Below are positions 1 through 64,000 of a stretch of DNA of 64,000 nt, piece by piece (within the stretch, counting starts at the first letter, position 1; each line of letters begins with the position of its first letter). The DNA is from Methylobacter sp. (GTDB lineage Bacteria; Pseudomonadota; Gammaproteobacteria; Methylococcales; Methylomonadaceae). The stretch spans positions 124,001-188,000 of the forward strand of contig NZ_JAUXVR010000025.1 in assembly GCF_030680395.1 (NCBI RefSeq), read 5' to 3'. The position numbers and the translations under genes are program-made. The notes under the pieces were generated by a model. That model made no database searches, was not told the origin of the DNA, and saw nothing but the letters and a program-made list of their open reading frames with translations.

Positions 1-2
1 TA

Positions 3-2249
3 GAGCAAATGATGATTGCGATTTATGACGCAAATCCTGATGCTTTCTATAAAGGAAATGTCTATGCGTTAACTGCTGGAAAAATGCTGAGGATTCCTGA
101 AAGAGAAGCTGTTCTAAAATTATCACGAAATCAGGCATTAGCGGAATTCAACCGGCATAAAAAAGCCTGGAAGAATCATTCGGCGCCCGCTCACGATGGA
201 GTCGCAAAGGAAAAGTCTGTCCTGAGCAGAGCCGAAGGGTCTGGCGATAATCAGTTAACTCTGGTTGCCCCCACTAAAGCGGCGGTCGCCGATCACGCTG
301 TTGTAACGTCGGTTAATGAACAGGCAAGTACTGAAAAGAAAGCAGTCGATGCATCTTCGGTAACCTCGGAGATTGTTAAAGGTAAAACTGAAAGGGGTGC
401 AAGTGAAACCGTATCGGCCGACGGTGGGACGCAAAGCAAGATAGCAGAGTTGGAAAAACAGCTGGCGATGATGCAGGAATTGATCGCTTTAAAGGATCAA
501 CAGCTCGCAGCTTTGCAGAATAAGTCTAAGGAAAATCCTGTTGTTCAAGAGCATGTAGCGCCGGGCCAGATTGTTGAGGCCAAACCTGCCGGCCAAGTCA
601 CACTCGTTCCTCAATCGGCTGAGGCAGCGTCAGGCGAGATTGTGGCGCCCCAACCTGCTGACCAAGTAATGCCAGTTCCTCAGCCGCCTGAGTCAGTGTC
701 AGGCGATGTTGTGACAACAAAGCCTGTAGATCAAGTTCCTCCAGTTTCCCAGCAAGCTGTCGCTCAGCCAGTACAGCCAGTGGCTCAACCGGAACCTGAA
801 GCAGGTGGCTTATTCGATCCGTATTATCTGGGTGCGGGTGGTGCCGGGTCGGTGATTTTGGCGTTGATGGGATGGTTTTGGTGGCGGAAAAGCAAGGTTG
901 ACGAGGAAACGAATACAGAAAGCATGTTTGCCTCTTCGGGCATGATCAACATGCCTGAAGCCGATGAAAGTCTTTCTGTACCGGTTGTCGAAGATGGCGC
1001 AATTCATGATGTGGGCACGGTAGGCGAAAGTTCTTTCTTAAGTGAATTTACACCGAGTGATTTTGACTCATTTGATACCGATCAGGGAGAAATTGATCCT
1101 ATATCCGAGGCTGATGTTTATCTTGCTTACGGTCGTTATCAGCAGGCCGAAGAACTAATACGGCAAGCGATTAAAGATCAGCCGAACCGCGATGAATGTA
1201 AGTTGAAATTGCTGGAAATTTTTTACGCTAACGAAAACAAAGCGGCTTTTGAAGTCTATGCCAATGAACTGGTAGAGGCAGGTAAGCAGAATGAGGTCGA
1301 GTTTTGGGAAAAAGCGGCTGAAATGGGGCGTGAGATTTGTCCTGACTTGCCATTATTTTCTTCAGGAGAAGATCTGTTTGCAGTGACTGACAATGCATCC
1401 GTTGAAAATAGTAATGAAAGTATCGGCGGAAATGGCGGGTTCAATAAAGAGAACCTATTTGCTGGAACGACTTCTTTCGGGGCGGCGGCCGGTGTGGGTT
1501 TTGCTAAGGAAACAACGGCACCAAAGAGTGAAGAGCTGGATATTGATTTAATTTTATCTGAAGCTGATTCTTTTGTTCATGAGCAGCGAAATAATGAAGA
1601 CATTGATTTCGATTTAAGTTCATTTTCAATGGACACCAAGGAATCGGATAAAGCGGAGAAAGATGTTGTCGCTTCCAGTGTTTTTGCGGATAAATCCTCA
1701 GATGCGCAGATAGAAAGCATTGATTTTGATTTAGGTTCATTCTCAATGGACACCAAGGAATCGGATGAAGCGGAGAAAGACTTTGTTGCTTCCAATGTTT
1801 TTTTGGACATGCCATCAGGGACACAGCTACCCAACAAACAGCAGGAGTTCGAAGCGTATATATTTGATTCCGGTTCCAATAATGCTGAAATAAATGAAAT
1901 CGAAAGTCTTGATTTTAGCGCTTTAGAAAATAGCAATAAAAAGCAACAGGATGTTGAATTTTCTACGGATAAGGCACTAGATTTTAATGATGATTTTGGC
2001 GACGATTTTGACTTTAATTTTGATTTGGATATGCCTCTAACAACCAGTGGACAGTCCACTCAATATGATGAATTTGGTGTTTCTGATCTTACCAATATGG
2101 ATGAGTTGGAAACGAAGCTGGATTTGGCAAAAGCGTATGTCGATATGGGCGATGCCGATGCGGCCAAAGATATTGCCAAAGAAGTACTTGAACAAGGTAC
2201 GATCGAGCAAAAAAAAGCAGCCCAAGCGTTGCTTGACGAGCTGGACTAA
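3..2249 (+). CDS. fimV: FimV/HubP-like polar hub protein, 5' end missing
   Basis: The frame is already open at the window edge and the first visible residues (EQMMIAIYDANPDAF..GN) match the FimV N-terminal domain, so the true start lies upstream. About 749 residues are visible. A coiled coil (about residues 145-170) is followed by a Pro/Gln/Val-rich linker, one membrane segment (about 273-294) and a long acidic cytoplasmic region. A TPR-like stretch (about 375-440) begins ADVYLAYGRYQQAEELI. The typical FimV C-terminal domain (LDLAKAYVDMGDADAAKDI) closes the protein. FimV proteins organise the cell pole for type IV pili and polar flagella, which suits the flagellar genes downstream. Two 39-residue repeats lie in the acidic region. 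Confidence 0.88.
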   Translation, partial: EQMMIAIYDANPDAFYKGNVYALTAGKMLRIPEREAVLKLSRNQALAEFNRHKKAWKNHSAPAHDGVAKEKSVLSRAEGSGDNQLTLVAPTKAAVADHAVVTSVNEQASTEKKAVDASSVTSEIVKGKTERGASETVSADGGTQSKIAELEKQLAMMQELIALKDQQLAALQNKSKENPVVQEHVAPGQIVEAKPAGQVTLVPQSAEAASGEIVAPQPADQVMPVPQPPESVSGDVVTTKPVDQVPPVSQQAVAQPVQPVAQPEPEAGGLFDPYYLGAGGAGSVILALMGWFWWRKSKVDEETNTESMFASSGMINMPEADESLSVPVVEDGAIHDVGTVGESSFLSEFTPSDFDSFDTDQGEIDPISEADVYLAYGRYQQAEELIRQAIKDQPNRDECKLKLLEIFYANENKAAFEVYANELVEAGKQNEVEFWEKAAEMGREICPDLPLFSSGEDLFAVTDNASVENSNESIGGNGGFNKENLFAGTTSFGAAAGVGFAKETTAPKSEELDIDLILSEADSFVHEQRNNEDIDFDLSSFSMDTKESDKAEKDVVASSVFADKSSDAQIESIDFDLGSFSMDTKESDEAEKDFVASNVFLDMPSGTQLPNKQQEFEAYIFDSGSNNAEINEIESLDFSALENSNKKQQDVEFSTDKALDFNDDFGDDFDFNFDLDMPLTTSGQSTQYDEFGVSDLTNMDELETKLDLAKAYVDMGDADAAKDIAKEVLEQGTIEQKKAAQALLDELD
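1601..1803 (+). repeat. In-frame direct repeat inside fimV, 117-bp period
   Basis: The unit starting at 1601 recurs at 1718. Both encode IDFDL-S/G-SFSMDTKESD-x-AEKD followed by VASxVF. The period is 117 bp (39 codons) and the second copy is slightly shorter, so the repeat keeps the frame. It lies in the acidic, low-complexity cytoplasmic part of FimV and looks like a recent duplication. Confidence 0.85.
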
Positions 2250-2262
2250 AATCGGTTTTTGC

Positions 2263-2303
2263 AGCCCATAAAAAAAGCCCTTCATGGGCTTTTTTTATGG
2301 GCT
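2263..2303. terminator. Bidirectional terminator between fimV and the Hpt gene
   Basis: A perfect 18-bp inverted repeat (arms 2263-2280 and 2286-2303, loop TTCAT) has A-rich and T-rich tracts inside the arms. It separates the convergent fimV and Hpt genes and can end transcription from both sides. The last bases overlap the stop of the minus-strand gene. Confidence 0.85.
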
Positions 2304-3130
2304 TAGCATTTGCCAAGATTTGTCAGGATAAATTTTTGGTGACATGTAAAATTTAAGATGCATTGCTGCAGCATGAGAAAGTGCTGATGTGCGCTTGCAT
2401 AATTATTGTTCAACAAGCAGCTTTCCAGTGCGTTTGCCGATTGTTGAATGTCCATTAAGCCACAAAAACTCGCCGAACCATTCAGTTTGTGCGTAATTTC
2501 CCGGGCAAGATTATATTGCTTATTTTCCAGTGCATCTTTAATGTCAATGACCTGCGAAGGTAGTTCCTCGAACAACTTTTCAAACAGGGTTAGAGTAAGG
2601 CGCCGGTTGTTTTTGGCTTTACTCAGGATTATTTGGATGTAATCTAGAGCTGAAGCCTTTGTTTGCCAAAGATCTATAAGCTTATTAAGTTGTTGCTCGG
2701 TTATTGGTCCAGTCAGGCTACCATCAAACTCTGTCGAGCATTGTTGATCGCTCTGGGCGTCTTTCGTCGGATTAATGATGGCAATGACCGGTGTTTTGTT
2801 GTTTATGCCAAGAGGATCTTTGATTCGAGTGATAAGTTCGGTCTGCCATGGATGAAGGTCGAGACTGCTCCCGGCAGTCCTCGGCATTTCCTCCATCCAT
2901 GGAGGGCGGAAATGCCGTAATCGGTCGGGAACAGCTGCGATCGAAAAGTTTACAGTCAAGTCAAGCAGTATCAAGTTGAATGGGGTCGTTTCAATGCACA
3001 TTAAAATATCATCGTATGCGGTGGTTACAATAATATTTTGATACCGGTGTTTCAGTGATAAATGATTAATATCGATATTACCAGTCATTAGTACCATAAA
3101 TTGGTCATGCTGCTTTGGTTTCAATGCCAT
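2303..3130 (-). CDS. Hpt-domain protein with degenerate receiver-like N-terminus
   Basis: The 275-aa product ends in a histidine phosphotransfer domain (about residues 165-265) with the motif HKLNGSASFCG and candidate phospho-His 214. The N-terminal part resembles a response-regulator receiver, with FNLILLDL placing an Asp at residue 57 and TPVIAI near 113-118. The usual MPxMDG loop is replaced by a longer stretch encoded by an inverted repeat at 2882-2917. Hpt modules relay phosphate between hybrid kinases and regulators; the partner is not visible here. The start ATG at 3130 has a weak GGAAA upstream. Flagellar genes lie on the opposite strand, so a link with motility or FimV is only inferred. 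Confidence 0.72.
   Translation of the reverse strand: MALKPKQHDQFMVLMTGNIDINHLSLKHRYQNIIVTTAYDDILMCIETTPFNLILLDLTVNFSIAAVPDRLRHFRPPWMEEMPRTAGSSLDLHPWQTELITRIKDPLGINNKTPVIAIINPTKDAQSDQQCSTEFDGSLTGPITEQQLNKLIDLWQTKASALDYIQIILSKAKNNRRLTLTLFEKLFEELPSQVIDIKDALENKQYNLAREITHKLNGSASFCGLMDIQQSANALESCLLNNNYASAHQHFLMLQQCILNFTCHQKFILTNLGKC
2870..2917. repeat. REP-like palindrome inserted in the Hpt gene
   Basis: Outer arms CGGCATTTCC (2882-2891) and GGAAATGCCG (2908-2917) enclose a second stem, CTCCAT-CC-ATGGAG. The element is preceded by TCCTCGGCA. It encodes residues about 72-83 of the Hpt protein, in frame. The same layout (TCCTCGGCA, then CTGCAT-CC-ATGCAG) occurs at 27851-27897. Confidence 0.65.
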
Positions 3131-3593
3131 TTTATTTTTCCAAGGAAAGATGTTGCTTTGATGAGGAATTGCATATAACGATCAAGAATATTTATCGTGG
3201 AACAGTTTGATAGTTTTGGCTGTAATAGAAAGTTTTATTTAATTTCATTGCGCGTAATAGGGTGTCGGTTTTGTGGCGGCTTCATTTTTTAAGGCCGCAG
3301 TTCTGTGAGTGTATTTATTTGCTTAACTATTCGAGACTTATAATTAATACTTGGCGTAGTTAATTATTAACATTTACAAGTATTGCTATCTTATTCTTTT
3401 AAAAGGATCTTTTTTCTTGTATGATTTGGTTTTATGCTGTCGGTCAATAATAGCATTCAGCTGTTTGTTAATGATATTTACAGAGGTAAGCGGATTGCAG
3501 CTATATTTTATTAGATTGTTTTTGCACGTATTATTATTCTGTGGTCTTTAAATTGCTTAATTACTGATTAAAAACTAAAGGGTTTGTTAAAAC
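3131..3593. other. AT-rich intergenic region upstream of fliL
   Basis: This 463-bp gap lies between two divergently transcribed genes and should hold the promoters of both. I see no convincing open frame. I also could not find a clear sigma-54 (GG-N10-GC) or sigma-28 promoter by eye. AAAGGG sits about ten bases before the fliL ATG as a ribosome-binding site. Confidence 0.5.
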
Positions 3594-4097
3594 ATGGCTG
3601 AACTTGAGCAAGAAAGCGGAGAGGGAAAAAAATCTCCTAAAACGCTGATCATCATGATTGTCGCGGCAGTAATTTTATTAGCAGCGGGTGGCGGTGTCAC
3701 TTTCTTCCTTATGAAAGGAGATTCATCTAACGGCGAAAAAGTTGAACATGGTGGCGAGGATGAGGCGGCAGTTCATGTAGAAAAACTCTATTTTGATATG
3801 AGTAAACCCGTTGTTGTCGATTTCCCCAAGGGTTCGACAGTCAAGCACGGACGAATTACGGTGTCTATGTTGGTCGAGGGTGCTGAGACTATTGAAGTTT
3901 TGAAAAAAAATGAACCTATGATACGTAATAATCTGCTGATGCTGATTGGTGCACAGGATCCGGCCAGTTTGAATAGTCGTGAAGGAAAGGAGATGTTAGG
4001 TAAAGCCATGTTAGATGATGTGACCGCCGTTTTAGTAAAAATGGCAGGGAAAGGGCAGGTTAAACAGATATTTTTTACTTCATTTGTAATGCAATAA
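3594..4097 (+). CDS. fliL: Flagellar basal body-associated protein FliL
   Basis: The 167-aa protein has a short charged cytoplasmic N-terminus, one membrane segment (about residues 18-40) and a periplasmic domain (LYFDMSKPVVVDFP onward). This is the normal FliL plan and length. FliL sits at the inner membrane around the stator and modulates motor torque and stator stability. It is the first gene of a long flagellar run and ends one base before the fliM ATG. No paralog is visible nearby. Confidence 0.9.
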   Translation: MAELEQESGEGKKSPKTLIIMIVAAVILLAAGGGVTFFLMKGDSSNGEKVEHGGEDEAAVHVEKLYFDMSKPVVVDFPKGSTVKHGRITVSMLVEGAETIEVLKKNEPMIRNNLLMLIGAQDPASLNSREGKEMLGKAMLDDVTAVLVKMAGKGQVKQIFFTSFVMQ

Positions 4098-4098
4098 C

Positions 4099-5094
4099 AT
4101 GAGTGATTTACTCTCGCAGGCAGAAATCGATGCACTGCTAAACGGTGTAAGCGACGGAGATATTGAAACAGAGGATGATTCCGAGTTTTATTCTGAAGCA
4201 GGTACCGAAGAATTTCATGAAAAAGGCGTAGTCAGGGAATATGACTTTGCCAGTCAGGAAAGAATTGTTCGCGGGCGTATGCCGACCCTGGAAATGGTTA
4301 ATGAACGGTTTGCCAGGTTTATCCGTATTTCGTTATTCAATTTTCTACGCCGTTCGGCAGAAATCTTTATATCCGGCATTCAGGTTCAAAAATTTTCTGA
4401 ATACATACAAGGGCTACTGGTTCCAACCAATCTGACAATTGTTCGGTTTAACCCCCTGCGTGGTAAGGCGTTGATAGTCATCGATCCGCGACTTGTTTTT
4501 ACCGTGGTAGACAATTTTTTTGGCGGTGCAGGACAATTTTATAATCAGACCGAAGGAAGGGAATTCACACCGACTGAAATGCGGGTGGTTAGGATCATTA
4601 TCGATATGATTTTCAAGGACTTGAAAGAAGCCTGGAAGCCGGTCATGGAGCTTGATTTTGAATATGTGGGCGCAGAAATTAATCCGCGATTTGCCAATAT
4701 TATAGGGCCTGGAGAGATTATTGTGATCTCTACCATTCATGTTGAGCTGGAAGGTGGGGGCGGTGATGTCAATATTGCTATGCCCTATGCGATGCTTGAG
4801 CCAATCCGCGAATTGCTGGATGCCATCAGTAGTGACAGTGGCGAGGTAGATGGTGGTTGGCAGGCTGCATTACGTGGAGAAGTGTTAAGAGCGGAAGTGA
4901 GTGTCAACAGTCTGCTGGTGGAAAAAAACATGACTATAAGAGACGTTATGCGTTTAAAAAAAGGTGATGTAATACCTATTGATATGCCGGACACTGTGAT
5001 TCTTAAAGCAGAAGGAATTCCTGTGTTTGAAGGTAAAGTCGGCATATCGGACGGTAATTATGCAATACAAATTATCGATAAAGTAAGGTCTTGA
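4099..5094 (+). CDS. fliM: Flagellar motor switch protein FliM
   Basis: The 331-aa length is typical. The N-terminal LLSQAEIDALLNGV peptide is the CheY-P binding motif. The middle domain contains VREYDFASQERIVRGRMPTLE and the C-terminus is a SpoA/FliN-like domain (about 255-325). FliM forms the cytoplasmic C-ring with FliG and FliN and switches rotation direction. The conserved CheY-binding peptide implies that a chemotaxis system exists elsewhere in the genome, although no che gene is in this cluster. Confidence 0.95.
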   Translation: MSDLLSQAEIDALLNGVSDGDIETEDDSEFYSEAGTEEFHEKGVVREYDFASQERIVRGRMPTLEMVNERFARFIRISLFNFLRRSAEIFISGIQVQKFSEYIQGLLVPTNLTIVRFNPLRGKALIVIDPRLVFTVVDNFFGGAGQFYNQTEGREFTPTEMRVVRIIIDMIFKDLKEAWKPVMELDFEYVGAEINPRFANIIGPGEIIVISTIHVELEGGGGDVNIAMPYAMLEPIRELLDAISSDSGEVDGGWQAALRGEVLRAEVSVNSLLVEKNMTIRDVMRLKKGDVIPIDMPDTVILKAEGIPVFEGKVGISDGNYAIQIIDKVRS

Positions 5095-5149
5095 ATCAAA
5101 CTGACGCACTTTAGGGTTTGATTATAACAATATTAAGTTGGGAAATAAG

Positions 5150-5530
5150 ATGAGTGAATACCCGAATACACCTGAGGGTGCGGAAACGATTGATGATTTT
5201 GAGGCTGCTGCATTCCAGGAATTTAATAGTCAGTTTGAAGACAAAAGATCGTCTTCAGCTTCAGGTGATGAAATCAATCTTGATGTTATTTTGGATGTTC
5301 CCGTTACTATTTCTATGGAAATCGGCCGGACACAGATTAATATCAGAAATCTTTTGCAGTTAAACCAAGGCTCGGTTGTTGAATTGGAGCGTTTTGCCGG
5401 AGAGCCGCTTGATGTGCTGGTAAACGGCACATTGATTGCTCATGGTGAAGTGGTGGTGATCAATGATAAATTCGGTATTCGCTTAACCGATGTCATCAGT
5501 CCATCTGAACGGGTTAAAAGATTAGCCTGA
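5150..5530 (+). CDS. fliN: Flagellar motor switch protein FliN
   Basis: The C-terminal SpoA domain (LDVILDVPVTISMEIGRT to the end) is diagnostic. I chose the ATG at 5150 (126 aa) because GGGA lies six bases upstream; an in-frame TTG at 5138 would add four residues. FliN is the lower C-ring protein that binds FliM and FliH and helps dock the export apparatus. The stop codon overlaps the fliO start (TGATG), which suggests translational coupling. Confidence 0.93.
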   Translation: MSEYPNTPEGAETIDDFEAAAFQEFNSQFEDKRSSSASGDEINLDVILDVPVTISMEIGRTQINIRNLLQLNQGSVVELERFAGEPLDVLVNGTLIAHGEVVVINDKFGIRLTDVISPSERVKRLA

Positions 5531-6003
5531 TGCCTGAAAAAATAATTGTCGCGTGGTTGATGTTTTGGTGGTTTCCTGTCTGCTTTGCTGTACCGGGCGC
5601 CGATGTTCCAAAACAGACAGTCAGGACGGTTTCTTCCGGAGATATGCTGCATTGGGGCGTTGGGTTGCTGATGGTCTTGGGCATCTTTTTTTTCTGTGTA
5701 TGGGGAATGCGCAAGTTAAGCGGAATCTCTGTCAACGGCGCAGAAAAAATGCGCATTGTCGGCGGCCTGTCGTTGGGTATGCGGGAAAAAGTCATTTTGC
5801 TCCAGGTCGGAAAAAAACAGCTTATTTTAGGTGTGACACCGGGGCGTATAGACGCTTTGCATGTGTTGGAGGGCGACGATTGTTTGAACAGCAACGGCTG
5901 CAAGGATGGGGGAACAGTTGCCAATGAACCTTCGTGTATCGGTAAAGATAGCGGATTTAGTGCAATTGTGAAGCAAGTGATGAAAGGACACTCTAATGCA
6001 TAA
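5530..6003 (+). CDS. fliO: Flagellar biosynthetic protein FliO
   Basis: The 157-aa product has an N-terminal signal-like segment (about residues 5-20) and a membrane segment (about 40-60). A cytoplasmic FliO domain follows, including [29 protein letters not shown]. FliO assists assembly of the FliP ring of the flagellar type III export gate. It lies between fliN and fliP, as in most bacteria, and overlaps fliP by eight bases. Confidence 0.9.
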
Positions 6004-6754
6004 AAGCATCTTGTTCCGGTTGCTGATTATTAGCATTGCATTTTTGTTGGTCGAGACACCCGCTTACGCCGTAGCGGGGATTGAAGCAGTCACCGTTACG
6101 ACGGGCAAGCAAGGCGCCCAAACTTATACGGTAACGATCCAGATTCTGGCGTTAATGACCTTGTTAACCGTGTTGCCGGCGCTGTTGTTGACCATGACTT
6201 CATTTACCCGGATCATGATTGTTCTAAGTTTACTGCGAACGGCTTTAGGTACCGGACAGGCGCCGAGTAATCAGGTGTTATTAGGCTTGTCACTGTTTTT
6301 GACTGTTTTTATTATGATGCCGGTTTTTGACAAAGTGAATACCGAAGCCGTTCAGCCTTATCTCGAAGAGAAAATCGACGTTACTGTCGCCATTGAAAAA
6401 GCGTCCGAACCCTTCCGGCAATTTATGCTAAAACAGACCAGAGAGGCCGATCTGGAATTGTTTATCAGGATTTCCGGCAATGCAGAGCTGGAGTCAGCCG
6501 AAAACGTGCCGTTTTCGTTGTTGTTGCCGGCTTTTGTAACCAGTGAGTTGAAAACGGCATTTCAAATAGGCTTCCTGATTTTTTTACCTTTTTTGATCAT
6601 CGATTTGGTGGTTGCCAGCGTGCTGATGTCCATGGGTATGATGATGTTGTCACCGATGATTATTTCTCTCCCGTTTAAAATAATGTTGTTTGTTCTTGCT
6701 GATGGTTGGTCTTTGATCATGGAAATGTTAGCGGCAAGCTTTTATGTTAGCTGA
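5996..6754 (+). CDS. fliP: Flagellar export gate protein FliP
   Basis: The 252-aa protein has a cleavable-type signal peptide (about 1-25, ending near AYA). Four membrane segments follow, with the conserved [17 protein letters not shown] and [29 protein letters not shown] blocks split by a periplasmic loop. FliP forms the core of the export gate with FliQ and FliR. Length and order match the family. Confidence 0.96.
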
Positions 6755-6773
6755 TAGCGACTCAAGGTAAATT

Positions 6774-7043
6774 ATGGTACCGGAAACTGTTTACATGGTT
6801 GGACAGGAAGCGATGATTGTTGCGATCAAGCTGACTGCGCCGGTGTTGCTGCCCTCTTTGGCAGTAGGCTTGATTATCGCAATGTTTCAGGCGGCTACCC
6901 AGATCAATGAAGCGACATTGACTTTTGTGCCCAAGGTCATCGTTATAGGGCTTGTTTTGATGATTATGGGGCCGGGAATGCTGCAAATGTTCCTTGATTA
7001 TTTTCAGGGCTTGATTCGGGATATTCCGCATTTAATTGGCTGA
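6774..7043 (+). CDS. fliQ: Flagellar export gate protein FliQ
   Basis: This is an 89-aa hydrophobic protein with two membrane hairpins. It carries the family pattern PVLLPSLAVGLIIAMFQAATQINEATLTF-P across the cytoplasmic turn. FliQ packs around the FliP-FliR helix of the export gate. The gene sits 19 bp after fliP and ends three bases before fliR. Confidence 0.96.
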   Translation: MVPETVYMVGQEAMIVAIKLTAPVLLPSLAVGLIIAMFQAATQINEATLTFVPKVIVIGLVLMIMGPGMLQMFLDYFQGLIRDIPHLIG

Positions 7044-7046
7044 ACT

Positions 7047-7820
7047 TTGAATTTTACCGAAGAGCAAATTCTCGGCCATGTGGCATTATTTATATGGCCG
7101 TTAATGCGCGTCAGTGCAATGTTTGTATCTGTGCCGTTGTTTAGCATTCGATCAGTACCGGCTCGAGTCAGGCTGATTCTTTCAGTGGCAATAACGCTGG
7201 TTGTCATGCCTTTGCTTCCTCCTTTGCCGGCTGTTGACATGTTTAGTTACACCGGATTTATGATGGCTCTGACGCAAGTTGTGATCGGTTTGACGAGCGG
7301 TTTTATTTTGCAACTGGTTTTTGCCTCAGTCGTTTTTGCAGGGCAAGGTATCGCTTTAAGTATGGGCTTGGGTTTTTCGATGATGGTCGATCCGCAAAGC
7401 GGGGAGCAGGTGCCTGTGGTTGCACAAATCTATACAGTGACCACTACGTTGATTTTTATCAGTTTGGATGGGCACTTGTTGTTGATACAAATGCTGCTGG
7501 ACAGTTTTAAGACCTTGCCCATTGGTATTGACGGTATAGATAAAGCGAATATCTGGTCAATCCTCCTATGGAGCAGCCAGATATTTGCCGGCGGCTTATT
7601 GTTGGCTATGCCTGTTATTGCCAGTTTGTTGTTGGTTAATGTCATTTTTGGGGTGGCGGCCAGAGCGGCTCCACAATTACAAATTTTTTCGGTGGGATTC
7701 CCGGTAACCTTGATGTTGGGACTACTGTTGGTTTGGAAAACATTGCCTGATGTGTTGGATCAGTTTTCCGGAATGTTAACGGATGCTTATGGTTTCATCG
7801 GGCAGTTGTTGCGCTTATAA
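7047..7820 (+). CDS. fliR: Flagellar export gate protein FliR
   Basis: The 257-aa protein has about six membrane segments and the conserved RVSAMFVSVPLF and GQGIALSMGLGFSMMVDP motifs. It completes the FliP5Q4R1 export gate. The only start that fits the family N-terminus (NFTEEQIL) is a TTG codon at 7047. This may keep FliR at lower dose, in line with its single copy per gate. Confidence 0.95.
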   Translation: MNFTEEQILGHVALFIWPLMRVSAMFVSVPLFSIRSVPARVRLILSVAITLVVMPLLPPLPAVDMFSYTGFMMALTQVVIGLTSGFILQLVFASVVFAGQGIALSMGLGFSMMVDPQSGEQVPVVAQIYTVTTTLIFISLDGHLLLIQMLLDSFKTLPIGIDGIDKANIWSILLWSSQIFAGGLLLAMPVIASLLLVNVIFGVAARAAPQLQIFSVGFPVTLMLGLLLVWKTLPDVLDQFSGMLTDAYGFIGQLLRL

Positions 7821-7823
7821 ATT

Positions 7824-8954
7824 ATGGCTGAAGATTCAGATCAAGAAAAAACAGAAGAACCTACCGGCAAGCGTTTAGAAGACGCCAGGAAAAAAGGTCA
7901 GATTGCCCGTTCCAGAGAGCTTAATACGTTTGCCATACTGATGGTCAGTGCAACATTCTTGCTTATGCAGGGAGAGAAAATCGGCAAGGGGCTGTTAGAA
8001 ATGATGCGGATTGAATTTCAGGTGAGTCGCGCAACCATTTTTGATCCGGGCAGCGCTACGCTGCATTTTAAGCAGGCGATGAGCGATGGGCTTATTTTGA
8101 TTGCGCCGTTTTTTGCGTTCATGGTTATTGTCGCGATTGTTGCGCCCATCTCATTGGGTGGCTGGATATTTAGCTGGGAGGCTATTTCTCCGAAGATGGA
8201 AAAATTGGATCCCATCAAGGGCATACCCCGACTGTTTGCGGTGCGGGGATTGGTGGAGATGCTCAAAGCGTTACTGAAAATCTTGTTGGTCTTTGCCGTT
8301 GCAACTGTTTTGTACAGATCCTTTATCAGTGAATTGCTCGGCTTGGGCGCCGAGCCGCTGAAGCAGGCAATTGGTCATGCCTTAAATATTATTGGCACGT
8401 GCTTCTTAATGCTCAGTGCGTCATTGGTATTAATTGCAATGATTGACGTGCCCTATCAGCTGTGGGATCACAGTAAGAAGCTGAAAATGACCTTGCAGGA
8501 AATCAAGGATGAACATAAAGAATCCGAGGGTAGTCCTGAAGTAAAGGGCCGCCAGCGCAGGATGCAAATGGATATGGCGCAAAACCGGATGATGTCGGAA
8601 GTGCCGAAAGCCGATGTTATTGTTACCAATCCCAGCCATTATGCGGTAGCCTTAAGATATGATCAGAACTCAAATAGCGCGCCAACATTAGTCGCCAAAG
8701 GTGTCGATTTGATAGCCGCCCAAATTCGTAATGTGGCGATCGGTGCTGATGTGCCGCTGGTAGCGTCTCCGCCTTTAGCCAGAGCGTTGTATTATTCGAC
8801 CGAGATAGATAGAGAGATACCGCAGGGGCTTTATTTAGCCGTGGCTCAAATACTTGCCTATGTTTATCAGCTGAAATCGGCACAGAAAAATGACTGGAGA
8901 GTGCCATTGCCACCGAAAGATATTAACGTGCCTGATGAATTTAAACGGGACTAA
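7824..8954 (+). CDS. flhB: Flagellar export switch protein FlhB
   Basis: The 376-aa protein has an N-terminal EKTEEPTGKRLEDARKKGQ signature, four membrane segments and a cytoplasmic domain. FlhB self-cleaves between Asn and Pro to change export specificity from rod/hook to filament. The autocleavage site is N269-P270-S271-H272, so NPTH reads NPSH here; the catalytic Asn-Pro pair is intact. It lies three bases after fliR and just before flhA. Confidence 0.96.
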   Translation: MAEDSDQEKTEEPTGKRLEDARKKGQIARSRELNTFAILMVSATFLLMQGEKIGKGLLEMMRIEFQVSRATIFDPGSATLHFKQAMSDGLILIAPFFAFMVIVAIVAPISLGGWIFSWEAISPKMEKLDPIKGIPRLFAVRGLVEMLKALLKILLVFAVATVLYRSFISELLGLGAEPLKQAIGHALNIIGTCFLMLSASLVLIAMIDVPYQLWDHSKKLKMTLQEIKDEHKESEGSPEVKGRQRRMQMDMAQNRMMSEVPKADVIVTNPSHYAVALRYDQNSNSAPTLVAKGVDLIAAQIRNVAIGADVPLVASPPLARALYYSTEIDREIPQGLYLAVAQILAYVYQLKSAQKNDWRVPLPPKDINVPDEFKRD

Positions 8955-8961
8955 TTAGGGT

Positions 8962-11061
8962 ATGGATTTTACTAAATTAAAAGCGGCGTTAGCGGTACTG
9001 GGCAAAGCCGAACTGGGTGCGCCATTAGTTATCGTCATGGTATTGTCGATGCTGATATTACCGTTGCCGGCATTCATACTCGATCTGCTATTTACCTTTA
9101 ATATCGCTTTCTCGTTAATCATCCTGCTGGTTGTTGTCTATACGCTTAAGCCGTTGGAATTCGCATCATTCCCAACCGTTATTCTGCTCGCAACCATATT
9201 ACGATTGGCGCTGAACGTGGCTTCGACACGTATTGTATTAATTGACGGGCATAACGGCGGCGATGCCGCCGGTAAGGTGATTGAGGCCTTCGGCGCTTTT
9301 GTTATCGGCGGTAACTTTGCCGTGGGTCTGGTGGTTTTTGCGATTTTGATCATCATTAACTTCATGGTCGTCACCAAGGGCGCCGGGCGGATTGCGGAAG
9401 TCGGGGCGAGGTTTACGCTGGATGCGATGCCGGGCAAGCAGATGGCAATTGATGCGGATTTGAATGCAGGCTTGCTGACCCAGGATGAAGCGCGTGAGCG
9501 GCGCGCCGAAGTGGCTACCGAAGCGGATTTTTACGGCTCCATGGACGGCGCGAGTAAATTTGTCAGGGGCGATGCGGTTGCCGGTATTATTATTTTATTT
9601 GTAAACATGATCGGCGGCTTGGCTATTGGGGTTCTTCAGCATGATCTGAGTTTTGCTGAAGCAGGAAAGATTTACGTATTACTGTCCATTGGTGATGGTT
9701 TAGTCGCCCAGATTCCTTCTTTATTATTGTCGACAGCTTCCGCACTGGTGGTCACCAAGGTTGGCAGCAGCGGTGAAAATATCGGGCAACAGGTCACAGC
9801 GCAGCTATTTGCAAATCCCAAAGCGTTGACGGTTACAGCGGCGGTGGTGGGCGCGCTGGGTATCATTCCCGGCATGCCGAATATGGTCTTTATTCTACTG
9901 GCTCTGGCTTTAGCCGGATCCGCCTATTTAATTGAGAAGCAGCATAAAGAAGTTGAGTTGATTGCTGCTGATTATCCGCAGGAGCTGGCTCTTAATACGC
10001 CCCCTCCCGAGGCCAAAGAGTTGGGCTGGGATGATGTTATGCCGGTTGATGTCGTCGGACTGGAAGTAGGTTACCGGCTCATTCCCTTAGTGGACAAGAA
10101 TCAGGGCGGGCAGCTTATGGTTCGCATCAAAGGCGTACGGAAAAAATTGTCTCAAGAATTGGGCTTTTTAATTCCATCGGTGCATATTCGGGATAACCTC
10201 GATTTAAGTCCAACGGTCTACAAGATTTCGCTGATGGGGGTGACCGTAGGTGAAGCTGAAATTATGCCGGATATGGAGATGGCGATTAATCCGGGCCGCG
10301 TTTTTGGTACCTTGAAAGGTAAAGAGTGCAAGGATCCTGCTTTCGGCCTGGATGCAGTATGGATCGAACCCAACCAGAAAGATCACGCACAAACTCTGGG
10401 TTATACCGTCGTTGACCCTGGAACGGTGGTGGCGACTCATCTGAGTCACCTCTTGCAGTCGCATGCCCATGAATTGTTCGGATATGAAGAGGCGCATAAG
10501 ATCCTCGATAATCTGGCTAAATCTGCTCCTAAGTTGGTCGAGGACCTGGTCCCGAAAACATTGCCGTTGGGTGTGGTGGTTAAGGTGTTGCAAAACCTGT
10601 TACAAGAGCATGTACCTATCAGGGATATGCGTACTATCGTCGAAACTTTGGCGGAGTATGGGCTCAGGAGTCAAGATCCCGACATCCTGACATCTGCGGT
10701 ACGTGCGGGTTTGGGTCGATTAATTATCCATGAAATCAGCGGCATGCAGGATGAGTTACCGGTTATTACACTGGATCATGAGTTGGAACAATTGTTGCAT
10801 AAATCTTTGCAAACGGCAGGTGAAAGCGGTGTCGGGATCGAACCAGGGCTAGCAGAACAAATGCACACATCATTACAAGAAAGTATGCAAAAAATGGAAA
10901 TGGAAGGACAGACGGCGGTGTTGCTGGTTTCTTCTTATATCCGCCCCTGGTTGTCCCGATTCGTTCGTCATTCAATTCCCGGGTTACATGTCTTGGCATA
11001 CAATGAAATACCTGCTGATCGTCAGATCAAAGTGGTTTCAACTGTCGGACGAAGAACATAG
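8962..11061 (+). CDS. flhA: Flagellar export protein FlhA
   Basis: The 699-aa protein has eight N-terminal membrane segments and the FHIPEP-family cytoplasmic loop (RIAEVGARFTLDAMPGKQMA, about residues 140-160). A large C-terminal cytoplasmic ring domain binds export substrates and chaperones. The length is typical. FlhA couples proton flow to flagellar protein export. It is followed 16 bp later by flhF, the order found in polar flagellates such as Pseudomonas and Vibrio. Confidence 0.97.
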   Translation: MDFTKLKAALAVLGKAELGAPLVIVMVLSMLILPLPAFILDLLFTFNIAFSLIILLVVVYTLKPLEFASFPTVILLATILRLALNVASTRIVLIDGHNGGDAAGKVIEAFGAFVIGGNFAVGLVVFAILIIINFMVVTKGAGRIAEVGARFTLDAMPGKQMAIDADLNAGLLTQDEARERRAEVATEADFYGSMDGASKFVRGDAVAGIIILFVNMIGGLAIGVLQHDLSFAEAGKIYVLLSIGDGLVAQIPSLLLSTASALVVTKVGSSGENIGQQVTAQLFANPKALTVTAAVVGALGIIPGMPNMVFILLALALAGSAYLIEKQHKEVELIAADYPQELALNTPPPEAKELGWDDVMPVDVVGLEVGYRLIPLVDKNQGGQLMVRIKGVRKKLSQELGFLIPSVHIRDNLDLSPTVYKISLMGVTVGEAEIMPDMEMAINPGRVFGTLKGKECKDPAFGLDAVWIEPNQKDHAQTLGYTVVDPGTVVATHLSHLLQSHAHELFGYEEAHKILDNLAKSAPKLVEDLVPKTLPLGVVVKVLQNLLQEHVPIRDMRTIVETLAEYGLRSQDPDILTSAVRAGLGRLIIHEISGMQDELPVITLDHELEQLLHKSLQTAGESGVGIEPGLAEQMHTSLQESMQKMEMEGQTAVLLVSSYIRPWLSRFVRHSIPGLHVLAYNEIPADRQIKVVSTVGRRT

Positions 11062-11077
11062 TACATGAGGCTAAGTT

Positions 11078-12589
11078 ATGAAAATTAAACGTTTTTTTGC
11101 ACCAGATATACGTCAGGCCATGCGAATGGTTAAAGAGGAATTGGGCGCAGATGCAGTCATCATGTCAAACAGATCCGTTGATGGCGGTGTTGAAATTGTC
11201 GCCGCGCGAGACTTTGATGAGCAGTTGATCCAGAGCAAGTTGCAAAAACAGGCCGCAGAACAACAGGCTTCTGAGCGTTCGCAGCGATTCCCTGCCGACA
11301 GCGAAACTTCAGGCAATCGTGAAACTAGAAAAATGGATTTGCCTGACTTTGAAGCGGAAAAAAATCGTTTGCACGTATTAAGCAGCCAGAGAAAACAAAG
11401 TGCCGATGGTTTTCTGCCTGAGCGTTCTCCAGTACGGCCGCAACAACGGTTCTCTACCGATCGCGACACTTCCGCCATCCCCGGCAGTCGCCGGAATATT
11501 GACCAATATGTCGGCTATGCAGAAAAGGTGCATCTACGCGGAAATATGGAAACAGTCACGGCAAAAGTCGCGAAGCCGGTTGCACCTGCGGTAACACAAA
11601 GGCCCAAGCCAGTAGAAAGACCCATGCAAATAGCTATTCCAGCCGAAAAGCAGAGCAGTCCGTCTGATAATTTGCTAATGGAAATGAGCAAGGAACTTAA
11701 ATCCCTAAGGTCTGCGATGGACTCCAAACTGTCCAGCGTTAGTTGGGGTGCAATGTCGCAAACCAACCCGGTCAGGGCGGATTTGCTACAGCGTTTGGCG
11801 GGAATGAGCATTTCAAGAAAATTGAGTGTTAAAATTGCTAACCGCTTTACTAATCACACTGATCCCGAACTTGTTTTTGCCCAGGCTCAAGAGTTGTTGG
11901 CTAAAGTGTTACCTGTAGCTGAGGATGACTTGCTGCAACATGGCGGCATTGTCGCTTTAGTAGGACCTACCGGCGTAGGAAAAACTACAACGATTGCCAA
12001 GTTGGCTGCCAAGTTTATTTTAAAACACGGACCAAGGCAGGTTGCCCTGATTACCACCGATAATTACCGTATTGGCGCACATGAGCAACTTAATACCTAT
12101 GGTCGGATACTTGACGTTCCCGTTCGGGTGGCATCCAGCGCCGCAGAACTGCGTAATCTTATCAATGGTTTTTCGGACAAGCGCCTTATTTTGATTGATA
12201 CTGCCGGCATGAGCCAACGTGATATGAAGTTGGTTGAGCAGATTAATACCTTGCAACAAAGCGGCATCGACATTAAATCCTATCTGGTGATGTCGGCTGC
12301 CACCGAATACAAGGCTATGAATGAAATTATCAAAGCTTTCCAGGTTTTTGAACCGCAAGCGAGTATTTTGACTAAACTTGACGAAGCAGCCACGATTGGT
12401 TCGGCAGTTTCTTCAATCATAGAGAATAACCTGCCGCTGTCCTTTATTGCCGACGGTCAGCAAGTGCCTGAAGATATGCATAGCCCTTGCGCCCGGACTT
12501 TAATCGCACAATGTGTGGCTGAGTTGGATCAGGAAAGCGATTATAACGATGTCAATAATGAGGCTTGGGCGGCGCAAGGCTATGCATAA
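11078..12589 (+). CDS. flhF: Flagellar polar placement GTPase FlhF
   Basis: The 503-aa SRP-type GTPase has an N-terminal B domain (MKIKRFFAPDIRQAMRMVKE), a long low-complexity linker and a C-terminal NG domain. The G1 loop GPTGVGKTTTIAKLA is near residues 294-306 and the G3 motif DTAGMSQRD near 375. FlhF recruits early flagellar parts to the cell pole. Its presence with FleN argues for one or few polar flagella. Its stop overlaps the proposed fleN start. Confidence 0.96.
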   Translation: MKIKRFFAPDIRQAMRMVKEELGADAVIMSNRSVDGGVEIVAARDFDEQLIQSKLQKQAAEQQASERSQRFPADSETSGNRETRKMDLPDFEAEKNRLHVLSSQRKQSADGFLPERSPVRPQQRFSTDRDTSAIPGSRRNIDQYVGYAEKVHLRGNMETVTAKVAKPVAPAVTQRPKPVERPMQIAIPAEKQSSPSDNLLMEMSKELKSLRSAMDSKLSSVSWGAMSQTNPVRADLLQRLAGMSISRKLSVKIANRFTNHTDPELVFAQAQELLAKVLPVAEDDLLQHGGIVALVGPTGVGKTTTIAKLAAKFILKHGPRQVALITTDNYRIGAHEQLNTYGRILDVPVRVASSAAELRNLINGFSDKRLILIDTAGMSQRDMKLVEQINTLQQSGIDIKSYLVMSAATEYKAMNEIIKAFQVFEPQASILTKLDEAATIGSAVSSIIENNLPLSFIADGQQVPEDMHSPCARTLIAQCVAELDQESDYNDVNNEAWAAQGYA

Positions 12590-13454
12590 GCAACCTGATC
12601 AAGCAGCGGGGATAAGAAGAATGAATAAAATAAAACCTGTTCGGGTTATCGCAGTCACCAGCGGCAAGGGTGGGGTAGGCAAAACAAACTTGTCGGTTAA
12701 CATCGGCATAGCGCTGTCACAAATGGGGCAGCGGGTGGTGTTAATGGATGCCGACATGGGATTGGCTAATGTCGATATTTTGCTAGGCGTGTACCCCAAG
12801 TTCAACCTTTCGCATGTGCTGTCAGGAGAAAAAACATTAGATGAAATCATGATTGCCGGACCGTCGGGTTTGAGGGTGATCCCCGGCGCATCCGGCATTC
12901 AGAAGATGTCTGAATTGACCACAATTGAGCAAGCGGCAGTGATCCATGCTTTTAGCGAGATCGATCAGGATATCGATGTATTGATTGTCGATACTGCGGC
13001 CGGCATATCGGCAAGCGTGGTCAATTTTGCCCGCGCCTGCCAGGAGATTATCGTTGTTGTTTGTGATGAGCCGACCTCGTTAACCGATGCTTATGCCTTT
13101 ATCAAGTTGCTTAACAGAGATTATGGGCTGTCCAATTTTCATGTGATAACCAATATGGTTCAAACCGTTCAGCAAGGTCATGCATTATTCCAGAAATTAA
13201 GTAAAGTAACGGATCGCTATCTGGATGTTACCCTGAAGTTTGCAGGCGCAGTACCGTACGACGAATATTTACGAAAATCAGTTCAAAAACAAACGCCGGT
13301 TGTTATGGGCTTTCCCAGAAGCAAGGCATCTCTCGCGCTGAAAACGATAGCCGCAAGAATTGACAGTTGGCCGCTGAAATCCCAAGCGGGCGGCTATATC
13401 GAGTTTTTTATTGAAAGAATGATCCAATACGGGTCCCAAAAGGATGTCGCATGA
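12582..13454 (+). CDS. fleN: Flagellar number regulator FleN/FlhG (MinD-like ATPase)
   Basis: This MinD/ParA-family ATPase has the deviant Walker A motif SGKGGVGKTN, an ADMGLANVDILLG switch and DTAAGIS. FleN limits flagellar number by antagonising the master regulator and FlhF. I place the start at ATG 12582, overlapping the flhF stop, with AAGG just upstream (290 aa). ATG 12621, preceded by AAGAAG, is also possible and closer to the usual family N-terminus. It overlaps fliA by four bases (ATGA). Confidence 0.94.
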   Translation: MHKQPDQAAGIRRMNKIKPVRVIAVTSGKGGVGKTNLSVNIGIALSQMGQRVVLMDADMGLANVDILLGVYPKFNLSHVLSGEKTLDEIMIAGPSGLRVIPGASGIQKMSELTTIEQAAVIHAFSEIDQDIDVLIVDTAAGISASVVNFARACQEIIVVVCDEPTSLTDAYAFIKLLNRDYGLSNFHVITNMVQTVQQGHALFQKLSKVTDRYLDVTLKFAGAVPYDEYLRKSVQKQTPVVMGFPRSKASLALKTIAARIDSWPLKSQAGGYIEFFIERMIQYGSQKDVA

Positions 13455-14179
13455 GCGGCGTGGCAATGTACACTTCGGTACAGGCTGGAGGCACCGATGA
13501 ACGTGTCATACAGCATGCCCCGTTAGTTAAGCGCATTGCCTACCACTTATTGAACAGACTGCCCGATTCCGTTCAAGTCGATGATTTGATTCAGGCAGGG
13601 ATGCTCGGCTTGCTGGAAGCTATCAAGAATTATGATTCCTCGCAGGGGGCCAGCTTTGACACCTATGCCGGTATTCGCATCCGCGGTTCCATGCTGGATG
13701 AGGTCAGGCGCAGTGACTGGACGCCTCGTTCCGTGCATAAAAAATCGCGAATGGTTTCTGACGCCATACGGACGATCGAAAATAAAACCGGGCGCGAGGC
13801 AAGAGACATCGATGTAGCTGAGCATTTAGGCATAGCTATTGACGAATATAATCACATTCTTCATGATTCAAGCAGCTGCCGCGTGTTTAGCGTCGAAGAA
13901 TTGGCGCAAGATGGAGATCATTATCTGGATGAAGCCCTGAATCATGAAGAAGGACTGGCAGACGGCTTGAGTCGTGAAGGATTTCAGCAGGCATTGGCAA
14001 ACGCCATCATGGGATTACCCGAACGCGAGCGCCTAGTTATTTCACTCTATTATGACGAAGAACTTAACTTGCGCGAAATCGGTGAAGTTTTAAACATTAG
14101 TGAATCCAGAGTCAGCCAAATCAGTACGCAGGCCGTGTTGAGATTACGCTCAAGACTATCCGAATGGACAAATGATTGA
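13451..14179 (+). CDS. fliA: Flagellar sigma factor FliA (sigma-28)
   Basis: The 242-aa sigma factor contains region 2 (LIQAGMLGLLEAIKNYD, DTYAGIRIRGSMLDEVR), region 3 and a region 4 helix-turn-helix (LNLREIGEVLNISESRVSQI). It directs transcription of late flagellar and motility genes. The ATGA overlap with fleN indicates co-expression. In Pseudomonas the next genes would be cheYZAB; here motC follows after 31 bp. Confidence 0.97.
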   Translation: MSGVAMYTSVQAGGTDERVIQHAPLVKRIAYHLLNRLPDSVQVDDLIQAGMLGLLEAIKNYDSSQGASFDTYAGIRIRGSMLDEVRRSDWTPRSVHKKSRMVSDAIRTIENKTGREARDIDVAEHLGIAIDEYNHILHDSSSCRVFSVEELAQDGDHYLDEALNHEEGLADGLSREGFQQALANAIMGLPERERLVISLYYDEELNLREIGEVLNISESRVSQISTQAVLRLRSRLSEWTND

Positions 14180-14210
14180 TGGTTTTTAGCTGGCAATCTG
14201 AAAACTAAAA

Positions 14211-14966
14211 ATGGATATTTTAAGTATTGCGGGTATTTGTATCGGTATCGGTGCGATTTTGTTGGGGATCATGCTGGATGGTGGCGACATCAACTCATTG
14301 GTCAACGTACCTGCGCTTATTATTGTGTTTGGGGGTACATTCGGGGCGACACTTTTGCAATTCCCACCGGCTACTTTTGTCAGAAGCATGAAAATGTTTT
14401 CGTGGGTGGTAATATCAAAAGAAATGAATCTTTCAGCGCAAATTGACAAGGTGATTTACTGGAGCTTGCTGGCGCGAAAAGAGGGTTTGTTAGGTCTTGA
14501 AAATGCGCTACCCAATGAAAAGGATCCCTTTATAAAAAAAGGCTTACAGTTGTTGGTTGACGGAAATGATCCTGACGCCATACGCGACATATTGGATCTG
14601 GATATGTATTCAAAGGAAAGCATGGATTTACAGGCGGCAGGATTATACGAGGCGATGGGCGGTTATGCGCCGACCATCGGTATTCTCGGTGCCGTGATGG
14701 GCTTGATTCATGTGATGCAGAACCTGACTAACCCTGAGCTTTTAGGGCAAGGAATAGCCACAGCTTTTGTCGCGACAATATATGGCGTAGGTTCAGCCAA
14801 CCTGGTTTTTTTGCCGATTGCCAATAAGTTAAAAGCTCATGTGCTTGCATTGACCCAGGCCAGAGAAATGCTGGCTGAGGGTATTATCTCTATTGCAGAA
14901 GGCGAAAACCCAAGAAATATCAAGCTGAAATTGGGCGGCTATCTGCATGGCTCATATAAAGACTAG
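14211..14966 (+). CDS. motC: Flagellar stator protein MotC (MotA/PomA family)
   Basis: The 251-aa MotA/TolQ/ExbB-family protein has four membrane segments. The cytoplasmic loop and the ALGxxP-type region (GGYAPTIGILGAVMGLIHVM) are characteristic. It resembles the MotC/PomA subgroup rather than enterobacterial MotA. It forms the ion-conducting stator with the MotD product encoded four bases downstream. Confidence 0.92.
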   Translation: MDILSIAGICIGIGAILLGIMLDGGDINSLVNVPALIIVFGGTFGATLLQFPPATFVRSMKMFSWVVISKEMNLSAQIDKVIYWSLLARKEGLLGLENALPNEKDPFIKKGLQLLVDGNDPDAIRDILDLDMYSKESMDLQAAGLYEAMGGYAPTIGILGAVMGLIHVMQNLTNPELLGQGIATAFVATIYGVGSANLVFLPIANKLKAHVLALTQAREMLAEGIISIAEGENPRNIKLKLGGYLHGSYKD

Positions 14967-14969
14967 GCT

Positions 14970-15821
14970 ATGGCGAGGCGTAGAAAAAGACGCATAGTGG
15001 AGACTAATAGTCATGATCGATGGATGGTGTCTTACGCAGATTTCATAACCTTATTACTTGCCTTTTTTGTGGTCATGTATTCGATCTCTTCGGTTAATGA
15101 AGGGAAGTACAAGACACTGGCCGATTCATTAGGCGACGCGTTTTCAAACAAAGAGCAACAGGGTAATGAGATTGACCCCGTTCCGATAGGCGCTTTGCCG
15201 ACGACTATTCAGCCTATTCCATTAGAAAATCCAGCAACGATGGAAGTTGAGGAAAGACGCGAGCTGAGTGAAGAAATATTAAAAGAACGAAAACAGTTGG
15301 GTCAAGTGTCAGACCAATTCGAACAGGTTTTAGCGCCTTTTATCAATGACAATCTGGTTTCCGTCAAGAAAAATGACTATTGGATAGAGCTGGAAATGAA
15401 CAGCGAAATGCTGTTCTTGAGTGGTGAGGCGGAATTATCCAAAAAGGCGATACCTGTACTGAAAAAGATTGTTGAAGTGATTAATCCATTGCCAAATATG
15501 ATTAATGTTGAAGGGCATACCGATAATATTCCTATCGATAACATAAAATTCAGGTCGAATTGGGATTTGTCATCCGCTCGGGCAACCAGTGTTGTGCATG
15601 AGTTTGTTAAGGAGGGTATCAATCCTCTTCGCTTGTCAGCGATCGGTTATGGAGAATTTCATCCTATTGACGATAACAAAATAGAAGCGGGGCGGTTTAA
15701 AAACAGGCGAGTGGTCCTGGTTTTAATGTCGCAGGCTTTTGCCCGCTATGGCGCTAATGATGAAGAACGCGCCAAGTTATTAAATCTGGCTCCGACAGCC
15801 GCCGCTGTTGGTCAACCATAA
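14970..15821 (+). CDS. motD: Flagellar stator protein MotD (OmpA-like)
   Basis: The 283-aa protein has one N-terminal membrane helix containing the plug/ion-binding motif WMVSYADFITLLLAFFVVMYS. The Asp in SYAD is the ion-binding residue. A C-terminal OmpA-like peptidoglycan-binding domain (INVEGHTDNIPI, RATSVVHEFVKEGI) anchors the stator to the wall. Paired with MotC, it forms the second stator type known from Pseudomonas. Confidence 0.93.
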   Translation: MARRRKRRIVETNSHDRWMVSYADFITLLLAFFVVMYSISSVNEGKYKTLADSLGDAFSNKEQQGNEIDPVPIGALPTTIQPIPLENPATMEVEERRELSEEILKERKQLGQVSDQFEQVLAPFINDNLVSVKKNDYWIELEMNSEMLFLSGEAELSKKAIPVLKKIVEVINPLPNMINVEGHTDNIPIDNIKFRSNWDLSSARATSVVHEFVKEGINPLRLSAIGYGEFHPIDDNKIEAGRFKNRRVVLVLMSQAFARYGANDEERAKLLNLAPTAAAVGQP

Positions 15822-15912
15822 TACTGATTTAATTAACATAAAATGAAATGACTGCTAATATTAAAAAACGGAATCATTACTCGCGCGCCAATATCAGTTA
15901 TAAGAGGCCGGT

Positions 15913-16071
15913 ATGTTAGAAATACAACCTTTAGCACCTTCTTTTCCAGTCGTAAAGCCCAAAAGAATTGACCGGGATGACCATCGCCCAGAGAAACAAC
16001 AACGTAGAAAAAATCAAGAAGTGGAAGAACAAGATGCTGAACCCATTCAACATATTGATGAAATTGTTTAA
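15913..16071 (+). CDS. Small charged hypothetical protein in the motility tail
   Basis: This 52-codon ORF begins MLEIQPLAPSFPVVKP and ends EPIQHIDEIV. GAGG lies just before the ATG, and the stop overlaps the next start (TAATG). The middle is strongly charged and probably disordered. I do not recognise it with certainty. Its position between the stator genes and a DUF2802 gene suggests a motility-linked small protein. Confidence 0.6.
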   Translation: MLEIQPLAPSFPVVKPKRIDRDDHRPEKQQRRKNQEVEEQDAEPIQHIDEIV

Positions 16072-16490
16072 TGACTAATCCTTTGATGGTCGTTCTTATC
16101 ATTGAGGGCGTAACTATTGTTGTTATGCTCGTGGTGCTTTTTTGGCTGGTGCGTACGCAACTGAAACTTAAACACGATTATCAGGTTCTTAATGATATTG
16201 TTCACGGCAACAGTAATGACATTGCCGGTTTGTGTTCGGCCGCTTTGACAGTCGATAGCCGGATAGCCACAGTGGATAGTCGGATAGCCGTTACCGACGG
16301 GCAAATCGATGATCTGGCGGCAAAGATTGCTGAAGTTGAGCAAAGCGACCAGTCTTCCCACCCGTACAGTGGAGATATCCGAAAAGTAAGAAGCGGGGCG
16401 AGTGTTAATGAATTAATGCAAAACTCAGGATTAAGTCATGATGAGGCCGCTTTATTGATTCGTTTACATGGTTCCAAAACAAAGTCATAA
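16071..16490 (+). CDS. DUF2802-family membrane protein
   Basis: The 139-aa protein has one N-terminal membrane helix (about residues 4-24) and a coiled coil that includes a short tandem duplication (TVDSRIA repeated). The C-terminal block EIRKVRSGASVNELMQNSG-like followed by LSHDEAALLIRLHG matches my memory of DUF2802. In Pseudomonas this family is found downstream of cheW in the motility cluster. Its retention without che genes here suggests a role not restricted to chemotaxis. The biochemical function is unknown. Confidence 0.7.
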   Translation: MTNPLMVVLIIEGVTIVVMLVVLFWLVRTQLKLKHDYQVLNDIVHGNSNDIAGLCSAALTVDSRIATVDSRIAVTDGQIDDLAAKIAEVEQSDQSSHPYSGDIRKVRSGASVNELMQNSGLSHDEAALLIRLHGSKTKS

Positions 16491-16500
16491 AACAGCAATA

Positions 16501-16543
16501 CATAAAAAAGCCCGGCTTACCCAGTAAGCCGGGCTTTTTTATG
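16501..16543. terminator. Bidirectional terminator ending the flagellar run
   Basis: A perfect 20-bp inverted repeat (16501-16520 and 16524-16543, loop CCA) has a GC core GCCCGGCTTAC flanked by A and T tracts. It lies between the DUF2802 gene and the convergent Bax-inhibitor-like gene and serves both strands. Confidence 0.9.
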
Positions 16544-16565
16544 TAGGACGCTTGTAAAAAATGAT

Positions 16566-17234
16566 TTAGTCGTCGCCGCTGAATACGCCTAATAACTGCA
16601 ACAAGCTCAGGAACAGGTTGTAGATAGACACGTATAAAGAAACAGTCGCCAAAATGTAGTTGGTTTCGCCGCCGTGAATTATTTCACTGGTTTGGAATAA
16701 GATCATGCCGGACATCAGCAGGATAAACATGGCCGACACCGCCAGCGATAAAGCCGGTATAGCGAAAAACATCGCGCCCAGACCCGCCAGGAATGCCACC
16801 AGTACGCCCACCATCAGGAAGCCGCCCATAAAGCTGAAATCTTTGCGCGTTGTTAAGGCATAGCCTGAAAGACCCAGGAATATAACGCCTGTGCCGCCTA
16901 ATGCCGTCATGATCAGTTCGTGGCCATTACTGAAGGCCTTAATGTACATCGTTAAAATAGGGCCGAGAGTTAATCCCATAAAGCCGGTCAATGCAAAAAC
17001 AAAAACCAGGCCCAAAGCGCTGTTGCTGAATTTGGTGGTTAAGAACAGCAGGCCGAAATAACCGATCAGGGTAATGATAGGGCTAAAATGCGGCAGATTC
17101 AGAGCCATTGCGGCGCCTGCTGTCATAGCGCTGAAAATCAATGTCATTGATAATAACAAATAGGTGTTTCTCAGTACTTTATTGGTTGCCAGAATATCGG
17201 CTTCCGGGCGTGAAATAGCGGTATTTAAGCTCAT
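16566..17234 (-). CDS. Bax inhibitor-1/YccA family membrane protein
   Basis: The 222-aa protein is mostly hydrophobic, with about seven membrane segments. The family signature near the C-terminus is present (EIIHGGETNYILATVSLYVSIYNLFLSLLQLLG). E. coli YccA of this family modulates the FtsH protease, and others act as calcium-leak channels. The exact role here is not known. It is a single gene, convergent to the motility tail and divergent from the hemoglobin gene. Confidence 0.9.
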   Translation of the reverse strand: MSLNTAISRPEADILATNKVLRNTYLLLSMTLIFSAMTAGAAMALNLPHFSPIITLIGYFGLLFLTTKFSNSALGLVFVFALTGFMGLTLGPILTMYIKAFSNGHELIMTALGGTGVIFLGLSGYALTTRKDFSFMGGFLMVGVLVAFLAGLGAMFFAIPALSLAVSAMFILLMSGMILFQTSEIIHGGETNYILATVSLYVSIYNLFLSLLQLLGVFSGDD

Positions 17235-17370
17235 TTTATTTGAATTCCTTAAAATAAATGGTTAACAGAAAAGATAGACCTCTAAATCTTACAAGAGTTT
17301 GGCTGTCTTGGTAAGAATATTTAGTAGAATATCAGATTATTGAAAGAATGATTTTTTATAGCACTGGATT

Positions 17371-17766
17371 ATGACAGAAAACATACAAACTACGCCTTAT
17401 GAACTGGCAGGCGGAGAGGCGACAATACTCAGTCTGGTTGAACGGTTTTATTTTTTCATGGACACTTTGCCTGAAGCCGCCGGAATTCGAGCTATGCACG
17501 CGGCGAACTTGTCGGATGCGCGCACCAAGTTGTTTAAATTTTTGTCGGGCTGGCTGGGCGGTCCCGATCTGTTTATTCAGGAATACGGGCATCCAAGGTT
17601 GCGGCAGCGGCATTTTCCCTTTGCAATTGACGAGGTTGCAAGAGATCAGTGGATGTTATGCATGAATAAAGCCCTGAATGAAATAGCCATGGACGTAAAT
17701 TTAAGGGAAAATTTACGCCAGGCATTGCAGCAGTTGGCAACCCATATGATTAATCAGGATGATTAA
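17371..17766 (+). CDS. Group II truncated hemoglobin
   Basis: The 131-aa length, the YxLAGGEATILSLVERFYFFMD start and the proximal-His segment YGHPRLRQRHFPFAI identify a group II (TrHbO-like) truncated hemoglobin. The WMLCMNKAL segment gives the conserved G8 Trp. Such proteins bind oxygen or NO and are often linked with NO detoxification or oxygen delivery. The gene stands alone, 15 bp before the YgjP-like gene. Confidence 0.92.
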   Translation: MTENIQTTPYELAGGEATILSLVERFYFFMDTLPEAAGIRAMHAANLSDARTKLFKFLSGWLGGPDLFIQEYGHPRLRQRHFPFAIDEVARDQWMLCMNKALNEIAMDVNLRENLRQALQQLATHMINQDD

Positions 17767-17780
17767 ATTTTAGCAAAAAT

Positions 17781-18530
17781 GTGTTGTCCCCAATAAAATC
17801 GAGAGCCGTCATTTCTAATCCAGCATTTTCCTACCAAATCCGGCGCAGTCAACGGGCCACGCAGATGCGAATTATCGTAACGCTCGGCAAAGTCGAAGTT
17901 GTCGCTCCACCCAGAGTCGCCGAACATAAAATCCATCAGTTTGTTCAGAGCAAGCAACAGTGGATAGTCCAAACATTGGCTAAAATTGAAGCCAAGAGCC
18001 TACATCATAAAAAATTGGCTCCGGCTGTTTACGGGCATGGCGCTGAAATTCCTTATCAGGGGGCATCGTATAAATTGGCAGTGTTACCCTCAAAATTAAA
18101 AAGAATAAAAATAGAGTTTAGCCGGGAATTTATAGTCCACATGCCTGAGGCATTGATGATTAAAGAGCACAGTGCCGAGATAAAAGAAGCGTTAATGCGC
18201 TGGATGAAAAAGGAATCGAAAAGTCAGGTAGAGCAGGTGGTAAAACAGCATGCGGAAAGAAAACAGCTGTTTCCCCAGACCATTAAAATCAAAACGCAAA
18301 AAAGCCGATGGGGCAGTTGCGGCATTCATAACGACATCAATATCAATTGGCTGCTGATCATAGCCCCTCCCGAAGTTCTGGAATACGTGGTGGTACATGA
18401 GCTTTGCCATATCAAGATCAGGAACCACTCTGCGCATTTTTGGGCTTTGGTCGCTGAACATTTGCCGGACTATCAAAGCCGAAGGCACTGGCTGAAAAAA
18501 CATGGAAGCAGTTTGATGATGGGTTTGTAG
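17781..18530 (+). CDS. YgjP-like zinc metallopeptidase (M48/DUF45)
   Basis: The 249-aa protein has the YgjP-like layout: an N-terminal beta-rich half with MRIIVTLGKVEVVAPP, and the zinc motif HELCH in VVVHELCHIKIRNHSAHFW. KSRWGSCG, conserved in the family, precedes it. A zinc-dependent hydrolase is expected but the substrate is unknown. The start is uncertain: GTG at 17781 gives this length, and no good ribosome-binding site is visible. A second, shorter family member lies at 62324-62827. Confidence 0.82.
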   Translation: MLSPIKSRAVISNPAFSYQIRRSQRATQMRIIVTLGKVEVVAPPRVAEHKIHQFVQSKQQWIVQTLAKIEAKSLHHKKLAPAVYGHGAEIPYQGASYKLAVLPSKLKRIKIEFSREFIVHMPEALMIKEHSAEIKEALMRWMKKESKSQVEQVVKQHAERKQLFPQTIKIKTQKSRWGSCGIHNDININWLLIIAPPEVLEYVVVHELCHIKIRNHSAHFWALVAEHLPDYQSRRHWLKKHGSSLMMGL

Positions 18531-18553
18531 CATCATCGGAGAGCCGCTATTGC

Positions 18554-18596
18554 TGCCTGGATAAACGATAAAAATCGTGATCACTCTATCCAGGCA
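18554..18596. terminator. Possible weak terminator between convergent genes
   Basis: A 10-bp inverted repeat (TGCCTGGATA at 18554-18563, TATCCAGGCA at 18587-18596) encloses a 23-base loop. No T-run follows, so factor-independent termination is doubtful. Its place between convergent genes makes some transcript-end role likely. Confidence 0.4.
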
Positions 18597-18622
18597 ATTG
18601 TATTCGCTATTTCAGGATAGGC

Positions 18623-20116
18623 TTAAAAATAGCGACCATTGATAAGAAAGTGGACAGCGATACTGCCGAAGTACCCCAGCGCAATGACCGGTGCCCATTT
18701 CAAATGGCTGGTGAAGGTGTAAATTCCTTTAGCCTGTCCCATCAAGCCCACTCCTGCTGCGGAACCGACCGCCAACATGCTGCCGCCCACACCGGTCGTC
18801 AATGTTACCAGCAACCACTGGCCCTGGGAAATATCTGGCGCCATCGTCAGCACAGACAGCATAATGGTGCCGTTATCCACGAGCGCCGAGGCAAAGCCCA
18901 CCAGAACGTTGGCGATAGTAGGATCGATGCTGCCATATAGATGGTGGGATGCCACTTCCGTATAGCCAATGAAGCTCAAGCCTCCGACACCGACCATCAC
19001 ACCGTAAAAAAACAGCAAGGTGTCCCATTCCAGATTGGCGACTTTCTGGAAAATATCAAAAGGCAGCTCCTTCGCCAGTTGTTGATTGGTCTCTGCTTGC
19101 GGATTGTTCATGTATTTCATCGGCGCAAAATGATCGATTTTGATATCGGTCAAATCCACGGGTATCAATACGGGGTGGGAATCGCTGGTTTTTTGCAGGT
19201 AATAACTAAAAAACTTCAAATAGGTCAGTCCCATCATCATCCCGGCAGCGGGCGGCAGGCCCAGGAAGTTTTCGAAGCAAGCCGAGGTAATAATGGTCAA
19301 TACGAACAGAAAGATGATTGTCCATCCGCCCCGCTTCATATCCTGTGCTTCCATGACCGCTGCGGGTCTTTCCTGCGGAATAAAGAAATGCATGATTGCT
19401 GCCGGAATGGCGAAGTTGACGATGGCTGGAATCAACAGCGAAAAGAAATCGGTAAAAGGCACTACGCCTTTTTGCCATACCAATAACGTGGTGATGTCGC
19501 CAAAGGGGCTGAATGAGCCGCCTGCATTGGAGGCTACCACAACATTAATGCAGGATAAGGCAACAAAACGCGGACAATCTTTGCCCATAGCCAGAATAAC
19601 CGAACCCATCAGCAGTGCGGTAGTGAGATTGTTACAACCGGACGAAATAAAGAACGACTGGAAACCGGTAATCCAGAATAATTGCCGGTAGCTGAAGTTC
19701 TTGCTCAACAGCCAGACCCGCAGGCTGTCAAATACGCCTCGGTCTTCCATTGCATTCAAGTAAGTCATCGAGACCATGATGAACAAAAATAGTTCACCAT
19801 AACTTTCAAGCGTAGCGCGAAACGCAACTCCGGCTTGTTCGCTCAACCCGGCCTTGGTATAAAAAACAGCAATAAATATCCAGATAAGACTTGCCGCAAA
19901 CACCATAGGTTTTGATTTTTTTAACTCGGTCACTTCCTCGGTCATGGCAAGGATGTAGGCAACAGCAAAAACTATCAAAGCCAAATAGCCGGCCCAATGC
20001 TGAGTCAGATTCAACGGTTGCATTTGGCTGGCAGTCCCCGACTCTTCTGCGGCCATTGCGAGGGAAGGAAAAAGCAGGATAAGCAACAACGGATTATATT
20101 TTGAGCAAAGCGCCAT
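18623..20116 (-). CDS. nhaD: Sodium:proton antiporter, NhaD family
   Basis: With the start at 20116 the product is 497 aa, beginning with a signal-like segment MALCSKYNPLLLILLFPSLAMAAEES. About a dozen membrane segments follow. FISSGCNNLTTALLMGSVILAMG, NAGGSFSPFGDITTLLVWQKG and SALVDNGTIMLSVLTM are NhaD/ArsB-superfamily blocks. The frame stays open upstream to 20263, so a longer product (546 aa) is possible, but the signal peptide favours the shorter one. NhaD exports Na+ or Li+ and helps pH and salt homeostasis. Confidence 0.9.
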   Translation of the reverse strand: MALCSKYNPLLLILLFPSLAMAAEESGTASQMQPLNLTQHWAGYLALIVFAVAYILAMTEEVTELKKSKPMVFAASLIWIFIAVFYTKAGLSEQAGVAFRATLESYGELFLFIMVSMTYLNAMEDRGVFDSLRVWLLSKNFSYRQLFWITGFQSFFISSGCNNLTTALLMGSVILAMGKDCPRFVALSCINVVVASNAGGSFSPFGDITTLLVWQKGVVPFTDFFSLLIPAIVNFAIPAAIMHFFIPQERPAAVMEAQDMKRGGWTIIFLFVLTIITSACFENFLGLPPAAGMMMGLTYLKFFSYYLQKTSDSHPVLIPVDLTDIKIDHFAPMKYMNNPQAETNQQLAKELPFDIFQKVANLEWDTLLFFYGVMVGVGGLSFIGYTEVASHHLYGSIDPTIANVLVGFASALVDNGTIMLSVLTMAPDISQGQWLLVTLTTGVGGSMLAVGSAAGVGLMGQAKGIYTFTSHLKWAPVIALGYFGSIAVHFLINGRYF

Positions 20117-20403
20117 TTTCAGCAACTTAAAAGGCCGGCCATGAAATACAGTAAAGTTGTTTATATCCGGCATGTTTATTTTGATGGGCAATAATGTAAG
20201 TATCAATAAGGTAAAAACGGATAAAAATACTTCAATCTGCATATGTAACTCACAAAAGTACAAAAGATTAGCGGGAAAGTGGAGATTCTAGACTAATTTA
20301 ATCAGTATTATTATATTTGAAACAGCATCGGCCTGTGCTAATAAATGACCGGAGCGAGAAGTGAGCAGCCGTGGTAGAACGGGTGTTGGAAGTGCCAGGT
20401 GGG

Positions 20404-20661
20404 TTAGGTTTTTTTTCGTTCTTTAAGTTGTTGCAAAACTTCAATGCCTTTTTTACGCTGTATCCTGATAACTTCCAATTCAGTTTGATAATGTTTGCTT
20501 AAATCATCGTCGTCAATTTGGTGCAGGGCGAGGGTAATTTTTCTCTCTTTTTTCTTGAGTTTAAGCAGGATTTTTCTTAACTCCTCAATATGTTGCCTTT
20601 TTTTGTGTCTGTCGGTGTTAAAGAATGCCTGTAATTTATGGAGTAACTTTTCTATTTTCAT
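20404..20661 (-). CDS. Small coiled-coil hypothetical protein
   Basis: The 85-aa product is very rich in Lys, Arg and Glu with heptad-like Leu/Ile spacing (EELRKILLKLKKKERKITLALHQI), so it is probably a helical hairpin. It lies 48 bp downstream of the Na/Pi symporter gene on the same strand and may be co-transcribed. I do not recognise the family. Codon pattern and start ATG look genuine. Confidence 0.6.
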   Translation of the reverse strand: MKIEKLLHKLQAFFNTDRHKKRQHIEELRKILLKLKKKERKITLALHQIDDDDLSKHYQTELEVIRIQRKKGIEVLQQLKERKKT

Positions 20662-20709
20662 GGCTGGTCCGACAGAGTAGGGGAGTAGTTAACAGGTGTA
20701 TGGATAACT

Positions 20710-22518
20710 CTATTGCGTATCGACTGTTTGTACAACATCGTTAATTTCAGTGTCATTCAGGGTTAATTGTTGTTCAGCCCCGGGAGTACCGGTGTCGCCG
20801 TGTAAAAACAGTGTTTCGGCGGCTTTTAGCAGATTTTTTTTAATGCTGCGCATATAGGAGCTGTCATTAATCAAAGAAGAGCCGGTTTCTGGGGTTATTT
20901 TCTGTTCTCTAATCAGTGTCTCAATGGCACGATTCATTTGCATGTCGTCATTTCTAATAGTCGCTTTTAATGCATCTAACGATAATAACGGTAATTCGTT
21001 GCTTTCAATTTCACGTCTGAAATTTTCAATCTGCTTGATATGCAAGACTATTTGGTAGGCGATTTTGTTGTACTCATTTATGGTGGCTTGATTGTTTGAT
21101 GTTCTGAAGCGAGTCCAGTTTTTTTGCAAGTGCTTGGTGTCTTTAATGGCTTCTACAGTGTGCTTATTAGCCTCGCGTAGCCAGGAAAGCTTCGAAGATT
21201 GGGTCATTTCCCAAGTAAAGTTGGCTTGGCTGATAAAAGCAATAATGGCGCTGTAAATGCCTTTTATTCTCTTCTCATAGCCGGCATCAATGTCGTATTC
21301 AATGGGATGATTATGTTGTTCTATGAGTTGCTTGAGTAAGTCGTTTTTTTGGAGATCAGGTTTACGCAGGCCAAAAGTGCGCAAAATAATATGGATAGCA
21401 TTTTCATATAAATGAATGCTTTCCAGTCTGACCGATTCAACGACTGTTTCAGGGAAATCCATGGCGGAGGAATCCAAATATTTCGGTTTAAAAATAGCGG
21501 GGCGTTTTTCTATGAATATTCTTTCTAACAACATAACCTGTCGGTTGATAAACGGAAAAAATAGAATAATGCCTGCGAGATTGAACAGGCTATGAAATGT
21601 GGCCAGTTTCATAGCATTGTCCGAGACGGCAATACCCAAATTTGCGCTGATGACGTCGACAGCGATGCCGAATTGTTTAATAAACAGCAGTACAAAGATG
21701 CCGGTAAACAGGTTAATGAACAGATGTGAGCCCGCCAGGCGTTTGCCCTGAATGTTGGCGCCGAAAGAAGCAATGATCGCGGTGACGGTGGTGCCGATAT
21801 TGGCGCCTATCACCAGCGCCAGCGCATTGTCATAAGTAATTTGATGCACGGAAACCGCGGTAATGGTTAATAGCATCGTAGCGTGGCTGGACTGCATGAT
21901 AATGGTGGCGATGATTCCTACGGCAGTGTAGACCAGTAGTCCTTTGATGCCGGGCATGGCGTATTCGGCCAGATTTATAGTGTTTTCGAAAGCTTCAAAG
22001 CTTTCTTTCATGTAGTGTATGCCAAGGAGCAGAAAGCCCAGGCCGGTCAGGATATAGCCTATGCCTTTTAACTGTTTGCCGCTTTGAAATACGCATAAAA
22101 CGCCAAAAACCAGCAGCGGCATGGCGTAGGTGGCAATATTAACTTTCAGCCCCAGCCCTGCGATGAGCCAGGCGCCGGTAGTCGTACCCAGATTGGAACC
22201 GAAAATAATGCCGATGCCGGCGACTAAATCAAGCAAACCCGCACTCAGAAATGAAATGGTGATGACTGAGACCAAGCCGCTGGACTGCATCAATGCAGCC
22301 GACACAAAACCAAAGCCGAAACTTTTCCAGGCAGTGTCTGTGGTCTTTTGTAGAATTCGCTCCAGCACGCCTCCGGTAAAGGCTTTAAATCCTTGTTCCA
22401 GAGATAACATACCGAACAGGAAAATCGAGACGCCTGCCGCGATGCCTTTAAATGCATCGCTTAGCCAAAAGCCGTAAGACAATAACGGGATGACAATCAG
22501 CAAAAGGACTTTATGCAT
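20710..22518 (-). CDS. Na/Pi cotransporter family protein with PhoU-like domain
   Basis: From ATG 22518 the protein is 602 aa. Two Na/Pi (NptA/PF02690) repeats lie in the N-terminal half, each with the QSS motif (ALMQSSGLVSVI and IIMQSSHATMLL). A PhoU-like helical cytoplasmic domain follows (about 330-560). This architecture fits a sodium-dependent phosphate transporter such as YjbB. The frame extends to 22644, but the extra 42 residues are cysteine-rich and overlap the MOSC gene, so I reject them. Confidence 0.9.
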   Translation of the reverse strand: MHKVLLLIVIPLLSYGFWLSDAFKGIAAGVSIFLFGMLSLEQGFKAFTGGVLERILQKTTDTAWKSFGFGFVSAALMQSSGLVSVITISFLSAGLLDLVAGIGIIFGSNLGTTTGAWLIAGLGLKVNIATYAMPLLVFGVLCVFQSGKQLKGIGYILTGLGFLLLGIHYMKESFEAFENTINLAEYAMPGIKGLLVYTAVGIIATIIMQSSHATMLLTITAVSVHQITYDNALALVIGANIGTTVTAIIASFGANIQGKRLAGSHLFINLFTGIFVLLFIKQFGIAVDVISANLGIAVSDNAMKLATFHSLFNLAGIILFFPFINRQVMLLERIFIEKRPAIFKPKYLDSSAMDFPETVVESVRLESIHLYENAIHIILRTFGLRKPDLQKNDLLKQLIEQHNHPIEYDIDAGYEKRIKGIYSAIIAFISQANFTWEMTQSSKLSWLREANKHTVEAIKDTKHLQKNWTRFRTSNNQATINEYNKIAYQIVLHIKQIENFRREIESNELPLLSLDALKATIRNDDMQMNRAIETLIREQKITPETGSSLINDSSYMRSIKKNLLKAAETLFLHGDTGTPGAEQQLTLNDTEINDVVQTVDTQ

Positions 22519-22574
22519 GGTTATTGGAAGATTTATTTTAAATGAAGGACGATGGGACTGTTCGCCCAAACAGG

Positions 22575-23399
22575 CTAGATAGGCGGTTGTTTTACGCCTG
22601 TCAATTTGATATATACAGCATCGCCGACAGTCAATTGGCCGCATTGATCATGCAGGGCATTTTGTCCGAAATAGACTTTATTTTGCCATTTTCTGGTGCG
22701 ATTGAGTGTAGTGAGCGGCTCTTTGCCGATTTGCGCGGTTTCAGGGTCGATGGTTGGGACGGAACACCGGGAGCAGGGTTTGGGGAGTCTGAAGTCTATA
22801 ACGTCAATCCTGATTTCGCGCCAGCTGTCTTCTGCATAGGCGGGGCAACCGGAAATAACCAGATTGGGTCTGAAACGGGTCATTGGCAAATTCAGCTGCA
22901 TTTCATGATTTAATGCAACCAGCGAGTTTTCTGAAATAATCAGGAAGGGAAAGCCGTCGGAAAATGCTACTTTATCGACAGGTTTGGCATAATCGGGATC
23001 AACCGGTCGAACGACTTCGTCGGGCTGGTAAACCAGTCGGCAATCCAGTTTTAAAAAATCGCTGAGCCATTGGTCGGCTTCCGTTGAAACGCTACGGGCG
23101 TCGCACTGGTCATGCCAGATGGTGCTGTTAATGATGTGGCCGTCAACAGGTTCAAGGGGAAGAGATAGGTTTTCCTTGCCCGGTGCGGACAAGATCAGAT
23201 TTTTATCGGTCAGTGCGGTTTTAATTAAAGCCATTTTCGGCAATTTCCGCTGGCTGAGGAATTGCCGGTCATTGTCGATAATCATCCATTTTCTGTCGTG
23301 CTGAAAACCCTTTTCAGTGACAGGCCAGCTGTTTGCGCTAATTCCTGCTAATGATTTTACGGGATAGAGGTATATCCCACTTAATATGAAGTGTCTCAT
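22575..23399 (-). CDS. MOSC domain protein (YcbX-like)
   Basis: The product is about 274 aa, with an N-terminal MOSC beta-barrel domain (GIYLYPVKSLAGISANSWPVTEKGFQHDRKWMI) and a C-terminal MOSC domain. The latter has RFRPNLVISG and the conserved Cys in LPKPCSRCSVPTID. YcbX-like proteins use molybdenum cofactor to reduce N-hydroxylated compounds. Start ATG 23399 is preferred over a TTG two codons earlier. It lies upstream of the Na/Pi gene with no obvious functional link. Confidence 0.9.
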   Translation of the reverse strand: MRHFILSGIYLYPVKSLAGISANSWPVTEKGFQHDRKWMIIDNDRQFLSQRKLPKMALIKTALTDKNLILSAPGKENLSLPLEPVDGHIINSTIWHDQCDARSVSTEADQWLSDFLKLDCRLVYQPDEVVRPVDPDYAKPVDKVAFSDGFPFLIISENSLVALNHEMQLNLPMTRFRPNLVISGCPAYAEDSWREIRIDVIDFRLPKPCSRCSVPTIDPETAQIGKEPLTTLNRTRKWQNKVYFGQNALHDQCGQLTVGDAVYIKLTGVKQPPI

Positions 23400-23411
23400 T
23401 GGCAAGGATTA

Positions 23412-23762
23412 TTAGCCTAATAATGATTTTACAGCGCCGTCAAATATGTTGCTATGAGCTCCTTGTGCCTGAGACGGGTTGCTTTGAATGTTAGCGATAA
23501 GCTGACTAAGCGCTTGTTGAGCTTGGTCTTTATTTTCTATTGAGGCGGCTTGGTCACTGCTTTTTACCGGTGAAGATGTAGATAGCTTTAATGATGTATC
23601 GGAAAGCTTTACTGTTTCCTTGGAAACTTGCAGGCTGTCGCTCTGATCGTTATCCGACCTGGTTTCTATGGACGGCTCGTTGTTTTCCACGCTTTTCGGT
23701 CTCTGGGATGATGCCGGAGTAATGAGTGTGCCTTGTCGTGATTGTATTGTACTGGCGTCCAT
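23412..23762 (-). CDS. Hypothetical Ser/Gln-rich small protein
   Basis: The 116-aa product is preceded by a good AAGGAC ribosome-binding site seven bases before ATG 23762. It is polar and probably disordered until the last 45 residues, where AQQALSQLIANIQ and SNIFDGAVKSLL form likely helices. The VKLSDTSLKLS segment recalls small flagellar regulators of the FlgM type, but the match is too weak to name. It lies 12 bp upstream of the MOSC gene. Confidence 0.6.
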   Translation of the reverse strand: MDASTIQSRQGTLITPASSQRPKSVENNEPSIETRSDNDQSDSLQVSKETVKLSDTSLKLSTSSPVKSSDQAASIENKDQAQQALSQLIANIQSNPSQAQGAHSNIFDGAVKSLLG

Positions 23763-24087
23763 TTTTATGTCCTTTTAGATTGGTTGAAGGCCGTAAAGAA
23801 ACGGCGGGGAATGTGTCCTGATTTTAAAATTCAACCTTGGAATCAGGATTGTTTTTATTGATGCTGAGCTCTTTGTTGATCGAAGTCAATACCCTATTTA
23901 CAGTTGAGCTGTTTAGCCTAATAAAACAAGGCTAAACAGACTGTTGTTACAGGAGGATGTGGGAACATTAGCGTAAATTATTTTATGATTACACTCGCCG
24001 GTTTTAGCGAGCTTCATCGAAAAACAAAACAAAGTTAATGAATCCGTTAAAATTAGCGTCTGTGCATTTTATTATTGTTAGGAAACG
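23763..24087. other. Intergenic region with two hairpins
   Basis: This 325-bp region separates divergent genes and should contain both promoters. One hairpin has arms TCCTGATT (23816-23823) and AATCAGGA (23841-23848) followed by a T-rich tract. A second has arms CTGTTTAGCCT (23909-23919) and AGGCTAAACAG (23929-23939). No open frame of note is present. The second hairpin could be a regulator site for the PQQ-linked operon; this is a guess. Confidence 0.5.
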
Positions 24088-25281
24088 ATGCGGTCAATTA
24101 ACTTGTCTCTCCGAATAACTATTAGATTTTTATTTATTATTCATTTGCTTAGTGTGAGTGTTGTCTATGCCGAAGCTAAACAGACGATCAATATTGCTTA
24201 CTTAACGCAAGACCGGAAAGTCCCTCCGCCGTTGTCTAACCTGGATGCTTTTATTAAAGATAAGGGGGTTCTGGGCGTGCAATTGGCGGTTGATGACAAT
24301 AATACGACCGGCCAGTTTACCGGGCAGCAGTTTGTGCTGAAAAAATTTATCGTGCCGCTGGACGGCAATGTTGTCGATACGTTTAATAAAGGTATTGGCG
24401 ATCAATATTCGTATGTTGTCGTTAACTTGCCTGCCGAACAAATAAAAAGCGTTGCTGATTTACCGGCTGCAAAAAATAAGCTGCTGTTTGACGTGGCAAC
24501 GGTTGATGATGCGCTACGCAATGAGCAATGCCGCAATAACGTTTTGCATCTTTTGCCTAACAGGGCAATGCGTGCCGATGCGTTGGCTCAGTATATGATG
24601 AAAAAACGCTGGAATAAGTGGTTTTTAGTCATAGGTGTTACAGAGGAAGATCGTTTATTTGCCGATGCTCTCAGGCGGTCGGCTAAACGTTTCGGCATGA
24701 AAATAGTCGAGGAAAAAAACTGGGAACACACCTACGATGCGCGGCGTACGGCGCAATCGGATGTGGCGGTATTTACCCAGGTGGATGATTATGATGTGCT
24801 GGTCGTTGCCGATGAGCAAGGCCAGTTTGGTGAATATCTTGAATACAGAACCTGGAATGCAAGGCCGGTGATTGGTACTCAGGGATTAGTTGCTGTGGCA
24901 TGGCATCGAACTCATGAACAATGGGGGGCGGTGCAGATTCAAAATCGTTTCAAGGAGCAAGCAGGGCGTTGGATGGAAGAGCAGGATTATGCCGCCTATC
25001 TGGCGGTTAGGGCTATCGGCGAAGCAGCTACCCGTACCAAATCTAATGATATAAATCGGCTTAAGGATTATATGTTGAGCGATGCGTTTGCCTTGCAGGG
25101 TTATAAAGGCAATCCTTTGTCTTTTCGATCCTGGGACGGGCAGTTGCGGCAGCCGGTTTTGCTGGCAGCGCCCAGATCATCGGTTGCGGTCGCGCCGATT
25201 GAAGGTTTTTTGCATCCTAAAACCGAACTTGATACCTTGGGTTACGATCAACCTGAATCGACCTGTAAATGGAGTAAATGA
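24088..25281 (+). CDS. ABC substrate-binding protein of PQQ-dependent catabolism
   Basis: The 397-aa protein has a signal peptide (cleavage near VVYAEA) and a periplasmic branched-chain-type binding fold. It matches the family annotated as ABC transporter substrate-binding protein of PQQ-dependent alcohol dehydrogenase systems, with IAYLTQDRKVPPPLSNLD and QLAVDDNNTTGQF near the N-terminus. AGGAAACG precedes the start. It overlaps the propeller gene by four bases, so the four genes to 27780 form an operon. The ligand is unknown. Confidence 0.88.
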   Translation: MRSINLSLRITIRFLFIIHLLSVSVVYAEAKQTINIAYLTQDRKVPPPLSNLDAFIKDKGVLGVQLAVDDNNTTGQFTGQQFVLKKFIVPLDGNVVDTFNKGIGDQYSYVVVNLPAEQIKSVADLPAAKNKLLFDVATVDDALRNEQCRNNVLHLLPNRAMRADALAQYMMKKRWNKWFLVIGVTEEDRLFADALRRSAKRFGMKIVEEKNWEHTYDARRTAQSDVAVFTQVDDYDVLVVADEQGQFGEYLEYRTWNARPVIGTQGLVAVAWHRTHEQWGAVQIQNRFKEQAGRWMEEQDYAAYLAVRAIGEAATRTKSNDINRLKDYMLSDAFALQGYKGNPLSFRSWDGQLRQPVLLAAPRSSVAVAPIEGFLHPKTELDTLGYDQPESTCKWSK

Positions 25282-26243
25282 TGAAAAAGAATGTATTGGG
25301 ACTGTTTACGGCGGTTGTGCTGGCCGGAGCCGTGCAAGCCGAAACTGTGTTTGTTACGCTTGAAAAAGATAATGCGCTGGCGGTTGTCGACCCGATCGCC
25401 GGCAAGTTAATCAAAACGGTGGAAATCGGTCAGCGCCCCCGAGGCATCGCCATCAGTCCCGACAATAAGTTTTTGTATGTGGCAGTCAGCGATGATAACA
25501 CCATTAAAATTATCGATACCGAGACACTCAAGGAAACGGGAAAGTTGCCGTCCGGCGAAGACCCGGAGACCTTTGCATTAAATCCTGCGGGTGACCGGCT
25601 TTATGTCTCAAATGAAGATGACAGTCTGGTCACCGTCATTGATATTAAGCATAAAAAAGCGGTCAAACAGATTAAGGTGGGCGTGGAGCCTGAGGGCATT
25701 ATCGTGAGCCCTGATAATCTATGGGTGGCCAGTGCTTCCGAAACGACCAATATGGTGCATTGGATCGATACCAAAACCAACGCTATCGTAGAAAACACGC
25801 TGGTTGATCCGCGTCCCCGCGCTCTGGGTTTTACTGCCGATAGCCAGCAGCTGTGGGTCACCTCGGAAATGGCCGGCACCTTGATGATTCTGGACGTTAA
25901 AACCAAGCAGATCGTCAAAACTATCAAGTTTGATGTGCAAGGCGTTACTGCCGATAAAATCCAGCCGGTAGGCGTGGTTATCGACAAAGACAGAAAGCGC
26001 GGCTATGTGGCATTGGGGCCCGCAAACCGTGTCGCAGTGATTAATGCCCAGACCTTTGAAGTGGAAAAATATTTGCTGGTGGGTCAGAGGGTTTGGAATC
26101 TGGCGTTTTCGCCTGATCAAAAAAGGCTTTATACCACTAACGGCACCAGTAACGATATTTCGCTAATTGACCTTGAAACTCAAACAGTCACTAAATCGAT
26201 TGGCGTGGGCACTTATCCGTGGGGAGTTGCAGTAAAACCATGA
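25278..26243 (+). CDS. YVTN beta-propeller protein, PQQ-associated
   Basis: The 321-aa secreted protein (signal peptide ending near VQA) has about seven YVTN-type blades, for example RGIAISPDNKFLYVAVSDD and NLAFSPDQKRLYTTNGTSND. It fits the beta-propeller family seen next to PQQ-dependent alcohol oxidation genes. Such propellers are thought to act in the periplasm, but no activity is established to my knowledge. The stop overlaps the ATPase start. Confidence 0.9.
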   Translation: MMKKNVLGLFTAVVLAGAVQAETVFVTLEKDNALAVVDPIAGKLIKTVEIGQRPRGIAISPDNKFLYVAVSDDNTIKIIDTETLKETGKLPSGEDPETFALNPAGDRLYVSNEDDSLVTVIDIKHKKAVKQIKVGVEPEGIIVSPDNLWVASASETTNMVHWIDTKTNAIVENTLVDPRPRALGFTADSQQLWVTSEMAGTLMILDVKTKQIVKTIKFDVQGVTADKIQPVGVVIDKDRKRGYVALGPANRVAVINAQTFEVEKYLLVGQRVWNLAFSPDQKRLYTTNGTSNDISLIDLETQTVTKSIGVGTYPWGVAVKP

Positions 26244-26980
26244 ACTCGTCCATAGCATTGTCCGTCGAAGATCTGAGTTTTTCCTATGGCGGAAAAAAAG
26301 CACTGACCCAAGTTAATTTCAAGATTCGGCCGGGCGAATGCACGGTTTTGTTAGGCCCTAACGGTGCAGGTAAAAGTACTTTATTCTCCTTGATTACGCG
26401 GTTGTATGACACGCGCGACGGGCGTATCGAGCTGTGCGGTTTTGATATTAAGCGACAAACGCTGTTGGCGCTGGCAAAACTGGGCGTAGTTTTTCAGCAA
26501 ACCACCTTGGATATGGATTTGTCAGTGCTGCAAAATCTGCGCTATCACACGTCTTTACATGGCATGGGCCGAAAACAGGCTATGCAAAGGATTCAGCAGG
26601 AGCTGGAGCGTTTAAATATGTATGACCGGCGTTTTGAGAAGGTACGACAGTTAAATGGCGGACACAGACGGCGCGTAGAGATTGCCCGAGCGTTATTGCA
26701 TAAGCCGTCGGTGCTGTTGCTGGATGAGCCCACTGTCGGTTTGGATGTGCCCAGTCGGCTTTCCATCGTCGAATATGTGCATCGCCTAGCCGTCGAAGAA
26801 AAATTGGCGGTTTTATGGGCGAGTCATTTAATTGACGAAATTTATTCGGACGATCATTTAATCGTGCTCCATAAAGGACAGGTCAAAGCCAACGGAACGG
26901 TTGATGACGTTCTTAAAATAAACAATGCCTTAACAATTAAAGACGTTTTTTATACGTTGACGCAAGGAGAGCAGGCATGA
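26240..26980 (+). CDS. ABC transporter ATP-binding protein, PQQ-associated
   Basis: From ATG 26240 the product is 246 aa. Walker A is GPNGAGKST (about residues 36-44) and Walker B is VLLLDEP. The signature motif reads LNGGH instead of LSGGQ, which I recall as a feature of the PQQ-associated ATPase subgroup. It pairs with the permease four bases before its own stop. Exporter-type architecture with a periplasmic binding protein is an unusual mix. Confidence 0.92.
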   Translation: MNSSIALSVEDLSFSYGGKKALTQVNFKIRPGECTVLLGPNGAGKSTLFSLITRLYDTRDGRIELCGFDIKRQTLLALAKLGVVFQQTTLDMDLSVLQNLRYHTSLHGMGRKQAMQRIQQELERLNMYDRRFEKVRQLNGGHRRRVEIARALLHKPSVLLLDEPTVGLDVPSRLSIVEYVHRLAVEEKLAVLWASHLIDEIYSDDHLIVLHKGQVKANGTVDDVLKINNALTIKDVFYTLTQGEQA

Positions 26981-27780
26981 ATGTGGTTCATTATTGGCGC
27001 GCCATGTGGGGCATCATCTGGCGTGAACTATGGCGTTTTGTAACTCAGCGCGAACGGTTTATTTCCGCATTGGTCAGGCCTTTAGTCTGGCTGTTTGTTT
27101 TTGCGGCCGGATTTAGAGCTGCATTAGGTCTTGCGATCACGCCGCCTTACGAAACCTATATTCTTTACGAGGTTTATATTACCCCCGGCCTGATCGGCAT
27201 GATTCAGTTATTTAATGGCATGCAGAGTTCATTATCAATGGTTTACGACCGGGAAATGGGCAGTATGCGCATATTGATGGTTTGCCCCTTGCCGCGCTGG
27301 TTTTTATTGCTCAGTAAATTACTGGCCGGTACCGGAGTATCGGTTTTGCAAGTCTATGTGTTTTTGGCGATTGCGTGGTTTTATGACATCCAGGCGCCGT
27401 GGCAGGGTTATTTATGGGTGCTGCCGGCTCTGTTATTGTCAGGATTAATGCTGGGTGCTCTGGGCTTATTGTTGTCGTCCTTTATCAAACAACTGGAAAA
27501 TTTTGCCGGTGTGATGAACTTTGTGATTTTCCCTATGTTTTTTATGTCCACCGCACTGTATCCTTTATGGAAAATCAAAGAGTCCAGTGCGCTGCTTTAT
27601 AATCTGGCGCAATATAATCCATTTTCCCAAGCCGTTGAGTTGATCCGCTTTGCCTTGTACGGTCAGCTTAACAGCCAGGCGCTTATTTATACGTTTGTCG
27701 CCTTTATCGTATTCATGACAGCGGCAATCATTGGCTATAATCCATCAAAAGGGATGATGATGAGAAAAGGCGGGGCTTGA
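26977..27780 (+). CDS. ABC-2 type permease, PQQ-associated
   Basis: The 267-aa protein has about six membrane segments and the ABC-2 family block LSSFIKQLENFAGVMNFVIFPMFFMSTALYPL. It should form the membrane channel with the preceding ATPase. ABC-2 permeases usually export lipids, drugs or heme-like compounds. This contrasts with the importer-like binding protein at the start of the operon, so the transport direction is open. Confidence 0.9.
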   Translation: MNVVHYWRAMWGIIWRELWRFVTQRERFISALVRPLVWLFVFAAGFRAALGLAITPPYETYILYEVYITPGLIGMIQLFNGMQSSLSMVYDREMGSMRILMVCPLPRWFLLLSKLLAGTGVSVLQVYVFLAIAWFYDIQAPWQGYLWVLPALLLSGLMLGALGLLLSSFIKQLENFAGVMNFVIFPMFFMSTALYPLWKIKESSALLYNLAQYNPFSQAVELIRFALYGQLNSQALIYTFVAFIVFMTAAIIGYNPSKGMMMRKGGA

Positions 27781-27850
27781 TAGCTTAAGCAATAGATAGT
27801 GATATTGATGGGTAAGACAATCGCAAGTTTTTATTAGACAAAGCTTCCGC

Positions 27851-27964
27851 TCCTCGGCAACTGCTCCTGCGTGGCTCTACCTCCTGCATCCATGCAGTCG
27901 TGCTCGCGCCCCTTACCTACATAATCCGCAGGGATGTGGTGAATGCGGATATTGCAGGAGCAAA
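27851..27964. repeat. REP-like palindromic intergenic element
   Basis: The element begins TCCTCGGCA and contains a CTGCAT-CC-ATGCAG palindrome at 27884-27897. It ends near GCAGGAG, the inverse of CTCCTGC earlier in the element. ATCCGCA and TGCGGAT form a further stem. It shares its head and palindrome layout with the element inside the Hpt gene at 2870-2917. Apart from this the 234-bp gap holds nothing I recognise. Confidence 0.55.
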
Positions 27965-28014
27965 TATCTGTCCCTGTAGGCAACGTAAAGCATTAAAATA
28001 AATTCGGTGAATAT

Positions 28015-29601
28015 GTGAAGAACTCTTTTTTTCTGGTTATTCCAACGCAACAAAATAATCCCCAACGCCTTAAAGAATTTGAAGCAAAGGCGCTACAACA
28101 TTGGGTGGCTGAATTGCCTACGGCTAATCCTGGGTTAGCCACGCGCCTGCTTCACGATTTCCTTATAGATTTCAATGCTGTTGAAATGAATGTCCAGTTA
28201 AGGCTGGATGCGCTGGAGCTTTTAAGCCCAAGTGTTTATGTCATTGAAGATTATCTTCGATCCAGACTAATTAAAGCGGGTTTCCCAAAAGAGGAGAATG
28301 ACAAGAAAATTTTAACTGTACTGATCTCAATTGAAAAAGAGTTCACTATCGGCTATTGGATAGTGCTTAAGGAGTTAACCAAACGTGATGTCGGTTGGTT
28401 TCAAGGGAAGAATGCGGCATTAGCGATCCAGCGCTGTATTAAAGGGCTGGGCAGTATTATTGTCAGTCATTTTATTATGGGGATGCCGATTCCTGACTGG
28501 GTCTGGATAGATCTGCATTCACTTTACAACCTGAGTGTGACAATAAAAAACAGCACCACCAAAGTCGCCAACAATATAAGCCAGTCCAGTAAAGCCAGTA
28601 GTCCTGAAGAGTGCTATCGACGGATTCTGTTGCTCAGTCTTGCTGATCCGACCGGCTTAATGCAAAAGGAACTTTTGCTTGTTTATAGCTTTATAGAAAC
28701 GATAGGTTCTTTGGTAGATCTAAAAAGGGAGCCGGTTAATGGTCAGCCAATACAGTGCATTGTGTTAACAGACGAAGATAAAGCGCCGCATTACCAATTT
28801 GAAGCTAGCGCTAAAAACGATTCAGCGATGTTGTATCTGGACTTTACCAAATTGTTCAAAGCGCTTAAGCAGAAAGAAAAGTTGATTAATGCTGTAGAGG
28901 CTAGATTTAGTTCGATGCATGTATTGAAAAACGATATCGGAAAACCTTCGGCGGAGTTACTCGACTATCTTGAACAAAGATGGTTGGGAGTTGATTTGCA
29001 AGGCGTGCCCTTTTTTAGCGATAGAACGGATCGATATATTGCCGTAGGTTTGGAGTCAACCCATGAGCTGCAAAATGCGATGGAATCCGTCGGCGAAAAA
29101 GATCTGGAGTTTCTGGTTCAATCGGCGTCTGACAGATTATTGTCCGGTGTTTTTAAGAAAACAGGTGTTCTGTCGGTAGGAAGCTTGGTTAGTTTTAGAA
29201 AAACAGACAGTCCTGAACATAAGCGTTCATTAGGGATTGTCAACAAGGTTATTGTCGATAAGCAAAGCGGCAGAATAAACTTTGGTATGCAGCTATTGGC
29301 GCATCAATCCATTGCCGTCACCTATGTTCAAGTGGATGAGGCGGGGAAAGATAGCCCGCAAAAAGGCCTGTTTTATAGCGCGAAAGAATTGGAGGATGAA
29401 AAAAACTACATCATTACCGATAGTTTTATGTTGAAAGATAGCGATATTATTCGGATGTTTATGAATAACGAAGACTTTCCTGTTGTATTGAGTAACAGGA
29501 AAAATGTCGGGCTGGGTTACTGGCAGTTTGAATGTCGACGGGTAGCGGAAAAGAGTAAGCCTATATCGGTACAGGCTAAAAAAGGTTACGATTTCATTTA
29601 A
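28015..29601 (+). CDS. Hypothetical protein, possibly atypical PilZ-like
   Basis: The 528-aa protein has a GTG start at 28015 with GGTGA six bases upstream. There is no signal peptide and no clear membrane segment. The N-terminal half looks helical; the last 150 residues are beta-rich (VGSLVSFRKTDSPEHKRSLGIVNKVIV) and could be a barrel. I have a weak impression of proteins annotated as atypical PilZ or c-di-GMP receptors, but no diagnostic RxxxR motif is clear. The function is unknown. Confidence 0.65.
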   Translation: MKNSFFLVIPTQQNNPQRLKEFEAKALQHWVAELPTANPGLATRLLHDFLIDFNAVEMNVQLRLDALELLSPSVYVIEDYLRSRLIKAGFPKEENDKKILTVLISIEKEFTIGYWIVLKELTKRDVGWFQGKNAALAIQRCIKGLGSIIVSHFIMGMPIPDWVWIDLHSLYNLSVTIKNSTTKVANNISQSSKASSPEECYRRILLLSLADPTGLMQKELLLVYSFIETIGSLVDLKREPVNGQPIQCIVLTDEDKAPHYQFEASAKNDSAMLYLDFTKLFKALKQKEKLINAVEARFSSMHVLKNDIGKPSAELLDYLEQRWLGVDLQGVPFFSDRTDRYIAVGLESTHELQNAMESVGEKDLEFLVQSASDRLLSGVFKKTGVLSVGSLVSFRKTDSPEHKRSLGIVNKVIVDKQSGRINFGMQLLAHQSIAVTYVQVDEAGKDSPQKGLFYSAKELEDEKNYIITDSFMLKDSDIIRMFMNNEDFPVVLSNRKNVGLGYWQFECRRVAEKSKPISVQAKKGYDFI

Positions 29602-29853
29602 ATAAGGCATGCTGTTGAAATATAATGTTATATGTATATAGCACTTGAAAAGTTTTTTTATCGTGGTAAGTTGACATGTCAAGTTGATTATTGGTGTTGA
29701 ATTATCGGCTTTTAAAAGTGGATAGTTAAATAAAGCTCAGGATACTAACTCGTCGTTAGATTGTTTATGTATATGAGTTATCGAGGCAATCAGGTAATAT
29801 GCTTCGAGCAAGAACCTGAAAATAATAAAAAATTACAATTGTGAGGATACGAA

Positions 29854-30339
29854 ATGAGTAATGAAGAAAACGCTAAAAAAACGGTAGATGCAGCAAAAGA
29901 AACGGCTGGCAAGCTGTTTTCATCAATGATGAGCTTAAAAGAAAAAAATCCAAAAGTATTTTTTGGTGTTATAGGGGGAATAGTTTTACTGTTTATTGTC
30001 ATGATGATGAGTGGCGGTGATTCAGGCGTTGTTTCCGGTCCTTCGGCCAAAAATCTTGTTGCCGGGCAGAGATATGTTTTGAAAAATCCCAATACTTACG
30101 AAATTGAATCCCCTATTCAATTGCTTGCAGTGCCTGGAGCTATAGCGGCATTTGATGATAGTGAAGATGTAGAAAAAGGCAAGGTTGAATCTTGCAGACG
30201 TATAGCGCAGGGAACGCCAATAACTATCGTAGACTTCCAGGATTTTGCAGGAAAGAAAAATGCATTTGTTAAAGTTCAGGTTGAAGATGGTGAGTGTAAA
30301 GGTAGCTCTGGTTGGGTTTTGGCAATTGACGTTCAATAA
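29854..30339 (+). CDS. Hypothetical membrane-anchored SH3-like protein
   Basis: The 161-aa protein has a charged N-terminus, one membrane helix (about residues 36-56, VFFGVIGGIVLLFIVMMM) and a C-terminal domain of about 95 residues. That domain, ending GSSGWVLAIDVQ, resembles a bacterial SH3 fold. Two cysteines in the domain (ESCRRIA and DGECKGS) could form a disulfide in the periplasm. GTGAGGAT precedes the ATG. The family is not recognised. Confidence 0.65.
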   Translation: MSNEENAKKTVDAAKETAGKLFSSMMSLKEKNPKVFFGVIGGIVLLFIVMMMSGGDSGVVSGPSAKNLVAGQRYVLKNPNTYEIESPIQLLAVPGAIAAFDDSEDVEKGKVESCRRIAQGTPITIVDFQDFAGKKNAFVKVQVEDGECKGSSGWVLAIDVQ

Positions 30340-30342
30340 AGG

Positions 30343-30370
30343 TTGACAAGATTTAAAAAGAGCTTATAAT
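30343..30370 (+). promoter_or_regulatory. Consensus sigma-70 promoter for the tRNA genes
   Basis: TTGACA (30343-30348) and TATAAT (30365-30370) are exact consensus hexamers with a 16-base spacer. They lie 18 bases upstream of tRNA-Gly. The strength fits a stable-RNA promoter. Confidence 0.9.
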
Positions 30371-30388
30371 GACCAAATAAATTGAAGC

Positions 30389-30463
30389 GCGGGAATAGCT
30401 CAGTGGTAGAGCACAACCTTGCCAAGGTTGGGGTCGCGAGTTCGAATCTCGTTTCCCGCTCCA
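30389..30463 (+). tRNA. tRNA-Gly (anticodon GCC)
   Basis: Acceptor arms GCGGGAA and TTCCCGC pair, the D arm is AGCTCAGTGGTAGAGC, the anticodon loop TTGCCAA gives GCC, and GTTCGAAT forms the T loop. CCA is encoded at 30461-30463. All parts are canonical. Confidence 0.96.
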
Positions 30464-30473
30464 ATTAATTTTA

Positions 30474-30503
30474 AAAAAAGCCGCGAACTATCGCGGCTTT
30501 TTT
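30474..30503 (+). terminator. Hairpin between tRNA-Gly and tRNA-Cys
   Basis: GCCGCGA (30480-30486) pairs with TCGCGGC (30491-30497) around ACTA and is followed by six T. An A-run precedes it. It could end part of the tRNA-Gly transcript or serve as an RNA-processing hairpin before tRNA-Cys. Confidence 0.75.
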
Positions 30504-30516
30504 ATTTCACTTTTAG

Positions 30517-30590
30517 GGCTGCGTAGCAAAATGGTTATGCAGTGGCCTGCAAAGCCATCTACGGCGGTTCGATTCCGCCCGCAGCCTCCA
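30517..30590 (+). tRNA. tRNA-Cys (anticodon GCA)
   Basis: Acceptor arms GGCTGCG and CGCAGCC pair, the anticodon stem TGGC/GCCA encloses CTGCAAA giving GCA, and the T arm is GGCGG-TTCGATT-CCGCC. CCA is encoded. The gene is intact, and the integrated element begins 13 bp downstream of it. Confidence 0.95.
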
Positions 30591-30602
30591 TTAGTGGATT
30601 CA

Positions 30603-30661
30603 AACAGACTCAAAGAAGTACATAAACCTGCAAGTCATAAGGCTTAGCGGGTTTTTTATTG
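30603..30661 (+). repeat. Left attachment repeat (attL) including the tRNA-Cys terminator
   Basis: The 59-bp sequence starts AACAGACTCAAAGAAGTA and is identical to 40702-40760. It includes an intrinsic-terminator-like hairpin: AAACCTGC (30624-30631) pairs with GCGGGTTT (30647-30654) and a T-run follows. Integration therefore duplicated the tRNA transcript terminator rather than the 3' end of the tRNA itself. Confidence 0.9.
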
Positions 30662-30704
30662 TCCAACGAAGTGCAATAGGGTGTATTGACACTCATCTAT
30701 TCGC

Positions 30705-30752
30705 GGGGGTATAAACGGGGGTATATCCAAATTTCCCGGAGTCGATACCCCC
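30705..30752. repeat. GGGGGTATA repeats before int (possible integrase arm sites)
   Basis: GGGGGTATA occurs at 30705-30713 and 30717-30725, and the inverse ATACCCCC at 30745-30752 abuts the integrase start. The same motif recurs as a pair at 40614-40634 near the right end. Short repeats at both ends of an element are typical arm-type binding sites of tyrosine integrases. Binding is inferred. Confidence 0.5.
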
Positions 30753-31970
30753 ATGCCGCTATCAGATACCACCATAAAGAACACCAAACCCAATCCAGAT
30801 AAGGCTTACAAGCTACCCGATGAAAAGGGTATGTATTTGCTGGTTAATACTAACGGTTCAAAATATTTCAGGCTCAAGTATCGTTTTGGGGGTAAAGAAA
30901 AAGTTTTAGCGCTTGGCGTTTATCCCGATACCAGCTTAAAACAGGCCAGAGAAAAGCGAGACGAAGCCAGAAAGCAACTGGCTGATGGTATCGACCCCAG
31001 CGAGAACAGAAAAGCGGTCAAATCATCAAAGGCAGAAAGTGCGGCAAACAGTTTTGAAATAATTGCCAGAGAGTGGGGTGCAAGAAAAGTTGATACCTGG
31101 TCGGATAAAAATAACCGTTCCAAGCGGATGCTTGAAAGAAATATATTCCCCTGGCTGGGCAGCAAGCCTATCACTGACATTTTGCCTAAGGATATTCTGG
31201 AATGCTTAAGACGCGTTGAAGATCGGGGAACTATCGAGACGGCGCACCGAACCCTTCAGATATGCGGGCAGGTTTACCGTTATGCGGTCGCAACGGGCCG
31301 GGCAGAGCGGGACATAACCCCGGATTTACGCGGATCATTGCCGCCGGCCAAAGGTGAGCACTTCGCAGCCATTACCGAGCCGAAACAAGTAGCGGAACTA
31401 TTAAGAGCAATCGACAGTTATCAAGGCTCATTGCCTGCCGTTTGCGCGTTAAAGCTTGCGCCATTGGTATTTGTTCGCCCTGGCGAGTTAAGGGCGGCTG
31501 AATGGCAGCATATAGACCTTGACGCTAAAGAATGGCGTTATTACGTATCTAAAACATCCGTTCAACACATCGTCCCGCTATCGACCCAAGCCGTGGCAAT
31601 ATTGGAAGAGTTGCACCCATTTTCTGGGCATGGGCGCTTTATTTTCCCGTCCGAGCGCACCCCGCGCGGTGACAGGTGCATGAGCGACAATACCCTTAAC
31701 GCCGCATTAAAACGATTGGGTTACGGTAAGGACGTAATGACCGCACACGGCTTTAGAGCAATGGCGCGTACTATTCTTGATGAAGTGCTTGGGGTAAGGC
31801 CAGACTTTATCGAGCATCAACTCGCCCACGCCGTTAAAGACCCGAACGGCAGAGCCTACAATAGAACAGCGCACCTGCCGGAACGTCACAAGATGATGCA
31901 GCGATGGTCTGATTATCTGGACGGCTTGAAGAATGGCGCGCAAGTGATAGCATTTAAGAAGATCGGGTGA
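30753..31970 (+). CDS. int: P4-type tyrosine integrase
   Basis: The 405-aa protein has the DUF4102 N-terminal arm domain (LSDTTIKNTKP, GGKEKVLALGVYPDTSLKQAR), a core-binding domain and a catalytic domain. The catalytic residues are all present: R242 in RPGELR, H332 and R335 in HGFR, H359 and the nucleophile Y369 in GRAYNRTAH. It should integrate and excise the element at the tRNA-Cys terminator. It lies 91 bp inside attL and reads inward. Its stop overlaps the next start (GTGA). Confidence 0.95.
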   Translation: MPLSDTTIKNTKPNPDKAYKLPDEKGMYLLVNTNGSKYFRLKYRFGGKEKVLALGVYPDTSLKQAREKRDEARKQLADGIDPSENRKAVKSSKAESAANSFEIIAREWGARKVDTWSDKNNRSKRMLERNIFPWLGSKPITDILPKDILECLRRVEDRGTIETAHRTLQICGQVYRYAVATGRAERDITPDLRGSLPPAKGEHFAAITEPKQVAELLRAIDSYQGSLPAVCALKLAPLVFVRPGELRAAEWQHIDLDAKEWRYYVSKTSVQHIVPLSTQAVAILEELHPFSGHGRFIFPSERTPRGDRCMSDNTLNAALKRLGYGKDVMTAHGFRAMARTILDEVLGVRPDFIEHQLAHAVKDPNGRAYNRTAHLPERHKMMQRWSDYLDGLKNGAQVIAFKKIG

Positions 31971-32947
31971 AAACACCTGATATAATCCAAATTAACCGGA
32001 TAGTTCGACGGAACAACAAGCGGGACTCGTCCCCCGCTTCCGGTTATTCCATTAAGGACGGCTTGCACTTTGACGAGGTGTTATTTGTGACTAGAGAGCT
32101 TGATACAAGCTGGTTTAATTTAAAAAATTACGAAGCATTGAAAACCATGTCTGTTGCCGATTGGGTATGGCAAATTGAAATACGGCATTATTCTTACCTG
32201 GCCGCTCATCATAACCCGGTACACCTTAGAGATGATGAGGAAAATAAGCGCCTGTTATTGATGGCAACCGAATTAAAAGCCGGTATCACTATTCCAGATA
32301 ATCAAGAATATCCCTATGACAGACACCATCATAGAGCCGATTCAGTAATAAAAGGCCAGCCGTTTTATACCACGTCAATTAACAGTCTTGCATCTGCTGA
32401 CCTATGGCGACTTACCAAAAACAAAGACCTTCTCCCTGTATGGGATGCTTGCCAATATGCGCATGACACCGTTTATGAACATGACACCAATAGTGATTGC
32501 TTAAAAACAGCATTTACGCCGATTGATTTTCATATTAAGAAAAATCAGCATCCTTATATTTATCCTTTAGCGCACTTGGTAGCTGATTTATCTGCAACTG
32601 ATGAGCAGATTAAAAATGATTTTGCCAAATGGCTAACACATTATCGACAGGAAATAGGCTACCAAAGTCCCAAAAAGTTATTCACCCAGAAAGATTTTGA
32701 TCATTGGGTTAAGCATGGCGTTATTCCATACCTTGATTTATTTATTATATCCAAAATAGAAGATAAGAAGATCACCCAAAATAAAATGGCCCAATTAATC
32801 TTCCCTAATGATTTTGAAATAGAAATTGCTGGCCGATTGCGTCAGGTAACAAAGCCGACTGCAACATGGTTAATCGAAAATGAGATACACAACGCGCTAT
32901 CAACTCAATTAACTTACGAAGAAGTAACCGGGATGAAAAAAGCCTAA
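31967..32947 (+). CDS. DUF6387-like hypothetical protein of the element
   Basis: The 326-aa product starts at a GTG that overlaps the integrase stop, so it is probably translated from the same transcript. The C-terminal part (FDHWVKHGVIPYLDLFII and LRQVTKPTATWL) matches my memory of DUF6387, a family often found beside P4-type integrases. The rest has His/Tyr-rich patches (RHYSYLAAHHNP, DRHHHRADS) but no known catalytic motif. The role is unknown; recombination helper or cargo are both possible. Confidence 0.65.
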   Translation: MKTPDIIQINRIVRRNNKRDSSPASGYSIKDGLHFDEVLFVTRELDTSWFNLKNYEALKTMSVADWVWQIEIRHYSYLAAHHNPVHLRDDEENKRLLLMATELKAGITIPDNQEYPYDRHHHRADSVIKGQPFYTTSINSLASADLWRLTKNKDLLPVWDACQYAHDTVYEHDTNSDCLKTAFTPIDFHIKKNQHPYIYPLAHLVADLSATDEQIKNDFAKWLTHYRQEIGYQSPKKLFTQKDFDHWVKHGVIPYLDLFIISKIEDKKITQNKMAQLIFPNDFEIEIAGRLRQVTKPTATWLIENEIHNALSTQLTYEEVTGMKKA

Positions 32948-33074
32948 AATCATCCTGATACCAAAAAACGCCTAAACCATCTTGAAGTGAATAATTAAAA
33001 AGTCCGCCTCTTCAAAAAGCAGAATATATGCCTACAATGCAGAACCTTATTAATCAATCAATGAGGTACTGTAA

Positions 33075-33332
33075 ATGTCAACCAATGCCGCAAACGCCCA
33101 ACGAAAACCCCGCAATAAAAAAACATACATTGCTACGGCACTTCCCGAAGAAGGCTACATAAGGCTTCCAAGTGTGCTTGCTGTGCTTGGGATTTCAAAA
33201 ACGAGTTTTCTCGATGGTATAAGGGAAGATAAATATCCAGCCGGAAAACTACTATCGCCGCGCTGTCGCGTTTGGAATGTTGTAGAAATTCGTGCATTGC
33301 TGGCTTCGATTGAGCAAAAGGCGGCAGTATGA
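33075..33332 (+). CDS. AlpA-type transcriptional regulator
   Basis: The 85-aa protein has a MerR/AlpA-like winged helix: YIRLPSVLAVLGISKTSFLDGIREDKYPAGKLLSPRCRVWNVVEI, in the family order. AlpA proteins activate excision or early genes in P4-type islands. ATGAGGTACTGTAA before the start gives an AGGT ribosome-binding site. It overlaps the next ORF by four bases. Confidence 0.88.
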   Translation: MSTNAANAQRKPRNKKTYIATALPEEGYIRLPSVLAVLGISKTSFLDGIREDKYPAGKLLSPRCRVWNVVEIRALLASIEQKAAV

Positions 33333-33715
33333 ACGAGCCATTGACCAAGCCAACCCGGATAAATCGCCGCAGGAAGAAACGCAGGAAAATTACCAATTTA
33401 TTAAAATCAGGTTTGACAGATTGTTATCGAGTAGCTAATCTGTTCTTGCTTTCGCAAAAAACGAAAGTCGGGACTTTCTCAATCCCGCGCAAAGGCCAAG
33501 ACATTAGGCCACTTAACAAAGTGGTTTTTTTGTGCCCACCAAAAAGACAGGCGGCATTATACCGTGTGTTATCTGTTATGGCGGGCTGTATAGGGCGGCC
33601 CCTTAAAAGGTCGGCCGGTTCCTTTGCCGGTGTTGAGAACCCGATACAGTCTGCCACCCAATACATCTCAATATTGCGTGGCGGTTATTCCATCTTCAAA
33701 GGAGCCGCAGCATGA
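33329..33715 (+). CDS. Ash/Icd-like protein (may overlap a structured RNA)
   Basis: The 128-aa ORF has a basic N-terminus and a C-terminal part, KRQAALYRVLSVMAGCIGRP, like phage P4 Ash and P1 Icd-like proteins. These lie in immunity regions, and Icd inhibits cell division. The codons for PLNKVVFLCPPKRQ overlap a strong hairpin with a T-run (33509-33531), so part of the conservation may come from RNA rather than protein. It overlaps both neighbours by four bases, which argues that it is translated. Confidence 0.65.
   Translation: MNEPLTKPTRINRRRKKRRKITNLLKSGLTDCYRVANLFLLSQKTKVGTFSIPRKGQDIRPLNKVVFLCPPKRQAALYRVLSVMAGCIGRPLKRSAGSFAGVENPIQSATQYISILRGGYSIFKGAAA
33449..33531 (+). ncRNA. Candidate C4-like immunity RNA or attenuator
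   Basis: Successive stems are visible: CTTTCG/CGAAAG (33449-33467), CGGGA/TCCCG (33469-33487), GGCC/GGCC (33494-33510) and CCACTT/AAGTGG (33509-33524) followed by seven T. The third and fourth share C509-C510 and so exclude each other, as in an attenuator. P4 and P1 encode a short antisense RNA (CI/C4) in the same region of their immunity operons. Homology to C4 is inferred from position and shape only. Confidence 0.4.
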
Positions 33716-34200
33716 ACATTTCACAAAACAATTCTGCTCAAAATTCAGAGCAAATCCAGCCTAACACCAGCGCAATAAAATTCACACATGCAGCAAGTGG
33801 AGCGATCGATTTTAATTCAGGCGCTACCGTTTTTAGCGACCTGCTTATGATCGGCGCTTTTGCATCAACAAAAACCAGCAAATACAACAGTGAAGCCTTA
33901 TGGTATGAATACGCCACCGATATTGCAGGTTTAAAAAGCTTGGAATTAAAGAGTGGTGAAGTCATACGCACAATAGCCGATACCATCAGCTCCCTGGGCA
34001 TGATGTTGGCATATGTTGATCGAGGGGAAGTAGGTGATAAACACCTGAGCAATCACTCCTGGTTGGTAGCTGGACTTGGTGAGCTTTTATCGCAACTGGT
34101 CATGGAGAATCAAGAGATAGTGCACTCGTTGCTGGTGTTCAGTAAGCAAGCTAACGTTATCCCCGTTAGCCTAGCTGAACAACCAAAAAGCAAAGCATAA
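33712..34200 (+). CDS. Hypothetical protein of the element
   Basis: The 162-aa product overlaps the Ash-like ORF by four bases. It has a polar N-terminus and a helical C-terminal half (VIRTIADTISSLGMMLAYVDRG, ELLSQLVMENQEIVHSLLVF). There is no signal peptide or membrane segment. I do not recognise the family. A terminator follows directly, so it closes the regulatory part of the element. Confidence 0.6.
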   Translation: MNISQNNSAQNSEQIQPNTSAIKFTHAASGAIDFNSGATVFSDLLMIGAFASTKTSKYNSEALWYEYATDIAGLKSLELKSGEVIRTIADTISSLGMMLAYVDRGEVGDKHLSNHSWLVAGLGELLSQLVMENQEIVHSLLVFSKQANVIPVSLAEQPKSKA

Positions 34201-34236
34201 AAAACCCCGACTTTAATAATTAAAGCCGGGGTTTTG
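34199..34236 (+). terminator. Intrinsic terminator after the regulatory genes
   Basis: AAAACCCCG-x-CTTTA pairs with TAAAG-x-CGGGGTTTT around AATAAT and ends in a T-run. It separates the AlpA/Ash group from the replication genes, which therefore need their own promoter. Confidence 0.85.
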
Positions 34237-34317
34237 TGCAGTCCGTTTGCCACCAATCGCAGGGTTATTCTAACTCATGGCGGAGCGGATTGCATACCCG
34301 GCAAGGAAGATATTCAA

Positions 34318-35262
34318 ATGAGTTTTCAATCGATTGAAGACGCTTGCCGCATTGCTTGTGAAAGCATTGGCGTAGATTTTAAAAGCGTTCCCGCTGATGG
34401 CCGCTTTCATGTGGCCGACCTGACCGACGATCACCGGGGCAAAAACGATGGCCGAATAAAAATTTTCTCGGATCGTCAAGGCGGTATCGTGTGGAATCAC
34501 AAGAGCAACGAACAGCAAACGTTCTTCGTTAACAATAACCGTGAATCACGCGAAGCCATCCCGCCTGTCGAACGTGAGCGCATACAGCGCGAACAGCAAC
34601 GCCGCCAAGTGGAGCAGCAAGCACGACAAGACAAGGCGGCGCGTAGGGCTCGGGCAATCTGGCAGGAAGCTAAACCCGCGCCTGAAGATCATCCCTACCT
34701 CATCCGTAAGCAGATTAAGCCGCACTGTGCGCGTGTTGGTACCTGGAAGCGTACCGTTCAAGATGACCAAGGCAAGCATCACCTGCTCATTATCGAAAAC
34801 GCGCTACTTTTGCCTATGTTTGACCAAACCGGCGCAATCAGAAGCCTACAAGCTATATTCCCAGAAAAGCACCCAATCCTTAACCGAGACAAGGACTTTA
34901 TGCCTGGAGGTGCTATTGCCGGGTTGTTTGGATGGATCGGGATAAAAACTGACCTGGTGCTGATTGCCGAAGGTTTCGCCACGGCGGCAACGTTGTACGA
35001 CGAATGCGGTTATCGCGTCTATTTTGCTTTCACCGCTAACAACTTAATGGCGGTCGGAAACATTGTTCGTGAAAAACGGCCCAATGCAGGAATCGTTTTT
35101 TGTGCCGACAACGACACCCAAACGCCCGGCAATCCCGGACTGACCAAAGCCACCGAAGCGGCGATAGCCGTGCGTGGTTCGCTTGCAGCGCCGACGATTC
35201 ATGGCGATTTTAACGATTACTTCATTTTCTTAAAGGGGTTGGATCATGACACAGAAAACTAA
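34318..35262 (+). CDS. Toprim-domain primase of the element
   Basis: The start ATG at 34318 has AAGGAAGA upstream, giving 314 aa; the open frame extends to 34234 without support. The N-terminal zinc-binding module is not evident. A Glu/Gln/Arg-rich helix (about 80-115) leads to a Toprim domain with LIAEGFATAATLY (catalytic Glu) and VFCADNDTQ (Asp-x-Asp). It resembles the primase part of phage/plasmid P4-alpha-like proteins. It overlaps the DUF927 gene by 17 bases. Confidence 0.88.
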   Translation: MSFQSIEDACRIACESIGVDFKSVPADGRFHVADLTDDHRGKNDGRIKIFSDRQGGIVWNHKSNEQQTFFVNNNRESREAIPPVERERIQREQQRRQVEQQARQDKAARRARAIWQEAKPAPEDHPYLIRKQIKPHCARVGTWKRTVQDDQGKHHLLIIENALLLPMFDQTGAIRSLQAIFPEKHPILNRDKDFMPGGAIAGLFGWIGIKTDLVLIAEGFATAATLYDECGYRVYFAFTANNLMAVGNIVREKRPNAGIVFCADNDTQTPGNPGLTKATEAAIAVRGSLAAPTIHGDFNDYFIFLKGLDHDTEN

Positions 35263-37222
35263 CCGCCCCATTTTAGAGGTGGTTAATTCAGCCAAGAAAC
35301 CAACCGGCAAGAAGCCCGGCAATACGGGCGGAAGTGGGGGTAATGGCGCGAGCAAGGAGCAACGCTTTGGTGACTACATCATCAAGAATGGCGCTTTTTA
35401 CCAAACTAAAGCGGTTAAGGCTGGTCCGGATAGTAGCGCAACCGTTGAGTTTCCGTTATGTGACTTCACCTGCCGGATCGTGGAAGAGATTACTTCTGAT
35501 GATGGGTTGGCTGATGCCACTTTTTTGCGTATTGAAGGGCGCCGGATTAACGGGGTGCCGTTGCCGTTGGTGGATGTTCCGGCGAAAAACTTTTATTCGT
35601 CACAAGGCAACTGGGCAAATGACCATTGGGGTACTTTGCCGTTTATCTATCCTGGAGCCGCCAAAAAGGATAACTTGCGGGCATGTATTCACTTGTATTC
35701 ACAATTGAATGGTGATGTTCCACGCCGTACCGTGTTCAAGTTTACCGGCTGGAAAAAGATTAATGACCAATGGCATTACCTGACCGGATCGGGCGCTATT
35801 ACGGCTGATAGTTTGATCGGCGGCGTTGAGGTTGATTTAGGCGCTGGACACATGAGCCGCTATCAATTGCCGGAGCCATTAACCGGTGAGCCGCTCAAAC
35901 AAGCCGTATCTGATGCCCTGGCTTTACTGGATGTTTGTCCCAATAAGCCGCATATCGGCGTGTCCTTGTTTGCAGCGGTAGCCCGTGCGCCGCTGGGCGA
36001 ATGCCAACCGACAGACTTTGCCGTTTGGTTGCATGGCCTGACCGGTTCGAGAAAGTCGGCTATTGCCGCTATTGCCCTGGCGTTTTTCGGCAACTTCACC
36101 GCCCGCAGCTTCCCGAGTAATTGGTCTGATTCTGTCAATGATTGCGAGACCAAGAGCCACCAGGCCAAAGATGCGGTGTTTGTCGTGGATGACTTTAAGC
36201 CGAGTGTCAGTCAAGCCGAGGCCAGTAAGTTGCACGCAATGGCCGAGCGCTTGGTTAGAAACACCGGCAATCAAGCCGGACGAGGTAGGCGCGACTCCAA
36301 CATGCAAGCCAAGTCAGCGCCTTATAACCGGTCGCTGATGCTGATAACGGCTGAGGATTTGCCGCGCGGTCAATCGTTGCTGGGTCGTTTGTTGATTCTG
36401 GAATTGGCCGGTACCGATGTCGATAACAATACCTTGACCCGGTTGCAGCAGGCCGCAGCGGGCGGAAACTTTACCGGCTTGATGTCGGCTTACTTGCAAT
36501 GGTTAGCGCCGCGTCTGGATCAATTGAAAAAGGACTTCCCCAAAAATGTAGAGGTCTGCCGCGATGCGGCTATTCGTGATGGTCTGGCCTCTTCCCACCC
36601 TCGCGCGCCTGAAATCTATGCCAACTTGGTAGCGGGTGCGGAAACCTTTCTTGAGTTTTTAGAAAGCGCCGGCGCTGTTAGCAGTGAGCAAAGCAACGTG
36701 CTGTTATCGTTGATAGAGACGGGATTACAGCAGGCATTCGGCGAGCAAGGCGCTTATCAGGCTGACCAAGATGAATCAGAACGCTTCCTGCAATTGTTAC
36801 GGGCGGCGCTTAGTTCAGGCAATGCCCATATTGCCTGTCGTCTGAAGCTAGGGCCACCGGAAACGAGGCCTTACGCCTGGGGTTGGCGGGATGCGGGCAC
36901 CGATATGGTCGGTGATAAGAACTTCAACCCGATGGGCGACTGTATCGGCTATTACGCCGCCCCTAAAGATAATACTCACGCCGAAGTCTGGTTACAGCAG
37001 GACACCGCCTTTAAGATCGTTCAGCAGTTTGCCCGAAGCCAAGGCGATGCTTTCTTGTTGAGTCCTGCCAGTCTATGGCGGCGAATGCATGAGAAAGGTT
37101 TGATAGTGCATACAGAGCCCGACGCAATGCGTAACAAGCCGCGTCTCGCGGTGAAAAGGACGGTTGCCGGTCAAAGTAAGCGCGTGATGATTCTGGCCGC
37201 CGACCTAATCGAATCGGGTTAA
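35246..37222 (+). CDS. DUF927 replication ATPase
   Basis: The 658-aa protein contains the DUF927 domain with a Walker A motif GLTGSRKSA (about residues 264-272) and a Walker B-like FVVDDF. The C-terminal region has a winged-helix-like end (SPASLWRRMHEKGLIVHTEPD). With the preceding primase it forms a split version of the primase-helicase that starts replication in P4-type elements. The region directly downstream contains the putative origin. Confidence 0.85.
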   Translation: MTQKTNRPILEVVNSAKKPTGKKPGNTGGSGGNGASKEQRFGDYIIKNGAFYQTKAVKAGPDSSATVEFPLCDFTCRIVEEITSDDGLADATFLRIEGRRINGVPLPLVDVPAKNFYSSQGNWANDHWGTLPFIYPGAAKKDNLRACIHLYSQLNGDVPRRTVFKFTGWKKINDQWHYLTGSGAITADSLIGGVEVDLGAGHMSRYQLPEPLTGEPLKQAVSDALALLDVCPNKPHIGVSLFAAVARAPLGECQPTDFAVWLHGLTGSRKSAIAAIALAFFGNFTARSFPSNWSDSVNDCETKSHQAKDAVFVVDDFKPSVSQAEASKLHAMAERLVRNTGNQAGRGRRDSNMQAKSAPYNRSLMLITAEDLPRGQSLLGRLLILELAGTDVDNNTLTRLQQAAAGGNFTGLMSAYLQWLAPRLDQLKKDFPKNVEVCRDAAIRDGLASSHPRAPEIYANLVAGAETFLEFLESAGAVSSEQSNVLLSLIETGLQQAFGEQGAYQADQDESERFLQLLRAALSSGNAHIACRLKLGPPETRPYAWGWRDAGTDMVGDKNFNPMGDCIGYYAAPKDNTHAEVWLQQDTAFKIVQQFARSQGDAFLLSPASLWRRMHEKGLIVHTEPDAMRNKPRLAVKRTVAGQSKRVMILAADLIESG

Positions 37223-37249
37223 CCGGTCATAACGGCTTATCTATTAGAT

Positions 37250-37647
37250 TCCCCGCACCCCATGATCTTACACCACCGGGTTGTTATGGGTCGCATATTG
37301 CTCGACTCACAGCTTGGGCTGGTTGTCTGATTAAAAAATAGATAGGGGGTTATATATATTTTGTGGGGAATGTGGGGAGATATAGCTATAAGCCTTATAC
37401 AGCATGGTTTTCAAGCTCCCCGCGTATGTTTTATTCGTGTGGAGATTCCCCGCAAAAAGTGGGGAGCATTAAACATAAGCCAAAGAGAAAAACAGAGCGC
37501 CGGGTGATTGAAAGTGCACAGAAAATGCCATTTTGTGGGGATATTGAGGGGTGTTTGTGGGGAAAAATCCCACGTTTTAAAAGGTTGCGGGGAGCCTGAA
37601 AGCCACGCCGCGCATGGGCTTAAGGCATATCTCCCCGCATTCCCCAC
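37250..37647. repeat. Cluster of GYGGGGA iterons, putative replication origin
   Basis: G[T/C]GGGGA occurs at 37363, 37372, 37459, 37535, 37557 and 37587. Its complement TCCCC[G/A]C occurs at 37250, 37417, 37447, 37632 and 37641. Eleven heptamers in 400 bp directly after the primase and ATPase genes fit an iteron-type origin. Origin function is inferred; no DnaA box is needed for P4-type replication. Confidence 0.6.
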
Positions 37648-37648
37648 G
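37363..37648. repeat. Long imperfect inverted repeat in the putative origin
   Basis: The first about 60 bases (from 37363) are inversely similar to the last about 60 (to 37648): both read inward as GTGGGGAAT/GTGCGGGGAGATAT and then diverge. The two strands even encode similar N-termini (MGNVGRY on plus, MGNAGRY on minus). The symmetry explains the overlapping ORFs here, which I do not regard as genes. It could extrude as a cruciform or bind a symmetric initiator. Confidence 0.6.
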
Positions 37649-38037
37649 TTTTCCAGACATGAGGGGGGTATATGTTTTTATCGACTACCCAAAACTGGGG
37701 AGTGAAAGGTACGATTTTGAACCATTCCTTTCAAGTCGGAAAATCCCGACTTCATAATCAGCTCGCCCAAACGGGCGAGCAAAAGGTACTTCCAGCGGCG
37801 TTGCCTGTCGCGGGTGATTCGAACCGCACATTTTTTGAGTTTTTGTGTCTCTATAGGTCTCGACTACCGGCTATGGGTATTCTCATAATCCATTGATTAT
37901 TAATGTATATTTATGATTATTGGCCTTATGACTGGAGACTTTGGTAGCCAGTGCTAAACAACTGCCCGCTACTATATGGCGTAATTTACCGGGGCGTGGG
38001 GGAATGAGATATTGATAAGTTTATATAGGATTTTAAA
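37649..38037. other. Non-coding stretch with small hairpins
   Basis: AAGTCGG/CCGACTT (37734-37753) and GCTCGCCC/GGGCGAGC (37761-37780) form two short perfect hairpins. No convincing gene is present. The promoter for the capsid-side genes should lie here. Confidence 0.4.
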
Positions 38038-38436
38038 GTGAAATCACAGAATGATTTAATTCGAGTAAAAACATTGCTTTGCTCAGGAATGCCATTACCA
38101 CCCGATTTAGCGGCTTGGATCGTTAACGGTATTAACGCGTTTCAAAGTGGCGACTGTAAAACCCTTTGCGGTGCTTTAGGCTTGCGCGGTCAACGTGGAC
38201 AATCATCTGTCGCCACTCGCGAAAAACTACAAATCCGGAATGACTGTATTACTTCAATTGCAAAAATGTATGACGGCAGTGAATGGGATCAGGCTAGATC
38301 AGTGGCCGAATGCCTCAAAAAATGGCCGTACATATCGGCCGAGGAAAAACCGCTTTATGGTTACTTACATTCATTGGGCGTAAATATTCCAACCACCAAG
38401 AATATGATCCATAAGATATTGACTCAAATAAATTAA
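38038..38436 (+). CDS. Hypothetical protein of the element
   Basis: The 132-aa ORF starts at GTG 38038 in an AT-rich leader (ATTTTAAAGTG). It is soluble, with WIVNGINAFQSGDCKTLCGALGL near residue 30 and paired Cys residues. I do not recognise it. It lies between the putative origin and the capsid gene, so a regulator of the late region is one possibility. Confidence 0.55.
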   Translation: MKSQNDLIRVKTLLCSGMPLPPDLAAWIVNGINAFQSGDCKTLCGALGLRGQRGQSSVATREKLQIRNDCITSIAKMYDGSEWDQARSVAECLKKWPYISAEEKPLYGYLHSLGVNIPTTKNMIHKILTQIN

Positions 38437-38503
38437 TTAAGTCGTTTTCATTTTATTTTCAGTAGGCGATTATTAAGCATCGTAAATTTTCTCTTAATCC
38501 GCC

Positions 38504-40288
38504 ATGACCGAAAAAACCATCTATGCCTCGTTTACCCGTGAAGCAGCCAACACAGACCAGCGCACTATTCCGGCAGTGTTATCGACTGATACCGGCGTAC
38601 AGCGCGGCGATTACACAGAGATACTACAACACGCGTCCGGTTCGATTGATTTAAGTCGCTTTCCCCTGCCTGTGCTGGTTTCCCATGATTCAGGCCAGTT
38701 AAATATTGCCATTGCTGAAAATCCCGCTATTTCAGGCGGAAAGCTACGTGCAAACATCAGGTTCGGCGAATCAGATCAAGCAAAACAGATTTTTTCTGAT
38801 GTTCAAACCGGCATTATTACCGGCCTTAGTGTGGGCTACGAATGGCTGGAGTATGTCGAAGAGCAAGGCAAAACAATCAAAGTTACCCGATGGCAACCAC
38901 TAGAGGTTTCCATTGTTTCAGTTCCTGCGGATCAAAACGCGGGCTTTTTTAGGAATAAACAAATGCCAGATCCAGTAAATACAGTAGTCGATGAAAATGA
39001 AGTCATCGATCCCAAAATAATGAAGCGGGCCGCCACCATGGAGCGAGAGCGCATTAATGCGATCCGTAAATTCGGTAAGATGTCGCGCTCAAGTCAGGCC
39101 ACTATCGAAGAATTTATAACGCGAGGCGTTGATTTGGATACGGCAAGAGAACGGATGCTTGAATCCTGGTCAAAAGAAGTTGATAGTGAATGCATACGTG
39201 GAGACGCTGGCATTGGTTCGGTTGAATCATTTGGCGGTCACGGTGATGTTCGCGAAGCCATTACCGATGGCCTCTTGCTAAGGGCTGGAATTAAAGTTGA
39301 AAAGCCACACGTCGCCTCGCGAGACTTCCAAAACACCAGTATTGTCCAAATAGCAGGAATGTTGCTTAGAGATCGTGGTGATTATGGTTCTGATCAATCG
39401 CCAAGCAATATTTTGAAACGGGCAATGTCGGCCAGTGATTTGCCCTATATTCTTGAAAATATAGCTAACAAAGCAATGATCGGGGGCTTTGCCGAGGTTG
39501 CGACTACACATGACCAGTTTGTTAGTTTCCGCCAAGTTATAGACTTTAAGGAGCAAAGCCGCCTTGCCCTGTCTTCATTTGAAAATTTGCAGGAAACCCC
39601 TGAACTATCTGAAGTTCAGTATTCGGGTCTTACCGATTCTAAAGAAACTTACAAAATTAAAAGCTATCAACGGGCAATCAGCTTCTCACGCCAAATGCTG
39701 ATTAATGATGATTTGTCGCAGCTTACCGATATGCCTGCTCGCATGGGCGCCTCAGCGAAACGGACCGAATCAGACCTGGTTTACTCAATTCTTACCGATA
39801 GCCATGTGATGGCCGATACGATTGAATTATTCCATGCGTCACGGGGAAACTTGATTGATGATGTTCTTGATGCCGTGGGCCTTGGCGCTGCAATCAGCAT
39901 TCTGAGAAAAGCCAAAGATATTGGCAACCGTGGTTATTTGGGCTTACGTCCTGCCTGGTTGATTGTATCGCCAGACCAAGAGCTTGCCGCGTTGCAGATT
40001 CTGGCCAGTCTAAGCAACCCTACGGCTAACGCCAACGCAGTACCGGGTTCTGACTTTGCCAAAATAAAACTGATCGTTGAGCCGCGCATTGAGTCGGCAA
40101 CAGATTGGTATTTGTTGGGTGAAGGCGTTGAAAGAATCGAAGTCGGGCAATTGAACGATAACGGCATCAGCTTCGAGACTGAAAACAACTTTAGCACTGA
40201 CGCCATGAATATGAAGGTTCGCCTTGATTGTGGCGCCAAAGCATTATCACCGCTGGCCATGATTAAATCGACAGGCGACGCGGCTTAA
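38504..40288 (+). CDS. Prohead protease-major capsid protein fusion (HK97 type)
   Basis: The 594-aa protein joins two normally separate functions. Residues about 1-150 match the HK97-family prohead protease, with H61 in PVLVSHD, S109 in GLSVGY and PLEVSIVSVPAD. Residues about 250-594 are a HK97-fold major capsid protein (FENLQETPELSEVQYSGLTDSKETYKI, GYLGLRPAWLIVSP). The linker (150-250) is charged and could act as the scaffold (delta) domain. It should self-assemble into a shell after processing. No portal or terminase is present, so DNA packaging must rely on a helper phage. Confidence 0.85.
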   Translation: MTEKTIYASFTREAANTDQRTIPAVLSTDTGVQRGDYTEILQHASGSIDLSRFPLPVLVSHDSGQLNIAIAENPAISGGKLRANIRFGESDQAKQIFSDVQTGIITGLSVGYEWLEYVEEQGKTIKVTRWQPLEVSIVSVPADQNAGFFRNKQMPDPVNTVVDENEVIDPKIMKRAATMERERINAIRKFGKMSRSSQATIEEFITRGVDLDTARERMLESWSKEVDSECIRGDAGIGSVESFGGHGDVREAITDGLLLRAGIKVEKPHVASRDFQNTSIVQIAGMLLRDRGDYGSDQSPSNILKRAMSASDLPYILENIANKAMIGGFAEVATTHDQFVSFRQVIDFKEQSRLALSSFENLQETPELSEVQYSGLTDSKETYKIKSYQRAISFSRQMLINDDLSQLTDMPARMGASAKRTESDLVYSILTDSHVMADTIELFHASRGNLIDDVLDAVGLGAAISILRKAKDIGNRGYLGLRPAWLIVSPDQELAALQILASLSNPTANANAVPGSDFAKIKLIVEPRIESATDWYLLGEGVERIEVGQLNDNGISFETENNFSTDAMNMKVRLDCGAKALSPLAMIKSTGDAA

Positions 40289-40305
40289 TTGAGCAAAGGA
40301 TAGTC

Positions 40306-40458
40306 ATGATTACATCAGTATCAGGAAGTGAAGCAAACGGCATCATAAAAGGCCTGGAACATGCAGGCTTGAGACCTGTTGTTGTGATCGATAACGGCGT
40401 TTATTTTGTTTGCAAAAGTTATGAAGAAGCAACGCATATCATGGCGTTGCTGAGTTAA
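40306..40458 (+). CDS. Small hypothetical protein after the capsid gene
   Basis: This 50-aa ORF (MITSVSGSEANGIIKGL...) has an AAGGA ribosome-binding site and follows the capsid gene by 17 bp. It is not recognised. A decoration or capsid-size protein would fit the place, but nothing in the sequence shows this. Confidence 0.5.
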   Translation: MITSVSGSEANGIIKGLEHAGLRPVVVIDNGVYFVCKSYEEATHIMALLS

Positions 40459-40539
40459 ATAACTGGCGGCTTCGACTCCGTCAGTCATAGCGCACGTTTT
40501 CCGGTTTCCGTGCCCCTTGAAAATAACCGGCTCGAATTA

Positions 40540-40573
40540 ACACAAAAGTCGCTATCAAGCGGCTTTTTGTGTT
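40540..40573 (+). terminator. Terminator at the end of the element's late genes
   Basis: ACACAAAAGTCGC pairs, with one G-T mismatch region, with GCGGCTTTTTGTGT around TATCAA. It ends in T-rich sequence just after the capsid and 50-aa genes. Confidence 0.75.
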
Positions 40574-40613
40574 TCTAAATAGTGAAGAAAATGCATGGCA
40601 GCATTGGGCGCAT

Positions 40614-40634
40614 GGGGGTATTTTTGGGGGTATA
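40614..40634. repeat. Right-end GGGGGTAT repeats
   Basis: GGGGGTAT occurs at 40614-40621 and GGGGGTATA at 40626-40634, about 70 bp inside attR. They match the repeats beside the integrase start and are candidate integrase arm sites. Confidence 0.5.
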
Positions 40635-40701
40635 TTTAAAAATCGAAATAATCAAAGCCTTTAAAACCAATCCATGTAGAGGCTATTGTGGTAGAGCCCG
40701 C

Positions 40702-40760
40702 AACAGACTCAAAGAAGTACATAAACCTGCAAGTCATAAGGCTTAGCGGGTTTTTTATTG
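40702..40760 (+). repeat. Right attachment repeat (attR)
   Basis: This 59-bp sequence is identical to 30603-30661, including the AAACCTGC/GCGGGTTT hairpin with T-run. The bases just outside differ (C versus A before, C versus T after), so the repeat is exactly 59 bp. It marks the right end of the element; no tRNA fragment is attached. Confidence 0.9.
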
Positions 40761-40862
40761 CCCAAAATATCCTGGAGTGAATTCTTTGTTCGATAAATTA
40801 GCGGCGATATTATGCTATTTAGTGATATTGTAAAATTTACTTTTTAATGTCGATAGCTGAAA

Positions 40863-41105
40863 ATGACCATTTCATTTATAAAATTAGTTGCCTTATTCGT
40901 TATATTTTCTACAGGATTATTGTCGTCTTGTGCCGAGTTTAAAGAGGCTGGAAGAACAATAGGCCATACGACGCGCAATGTCACTAGGGAAATTGGGCAT
41001 GGTACTCGGGATGCCGCCAAGGAAATCGGGCATGGTACGAAACGCGTAGTCAACAGCATTGGGCAGGAAACTAGTGGCGAAACAGAGTCGGCGCCTGATG
41101 AGTAA
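40863..41105 (+). CDS. Small repeat-containing lipoprotein
   Basis: The 80-aa protein has a lipoprotein signal (FSTGLLSSC, lipidated Cys about residue 23). Three or four copies of an xIGHxTRxxxxE unit follow (RTIGHTTRNVT, REIGHGTRDAA, KEIGHGTKRVV). It is similar in style to entericidin-like or small envelope-stress lipoproteins, but no family is certain. It lies just outside attR on the chromosome side. Confidence 0.65.
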   Translation: MTISFIKLVALFVIFSTGLLSSCAEFKEAGRTIGHTTRNVTREIGHGTRDAAKEIGHGTKRVVNSIGQETSGETESAPDE

Positions 41106-41176
41106 TGATTTAACTGTCGGCTGAGGATCTCCAGCCTCCCTCCGCTGTTAAGAAATATGCGCAGCATGAATGCAAA

Positions 41177-41884
41177 TCAAGCCCGCGCACAAACCCAAAT
41201 ATCGACCCGGCTAGCGCCTGCTTTTTTCAACACGTGGGCCAGTTCATGGGCTGTTGAGCCGGTGGTCATAACGTCATCAAGTATCGCGATATGCCGGGCA
41301 TGGATAGGTTGAATGATGGAAAAGGCATTTTTCAGATTTTTTCGGCGTTTTTTGGCGGGTAGTTGGGTTTGATGGGGCGTGTCGCGGTGCCGTCTGCAAC
41401 TGCTCAGGTCCAATGGTATCTCCAATTCTTTGGCTACGGTTCTGCCGATTTCTATGGCTTGGTTGAAGCCGCGTTGGCGATAGCGGGCTTTATGCAGTGG
41501 AACCGGTAGAATCAAATCGGGCCGTTCGGCGGTTTGTTTCAGGTGTTCGGCCAATAACATGCCGAGTAAGCGTGCGTTCTTGTAATTGGCTCCGAATTTT
41601 AAGGTGCTGACCAAATGCCGAATGGCTCCTTGATAAATGAATGGCGCGTAAGTCTCGTCGAAAGCCTGATGCCTGCTCAGACAGCGGCCGCACAACACGG
41701 GAGCGGTAGTGGGGGTTTCCAGTATTTCGGCGCATCGATAACAGCACAGACTATTTCGAGGCAGGTGCGTATAGCACGAATGGCAAATGTCGCGGGAATT
41801 ATGTCCTGGGTTGCCGCATAAGATGCAGGTAGGCGGCAGCAGGTAATCCTGTATAATATTGATCCAGTTGTATACCATTTTCAT
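41177..41884 (-). CDS. comF: ComF-family phosphoribosyltransferase-like protein
   Basis: The 235-aa protein has an N-terminal zinc-finger-like double CxxC region (CILCG, CHSC, CYRC, CGRC). A C-terminal phosphoribosyltransferase domain follows, with the PRPP motif IAILDDVMTTGSTAHE. ComF/GntX proteins act in DNA uptake or sugar metabolism in various bacteria; the exact role here is unknown. The gene is divergent from bioB, an arrangement common in gammaproteobacteria, and its start overlaps the BirA-type operator. Confidence 0.93.
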   Translation of the reverse strand: MKMVYNWINIIQDYLLPPTCILCGNPGHNSRDICHSCYTHLPRNSLCCYRCAEILETPTTAPVLCGRCLSRHQAFDETYAPFIYQGAIRHLVSTLKFGANYKNARLLGMLLAEHLKQTAERPDLILPVPLHKARYRQRGFNQAIEIGRTVAKELEIPLDLSSCRRHRDTPHQTQLPAKKRRKNLKNAFSIIQPIHARHIAILDDVMTTGSTAHELAHVLKKAGASRVDIWVCARA

Positions 41885-41900
41885 TTAAACAGGTTGACAA
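41868..41900 (+). promoter_or_regulatory. BirA-type biotin operator
   Basis: TTGTATACC (41868-41876), fifteen bases, then GGTTGACAA (41892-41900). This differs from the BirA half-sites TTGTAAACC and GGTTTACAA by one base each. It sits between comF and bioB and covers the comF start codon. BirA bound to biotinyl-AMP would repress both directions. Binding is inferred from sequence match. Confidence 0.75.
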
Positions 41901-41950
41901 GATTATCGATTGTCTTTGTTTGAGTATTACAGTAACTGGAGCTTAACAGA

Positions 41951-42925
41951 ATGTCTGCAAACCCTGCAATTCGCCATGACTGGCAGTTGGACGAAGTGCA
42001 AGCGCTTTATGCGTTGCCTTTTAATGACCTGATTTTTAAGGCGCAAACCGTACACCGCGAGAACTTCGATCCCAATGAAGTCCAGATTAGTAGCCTGCTG
42101 AGTATTAAGACCGGCTCTTGTTCGGAAGACTGCGGCTACTGTCCGCAAAGCGCCCGCTATGATTCCGATTTGACGCCCGAGGCGTTAATGCCGGTTGATG
42201 CGGTTCTGAAGGCGGCACAGCTGGCTAAAGATCAAGGCGCATCGCGTTTTTGCATGGGTGCGGCCTGGCGCCAGCCTAAAGACAGGGATGTGGAGCGAGT
42301 GGTGGAAATGGTTCAGGGCGTTAAGGCGCTGGGTATGGAGACTTGCGTAACCTTGGGAATGCTGACGGATGTCCAAACGGCCCGGCTAAAAGAGGGTGGC
42401 CTGGATTATTACAACCACAACCTGGATACCTCTGAAGATTATTATTCGGAAGTCATCACCACGCGGACGTATCAGGATCGTCTGGATACCCTGGCGCGAG
42501 TCAGGGACGCGGGGATTAACGTGTGTTGCGGCGGCATCGTCGGTATGGGCGAGAGCGATGTCGATCGCGCCAAGCTGTTAATCGAACTGGCAAACCTGCC
42601 CAAGCATCCTGAAAGCGTGCCGGTCAATATGCTGGTGCAGGTTGAGGGTACGCCGCTGATGGGCACAGAGTTGCTGGATCCGATCATCTTTATCAGAACC
42701 ATAGCCGTTGCCAGAATCATGATGCCCAAGTCGCGGGTGCGTTTGTCCGCAGGGCGTAATAATATGAGCGATGAAATGCAGGCGCTGTGCTTTTTGGCCG
42801 GAGCCAACTCGATTTTTTACGGCGATAAGTTATTGACTACCGATAATCCGATGACTAACCATGATTTGGCTTTGTTTGAGCGACTGGGCGTCTATTCTGG
42901 CGGTTCAAGTTACGCTTCATCCTAG
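41951..42925 (+). CDS. bioB: Biotin synthase BioB
   Basis: The 324-aa radical SAM enzyme has the cluster motif [11 protein letters not shown] (C-x3-C-x2-C). Conserved YNHNLDTS and GMGES segments and the RLSAGR motif for the second [2Fe-2S] cluster are also present. It inserts sulfur into dethiobiotin. It heads the bioB-F-H-C-D set. The length is a little short of E. coli BioB but complete. Confidence 0.97.
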
Positions 42926-42938
42926 AAAAATCAATTAG

Positions 42939-43033
42939 TCCACGAAAAGCACAAAAAGCACGAAAATATTTAAAGTAATTTATTTCGTGTCGTCTGGAGT
43001 CGCCTGCTTTTGACTTTCGTGTTTTTCGTGGAC
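42939..43033. repeat. GTCCACGAAAA inverted repeat between bioB and bioF
   Basis: GTCCACGAAAAgCAC...CACGAAA (42939-42966) is mirrored by TTTCGTGTTTTTCGTGGAC (43015-43033). About 45 bases lie between the arms. CACGAAA/CACAAAA units also repeat directly within the left arm. It fills the 124-bp gap in the bio operon and could be a mobile or regulatory repeat. Function is unknown. Confidence 0.7.
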
Positions 43034-43049
43034 AGAGGCTTTAAATCTA

Positions 43050-44210
43050 ATGACACACCCATTCCCGAAATTAGCAGCCAGCCTAGGCGATATTGCTCAG
43101 CAAGGCTTGTATCGCTCTCGGCGGACCATAGCATCCCCTCAAGGTATTAATCTGGAAATTGACGGCAGGAATATAGTCAATTTTTGCAGCAATGATTATT
43201 TGGGGTTGGCTAACCATCCGGATGTGGTCAATGCGTTTAAATCCGGAGCGAATCACTACGGGGTCGGTAGCGGCTCGGCGCATTTGATTTGCGGGCATAG
43301 TGCTGCTCATCATGCGCTGGAAGAAGAGCTGGCGGCATTCACGGGTCGCGATCGAGCGTTATTGTTTTCCACGGGTTATATGGCCAATATCGGCGTGATT
43401 TCGGCTTTATTGGGTCGTAGCGATACGGTATTTGAAGACCGGTTAAATCATGCCTCATTGCTGGACGGCGGCCTGTTGTCCGGCGCGCGATTTAAGCGCT
43501 ATGCCCATGCCGATGTGGCCGATCTCAGTGCAAATCTGGAAAAAGCTACAGGCAACAAACTGATCGTTACCGATGGTGTATTTAGTATGGATGGCGATTT
43601 TGCGCCGTTGGAAGAATTGGCCTTTGCTGCAAAAAGCCATGATGCCTGGCTGATGGTTGACGATGCGCACGGGTTAGGCGTAATCGGTCAGCACGGCGGC
43701 GGTATTGTTGAACATTTCGGCCTTAATCAAGATGATGTACCGGTACTGATGGGGACCTTAGGCAAGGGTTTGGGCACGTTCGGCGCGTTCGTGGCAGGCC
43801 CCGAGGTGCTGATTGAAACTCTGATCCAGAAAGCCCGTACTTATATATATACCACTGCGTTACCGGCAGCGGTTGCCGAAGCGACTCGGGCAAGCTTGAA
43901 AATTGTCGTCGCAGAAAGCTGGCGTCGGGACAAGCTTAAAATATTGTCGGAGCGGTTCAGGTTGGGCGCGGAGCAGATTGGATTGCAGGTGATGCAATCA
44001 TCGTCGGCTATACAACCCATCCTGATCGGCGACAGTCAAACGGCCGTAGACATCAGCAATGCTTTATTAAATGCCGGCTTTCTGGTCAGTGCGATTCGTC
44101 CGCCGACAGTGCCGCAAGGCAGTGCAAGGTTGCGGGTGACTTTTTCAGCCCTGCACGAGGAGCAGCATGTCGACCGGTTGCTGGACGCGCTAGCTAAAAC
44201 AATCGCATAA
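43050..44210 (+). CDS. bioF: 8-amino-7-oxononanoate synthase BioF
   Basis: The 386-aa PLP enzyme has the [13 protein letters not shown] start block, a substrate-pocket His ([11 protein letters not shown]), VDDAHGLGV, and the PLP-lysine motif [12 protein letters not shown]. It condenses pimeloyl-ACP with alanine. The length matches the family. It follows bioB after a repeat-containing gap and precedes bioH by 14 bp. Confidence 0.96.
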
Positions 44211-44224
44211 CCTGGGGAGCGCAA

Positions 44225-45001
44225 GTGGCAAATATTCATCTGGAAACATTCGGCAAAGGCAAGCCTATTGTGCTGGTCCATGGCTGGGCTATGCATACCG
44301 GTATCTGGCGCGAGTTCGCAAAGCAATTGGCGCAAAATTACCGTGTCACTTGCATCGATTTGCCGGGACACGGGCGTAGCGGCAAAATCGATCCGTTTAC
44401 GTTGGAACTGATTAGTGCCGAGCTGGTTCATGCGGTTCCCGAGCAGAGCTGTTGCTGGCTGGGTTGGTCTTTGGGGGCTTCTGTGGTGCTTGATATAGCC
44501 GATCGTTATCCGGAGCGGGTGTCTTCTCTGGTTTTGCTGGCGGGCAATCCCTTGTATACGCAAACAGAGCAATGGCCGGGCATGGATGTAAGTTTGCTGG
44601 ATGATTTTGCCGATCATTTGAATAAAAATTGTCAGGCGACTTTGCTGCGTTTTTTATCCTTGCAGGTAAACGGCTTGCCCAACCGGAAAGTCCTGTTGAC
44701 AGCGCTTAAAGCATCGGTATTTGAATGCGATGCGCCTGATGAAAATACTTTGCAGGGTGGATTGAAAATACTAAAAGAAGCTGATTTGAGGCGGGTTTTA
44801 TCCGCATTGACTATTCCTGTCTCGGTCATCTTAGGCAGCCTGGATACCTTGGTTCCTGTGGCTGTAGGTCAAGAAATGCAACAGTTACTGCCAACCCTGA
44901 CGTTAAACATTATCGACAGGGCAGGGCATGTGCCGTTTTTGTCGCACAGCCGGGAAACGCTGGCGATTATTTCCCGATTTATGGATGAACAATGCAGTTA
45001 G
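44225..45001 (+). CDS. bioH: Pimeloyl-ACP methyl ester esterase BioH
   Basis: The 258-aa alpha/beta hydrolase starts at GTG 44225. The nucleophile Ser lies in LGWSLGASVV, with the catalytic Asp in LGSLDTLVP and His in GHVPFLSH. BioH removes the methyl group that BioC adds. It overlaps bioC by ten bases. Its place in the operon, rather than at a remote site as in E. coli, supports this assignment. Confidence 0.95.
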   Translation: MANIHLETFGKGKPIVLVHGWAMHTGIWREFAKQLAQNYRVTCIDLPGHGRSGKIDPFTLELISAELVHAVPEQSCCWLGWSLGASVVLDIADRYPERVSSLVLLAGNPLYTQTEQWPGMDVSLLDDFADHLNKNCQATLLRFLSLQVNGLPNRKVLLTALKASVFECDAPDENTLQGGLKILKEADLRRVLSALTIPVSVILGSLDTLVPVAVGQEMQQLLPTLTLNIIDRAGHVPFLSHSRETLAIISRFMDEQCS

Positions 45002-45765
45002 ATAAAGCCAAAATCAGGCAGTCGTTTGCGGCGGCTTCGGTTACTTATGACGGTGTTGCCGAACTACAGCGTACTGTCGGTAAGGCTCTGCTGGATACTA
45101 TCGATACCGAAAGCCTGGCTGGGCCGCTGTTGGACTTGGGATGCGGTACCGGTTTTTTATCCGCAAAGTTATTGGCGTTTGCTCAGCCTGTTATCGCGCT
45201 GGATATTGCGTTGCCGATGTTGCAGGTAACGCGAACAAAACTGGCCGATATGTCGAATGTCAGCTATTTATGTGCCGATGCCGAACAACTGCCGCTCGCC
45301 GGACAAATCGCCGATGGCGTGTTTTCCAATCTTGCATTGCAGTGGTGCATAAATCTCGATGGCGTATTTACCGATATTAAACGGGTATTGAAACCGGGTG
45401 GTCGGCTGGTTTTTTCAACGTTCGGCCCGCAAACGTTACAGGAATTAAAAACCGCGTGGGCGGAAGTCGACGATTACAATCATGTTAATGACTTTTACAG
45501 CGAGCAGCAGTTGACCCGTTTTCTCCAGTTGGCGGGTTACACCGAGATAAAAATTGAAACCAAGCTCTATATGTCGAGCTATGGTTCGGTTTTGGCGCTG
45601 ATGAAGGAGCTAAAGCACATCGGCGCGCATAACATGATTGCCGGGCGCAATAAAAACATCACTACCAAGACCCAGATGCAGCGCATGATTGCGGCTTATG
45701 AGCGGTGTCGAAGCGACGATCGGATTCCTGCGACTTACGAGGCCATTATGGTCACGGCAAGCTAA
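44992..45765 (+). CDS. bioC: Malonyl-ACP O-methyltransferase BioC
   Basis: The 257-aa SAM methyltransferase has a LLDLGCGTGFLS motif I near residue 45. The BioC-type N-terminus QSFAAASVTYDGVAELQR is present. It methylates malonyl-ACP to start pimelate synthesis by the fatty-acid pathway. It lies between bioH and bioD with overlaps on both sides. Confidence 0.95.
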   Translation: MQLDKAKIRQSFAAASVTYDGVAELQRTVGKALLDTIDTESLAGPLLDLGCGTGFLSAKLLAFAQPVIALDIALPMLQVTRTKLADMSNVSYLCADAEQLPLAGQIADGVFSNLALQWCINLDGVFTDIKRVLKPGGRLVFSTFGPQTLQELKTAWAEVDDYNHVNDFYSEQQLTRFLQLAGYTEIKIETKLYMSSYGSVLALMKELKHIGAHNMIAGRNKNITTKTQMQRMIAAYERCRSDDRIPATYEAIMVTAS

Positions 45766-46424
45766 TGAAAAAGGGTTACTTTATAACCGGCACCGATACC
45801 AACGTCGGCAAAACCTGGGCGACGATTGCGCTGATGCGTTATTTTAAAAGTCAGGGGCAATCGGTTGTAGGCATGAAGCCCGTTGCCGCCGGTTGTTTAA
45901 TGCTGGACGGGCGGCTGCAAAATGAAGATGCGTTGCTGATACAAGAAAACGCATCATTGCAGATTGATTACGACTTGATCAATCCTTACGCCTATGAACT
46001 GCCGGTTTCTCCTCATATTGCGGGTGTAAAAGACCCGGTCAGACTGGATCTTTTGGCTGTCAAATTCGAGCTATTGAAAACCCTGGCCGACATCGTTGTC
46101 GTTGAAGGCGCCGGAGGCTGGTACACGCCTTTAAATGAGCGGGAAGCTATCAGCGATTTGGCAAAGGTGCTGGCGCTGCCGGTCATTATGGTAGTTGCCA
46201 TCAAATTGGGGTGTATTAATCATGCAAGACTGACTCATCAGGCGATAAAACAGTCGGGCGTAAATTGTGCGGGCTGGATTGCAGTCTGCACGGACCCGGA
46301 TTTGTTAAGCAGAGGCGAGAATATCCAAGCCATAAAAGCCTCTGTGGATGCACCTTTGCTGGCTGTGTTGCCTTACATGGACGTTGCCGATTTTAATTTT
46401 CTATCGGAGCAAGTAAGGATGTAA
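45765..46424 (+). CDS. bioD: Dethiobiotin synthetase BioD
   Basis: From ATG 45765, which shares one base with the bioC stop, the product is 219 aa. The P-loop GTDTNVGKT near the N-terminus, KPVAAGC and EGAGGWYTPL are family marks. It closes the ureido ring using CO2 and ATP. A longer open frame from 45705 overlaps bioC and is not supported. Confidence 0.95.
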   Translation: MKKGYFITGTDTNVGKTWATIALMRYFKSQGQSVVGMKPVAAGCLMLDGRLQNEDALLIQENASLQIDYDLINPYAYELPVSPHIAGVKDPVRLDLLAVKFELLKTLADIVVVEGAGGWYTPLNEREAISDLAKVLALPVIMVVAIKLGCINHARLTHQAIKQSGVNCAGWIAVCTDPDLLSRGENIQAIKASVDAPLLAVLPYMDVADFNFLSEQVRM

Positions 46425-46564
46425 CCGCACTTGATAAATGTTACAGGAATGATTTATCGGGCGACTAACTAAAAATAAAACATGACAAAGTCTCTCTGAT
46501 AGCCCTATTATTTTCGTTTTTTTCCAGTTAGATTCGCCGTTAACTTACGGCACAAGGTTAATGC

Positions 46565-48424
46565 ATGTCGATTCGCACTATCTCATCAGTAAAATTAATT
46601 TTAGTTGCCGGCACGCTGTTGTCCGGATGTACGCCGACCCGGCAAATTGTGGTTGATCATCCATCGACTCAGGCGAGCCAGTTTCAACCTTTGCAAGGTT
46701 TTCAGTCCATTGATGGCGATGATTACTATGTGCGGTTGATTTCGGAGTTTGATTTTAAAGGCGACAATGTCTTAAAAAGCGGCTGTAACAATATGGCGCC
46801 GTCTTATGAAAAAGGCGATTTATCTGCGGCTCTTATATACAGCGTGCGTAACGAGGCGCTTAAGCTTAGCCGTGAAGCCACGGGTTTTTTGTATCAGGCG
46901 ACGACAGGCAAGTGTAACTTTACCTTCGATGCCAAAAAGCTTTACCTGACGCCGTGGATACGTTTGGATTCTGGCAAGGAAACTATGGTCGATTATAACT
47001 TTTACACTAACGCCAATAGCGATGTGGATGTATCAAGTTTGGTTGGCGATGTAAATACGGCCAGCAATTTGCTGGCCTTAACAGGTGTCGGTATGGGTGT
47101 TGCCATCATGGGACAGGTTGCCGGGCAATGGGTAAAGAGTAATCAGCAAGCGACTGTAGCAACACCTGCGCCTCATCAATCAGCCAAGCATAGCTCGGAG
47201 TCGCATTCGCTACCCGCGGTCACAACTTTTTCCGGTAAGACAGGAACGCTTAATCAGACAATATTTAAGGTCTATGATGTGGCGGAAGGCGGATTTAATC
47301 TGTTTGGCTCAGACACCAAACAGTTGGGTGAGCTAAAAATTTATCCGGAAATTTTGTCTTCTTTGCTATTAAAGACTACTGCTGATGGCATTCCTGATGC
47401 GCGCGATTTGTCGTTCGAAGAAATAGGCTATTCGCCAATAAAATCAGCGACTGGGGAAATAAACCTTCAGCAATTGATTGAGCAATCGAAACATCCGGCA
47501 AAGCCGAATTTAAAGCCTGACTGGAATAATTACCATGAAGTGGAGGGTAACTGCCGGAAATTGAAGTTGGTGATGAAGGATTTGGGTTTCAACAAGTTTG
47601 ATCGTAATGCGGTGATTTACTATTTTCTGGCTAAAAATGGAGATTGGAATAACTACAATATCAATCGGCAAAAGACTCAGAGTGAAGAAATACGCCCCAA
47701 AGTCATAGAAAATTATCGTAGCAAAAATTTTGCTAATTGTCTGGCAGTCGATGATTATGTGGTTATGAAATCAATGGGTTTGCCGGTTAATACGCAGTCC
47801 GACTGGGACCAAATGGGTGAGGCGAGCTACAAAAAAGAGCAATTGTTTACGCCGCTTAAATCGATTGAGAGGCAGTTGGTCGCAGTGCTGAAAAATCCAA
47901 ACAAGGTGGAAATGGAGCAACAGCTGTTTCCCTTGCTAAACACGGCAAAAAATGGCGACGGTAGCGTGTTACTACAAAATCATTTAGGTGACTTTGGCTT
48001 GGAGTTATTACTCAATCCGCCTGTAACGCCCGTTGTTCCGGCGGACGTATCAACTACCAAGACGGCTCCCGTTGTGGCAGCAGCACCTGCATCGACGGCT
48101 ATTCCAGGCGAGGGCGTTATTGTCAGTGCTCGTCAATTAGCGCAAGTTTTTTCAGGGCTGTCGATCAACGAGCTGAGTTGTGCGCGACCGGTCCCCGACG
48201 GCTTGGGAAAATATGTGAGCAATGCGGGGCTTTTATTGTTCACCATTAAAGAAGGCGGTCCGCATGTTAAAGGTGGGGCTATGGAGTTTGAATTTGCAGC
48301 TGGTAAGATTACGCGCATTGCTTTTCAGTTGTCTACCTACCGGGATTTCGAGCAGGATCTGTTGGATCGGCCGGAAATTGGCGGATGTCGAATTGATCTT
48401 TCTTTTTTGGCAAAGTTACACTAA
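46565..48424 (+). CDS. Large lipoprotein of unknown function
   Basis: The 619-aa protein has a lipoprotein signal (AGTLLSGC, Cys about residue 21). A folded N-terminal region, a hydrophobic stretch (about 170-190: NLLALTGVGMGVAIMGQVAG) and a Pro/Ala linker (about 490-520) follow, then a final 100-residue domain. I recognise no family. Outer-membrane or periplasmic location is likely from the lipobox. The neighbours (bioD, hemerythrin) give no hint of function. Confidence 0.65.
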   Translation: MSIRTISSVKLILVAGTLLSGCTPTRQIVVDHPSTQASQFQPLQGFQSIDGDDYYVRLISEFDFKGDNVLKSGCNNMAPSYEKGDLSAALIYSVRNEALKLSREATGFLYQATTGKCNFTFDAKKLYLTPWIRLDSGKETMVDYNFYTNANSDVDVSSLVGDVNTASNLLALTGVGMGVAIMGQVAGQWVKSNQQATVATPAPHQSAKHSSESHSLPAVTTFSGKTGTLNQTIFKVYDVAEGGFNLFGSDTKQLGELKIYPEILSSLLLKTTADGIPDARDLSFEEIGYSPIKSATGEINLQQLIEQSKHPAKPNLKPDWNNYHEVEGNCRKLKLVMKDLGFNKFDRNAVIYYFLAKNGDWNNYNINRQKTQSEEIRPKVIENYRSKNFANCLAVDDYVVMKSMGLPVNTQSDWDQMGEASYKKEQLFTPLKSIERQLVAVLKNPNKVEMEQQLFPLLNTAKNGDGSVLLQNHLGDFGLELLLNPPVTPVVPADVSTTKTAPVVAAAPASTAIPGEGVIVSARQLAQVFSGLSINELSCARPVPDGLGKYVSNAGLLLFTIKEGGPHVKGGAMEFEFAAGKITRIAFQLSTYRDFEQDLLDRPEIGGCRIDLSFLAKLH

Positions 48425-48590
48425 CGTAAATGTTGTTCTGATATAGACTTTACCTCTTGGAAAGAAACAAAAAATAGGCGGTCATAAGTTGATTTATACC
48501 ATAAATTAAATATGGATTTAGAGGTGGATATAATCCATAATATTTGTGCGGTAAATAATCAATAATATAAAAAATATCAGGAGAGACGTT

Positions 48591-48989
48591 ATGGCTTTAA
48601 TTACTTGGACGGCTGGTCAATACGGCACAAATGTTGGCTTTGCAGATGATGAGCATAAGATTTTGTTTGATAAGCTTAATAAGCTGTATGATTTAGCAAC
48701 AGGTGGAGCGGAGCGCTCTGCCATAGGTGCGCAACTAGATGATCTGATTTCATATGTTGTCGATCATTTTGCTCATGAAGAAAAAGAAATGCTGGCAAAA
48801 GGTTATGCAGGCTACGATCGCCACAAGGAAGAGCATGAGGCTTTGGTAGGTATCTGCGGCGGTCTGCAAGCAAAGTTTCATGCGGGTCAGGCAGAAGTTG
48901 ACGAGGGCGTCGGTCAGCTGGTTAAGGGCTGGTTAGATAGCCACATCCCTAACTTTGATATGGCTTATGCGGATGCGTTAAACAGTTAA
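48591..48989 (+). CDS. Bacteriohemerythrin
   Basis: The 132-aa four-helix protein carries the full di-iron set. These are His in DDEHKILFDKL, HFAHEEKEM, the YDRHKEEHEAL pair and SHIPNFDMAYAD, plus the N-terminal W-T-x-x-Y region. It binds oxygen reversibly. In methanotrophs such proteins are linked with oxygen supply to methane oxidation, which fits the suggested host. CAGGAGAG precedes the start. Confidence 0.95.
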   Translation: MALITWTAGQYGTNVGFADDEHKILFDKLNKLYDLATGGAERSAIGAQLDDLISYVVDHFAHEEKEMLAKGYAGYDRHKEEHEALVGICGGLQAKFHAGQAEVDEGVGQLVKGWLDSHIPNFDMAYADALNS

Positions 48990-49010
48990 TCCGGTTTCAA
49001 CATTAAAAAC

Positions 49011-49048
49011 AAAAGGCTTGTGAGTTACATTGATTCACAAGCCTTTTT
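49011..49048 (+). terminator. Terminator after the hemerythrin gene
   Basis: AAAAGGCTTGTGA (49011-49023) pairs with TCACAAGCCTTTTT (49035-49048) around an eleven-base loop, ending in a T-run. Confidence 0.9.
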
Positions 49049-49231
49049 ATTGCGCCAAATAACATCAAGGAAAGGACAGCTGGTATAGATTGTCTTCATA
49101 GGTTAAAATCAAAAAGATTATTTGTGATAATTATTACGTAAACGGAATAGGGCCGACCTTGGCATGTCCTGAAATTACGGAACGATATAATGCATACAAG
49201 AGTTTATAACTACTAACGAGGAGGCTGCTCC

Positions 49232-50377
49232 GTGAAGAAAACAAAGCAACTGTTCGCAGGTCTGATCTTAATGGCTTTAGGCCTAGGGACAGCGCAGGCG
49301 GAATATACGCTCAATTTAATGAAAGGGGTTACAAAGGTCAGTAATGACATTTATGACCTGCACATGCTGGTCTTATGGATTTGTGTATTTATAGGTATCG
49401 GTGTGTTCGGAACTATGTTCTACTCGATTTACCACCATCGTAAATCAAGAGGACATAAAGCGGAGCAGTTTCATGAAAATACGACGGTTGAAATTATTTG
49501 GACCATTATCCCGACCTTGATTTTGATTGGCATGGCCATTCCAGCCACGAAAGCCATGATAGAGCTGGATGATGTGCAAGAATCCGAAATGTCTATTAAG
49601 GTAACCGGACATCAATGGAAGTGGGAATATGACTATCTTGATAATGGGATTCATTTTTTTAGCAGCCTGGATGAAGCCAGTAATAAAGTGCGCCAAGTGG
49701 GTTCAGGTATCGATCCTAGATCCGTTCCTCATTACTTGTTGAATGTTGATAAACCGTTAGTTATTCCAACTAAGAAGAAAATTCGTTTTGTATTTACCTC
49801 AGCAGACGTAATCCATTCATGGTGGGTGCCGGATCTGGGTTGGAAAAAAGATACTAATCCTGGTTTTATCAATGAGTCATGGACTTCTGTTGATGAGCCG
49901 GGTACTTATCGTGGTCAATGTACTGAGCTTTGCGGTAAGGACCATGGTTTTATGCCGATCGTTGTGATTGCAATGAACGAACCTGATTACAATGCCTGGG
50001 TAGACCAACAAAAAGCGGCTGTGGTTGCTGAAGCGGGCTCGGCTAACAAACAGTGGACTACCGAAGAACTGGTTGCTAAAGGTAAAACTGTTTATGAGAC
50101 CAGTTGTGCATCCTGTCATATGCAGGACGGTGCAGGGTTGCCTGGTACTTTCCCGGCGCTAAAGGCAAGTCCGGTGGTAACCGGCGATATTAATGCTCAA
50201 GTTAAGCTGGTCTTTGAAGGAAAAGGCATGATGCCGGCTTTCGGAAAAATGTTAAGTGCGGTTGATTTTGCTGCAGTCATAACATATACCCGTAATGGTC
50301 TGGGTAATTCGGTCGGAGATTCCATTCAACCTTCCGCTATTCAGACTCTGCAATCGGCAACACCGGCGGCAGATTAA
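49232..50377 (+). CDS. coxB: Cytochrome c oxidase subunit II with fused cytochrome c domain
   Basis: The 381-aa protein has a signal peptide, two membrane helices (about 40-60 and 85-105) and a CuA domain with HSWWVPDLGWK and CTELCGKDHGFM. A C-terminal cytochrome c domain with CASCH (about residue 293) follows, so the enzyme is of the caa3 type. The GTG start at 49232 follows GAGGAG. It accepts electrons for the oxidase encoded downstream. Confidence 0.95.
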   Translation: MKKTKQLFAGLILMALGLGTAQAEYTLNLMKGVTKVSNDIYDLHMLVLWICVFIGIGVFGTMFYSIYHHRKSRGHKAEQFHENTTVEIIWTIIPTLILIGMAIPATKAMIELDDVQESEMSIKVTGHQWKWEYDYLDNGIHFFSSLDEASNKVRQVGSGIDPRSVPHYLLNVDKPLVIPTKKKIRFVFTSADVIHSWWVPDLGWKKDTNPGFINESWTSVDEPGTYRGQCTELCGKDHGFMPIVVIAMNEPDYNAWVDQQKAAVVAEAGSANKQWTTEELVAKGKTVYETSCASCHMQDGAGLPGTFPALKASPVVTGDINAQVKLVFEGKGMMPAFGKMLSAVDFAAVITYTRNGLGNSVGDSIQPSAIQTLQSATPAAD

Positions 50378-50441
50378 AAATGAATAAGTCATTGCGTTGT
50401 TATCGATCTAATCTTTTTTATAGTTTCAAGAGGTATGAAAT

Positions 50442-52058
50442 ATGTCTGCTGTAGTCGCTGAACATGATGATCATCACGATCATCACGAACATGGTCCTGC
50501 CAAGGGACTATTAAGATGGGTTATTACCACCAATCATAAAGATATCGGTACGTTATATTTGCTGTTTGCGCTGGCGATGTTTTTTGTCGGCGGCACAATG
50601 GCAATGATTATTCGTGCCGAATTATTTGAACCGGGTATGCAGTTTGTTAATCCCCAGTTCTTTAATTCAATGACCACTATGCACGCCTTGGTTATGGTAT
50701 TCGGTGCAGTTATGCCTGCATTCGTCGGCTTGGCCAACTGGATGATTCCAATGATGATCGGCGCTCCGGATATGGCATTGCCGCGTATGAATAACATGAG
50801 CTTCTGGTTGCTGGTTGCCGGTGTTTTACTGCTGGCAAGCACCTTGTTTATGGAAGGCGGCGCACCTGCCAGCGGTTGGACCTTGTATCCACCGTTAGTA
50901 TTGCAAACCGGTAAGGCATTGCCTTTCGCGATTTTCTCTGTGCATTTGCTGGGTATCTCGTCAATCATGGGTGCAATTAATATCATTGCCACTATTTTCA
51001 ATATGCGTGCCCCCGGCATGACATTGATGAAAATGCCGATGTTTGTTTGGACCTGGTTGATTACTGCTTTCTTGTTAATCGCTATCATGCCTGTTTTTGC
51101 AGGCGCAGTGACCATGTTGTTAACAGACAAATTCTTCAATACCAGCTTTTTTGATGCGGCCGGTGGTGGTGATCCGGTTCTTTATCAACACATTTTCTGG
51201 TTTTTTGGGCATCCTGAAGTTTATGTAATGATTCTGCCTACCTTCGGTGTGGCTTCTACCATCATTCCGGTATTTGCTCGCAAACCTTTGTTTGGCTATA
51301 GCTCTATGGTTTATGCGACTGCTTCAATTGCATTTTTGTCATTTATCGTCTGGGCTCACCATATGTTTACGGTCGGCATGCCAATAGCAGGCGAGTTATA
51401 TTTCATGTATGCAACCATGTTAATTGCAATTCCTACCGGGGTTAAAGTTTTTAACTGGACTGCGACCATGTGGAAAGGTTCGATGACTTTTGAAACACCG
51501 ATGTTGTTTTCGATTGCTTTCGTCGTTTTGTTTACGATGGGTGGATTCACCGGATTGATGATGTCTGTTGCGCCGGTTGATTTTCAGTATCACGATACTT
51601 ATTTTATTGTTGCACATTTCCATTACACGCTGGTTCCAGCTTCAGTCTTTATATTGATGGCTGCCGGCTATTTTTGGCTGCCTAAATGGACAGGGCATAT
51701 GTATGACGAAAGAATCGGTCGGTTGCATTTTTGGTTGTCCGTGGTATCAGTAAATATCCTGTTTTTCCCTCAGCATTTCCTGGGACTTGCCGGTATGCCG
51801 CGCAGAATTCCTGATTATGCCGTTCAATTTGCGGATTGGAATATGATTTCCAGTATTGGCGGTTTTATATTCGGTGCCAGCCAACTGCTGTTCCTGTATA
51901 TCGTTATCGATACAATCAAAGGCGGAACTGGCGAAAAAGTAACTGATGAAGTGTGGGAAGATGCTGCCAAGCATAGCTTGGAGTGGACTTTGCCATCACC
52001 ACCGCCGTATCATTCTTTTACTACGCCACCTACAGTTATACCGACTGAGCATATCTAG
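50442..52058 (+). CDS. coxA: Cytochrome c oxidase subunit I
   Basis: The 538-aa protein has twelve membrane helices and a His-rich N-terminal tail ([12 protein letters not shown]). The heme-copper ligands are all present: HPEVY with the cross-linked Tyr, [10 protein letters not shown], and [12 protein letters not shown]. It is a canonical A-type oxidase catalytic subunit. It lies 64 bp after coxB. Confidence 0.97.
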
Positions 52059-52118
52059 GGTATTGCATTCAGGTTGCTTTCAAAAGCAACCTGCTTAGAT
52101 AACGTATCAGGTGAAATA

Positions 52119-52217
52119 ATGAATACCAAACAAAAAAATATTTTGACAGCAGTGATTTTGATTACAATTGCGGTCACTATTTATGTTTTTGCAGTGATAA
52201 GAGCTGTTTCTCAATGA
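52119..52217 (+). CDS. Putative 32-aa cytochrome oxidase assembly peptide
   Basis: The ORF encodes [12 protein letters not shown] followed by one membrane helix and ends RAVSQ. It starts after CAGGTGAAATA and overlaps the ctaG start by four bases (ATGA). Small single-helix proteins of this kind, named cytochrome oxidase small assembly proteins, occur between coxA and ctaG in proteobacteria. Its tiny size makes it easy to miss in automated annotation. Confidence 0.65.
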
Positions 52218-52756
52218 ACGAAGGCGTTACTCAAAAAAACACTAAGTTAGTTCGGATATTGGTGTTTGTTGTATTGGGAATGTTTGGTTTTGGCTATGCT
52301 CTGGTTCCTCTTTATGATGTTTTGTGTGAAGTAACAGGACTCAATGGAAAAGTTGAATCGTCCGCTATTAAGGAAGTTAGCTACGAAGTTGATAAAAACA
52401 GAGAGATCACCGTAGAGTTTATGACTGCACTGAATGAGGCAACACCGATGGTGTTCCATTCAGAAATAAAAAAATTAAAAGTTCATCCGGGTGAATATTA
52501 CACGGTGAATTTTTATGCGGAAAATAAGACCGATAAAGTAATGGTTGCTCGGGCAATTCCAAGTATTTCTCCCGGAGCAGCTGCTGAATTTTTTAAAAAA
52601 ACAGAGTGTTTTTGCTTTTCAGAACAGACATTTAGAGCGCGAGAAGGCAGGACTATGCCGGTGCGTTTTGTTGTTAATCCTGAATTACCCGAGCAATATA
52701 AAACAATTACACTTGCATATACATTTTTTGATAATACTGAAACATCAGTGAAATGA
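52214..52756 (+). CDS. ctaG: Cytochrome c oxidase copper chaperone CtaG (Cox11)
   Basis: The 180-aa protein has one N-terminal membrane helix with [15 protein letters not shown] after it. The Cox11 copper site CFCFSEQ lies near residue 134. It delivers copper to the CuB center of subunit I. It sits between coxA and coxC, as in many gammaproteobacteria. Confidence 0.95.
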
Positions 52757-52768
52757 GAGAGGAAGGTC

Positions 52769-53632
52769 ATGTCTACAAGTAACGAGTATTACATTCCGCA
52801 TAAAGCTACCTGGCCGGTCATTGGAACTGCCGGTTTGGTGATGATGCTGGCTGGATTTGCAAATTATTTAAATGGTTCGGCAGCCGGTTCGGCCTGGATG
52901 TTGTTGGGGCTAACGGTATTTATTGTTATGCTTGCCGGGTGGTTCACATTGCAGTCCGGGGAAAGTGAATCAGGCATGTATAGTACGCAGGTAGGTATTT
53001 CCTATCGTATGGGTATGATGTGGTTTATCTTTTCGGAAATCATGTTTTTTGCCGTTTTCTTCGGTACACTTTGGTATACGCGTAATTTATCGGTGCCATG
53101 GCTGGGCGGGGAAGGTGCTAGAGCAGCAACCAAAGAGCTATTGTGGCCTTCTTTCGAAGCAGTCTGGCCTACCAATGGTCCCGGTAAAGTCGGCGGCGAA
53201 TTCGAGCCTATGGGAGCGTGGGGATTGCCTTTCCTGAATACCTTAATTCTGCTGACTAGCGGCGTATCTTGTACTTGGGCGCATCATGGCTTGCTGGCAA
53301 AAAACCGCGATCAGTTAATTAAAGGCTTGGCGGCTACTGTAGGTTTGGGCCTCTTGTTCGTGTCATTCCAGGCATTCGAATATCATGAAGCGTATACTGA
53401 AATGGGTTTAACTTTGGGTTCAGGTATTTATGGATCTACCTTTTTCATGTTGACCGGTTTTCACGGTTTCCATGTTTGCGTAGGGGCTATTATTCTGAGC
53501 GTTGTTTTATTTCGTAGCTGGAAAGGTCACTTTAAACCGGAAAATCATTTCGCTTTTGAAGCCGCAGCCTGGTATTGGCATTTCGTTGACGTGGTATGGT
53601 TAGGATTATTTATATTTGTTTATGTAATTTAG
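52769..53632 (+). CDS. coxC: Cytochrome c oxidase subunit III
   Basis: The 287-aa protein has seven membrane helices, an FSEIMFFAVFFG block and the typical C-terminal AAWYWHFVDVVWLGLFI. It binds and stabilises subunit I. GAGAGAGGAAGG precedes the start. A strong terminator follows. Confidence 0.96.
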   Translation: MSTSNEYYIPHKATWPVIGTAGLVMMLAGFANYLNGSAAGSAWMLLGLTVFIVMLAGWFTLQSGESESGMYSTQVGISYRMGMMWFIFSEIMFFAVFFGTLWYTRNLSVPWLGGEGARAATKELLWPSFEAVWPTNGPGKVGGEFEPMGAWGLPFLNTLILLTSGVSCTWAHHGLLAKNRDQLIKGLAATVGLGLLFVSFQAFEYHEAYTEMGLTLGSGIYGSTFFMLTGFHGFHVCVGAIILSVVLFRSWKGHFKPENHFAFEAAAWYWHFVDVVWLGLFIFVYVI

Positions 53633-53648
53633 TCTAAACAGCCATACC

Positions 53649-53685
53649 AAAAAAAGCGCTGCCTAACAGACAGCGCTTTTTTTTT
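53649..53685 (+). terminator. Terminator after coxC
   Basis: AAAAAAGCGCTG pairs with CAGCGCTTTTTT around a short loop, followed by further T. It can also serve the convergent DUF2909 gene. Confidence 0.9.
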
Positions 53686-53706
53686 GTCGGAATGGTTGAG
53701 TCGTTT

Positions 53707-53955
53707 TTATTTAACAGGGGCGACTGGCGTTTGGTGCATTCGAGCACCAAGACCGTGAGGCGTGAACATGCCGGTTGCAAAAGCTATGAAAATAAAAATG
53801 AATAATATAATTGAAAGTGTAATGCGAAAAGTCAGTGCTTTGACTGTTTTTTCGGATTGTTCCTGAGTATTGTGTTTGACCAGATGGAATAGTGCTGAGC
53901 CCAGGCTGATAATTATCAGGATAAAGGCGATAATAACGATGCTTTTTATAATCAT
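53707..53955 (-). CDS. Twin transmembrane protein (DUF2909)
   Basis: The 82-aa protein has two membrane helices joined by a short polar turn (HLVKHNTQEQSEKTVKAL) and a His/Pro-containing C-terminal tail. This matches the DUF2909 family, which is commonly encoded in reverse orientation inside cox clusters. An accessory or assembly role for the oxidase is likely but unproven. Confidence 0.85.
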   Translation of the reverse strand: MIIKSIVIIAFILIIISLGSALFHLVKHNTQEQSEKTVKALTFRITLSIILFIFIFIAFATGMFTPHGLGARMHQTPVAPVK

Positions 53956-54061
53956 GAGTACAGTTATGTTCGTTGATGGGTAAGGTTTTTGTATTCTCGG
54001 TTATTTAGCTGTCTGTGCCAATAGGATAAAGAAAAAAGCATGATTTCTCGGATACTAGTCA

Positions 54062-54784
54062 ATGAAGTTTAAAATCATTCCAACATTAGTTTATTTGTGC
54101 CTGTTACCAGCATTGATTGCGCTCGGAATGTGGCAATTAGATCGCTCAGAACAAAAACGGGCATTTCTCAAAGCGCAAGAACAATCGGCCGCAACTGAAA
54201 CGCTGCATTTGTCGACGGTTCTTGAAAATAATACAGAAACACTGAGGTACAGAAATGTCGAGGCTATGGGGCGTTACGACGTGGCGCACCAGTTTTTGAT
54301 AGATAATCAAATCAGCGACGGAAGAGTAGGCTATTTTGTCTTGACGCCATTTATATTGACGGGGGAAACCAAGGCGGTTTTGGTGAACAGGGGCTGGATT
54401 CCTTTAAATAAAGATCGGTCGATTCTGCCTGATTTACAGATTAATAAGGCGGAAGCAATTATTACCGGACGGATTAATAATTTTCCAAGTGTTGGTATAA
54501 AATTAGCAGGGGCGGAAATTCCAACCGAGGGTTGGCCATCGGTAGTGCAGGTGGTTGATAGTGACGTTTTAGCTAAAAAATTAGGTTATTCATTATTTCA
54601 ATTCCAGATTGAACTGGCTAAAGAGTTACCTGATGGCTATAAGCGGGAATGGCATACATCAACCATTATGCAGCCCGAACAACATACGGCCTATGCAATT
54701 CAATGGTTTGCATTGGCATTGACACTAACGATACTATTTATTTGGTACAGTTTTAAAAACAACGATGCAAAATCAAAAAAATAA
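54062..54784 (+). CDS. SURF1-family oxidase assembly protein
   Basis: The 240-aa protein has terminal membrane helices (about 7-22 and 210-230) and SURF1 marks: GMWQLDRSEQKRAFL, RYRNVEAMGRYD, LVNRGWIPLNK and the final HTAYAIQWFALALTL. SURF1 helps load heme A into subunit I. It overlaps the next gene by 20 bases. Confidence 0.93.
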   Translation: MKFKIIPTLVYLCLLPALIALGMWQLDRSEQKRAFLKAQEQSAATETLHLSTVLENNTETLRYRNVEAMGRYDVAHQFLIDNQISDGRVGYFVLTPFILTGETKAVLVNRGWIPLNKDRSILPDLQINKAEAIITGRINNFPSVGIKLAGAEIPTEGWPSVVQVVDSDVLAKKLGYSLFQFQIELAKELPDGYKREWHTSTIMQPEQHTAYAIQWFALALTLTILFIWYSFKNNDAKSKK

Positions 54785-55361
54785 AAATCATATATTAATT
54801 CTGGTTATTTTTGGGATGTCGGTTATCCCCTTTTTAATCGCTTGGGGTTTAAAAGAAAATCCGCGGCTCCTAAAAGGGCAAACCAATCATGGGCAGTTAA
54901 TAACGCCGCCATTAACAACCGAGCGTGGTGATCTAACCGGCTTCGACCGGTTTTCAACTGATAATATGTCCGAGCTTGCCGGACACTGGCTGCTGGTAAA
55001 CGTCATTCCAAATGGCGATTGTAATGAATCGTGTGTGGAGGCTATTCATAAAACCAAACAGTTGCGGTTAATGCTGAATAAAGAATTGACCCGTACGCGT
55101 CGAATCGTCATGGTCTTAAAAGACGTTGCGCCGGAAACCGCGAGCAAGTGGTGGGAAGATGACAAGACCTTGTTAAGAGTTAAGCCCAATGATGCGGTTA
55201 TCAAGAAAATTGCCGCGATCAGGCAAGGCCATATTCCTGACGGGATGCTTTTGTTAATGGACCCGCTGGGTAATTTAATGATGCAGTATGAACCGGGTTT
55301 CGATCCTTACAACGTAAAAAGTGACCTTATGCATCTTTTGCGAATCTCACAAATTGGATAG
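54765..55361 (+). CDS. SCO-like thioredoxin-fold protein of the cox cluster
   Basis: The 198-aa protein has an N-terminal membrane helix (about 9-27). A thioredoxin-like domain follows with CNESC near residue 87, similar to the C-x3-C copper site of SCO proteins. PDGMLLLMDPLGNLMMQYEPG gives the typical cis-Pro/His region, although the expected His is not obvious. It probably helps copper or redox maturation of the oxidase. It lies between surf1 and ctaA, where this family is usual. Confidence 0.8.
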   Translation: MQNQKNKNHILILVIFGMSVIPFLIAWGLKENPRLLKGQTNHGQLITPPLTTERGDLTGFDRFSTDNMSELAGHWLLVNVIPNGDCNESCVEAIHKTKQLRLMLNKELTRTRRIVMVLKDVAPETASKWWEDDKTLLRVKPNDAVIKKIAAIRQGHIPDGMLLLMDPLGNLMMQYEPGFDPYNVKSDLMHLLRISQIG

Positions 55362-55372
55362 TGGAAAATAAA

Positions 55373-57367
55373 ATGTTTAGAAAAATAACTCTCTTTAGCG
55401 TTGTTTTAGCTTTAATAGTTATCGTAGCAGGTTCATACGTTCGGTTATCTGGAGCAGGTCTGGGCTGTCCTGATTGGCCTGGATGCTATGGACAGGCCAT
55501 TGTTAGCGAGCAAGCCGATTTTAAAGCGCATGCAGCGGAGGCATTTCCCGGTCAGACGCCCGATATTGAAAAAGCCTCGAAGGAAATGAGTCACCGTTAT
55601 CTGGCGGCAACCTTGGGCGTGACTGTCTTGTTGTTGGCGTTGCTTTCGTGGCGAGAACAACAAAGTCGCCGGGCAGTCGTTACGGCCGCATTGGGTCTGG
55701 TAATTTTAGTCGGATTACAGGCGGCTTTAGGCATGTGGGCCGTAAAATTGCATGCTATGCCGATTGTCGTAACCGGCCATTTGTTGCTGGGCATGATGAC
55801 TTTATGGCTGCTGTTCTGGTTGTATTTACGGGTTAACCCGAAAGCTTCGCTGCTTACAGTACGCGGCAATGGCTTGGCGTTGTTTGCCCGAGTTGCAATA
55901 GGGGTGTTGTTTTTAGAGATTGTTTTAGGCAGCTGGGTTAGCGCTAACTATGCCGCTTTAGCTTGTTCGGGATTTCCTCAATGTAATGGCGCATGGTGGC
56001 CTAAAGCGGATTATCAAACGGCGCTGGATTTATTTAGCGGCTTAAGCACAGGTTATACCGGCGTCATCGCATTCGATGCGCAAGTCGCCGCAAATTGGCT
56101 GCATAGGGTCGGTGCGATGGTTAGTTTTATCGTGCTTACGTTGTTGATGTTGAACGCGACATCGGCGCATCATCCAAAACCGGTCAGGCGAGCAGGCTTA
56201 TGGCTAAGTGTGCTGCTGTTGGCGCAGGTTGGCTCAGGCATTATCGGCGTCAAATTGGGGCAGCCTTTATGGGCGGCGATGGCTCATAATGCTTTTGCAG
56301 CATTGTTAATGTTGCCGTTGATTACTATCAGTTTTTACAGTCGATATGGTTATGTTGAAGAACTAAAGCGTCCCGTAGAAGTTGAGCCGCAACGAGAAGG
56401 TGTGGTTGTCCCTGCGGAGGAAGAAGTCTATCCGGTAGCGGAACCCGAGTCGTTATATTTACGCCTTAAGACGCAGTTAAAGCGCACCCGTTCCGGGCTC
56501 AGCGGAGTATTGGCGCATATCCCTATCGGTCGACAAGAAATTAACGAGGATTTGCTGGAGGAAATTGAAGCCAGTTTGTTAATGGCTGATATAGGCGTTG
56601 ATGCGACCACAGAAATAATCAAGCGTTTGACCGAAAGTGTTGAGCGCCACCAGCTTAATGACGGTGAGGCATTATCAGCCGCCTTAAAGCAAGAACTGCT
56701 AAGTATGCTCCAACCCTGTAGCAAGAATTTGCATATCCCCAAGCAGGATAAACCTTTTGTTATCCTGGTTGTCGGCGTCAACGGCGCAGGTAAAACCACA
56801 ACCATCGGTAAACTCGCCAAGCGCTTGCAAGCTCAAGGCCATAGCGTCATGTTAGCGGCCGGCGATACGTTTAGAGCCGCGGCTGTCGAGCAATTGCAAA
56901 CTTGGGGCGAGCGTAATAATATTCATGTGGTCGCACAGCATACCGGAGCTGATTCGGCATCCGTTATTTATGACGGCGTTCAATCCGCGCAGGCGAAAGG
57001 TATAGATGTTTTAATTGCCGATACGGCCGGGCGCTTGCATACAAAATCCAACCTGATGGACGAATTAAAAAAAGTAAAACGGATCATCAGTAAGCTGGAT
57101 GAAACAGCGCCTCATGAAGTGCTGCTGGTACTGGACGCCGGCACCGGGCAAAATGCCTTGTCGCAAACCAAACTGTTTAATGAGACTGTGGCATTGACAG
57201 GCTTGGTTCTGACCAAACTTGATGGCACGGCAAAGGGCGGTATTATTTTCGCTCTGGCTAAACAGTTCGAAATTCCCATTCGTTTTATAGGAATAGGCGA
57301 AGGTATTGATGATCTGCAGGATTTCGATGCAGATGCTTTTGTAAATGCATTGTTTGTTAAAGACTAA
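55373..57367 (+). CDS. ctaA-ftsY: Heme A synthase CtaA fused to signal recognition particle receptor FtsY
   Basis: A single open frame encodes two complete proteins. Residues about 1-330 are heme A synthase: eight membrane helices, GLGCPDWPGCYG and all four heme-ligand His (H78, H140, H248, H309, counted from GTG 55361). Residues about 365-668 are the FtsY NG domain: GVNGAGKTTTIGKLA, GDTFRAAAVEQL, DTAGRL and TKLDGTAKGG. A short acidic linker (about 335-362) replaces the usual FtsY A domain. ctaB is missing, and ftsE-ftsX follow as in normal ftsYEX operons. ATG 55373 fits the CtaA N-terminus better than GTG 55361. If real, the CtaA helices would anchor the SRP receptor. Confidence 0.85.
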   Translation: MFRKITLFSVVLALIVIVAGSYVRLSGAGLGCPDWPGCYGQAIVSEQADFKAHAAEAFPGQTPDIEKASKEMSHRYLAATLGVTVLLLALLSWREQQSRRAVVTAALGLVILVGLQAALGMWAVKLHAMPIVVTGHLLLGMMTLWLLFWLYLRVNPKASLLTVRGNGLALFARVAIGVLFLEIVLGSWVSANYAALACSGFPQCNGAWWPKADYQTALDLFSGLSTGYTGVIAFDAQVAANWLHRVGAMVSFIVLTLLMLNATSAHHPKPVRRAGLWLSVLLLAQVGSGIIGVKLGQPLWAAMAHNAFAALLMLPLITISFYSRYGYVEELKRPVEVEPQREGVVVPAEEEVYPVAEPESLYLRLKTQLKRTRSGLSGVLAHIPIGRQEINEDLLEEIEASLLMADIGVDATTEIIKRLTESVERHQLNDGEALSAALKQELLSMLQPCSKNLHIPKQDKPFVILVVGVNGAGKTTTIGKLAKRLQAQGHSVMLAAGDTFRAAAVEQLQTWGERNNIHVVAQHTGADSASVIYDGVQSAQAKGIDVLIADTAGRLHTKSNLMDELKKVKRIISKLDETAPHEVLLVLDAGTGQNALSQTKLFNETVALTGLVLTKLDGTAKGGIIFALAKQFEIPIRFIGIGEGIDDLQDFDADAFVNALFVKD

Positions 57368-57375
57368 AGAAGTTT

Positions 57376-58032
57376 ATGTTAAAGTTTGATAATGTCAGTA
57401 TGAGGTACCCTGGCGCAGGCGATGTCTTGCGTAATGTCAGTTTTCATCTGCAGCGCGGTGAAATGGCTTTTCTGACAGGGCATTCAGGGGCTGGAAAAAG
57501 CACATTATTGAAATTGATTGCTGTTATTGAGCGTTGCAGCCGGGGACAGGTTTTATTGGATGGTCAAGATCTCAATCAGGCTAAGGACAGACAGGTTCCT
57601 TTTATACGCAGGAAAGTAGGCTTGATTTTCCAGGATTACAAACTGCTACAGGACAGAACGGTTTTCGATAATGTGGCGTTGCCTTTAGTGATAGCAGGTT
57701 ACGGGCACCATGAAGTTTCCCGAAGGGTGAGGGCATCATTGGATAAAGTCGGCCTATTAGGCAAAGAAAGGAAATATCCCGCTGTCTTGTCCGGTGGCGA
57801 GCAGCAGCGGGTTGGGATTGCTCGGGCGGTGGTTAATAAGCCGCCGATGATTTTGGCCGACGAGCCAACCGGAAATCTCGATCCGGAATTGTCCGCAGAA
57901 ATCATGCATTTGTTTGAACAGTTTCAACAGGTTGGCGTCACTATATTGATTGCCTCGCATGATATTTCATTGATTGGACAAATGAATCATCGAATCTTAA
58001 AGCTGGATCACGGTCAGCTGGTTGCAAGTTAA
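57376..58032 (+). CDS. ftsE: Cell division ATP-binding protein FtsE
   Basis: The 218-aa ABC ATPase has Walker [10 protein letters not shown], signature LSGGEQQRV and Walker [12 protein letters not shown]. With FtsX it controls peptidoglycan hydrolases at the division site. It lies nine bases after the ctaA-ftsY frame and directly precedes ftsX. Confidence 0.96.
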
Positions 58033-59031
58033 ATGATGAAGCACGTTAAAAAAAAACCGGGTAAACAGGAGCCGCGCTGGCAAACCAAAATTTCCGGAGG
58101 GAATTTTGTCGATAAATTTCATGCTTATCGGAACCTTCATGCGCACGCGTTGTTTTCGAGTCTTGGGCGATTAGTCGCGTCACGATTCTCTTCTGCAATG
58201 ACGATCATTGTGCTGGCGATTGCCATTTCACTCGCCAGCGGCTTTTATATTCTGGTGGCCAACCTCCAGCAGTTGGCGGGCAATTTGGAAGCCAGTAATC
58301 AAATCTCTTTATTTCTTAAAGATGAGATTTCAGAAGCAAAGGCAAACAAGTTTGCAGCCAGCATCAGGCAAAATCCCGACATTCAGGAGGTTAAATTAAT
58401 TACCAAAGAGCAGGCACTGGAAGAGTTTCAGTTACACAGCGGATTCGGTGAAGCCGTAAAAGCCCTGGAAAAAAATCCGCTACCGATTGTTATTCAGGTG
58501 TTACCCAAAAATTCATTGGAAAACGAACAGGCGCTTGAGGTTTTAGTTGATGATTTTAAGCGCTCGGCAGAAGTTGATTTTGCCCAGATGGATATGCAAT
58601 GGGTCAAACGCCTGCAGTCTATTATGGAAGTGGCACGACGCGGTGTTATCCTGTTGAGTTTGTTATTGGGTGCGGGAGTGCTGTTTATTACTGCCAATAC
58701 CATACGCCTGGAATTGCATACTCGCCGAGATGAAGTCGTGATCGCAAAACTGGTGGGTGCGACCAACGGTTTTATTCATAGGCCGTTTTTGTACAGCGGT
58801 TTCTGGATTGGCTTTTTTTCCGGCGTGACTGCATGGTTTATTGTTACAACGATCATGCTGATTTTAAAACAACCTGTCGAAAAGCTTTCCAGACTTTATG
58901 ATGACGCTTTCCATGTGCTGTTTTTCGGCTTTACCGAAACCTTGGCATTGCTGTTCATCTCGTCGGTGTTAGGTGTGGTGGGTTCATGGATAGTACTGCA
59001 TTTCCAACTGCGGCAATTAAAACCCGAGTAG
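58033..59031 (+). CDS. ftsX: Cell division protein FtsX
   Basis: The 332-aa protein has a basic cytoplasmic N-terminus, a first membrane helix (about 55-75), a periplasmic domain and three C-terminal membrane helices. The block LHTRRDEVVIAKLVGATNGFI is typical of the FtsX-type permease fold. It starts immediately after ftsE. The stop is eight bases before the CIRCE element. Confidence 0.95.
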   Translation: MMKHVKKKPGKQEPRWQTKISGGNFVDKFHAYRNLHAHALFSSLGRLVASRFSSAMTIIVLAIAISLASGFYILVANLQQLAGNLEASNQISLFLKDEISEAKANKFAASIRQNPDIQEVKLITKEQALEEFQLHSGFGEAVKALEKNPLPIVIQVLPKNSLENEQALEVLVDDFKRSAEVDFAQMDMQWVKRLQSIMEVARRGVILLSLLLGAGVLFITANTIRLELHTRRDEVVIAKLVGATNGFIHRPFLYSGFWIGFFSGVTAWFIVTTIMLILKQPVEKLSRLYDDAFHVLFFGFTETLALLFISSVLGVVGSWIVLHFQLRQLKPE

Positions 59032-59038
59032 AAAATTA

Positions 59039-59065
59039 TTAGCACTCTTTCTTGCAGAGTGCTAG
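59039..59065 (+). promoter_or_regulatory. CIRCE (HrcA operator) upstream of rpoH
   Basis: TTAGCACTC, nine bases, then GAGTGCTAG. The CIRCE consensus is TTAGCACTC-N9-GAGTGCTAA, so 17 of 18 defined bases match. It lies between ftsX and rpoH, 33 bp before the rpoH ATG. HrcA binding would repress rpoH at normal temperature. hrcA itself is not in the window. Confidence 0.88.
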
Positions 59066-59098
59066 AATTCAAAAAAAGTTTTTTACATGGGAGTCTCA

Positions 59099-59956
59099 AT
59101 GAGTAACGCATTAGCTTTACCTATTAATTTATCGGTCGGAACATTCGACGCCTATTTAAATGTCGTCAGGCAAATGCCTAAATTGACAGTAGAACAGGAA
59201 CGCGAGTTAGCCTTAAAGTTTAGAGATGACGGCGATTTGGAAGCCGCACGCGAATTGGTGATGACCAATTTGCGCTTTGTGATTCACGTTGCCAGAGGCT
59301 ACAGCGGTTATGGCTTGTCTATGCCGGATATTATTCAGGAAGGTAATATCGGCTTGATGAAAGCCGTTAAACGTTTTGATCCTGATGTCGGCGTGCGTTT
59401 GGTTTCTTTCGCCGTACACTGGATTAAAGCCGAAATTCACGAGTATGTGATTAAGAACTGGGGCATTGTAAAAGTTGCTACAACCAAGGCGCAACGCAAA
59501 CTGTTTTTTAACCTGCGTAAATCCAAACAGGATTTAGGCTGGCTATCCAATGATGAGGCGGTGGCGATTGCCAAAGATCTTGATGTCGATGTCAGTGTTG
59601 TTTACGAAATGGAAAAACGCTTGGGCAGCAGGGATATGTCATTTGATATGCCGGTCGATGAATCAACGGAAGAAAGTTATGTTGCTCCAGCCAGCTATCT
59701 TCATCAGCACGGCGCCGATCCTGCGGTACTGCTTGAGAATTCGGATTGGGAAGGCCATGAGCAGGATTTATTGGCAGATGCGATGGCGGAGTTGGATGAA
59801 CGCAGCCTGGATATTCTTTCAAGCCGCTGGTTGATGGATAAAAAAGCTACATTGCATGAGCTTGCCGAACGCTACAATGTCTCTGCTGAGAGGATCAGGC
59901 AATTGGAGCAAAATGCGATGAAAAAGTTGAGAGCAGCGGTTGAACTTGCCGCTTGA
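59099..59956 (+). CDS. rpoH: Heat-shock sigma factor RpoH (sigma-32)
   Basis: The 285-aa sigma factor has the RpoH box QRKLFFNLR and region 2 (MPDIIQEGNIGLMKAVKRFDP). Its region 4 helix-turn-helix is ATLHELAERYNVSAERIRQLE. I prefer ATG 59099 because GGGAG lies five bases upstream; ATG 59087 would add four residues. It follows ftsX as in E. coli. The CIRCE element upstream adds HrcA control to the usual translational control of sigma-32. Confidence 0.96.
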   Translation: MSNALALPINLSVGTFDAYLNVVRQMPKLTVEQERELALKFRDDGDLEAARELVMTNLRFVIHVARGYSGYGLSMPDIIQEGNIGLMKAVKRFDPDVGVRLVSFAVHWIKAEIHEYVIKNWGIVKVATTKAQRKLFFNLRKSKQDLGWLSNDEAVAIAKDLDVDVSVVYEMEKRLGSRDMSFDMPVDESTEESYVAPASYLHQHGADPAVLLENSDWEGHEQDLLADAMAELDERSLDILSSRWLMDKKATLHELAERYNVSAERIRQLEQNAMKKLRAAVELAA

Positions 59957-59974
59957 GTGATAATTGGTAATAGC

Positions 59975-60012
59975 AAAAAAGGCTTAGCGATGACATCGCT
60001 AAGCCTTTTTTA
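59975..60012. terminator. Terminator after rpoH
   Basis: AAAAAAGGCTTAGCGATG pairs with CATCGCTAAGCCTTTTTT around a two-base loop region. The symmetrical A and T tracts let it serve the convergent small gene as well. Confidence 0.9.
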
Positions 60013-60057
60013 TTGCTTACGGTTTAATATAACCGTAACAGATTTTTTAAAACGATT

Positions 60058-60294
60058 TTAAGCCGGCGTGAGTATATCGAGAACCGTTTGGGCCTGTTTA
60101 GCCGTTTCAATGCCAAGATTGGTCAGATAGCCTCCGTCATCTTGGGATACCAGACCTTTTGCGAATAGCCGGTGAGTAGCGGCAATAGTTTCCGGTGAAG
60201 CTGTTTTATGTACCTTGATTCCTTCTTGAGTGGTGGACAGGTTATAGCGCACAAGAATGTTCAGTTCTTCTACAATATCTTTGGTATAGGGCAT
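60058..60294 (-). CDS. TIGR02647-family small protein
   Basis: The 78-aa protein reads VEELNILVRYNLSTTQEGIKVH, then ETIAATHRLFAKGLVSQDDGGYLTNLG. This matches my memory of the TIGR02647 family of Pseudomonas and relatives. No function is known. The C-terminal part looks like a winged-helix fragment (GLVSQDDGGYLTNLGIETAKQA). Confidence 0.8.
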   Translation of the reverse strand: MPYTKDIVEELNILVRYNLSTTQEGIKVHKTASPETIAATHRLFAKGLVSQDDGGYLTNLGIETAKQAQTVLDILTPA

Positions 60295-60364
60295 AGTAAA
60301 TCCTCATGACTCATTGATTTAAAGGAATAGCATAATGCTATTTATAAAGAAGGAGTATCTTTTT

Positions 60365-61054
60365 TTACGTAGTCTTTTTTCTCGCGACGATTACGCCATC
60401 ACGGGTCGGATTGATGAATGCGTCAAATTCAGGATCATTAAAAATGAGTTCATTGTGTTCAATAATCGCCTCAGTCCAGCCGGGAAAAATATCGGTAGGA
60501 TTTTCTACCGCCACTCGGCCGCGCCAAAGCACATTATCGGCAATATAAAGCCCGCCGGGGCGAATCCTGTCTTTAGCCATAAGCCAAATTGCCGGATAAT
60601 CGCCTTTATCGACATCGTTATAACAGATGTCGAATGGCCCTTCAGTCTGAGCAAAAACATCTTGAGCCATACCGACCCGAAAATCTATTCGATCCCACAA
60701 GCCGGCAGCATTGAGATATTGCTCGGCTTTTTCCTGATTGAGAAAGTCGGCATCGGTGCAAATCACTCGGCCTTTGGGGCCGACCGCTCTGGCAAACCAA
60801 TAGGCTGAATATCCGTAGCCGCTGCCGAATTCAAATACCCGTTCAGCATTGATCATTTTGGCCTGCGCTTCAATGAATGCTCCCACCAGACGGCCAACGA
60901 TAGGGAAGTTGTTTTTCTGCGCGAGTGCTTCCATCTCTGCCAACACCGGATGATCCGTATTATGCAGCAAACTATGCATGTAATTTTCAATAGCCGGATT
61001 GACTGGAATCAACACGCCTGGATTTGAAACGGTTGGGGATTTTATATCGGCCAT
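60365..61054 (-). CDS. Family 3 O-methyltransferase
   Basis: The 229-aa SAM enzyme has VFEFGSGYGYSAYWFARAVG as motif I, ICTDADF, and DICYNDVDKGDYP with the metal-binding Asp residues. It resembles the caffeoyl-CoA/catechol O-methyltransferase family. The substrate in this organism is unknown. It stands alone between a small gene and a decayed region. Confidence 0.88.
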   Translation of the reverse strand: MADIKSPTVSNPGVLIPVNPAIENYMHSLLHNTDHPVLAEMEALAQKNNFPIVGRLVGAFIEAQAKMINAERVFEFGSGYGYSAYWFARAVGPKGRVICTDADFLNQEKAEQYLNAAGLWDRIDFRVGMAQDVFAQTEGPFDICYNDVDKGDYPAIWLMAKDRIRPGGLYIADNVLWRGRVAVENPTDIFPGWTEAIIEHNELIFNDPEFDAFINPTRDGVIVARKKTT

Positions 61055-61182
61055 TAGCGGTTCCTCATGATATGTGTTTGTTGAAGATGAATGCCGTTGC
61101 CCGTTTATCAGGCACGGGGCTTTTAAAACAATTTAATTTCACTGTGGTAGTTATCCCGAACAGAACCGACATACCTTTATGC

Positions 61183-61308
61183 AAAATTATCTTGTTTCTG
61201 CCAATGTCTTTGGCGCGATACAGCGCTTTATCGGCGTGATCCTAATGCCTGACAATCCTGTCGCTGTCGTCCGGGAAAAATGTTGGATTGAGGCTTATCG
61301 ATACTCAG
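61183..61308 (-). pseudogene. Decayed 3' fragment of a GGDEF-domain gene
   Basis: Read on the minus strand, the region encodes LSIDKPQSNIFP, then after a frameshift PDDSDRIVRH, an in-frame TAG, and ADKALYRAKDIGRNKI. The last segment is the conserved end of diguanylate cyclase domains. No GGDEF active site is present. The remaining bases of the 390-bp gap (61055-61182 and 61309-61445) hold nothing else I recognise. Confidence 0.75.
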
Positions 61309-61445
61309 TCGCTATAATAAGGTTTAATTATGCAACTTTTATACAGAAAATGGGATTTTTTCGAGGATTTATGCCGATTAAATATGTAGAGAAGTAAAAA
61401 TAATTATGTTGAGGGATTTTGATCGTTTTACGCCATAAGTTTCTT

Positions 61446-62324
61446 TTATAGGTCAGCTGATAACTTATCGATCATATTTTCTGCCTGATGAAGATAGCTT
61501 TGTCCGAACAGGTTCAGATGATTGAGTATATGGTATAAGTTGTACAGCGTTTTTCTGCGCGCATAGCCCGGATCCAGCGGATAAACGGCTTGATAAGCCT
61601 GATAAAATGTTGGGCTGAAACCGCCGAATAATTCGGTCATCGCCAGATCCGTTTCCCGGTCGCCAAAGTAGCAGGCCGGGTCATAAATGACCGGATTGCC
61701 CTGTTCATCCGCCGCAACATTGCCGCCCCACAAATCGCCATGCACCAAAGCCGGTTGCGGTTGATAGCCGGAAAACAACGGTTTTAAATTTGTACGGAGT
61801 TTTTCGCCCAGGGTTTGTAAGCGACCGCCATAGCCCTTGGCTGCAGCCAGTGTTAATTGATGCCCCAAGCGTTGCTCTTGCCAGAATATAATCCAGTCGT
61901 GGTAGTGGCCGTTGACCTGTGTCGTGCTGCCGATGGTGTTGTCGCGGTGCCAACCGAAATAGGCCTGTTTTTGCAGATGCAGCTGCGCAAGTTGTTGCCC
62001 CAGCAACTGTTCGGAACGGCTGTTCAGGTTATGTAAATCGATATATTCAAGCACCAAAAAGGCATGGTCGGCAGTTTGGCCGCAAACAACAAGCTTCGGT
62101 ACACGGATGGCCTGAGCTTGTGCCAGGGCTTGCAAGCCTGCGGCTTCGGCTTCAAACATGGCAAGCCGTTCAGGCGTATTTAACTTGACAAAAAAACTTA
62201 CATTTTCAGCTTGTAACCGGTAAGCCGCATTAATATCGCCGCCCGGTAGCGGCTGTGCCTTGAGCAACTTAAAAGGCTGCCGGGTTGCCGATTCGATATG
62301 TTGGACAATGGCCTGCCAGTTCAT
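61446..62324 (-). CDS. Fructosamine kinase family protein
   Basis: The 292-aa protein has the kinase-like fold of fructosamine-3-kinases: GGDINAAYRL, FVKLN, the catalytic LVHGDLWGGN and YDPACYFGDRETDLAM. Bacterial homologs (YniA) repair glycated proteins or phosphorylate ketosamines. It overlaps the downstream-lying YgjP-like gene start by one base, so the pair is probably co-transcribed. Confidence 0.92.
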   Translation of the reverse strand: MNWQAIVQHIESATRQPFKLLKAQPLPGGDINAAYRLQAENVSFFVKLNTPERLAMFEAEAAGLQALAQAQAIRVPKLVVCGQTADHAFLVLEYIDLHNLNSRSEQLLGQQLAQLHLQKQAYFGWHRDNTIGSTTQVNGHYHDWIIFWQEQRLGHQLTLAAAKGYGGRLQTLGEKLRTNLKPLFSGYQPQPALVHGDLWGGNVAADEQGNPVIYDPACYFGDRETDLAMTELFGGFSPTFYQAYQAVYPLDPGYARRKTLYNLYHILNHLNLFGQSYLHQAENMIDKLSADL

Positions 62325-62827
62325 CAGTAGAGCTTGCCGAATAAATCCATATGCGTCAGATACAGCCGCATATCCAGCTCAAACCGGTGATAAGACGGTT
62401 CCATGTGCTCGCACAGCTGGTAAAACGCCTTGTTATGATCCTTCTCCTTTAAATGCGCCAGCTCATGCACGACGATCATCCTTAAAAATTCCAGAGGCAC
62501 ATTTTTGAACAGCGAGGCTACCCTGATTTCATTTTTTGCCTTGTGTTTGCCGCCCTGTACTCTGGAGATAAAGGTATGAAGGCCCAAGGCATGATGAAGA
62601 TCTTTAATCTTATCGTCATAAATTACCTTGCTAAGCGGCTGGGACTGCTTGAGCGAAGCGTTCTTCATATCAACGGCATAAGCATAAAGTGCTTTATCCG
62701 TCCTGATCGTGTGAGGAGCCGGGTATTTTTTCAACAGCGTCTCGCCCAGTTTATTGTTATCGATTAGCAGGCGCACCTGGCTGGTCACGTTTTCAGAATA
62801 GCCGATTAAATATTTCAATTCATGCAT
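62324..62827 (-). CDS. YgjP-like zinc metallopeptidase, short form
   Basis: The 167-aa protein carries HELAH in VVHELAHLKEKDHNKAFY and the RVQGGKHKAKNEIRVASLFKNVP segment that precedes it. It is related to the 249-aa protein at 17781-18530 but lacks that protein's N-terminal half. A zinc-dependent hydrolase is expected; the substrate is unknown. Confidence 0.85.
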   Translation of the reverse strand: MHELKYLIGYSENVTSQVRLLIDNNKLGETLLKKYPAPHTIRTDKALYAYAVDMKNASLKQSQPLSKVIYDDKIKDLHHALGLHTFISRVQGGKHKAKNEIRVASLFKNVPLEFLRMIVVHELAHLKEKDHNKAFYQLCEHMEPSYHRFELDMRLYLTHMDLFGKLY

Positions 62828-62833
62828 GGTTTA

Positions 62834-63766
62834 TTACTTGAGCGAGTTCAGTATTTGCTCCAGAGGAGCGAGAGAGATCAGCGCCCGGTAAAGAATGGTT
62901 TTATCTTCCATCAGGCCGTAACATTCATAGTGATAGGGCGAATCTATGGCGTGGCCTATGCCTTCTTTCTTCGATTCCGGGGGGATTTGTCTGATCAGTA
63001 TATACAGAGCATCGCCGGATTTCAGTTGCGCAAGATAGGTACGATCAATGCTGATTTTATGAGACATATACACCAGCGGATTGCGCTCGAAATCATGCTT
63101 TTCTATAACCGCTTTTTCCAGTAACGCGCTGGATATGAGGCTGCACGGGAATATTTCCGGGAACACCGCTTTATTTTTAAAGGGATCGAAAAAAGCATCC
63201 TGATCGACCAGAGAGCCGCACAAAAAATTTTTTGCATTGCTGGTCGTGATGAATTTTCGTTTCAGAAAAAAACTGCTACCGGATATAAAAGACCGGTCGG
63301 GGTGCTGATTGAGGACGCCAAACTGAGGAACATCCGGGTTGGTCAGAAATAAAGCAAACTTGGATTCTTTCTTGTAGCCCAGCAAAGCCAACGCGCCGCC
63401 CGATTTCACAGTAATCCTGTTGCTGAGAATTGTCTCGGGTTCTTCTGTAAATTGCGATTTTTTTATATTGATTGATACTACTTGTCCGGGTTTGACCGCA
63501 TTAACAAAAGAAAATTGATAGTTGCTAAAGCGCAGGTTTTTATCGCTGATAAGCTTGTTTTCTTTATATAACTTGCGATGAAGAAAAACTTTGTGTTCGA
63601 GCAGCGATTCTACTTGAAAGCCAAGCGCAATAGGGCCTTTGAACGGATTGTGATTGATACGCAGCCACCTGTTTCTGTCGTGAAACAAGTTGAAATCATC
63701 CGTTGCATTACGTGCAACATCAATGTGTATCTGATTAAAAACATCCGAACTGTCTGATGTATGCAT
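62834..63766 (-). CDS. Hypothetical protein with hotdog-like N-terminus
   Basis: The 310-aa protein starts with DVARNATDDFNLFHDRNRW and NPFKGPIALGFQVESLLEH, a pattern like MaoC/FabZ-type hotdog domains (DDFNxxHD and GxPIAxG). The second half is not recognised. No signal peptide is present. It lies seven bases upstream of the YgjP-like gene on the same strand. Hydratase or thioesterase activity is possible but not shown. Confidence 0.65.
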   Translation of the reverse strand: MHTSDSSDVFNQIHIDVARNATDDFNLFHDRNRWLRINHNPFKGPIALGFQVESLLEHKVFLHRKLYKENKLISDKNLRFSNYQFSFVNAVKPGQVVSINIKKSQFTEEPETILSNRITVKSGGALALLGYKKESKFALFLTNPDVPQFGVLNQHPDRSFISGSSFFLKRKFITTSNAKNFLCGSLVDQDAFFDPFKNKAVFPEIFPCSLISSALLEKAVIEKHDFERNPLVYMSHKISIDRTYLAQLKSGDALYILIRQIPPESKKEGIGHAIDSPYHYECYGLMEDKTILYRALISLAPLEQILNSLK

Positions 63767-63848
63767 AACGCCTCAACGATAGAATTCCAGGTTTGATCAA
63801 TTTATGGCTGGAAACTCCCGTTTCCACAACAGCTTACGCCAGAGCTTC

Positions 63849-64000
63849 TTAGTCAATAAAACGCCGGGTCAAATCGCCGTATTCATCAATCCGGCGGTCG
63901 CGCAGAAACGGCCATATTTGCCTGACTCGCTCGGCTTTTGCTCTATCGATCGTGCAGCTTAGGAGTTTTGTTTCCGAATCATTGGCGCTGGTGATGATTT
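63849..64000 (-). CDS. Carbon-nitrogen hydrolase C-terminus (aguB-like), partial
   Basis: The minus-strand frame encodes about 50 residues ending RVRQIWPFLRDRRIDEYGDL followed by TRRFID and a stop at 63849. This is the C-terminus of nitrilase-family enzymes such as N-carbamoylputrescine amidase. The rest of the gene lies beyond 64000. The assignment to aguB rests on the IWPFLRDRRID tail alone. Confidence 0.75.
   Translation of the reverse strand, partial: IITSANDSETKLLSCTIDRAKAERVRQIWPFLRDRRIDEYGDLTRRFID

Follow-up and report, generated by a model that had tools for sequence, protein, structure and literature searches.

The window is a 64,000-nucleotide stretch of DNA. Among named organisms, its source is nearest to Methylobacter of the order Methylococcales, for example to M. 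tundripaludum SV96. ORF analysis of its forward strand reveals a single frame of 668 codons without a stop (55361-57367), in which heme A synthase (CtaA) is followed by the SRP receptor FtsY. The frame can be read from a GTG at 55361 (668 aa) or from an ATG at 55373 (664 aa). Residues M5-F6-R7-K8 are almost invariant in relatives and residues 1-4 are not, thus the ATG is the likely start and the ctaA-ftsY fusion gene spans 55373-57367 on the + strand. The genes coxB, coxA, ctaG and coxC of an aa3-type oxidase lie upstream (49232-53632, +). TIGR02866, TIGR02891 and NF003465 score above their cut-offs here, and coxC is recognised only through sub-cut-off matches to subunit III models. A SURF1 gene (PF02104) and a gene for a PA0111-like disulfide protein (NF058629, 48 bits, below the cut-off of 230) directly precede the fusion (54062-55361, +). 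Downstream follow ftsE, ftsX and rpoH (57376-59956, +; TIGR02673, TIGR00439 and TIGR02392, all above cut-off). The PA0111-like redox disulfide protein gene (54765-55361, a match below cut-off) is found just 5' of ctaA in 58 of 60 loci, fused and unfused, and its stop codon runs into the GTG at 55361.

The COX15-CtaA profile (PF02628) matches residues 9-318 with 226.5 bits against a cut-off of 29.9, and profile positions 3-319 of 322 are covered, as expected of a full-length CtaA/Cox15. SRP54_N (PF02881, residues 390-446) and the SRP54 GTPase domain (PF00448, residues 465-665) are both above their curated cut-offs, and the ftsY equivalog TIGR00064 matches residues 394-665 with 374 bits (cut-off 260.7). 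The ffh and FlhF models remain below their cut-offs, which sets the NG domain apart from Ffh and FlhF. Alignment to 8aw5 and 6a2j, the latter being B. subtilis heme A synthase, places all four heme histidines (H78, H140, H248 and H309) and the catalytic Glu75 in the window copy. Both cysteine pairs, C36/C42 and C202/C208, are also present. By these sequence tests the protein is FtsY and also CtaA, and its CtaA part looks catalytically intact. The first-pass annotation, which described a complete CtaA and a complete FtsY NG domain in one frame, is borne out by the open frame, Pfam, NCBIfam and the residues.

In a predicted model of the protein, of moderate AlphaFold confidence (mean pLDDT 75.6, pTM 0.50), eight long CtaA helices are followed by a linker without structure (331-363) and then by a helix (365-375), and the NG domain is normal. 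The model and the 6a2j alignment divide the membrane part into two bundles. The N-bundle (TM1-4, residues 5-157; 55373-55831, +) is the substrate-heme half with C36/C42, E75, H78 and H140. The C-bundle (TM5-8, residues 171-328; 55871-56344, +) is the heme b half with C202/C208, H248 and H309. The flexible linker (residues 329-364; 56345-56452, +) has pLDDT values below 50 at 331-363, and its length and sequence vary among relatives; the stretch equivalent to residues 322-395 has a median of 76 aa (range 52-99) in 159 fusions. The predicted helix (residues 365-375; 56453-56485, +) sits at the place of alphaN1, the lipid-binding helix of E. coli FtsY, in an alignment with that protein. The N and G domains of FtsY (residues 390-665; 56528-57355, +) are defined by PF02881, PF00448 and TIGR00064 and by a Foldseek match to 6cqp with 61% identity. 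The 50 Foldseek matches listed are all SRP-type GTPases, and the search bears on the FtsY half, not on the CtaA half.

That an assembly or sequencing artefact joined two adjacent genes is close to inconceivable. Nothing speaks for it except the odd combination itself, and the same fusion is found in the complete isolate genome of Methylomicrobium sp. wino1 and in other isolates, e.g. Methylotuvimicrobium buryatense 5G. Fused frames up to 94% identical occur in other assemblies, among them that of M. tundripaludum SV96, which makes a frameshift or chimera very unlikely. The first-pass annotation had named a separate complete ftsY in this genome, with unfused genes in related strains, as a finding that would speak against the fusion. 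The genome search finds a single ftsY, with two other SRP-type GTPases whose TIGR00064 matches are below cut-off, and close relatives are fused too. A frameshift, a chimera and a second ftsY were rejected on the basis of the one ftsY, the fused relatives and the independent assemblies.

We searched 219 genomes of the order, which was assigned as Methylococcales by its named relatives. Among them, 199 belong to families f1-f6; f7 and f8 are sister families. In 189 of the 199, one match runs across the junction or, where the DNA was read, one frame covers both parts. The fusion is present in 28 of 29 sampled f1 genera, and the one genus left, g5, is represented by a single incomplete genome without an FtsY-grade match. 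Beyond the 189, f1-f6 comprise ten genomes: G045, G207 with an FtsY frame of 292 residues, and eight in which these searches gave no FtsY-grade match (G004, G032, G101, G125, G131, G134, G145 and G214). When at least 250 residues ahead of FtsY are taken as fused, this holds for 159 of 163 FtsY frames, which were chosen in the main for matches that cross the junction. The other four are separate genes in G157 (f8), G167 and G182 (both f7), and G045 with a stop inside TM8. In G045 (genus g19, L128:451-2445; a MAG 75% complete) a TGA splits the fusion and the FtsY frame still starts with the remainder of TM8. The split is probably a sequence error, or else a recent re-split. FtsY frames of 331-367 residues are found in 17 of 18 f7 genomes (G196 lists none), and f8 has a frame of 350 residues in G157 and a partial one of 237 in G163. 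Separate ctaA and ftsY genes are thus kept in both sister families. In a class sample of 143 genomes, one per family, a spanning row appears among the matches listed in two members of the order only; 11 of the other 141 families, G257 included, have a best match no better than 1e-53 and count as lacking an FtsY-grade match. In a phylum sample of 100 genomes, the only spanning row among the matches listed is that of the window's own genome.

In a tree of FtsY alone (171 rows) the difference between fused and separate genes is explained by one change with an SH-aLRT of 88; this is a quick tree, in which 42 of 168 inner branches are starred and 58 open and the outgroup is not a clean side. One origin is favoured by this sequence comparison, not proved. 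The fusion is real and old and occurs in six families; far from being peculiar to this strain, it characterises most of the order. Strong PmoA-type matches are seen in many f1-f6 genomes and weaker ones in f7 and f8. A functional link to methane oxidation is not claimed, because some fused genomes, e.g. G154 and G161, show no PmoA-type match. At four loci (L111:6254-8845, L118:6410-9043, L081:6807-9131 and L082:8672-11032) open frames of 775-878 codons reach far 5' of the fused gene; these extensions overlie the preceding gene and are likely due to chance.

A comparison of gene orders suggests how the two genes came together. In the unfused sister loci L125, L126 and L127, ftsY-ftsE-ftsX-rpoH converges on ctaB-ctaA-disulfide protein-SURF1-coxC-coxA-coxB, and two M16 genes (located, like ctaB, with M16 and UbiA profiles) point away from ftsY-ftsE-ftsX-rpoH. 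Since an M16 gene also adjoins ftsY in 23 of 28 outgroup loci, this side of the arrangement is ancestral. The usual order in f1 is coxB-coxA-ctaG-coxC-SURF1-disulfide protein-ctaA::ftsY-ftsE-ftsX-rpoH, all co-directed with the exception of one small gene on the opposite strand, which we take to be DUF2909. One inversion, with one end at the front of ftsY and the other between ctaB and ctaA, converts the sister order to the fused order in a single step. Inversion of the ftsY-ftsE-ftsX-rpoH-ctaB segment would have put ftsY in frame 3' of ctaA, and it would have removed the front of the FtsY A domain at the same time. The other junction predicted by the inversion, with ctaB facing back and an M16 peptidase gene behind it, is observed in 2 of 57 fused loci, a count taken from short stretches. 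In L124 (f6) the ctaB-M16 pair directly follows rpoH; in L118 (f4) the pair is present, with ftsE, ftsX and rpoH not detected in between. The neighbourhood was reshuffled later in places, since coxA adjoins the fusion at 34 of 40 f1 loci (contig ends cut off some of the others) versus 5 of 17 f2-f6 loci, and ftsE is near the fusion in 11 of these 17. The first-pass annotation had noted the missing ctaB and proposed that a deletion joined the two loci. ctaB is indeed absent from this locus and lies elsewhere in the genome (L004, TIGR01473); the proposed inversion would have separated it from ctaA and so left the window locus without it. The deletion gave way to the inversion as the better fit, because the sister order is convergent, the predicted second junction exists in two fused loci and ctaB is retained.

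The membrane parts of all 159 fusions were aligned and the key residues counted. In the N-half, C36 is kept in 113, C42 in 112, E75 in 52, H78 in 102 and H140 in 108. The key residues of the C-half are kept almost throughout: C202, C208 and H248 each in 156 and H309 in 157. Misalignment of highly diverged N-halves could shift single counts, hardly the contrast between the halves. All five catalytic and heme residues are intact in 41 of the 159 fusions, the window included, and at least one is lost in the other 118. These damaged fusions have lost E75, H78 or H140 in the catalytic N-half, while H248 is kept in 115 of them and H309 in 116. One of them, G010, retains E75 and has other residues in place of both N-half histidines. 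On the FtsY tree, if the ancestor was intact and no residue was regained, this amounts to about 23 loss events in the N-half, about three for the two C-half histidines and about two for the C-half cysteines; plain parsimony gives at least 13 changes between intact and damaged states. The mean frequency of the major residue is equal in both halves of the 41 intact fusions (N-half 0.655, C-half 0.661), and in the 118 damaged ones it is 0.359 for the N-half versus 0.543 for the C-half. Twelve CtaA columns are at least 90% identical in the damaged fusions, and all of them are in the C-half (G190, W192, C202, F205, P206, C208, P214, H248, R249, L285, L286 and H309).

According to PMC8239418, the C-terminal bundle of CtaA holds a b-type heme via two conserved histidines and the N-terminal bundle is seemingly the catalytic one. 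The same source states that the ECL1 cysteine pair matters for the activity of B. subtilis heme A synthase and the ECL3 pair does not, and in PMC7327177 the C-bundles of the Aquifex enzyme form the core of a trimer. Read against this published work on heme A synthase, what the fusions preserve is the heme b site together with the cysteine pair that matters least for activity. The first-pass annotation had suggested that the fusion joins oxidase assembly with protein targeting. Literally this is possible only where the enzyme half is intact, as in the 41 fusions that include the window's, and not in the 118 damaged ones. A coupling of heme A synthesis to targeting is unlikely as the general reason for keeping the fusion, because 118 of 159 have lost a catalytic or heme residue. 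As judged from these residues, a heme A synthase role of the fused protein is possible in the window's organism and unlikely in most relatives. For many of these genomes, annotation should not simply assume that the fused gene encodes a working heme A synthase.

The C-half has a few exceptions. H248 is missing in G057, G025 and G124, and H309 in G057 and G025, thus heme b is not strictly required everywhere. The ECL3 cysteine pair is missing in G057, G007 and G124. In genus g8 (L107:6207-7907 and L075:2729-4588; G057 and G007) FtsY has a membrane domain at the same position as in other fusions, but this domain has drifted strongly and its C-half cysteine pair is lost. CtaA is barely recognisable in G007, and in G057, one of the 159 fusions, BLAST no longer identifies the front part as CtaA. 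In these two genomes the domain may have been converted fully into a plain anchor. In genus g14 the N-half is mostly gone; the Pfam match of L311 begins at profile position 146. In its low-confidence predicted model (mean pLDDT 65, pTM 0.40) about six long helices remain, and this even number would leave FtsY in the cytoplasm.

Besides the fused gene, the window's genome carries a second, unfused CtaA (C33:175705-176598). Unfused CtaA is found in 73 of 76 genomes of the f1 sample, and only the fused one in G021, G047 and G069, all of g21. The second copies that were aligned (20 of 20) have Asn at the place of H60 and lack the second cysteine pair, and their sequences fit type 1.3 in Table 1 of PMC8239418. 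L151 is a further second CtaA of another type. One wider neighbourhood of a second CtaA was read (L132), and it contains no cox gene. Copy number was examined in 133 genomes, 115 of which have a fused sequence in the alignment. The fusion is intact in 4 of 5 genomes in which only the fused CtaA was found versus 26 of 110 elsewhere (Fisher p = 0.016, which overstates the evidence because the genomes are related). The exception, G164, is damaged although no other CtaA was found in it; this MAG is 85% complete, and both sampled congeners have two matches.

Several readings of the retained C-half have to be weighed. The single chain could be cut in the linker, or FtsY could start internally, to yield CtaA and an ordinary FtsY whose join served co-expression. 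The linker is indeed flexible, long and variable, and E. coli FtsY too has a poorly conserved region before its NG domain (PMC5533587). However, an in-frame ATG with a Shine-Dalgarno-like tetramer occurs in the linker of only 6 of the 159 fusions and none is conserved, in line with the first-pass observation that FtsY has no clear start of its own; with GTG and TTG counted as well, such starts occur in 40 of 159. Moreover, a free damaged CtaA beside a second CtaA should tend to vanish, yet the frame persists, and among the 118 damaged fusions H248 survives in 115 and H309 in 116. We consider such a polyprotein quite improbable.

The CtaA part could also be a mere greasy anchor, whose heme b residues persist because decay is slow or because folding requires them for reasons other than heme. 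For FtsY of E. coli, an unrelated membrane polypeptide is reported to be enough (Zelazny 1997, cited in PMC2780400). The low-confidence model of the g14 protein L311 retains an even helix set with most of the N-half gone, and changes in the C-half are tolerated in G057, G025, G124 and G007. Against a pure tether, the heme ligands and the disulfide are among the most conserved positions of the damaged copies, and about three (His) and two (Cys) losses in the C-half stand opposite about 23 in the N-half. This explanation appears rather unlikely. It shares much with the one we prefer, and this overlap, together with the weaker gene-order support, makes the preferred one somewhat less probable.

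The explanation that we regard as reasonably probable is an old, genuine ctaA-ftsY fusion of most Methylococcales that arose by inversion and serves as a permanent polytopic anchor with a needed heme b bundle. The fusion itself, its distribution, the gene orders and the residue pattern are direct observations, from which we derive the single inversion, the topology, heme binding and the function. The eight-helix CtaA part, with its C-terminus in the cytoplasm, would hold the NG GTPase permanently at the inner membrane. An in-frame fusion of this kind, which the first-pass annotation expected to give FtsY a polytopic anchor, is supported by our analysis. The CtaA part would replace the peripheral front end of FtsY, and the alphaN1 helix and the GTPase would act as usual with SRP. 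In the three sister loci FtsY begins with a short MFGFGKKK front end, which is missing from the eight fusions compared. In E. coli FtsY the front motif makes a dynamic and alphaN1 a stable membrane contact (PMC5533587). Permanent attachment would thus take the place of the dynamic mode, and the stable alphaN1 mode would be kept. The C-bundle probably binds heme b, because the bis-His site and the periplasmic disulfide are kept in nearly every fusion; the receptor would require this heme to fold, to oligomerise or to be regulated, and the anchor would thus be more than a tether. Damage to the N-bundle, the half assigned to heme O to heme A chemistry, has recurred many times, for the most part in genomes with another CtaA that is not fused. 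Neither half looks damaged in the window's organism, so here one protein may serve as heme A synthase and as SRP receptor. We infer that a polytopic FtsY should itself depend on the targeting route that it serves.

Nearly all organisms have FtsY, and it has been debated whether this receptor needs to leave and rejoin the membrane. A comparison of the fusion with E. coli FtsY shows an NG GTPase that is about 61% identical, nearly all of TIGR00064 and an alphaN1-like helix, whereas the acidic A domain and the first lipid-binding motif are replaced by the eight helices of CtaA. The other C-half histidine of type 1.1 heme A synthase is presumably H216. Its equivalent and those of E57, H60, H123 and H278 are all present in the window copy, as are the eight long helices and two cysteine pairs given for this type in Table 1 of PMC8239418. 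Unlike type 1.1 enzymes, the fusion has a C-terminal SRP receptor, and 118 of 159 fusions have lost a catalytic or heme residue. PMC2780400 reports FtsY with a true transmembrane helix in Gram-positive bacteria and archaea; these receptors are likewise anchored permanently, while the anchor of the fusion is polytopic, enzyme-derived and probably heme-binding. The same design was used in the membrane-tethered FtsY engineered by Zelazny 1997 (cited in PMC2780400), whose transmembrane domain holds an FtsY reported to work in E. coli in vivo. In contrast to it, the CtaA fusion is natural, occurs in six families and has an anchor that keeps specific cofactor residues. The CtaA fusions named in Table 1 of PMC8239418 are fusions with CtaB, and FtsY does not occur in the text available from PMC9145763 or PMC8239418. 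No description of a CtaA-FtsY fusion was found in the titles and abstracts that our searches of open-licence papers listed.

If this reading is right, the receptor has long been fixed to the membrane in six bacterial families, and nature has carried out the engineering experiment of 1997. One half of the enzyme was repeatedly damaged and the heme b half retained, which amounts to a natural mutagenesis replicated many times. This pattern leads to a direct and testable claim, namely that protein targeting depends in some way on a heme-binding bundle. It is conceivable, though on present evidence doubtful, that the receptor is gated by heme b, with the C-bundle sensing either how much heme is available or the membrane's redox state and passing a signal to FtsY. 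If so, insertion of respiratory and methane-oxidising membrane proteins would be matched to the supply of cofactor or electrons. Where the N-bundle is damaged, an enzyme would then have become a regulatory anchor of the cytochrome b type for a machine that is nearly universal.

Whether many of these bacteria are supplied with heme A would hinge on the activity of the second CtaA. This copy (L002:1426-2475 (-); C33:175705-176598 in the window's own genome) has His60 changed to Asn and one cysteine pair, and its relatives are common in fused genomes. In genus g45, G214 has two unfused CtaA (one at C4:86507-87442) and no fused CtaA was found in it, and G203 carries an extra unfused CtaA (C13:504126-505070) besides the usual two.
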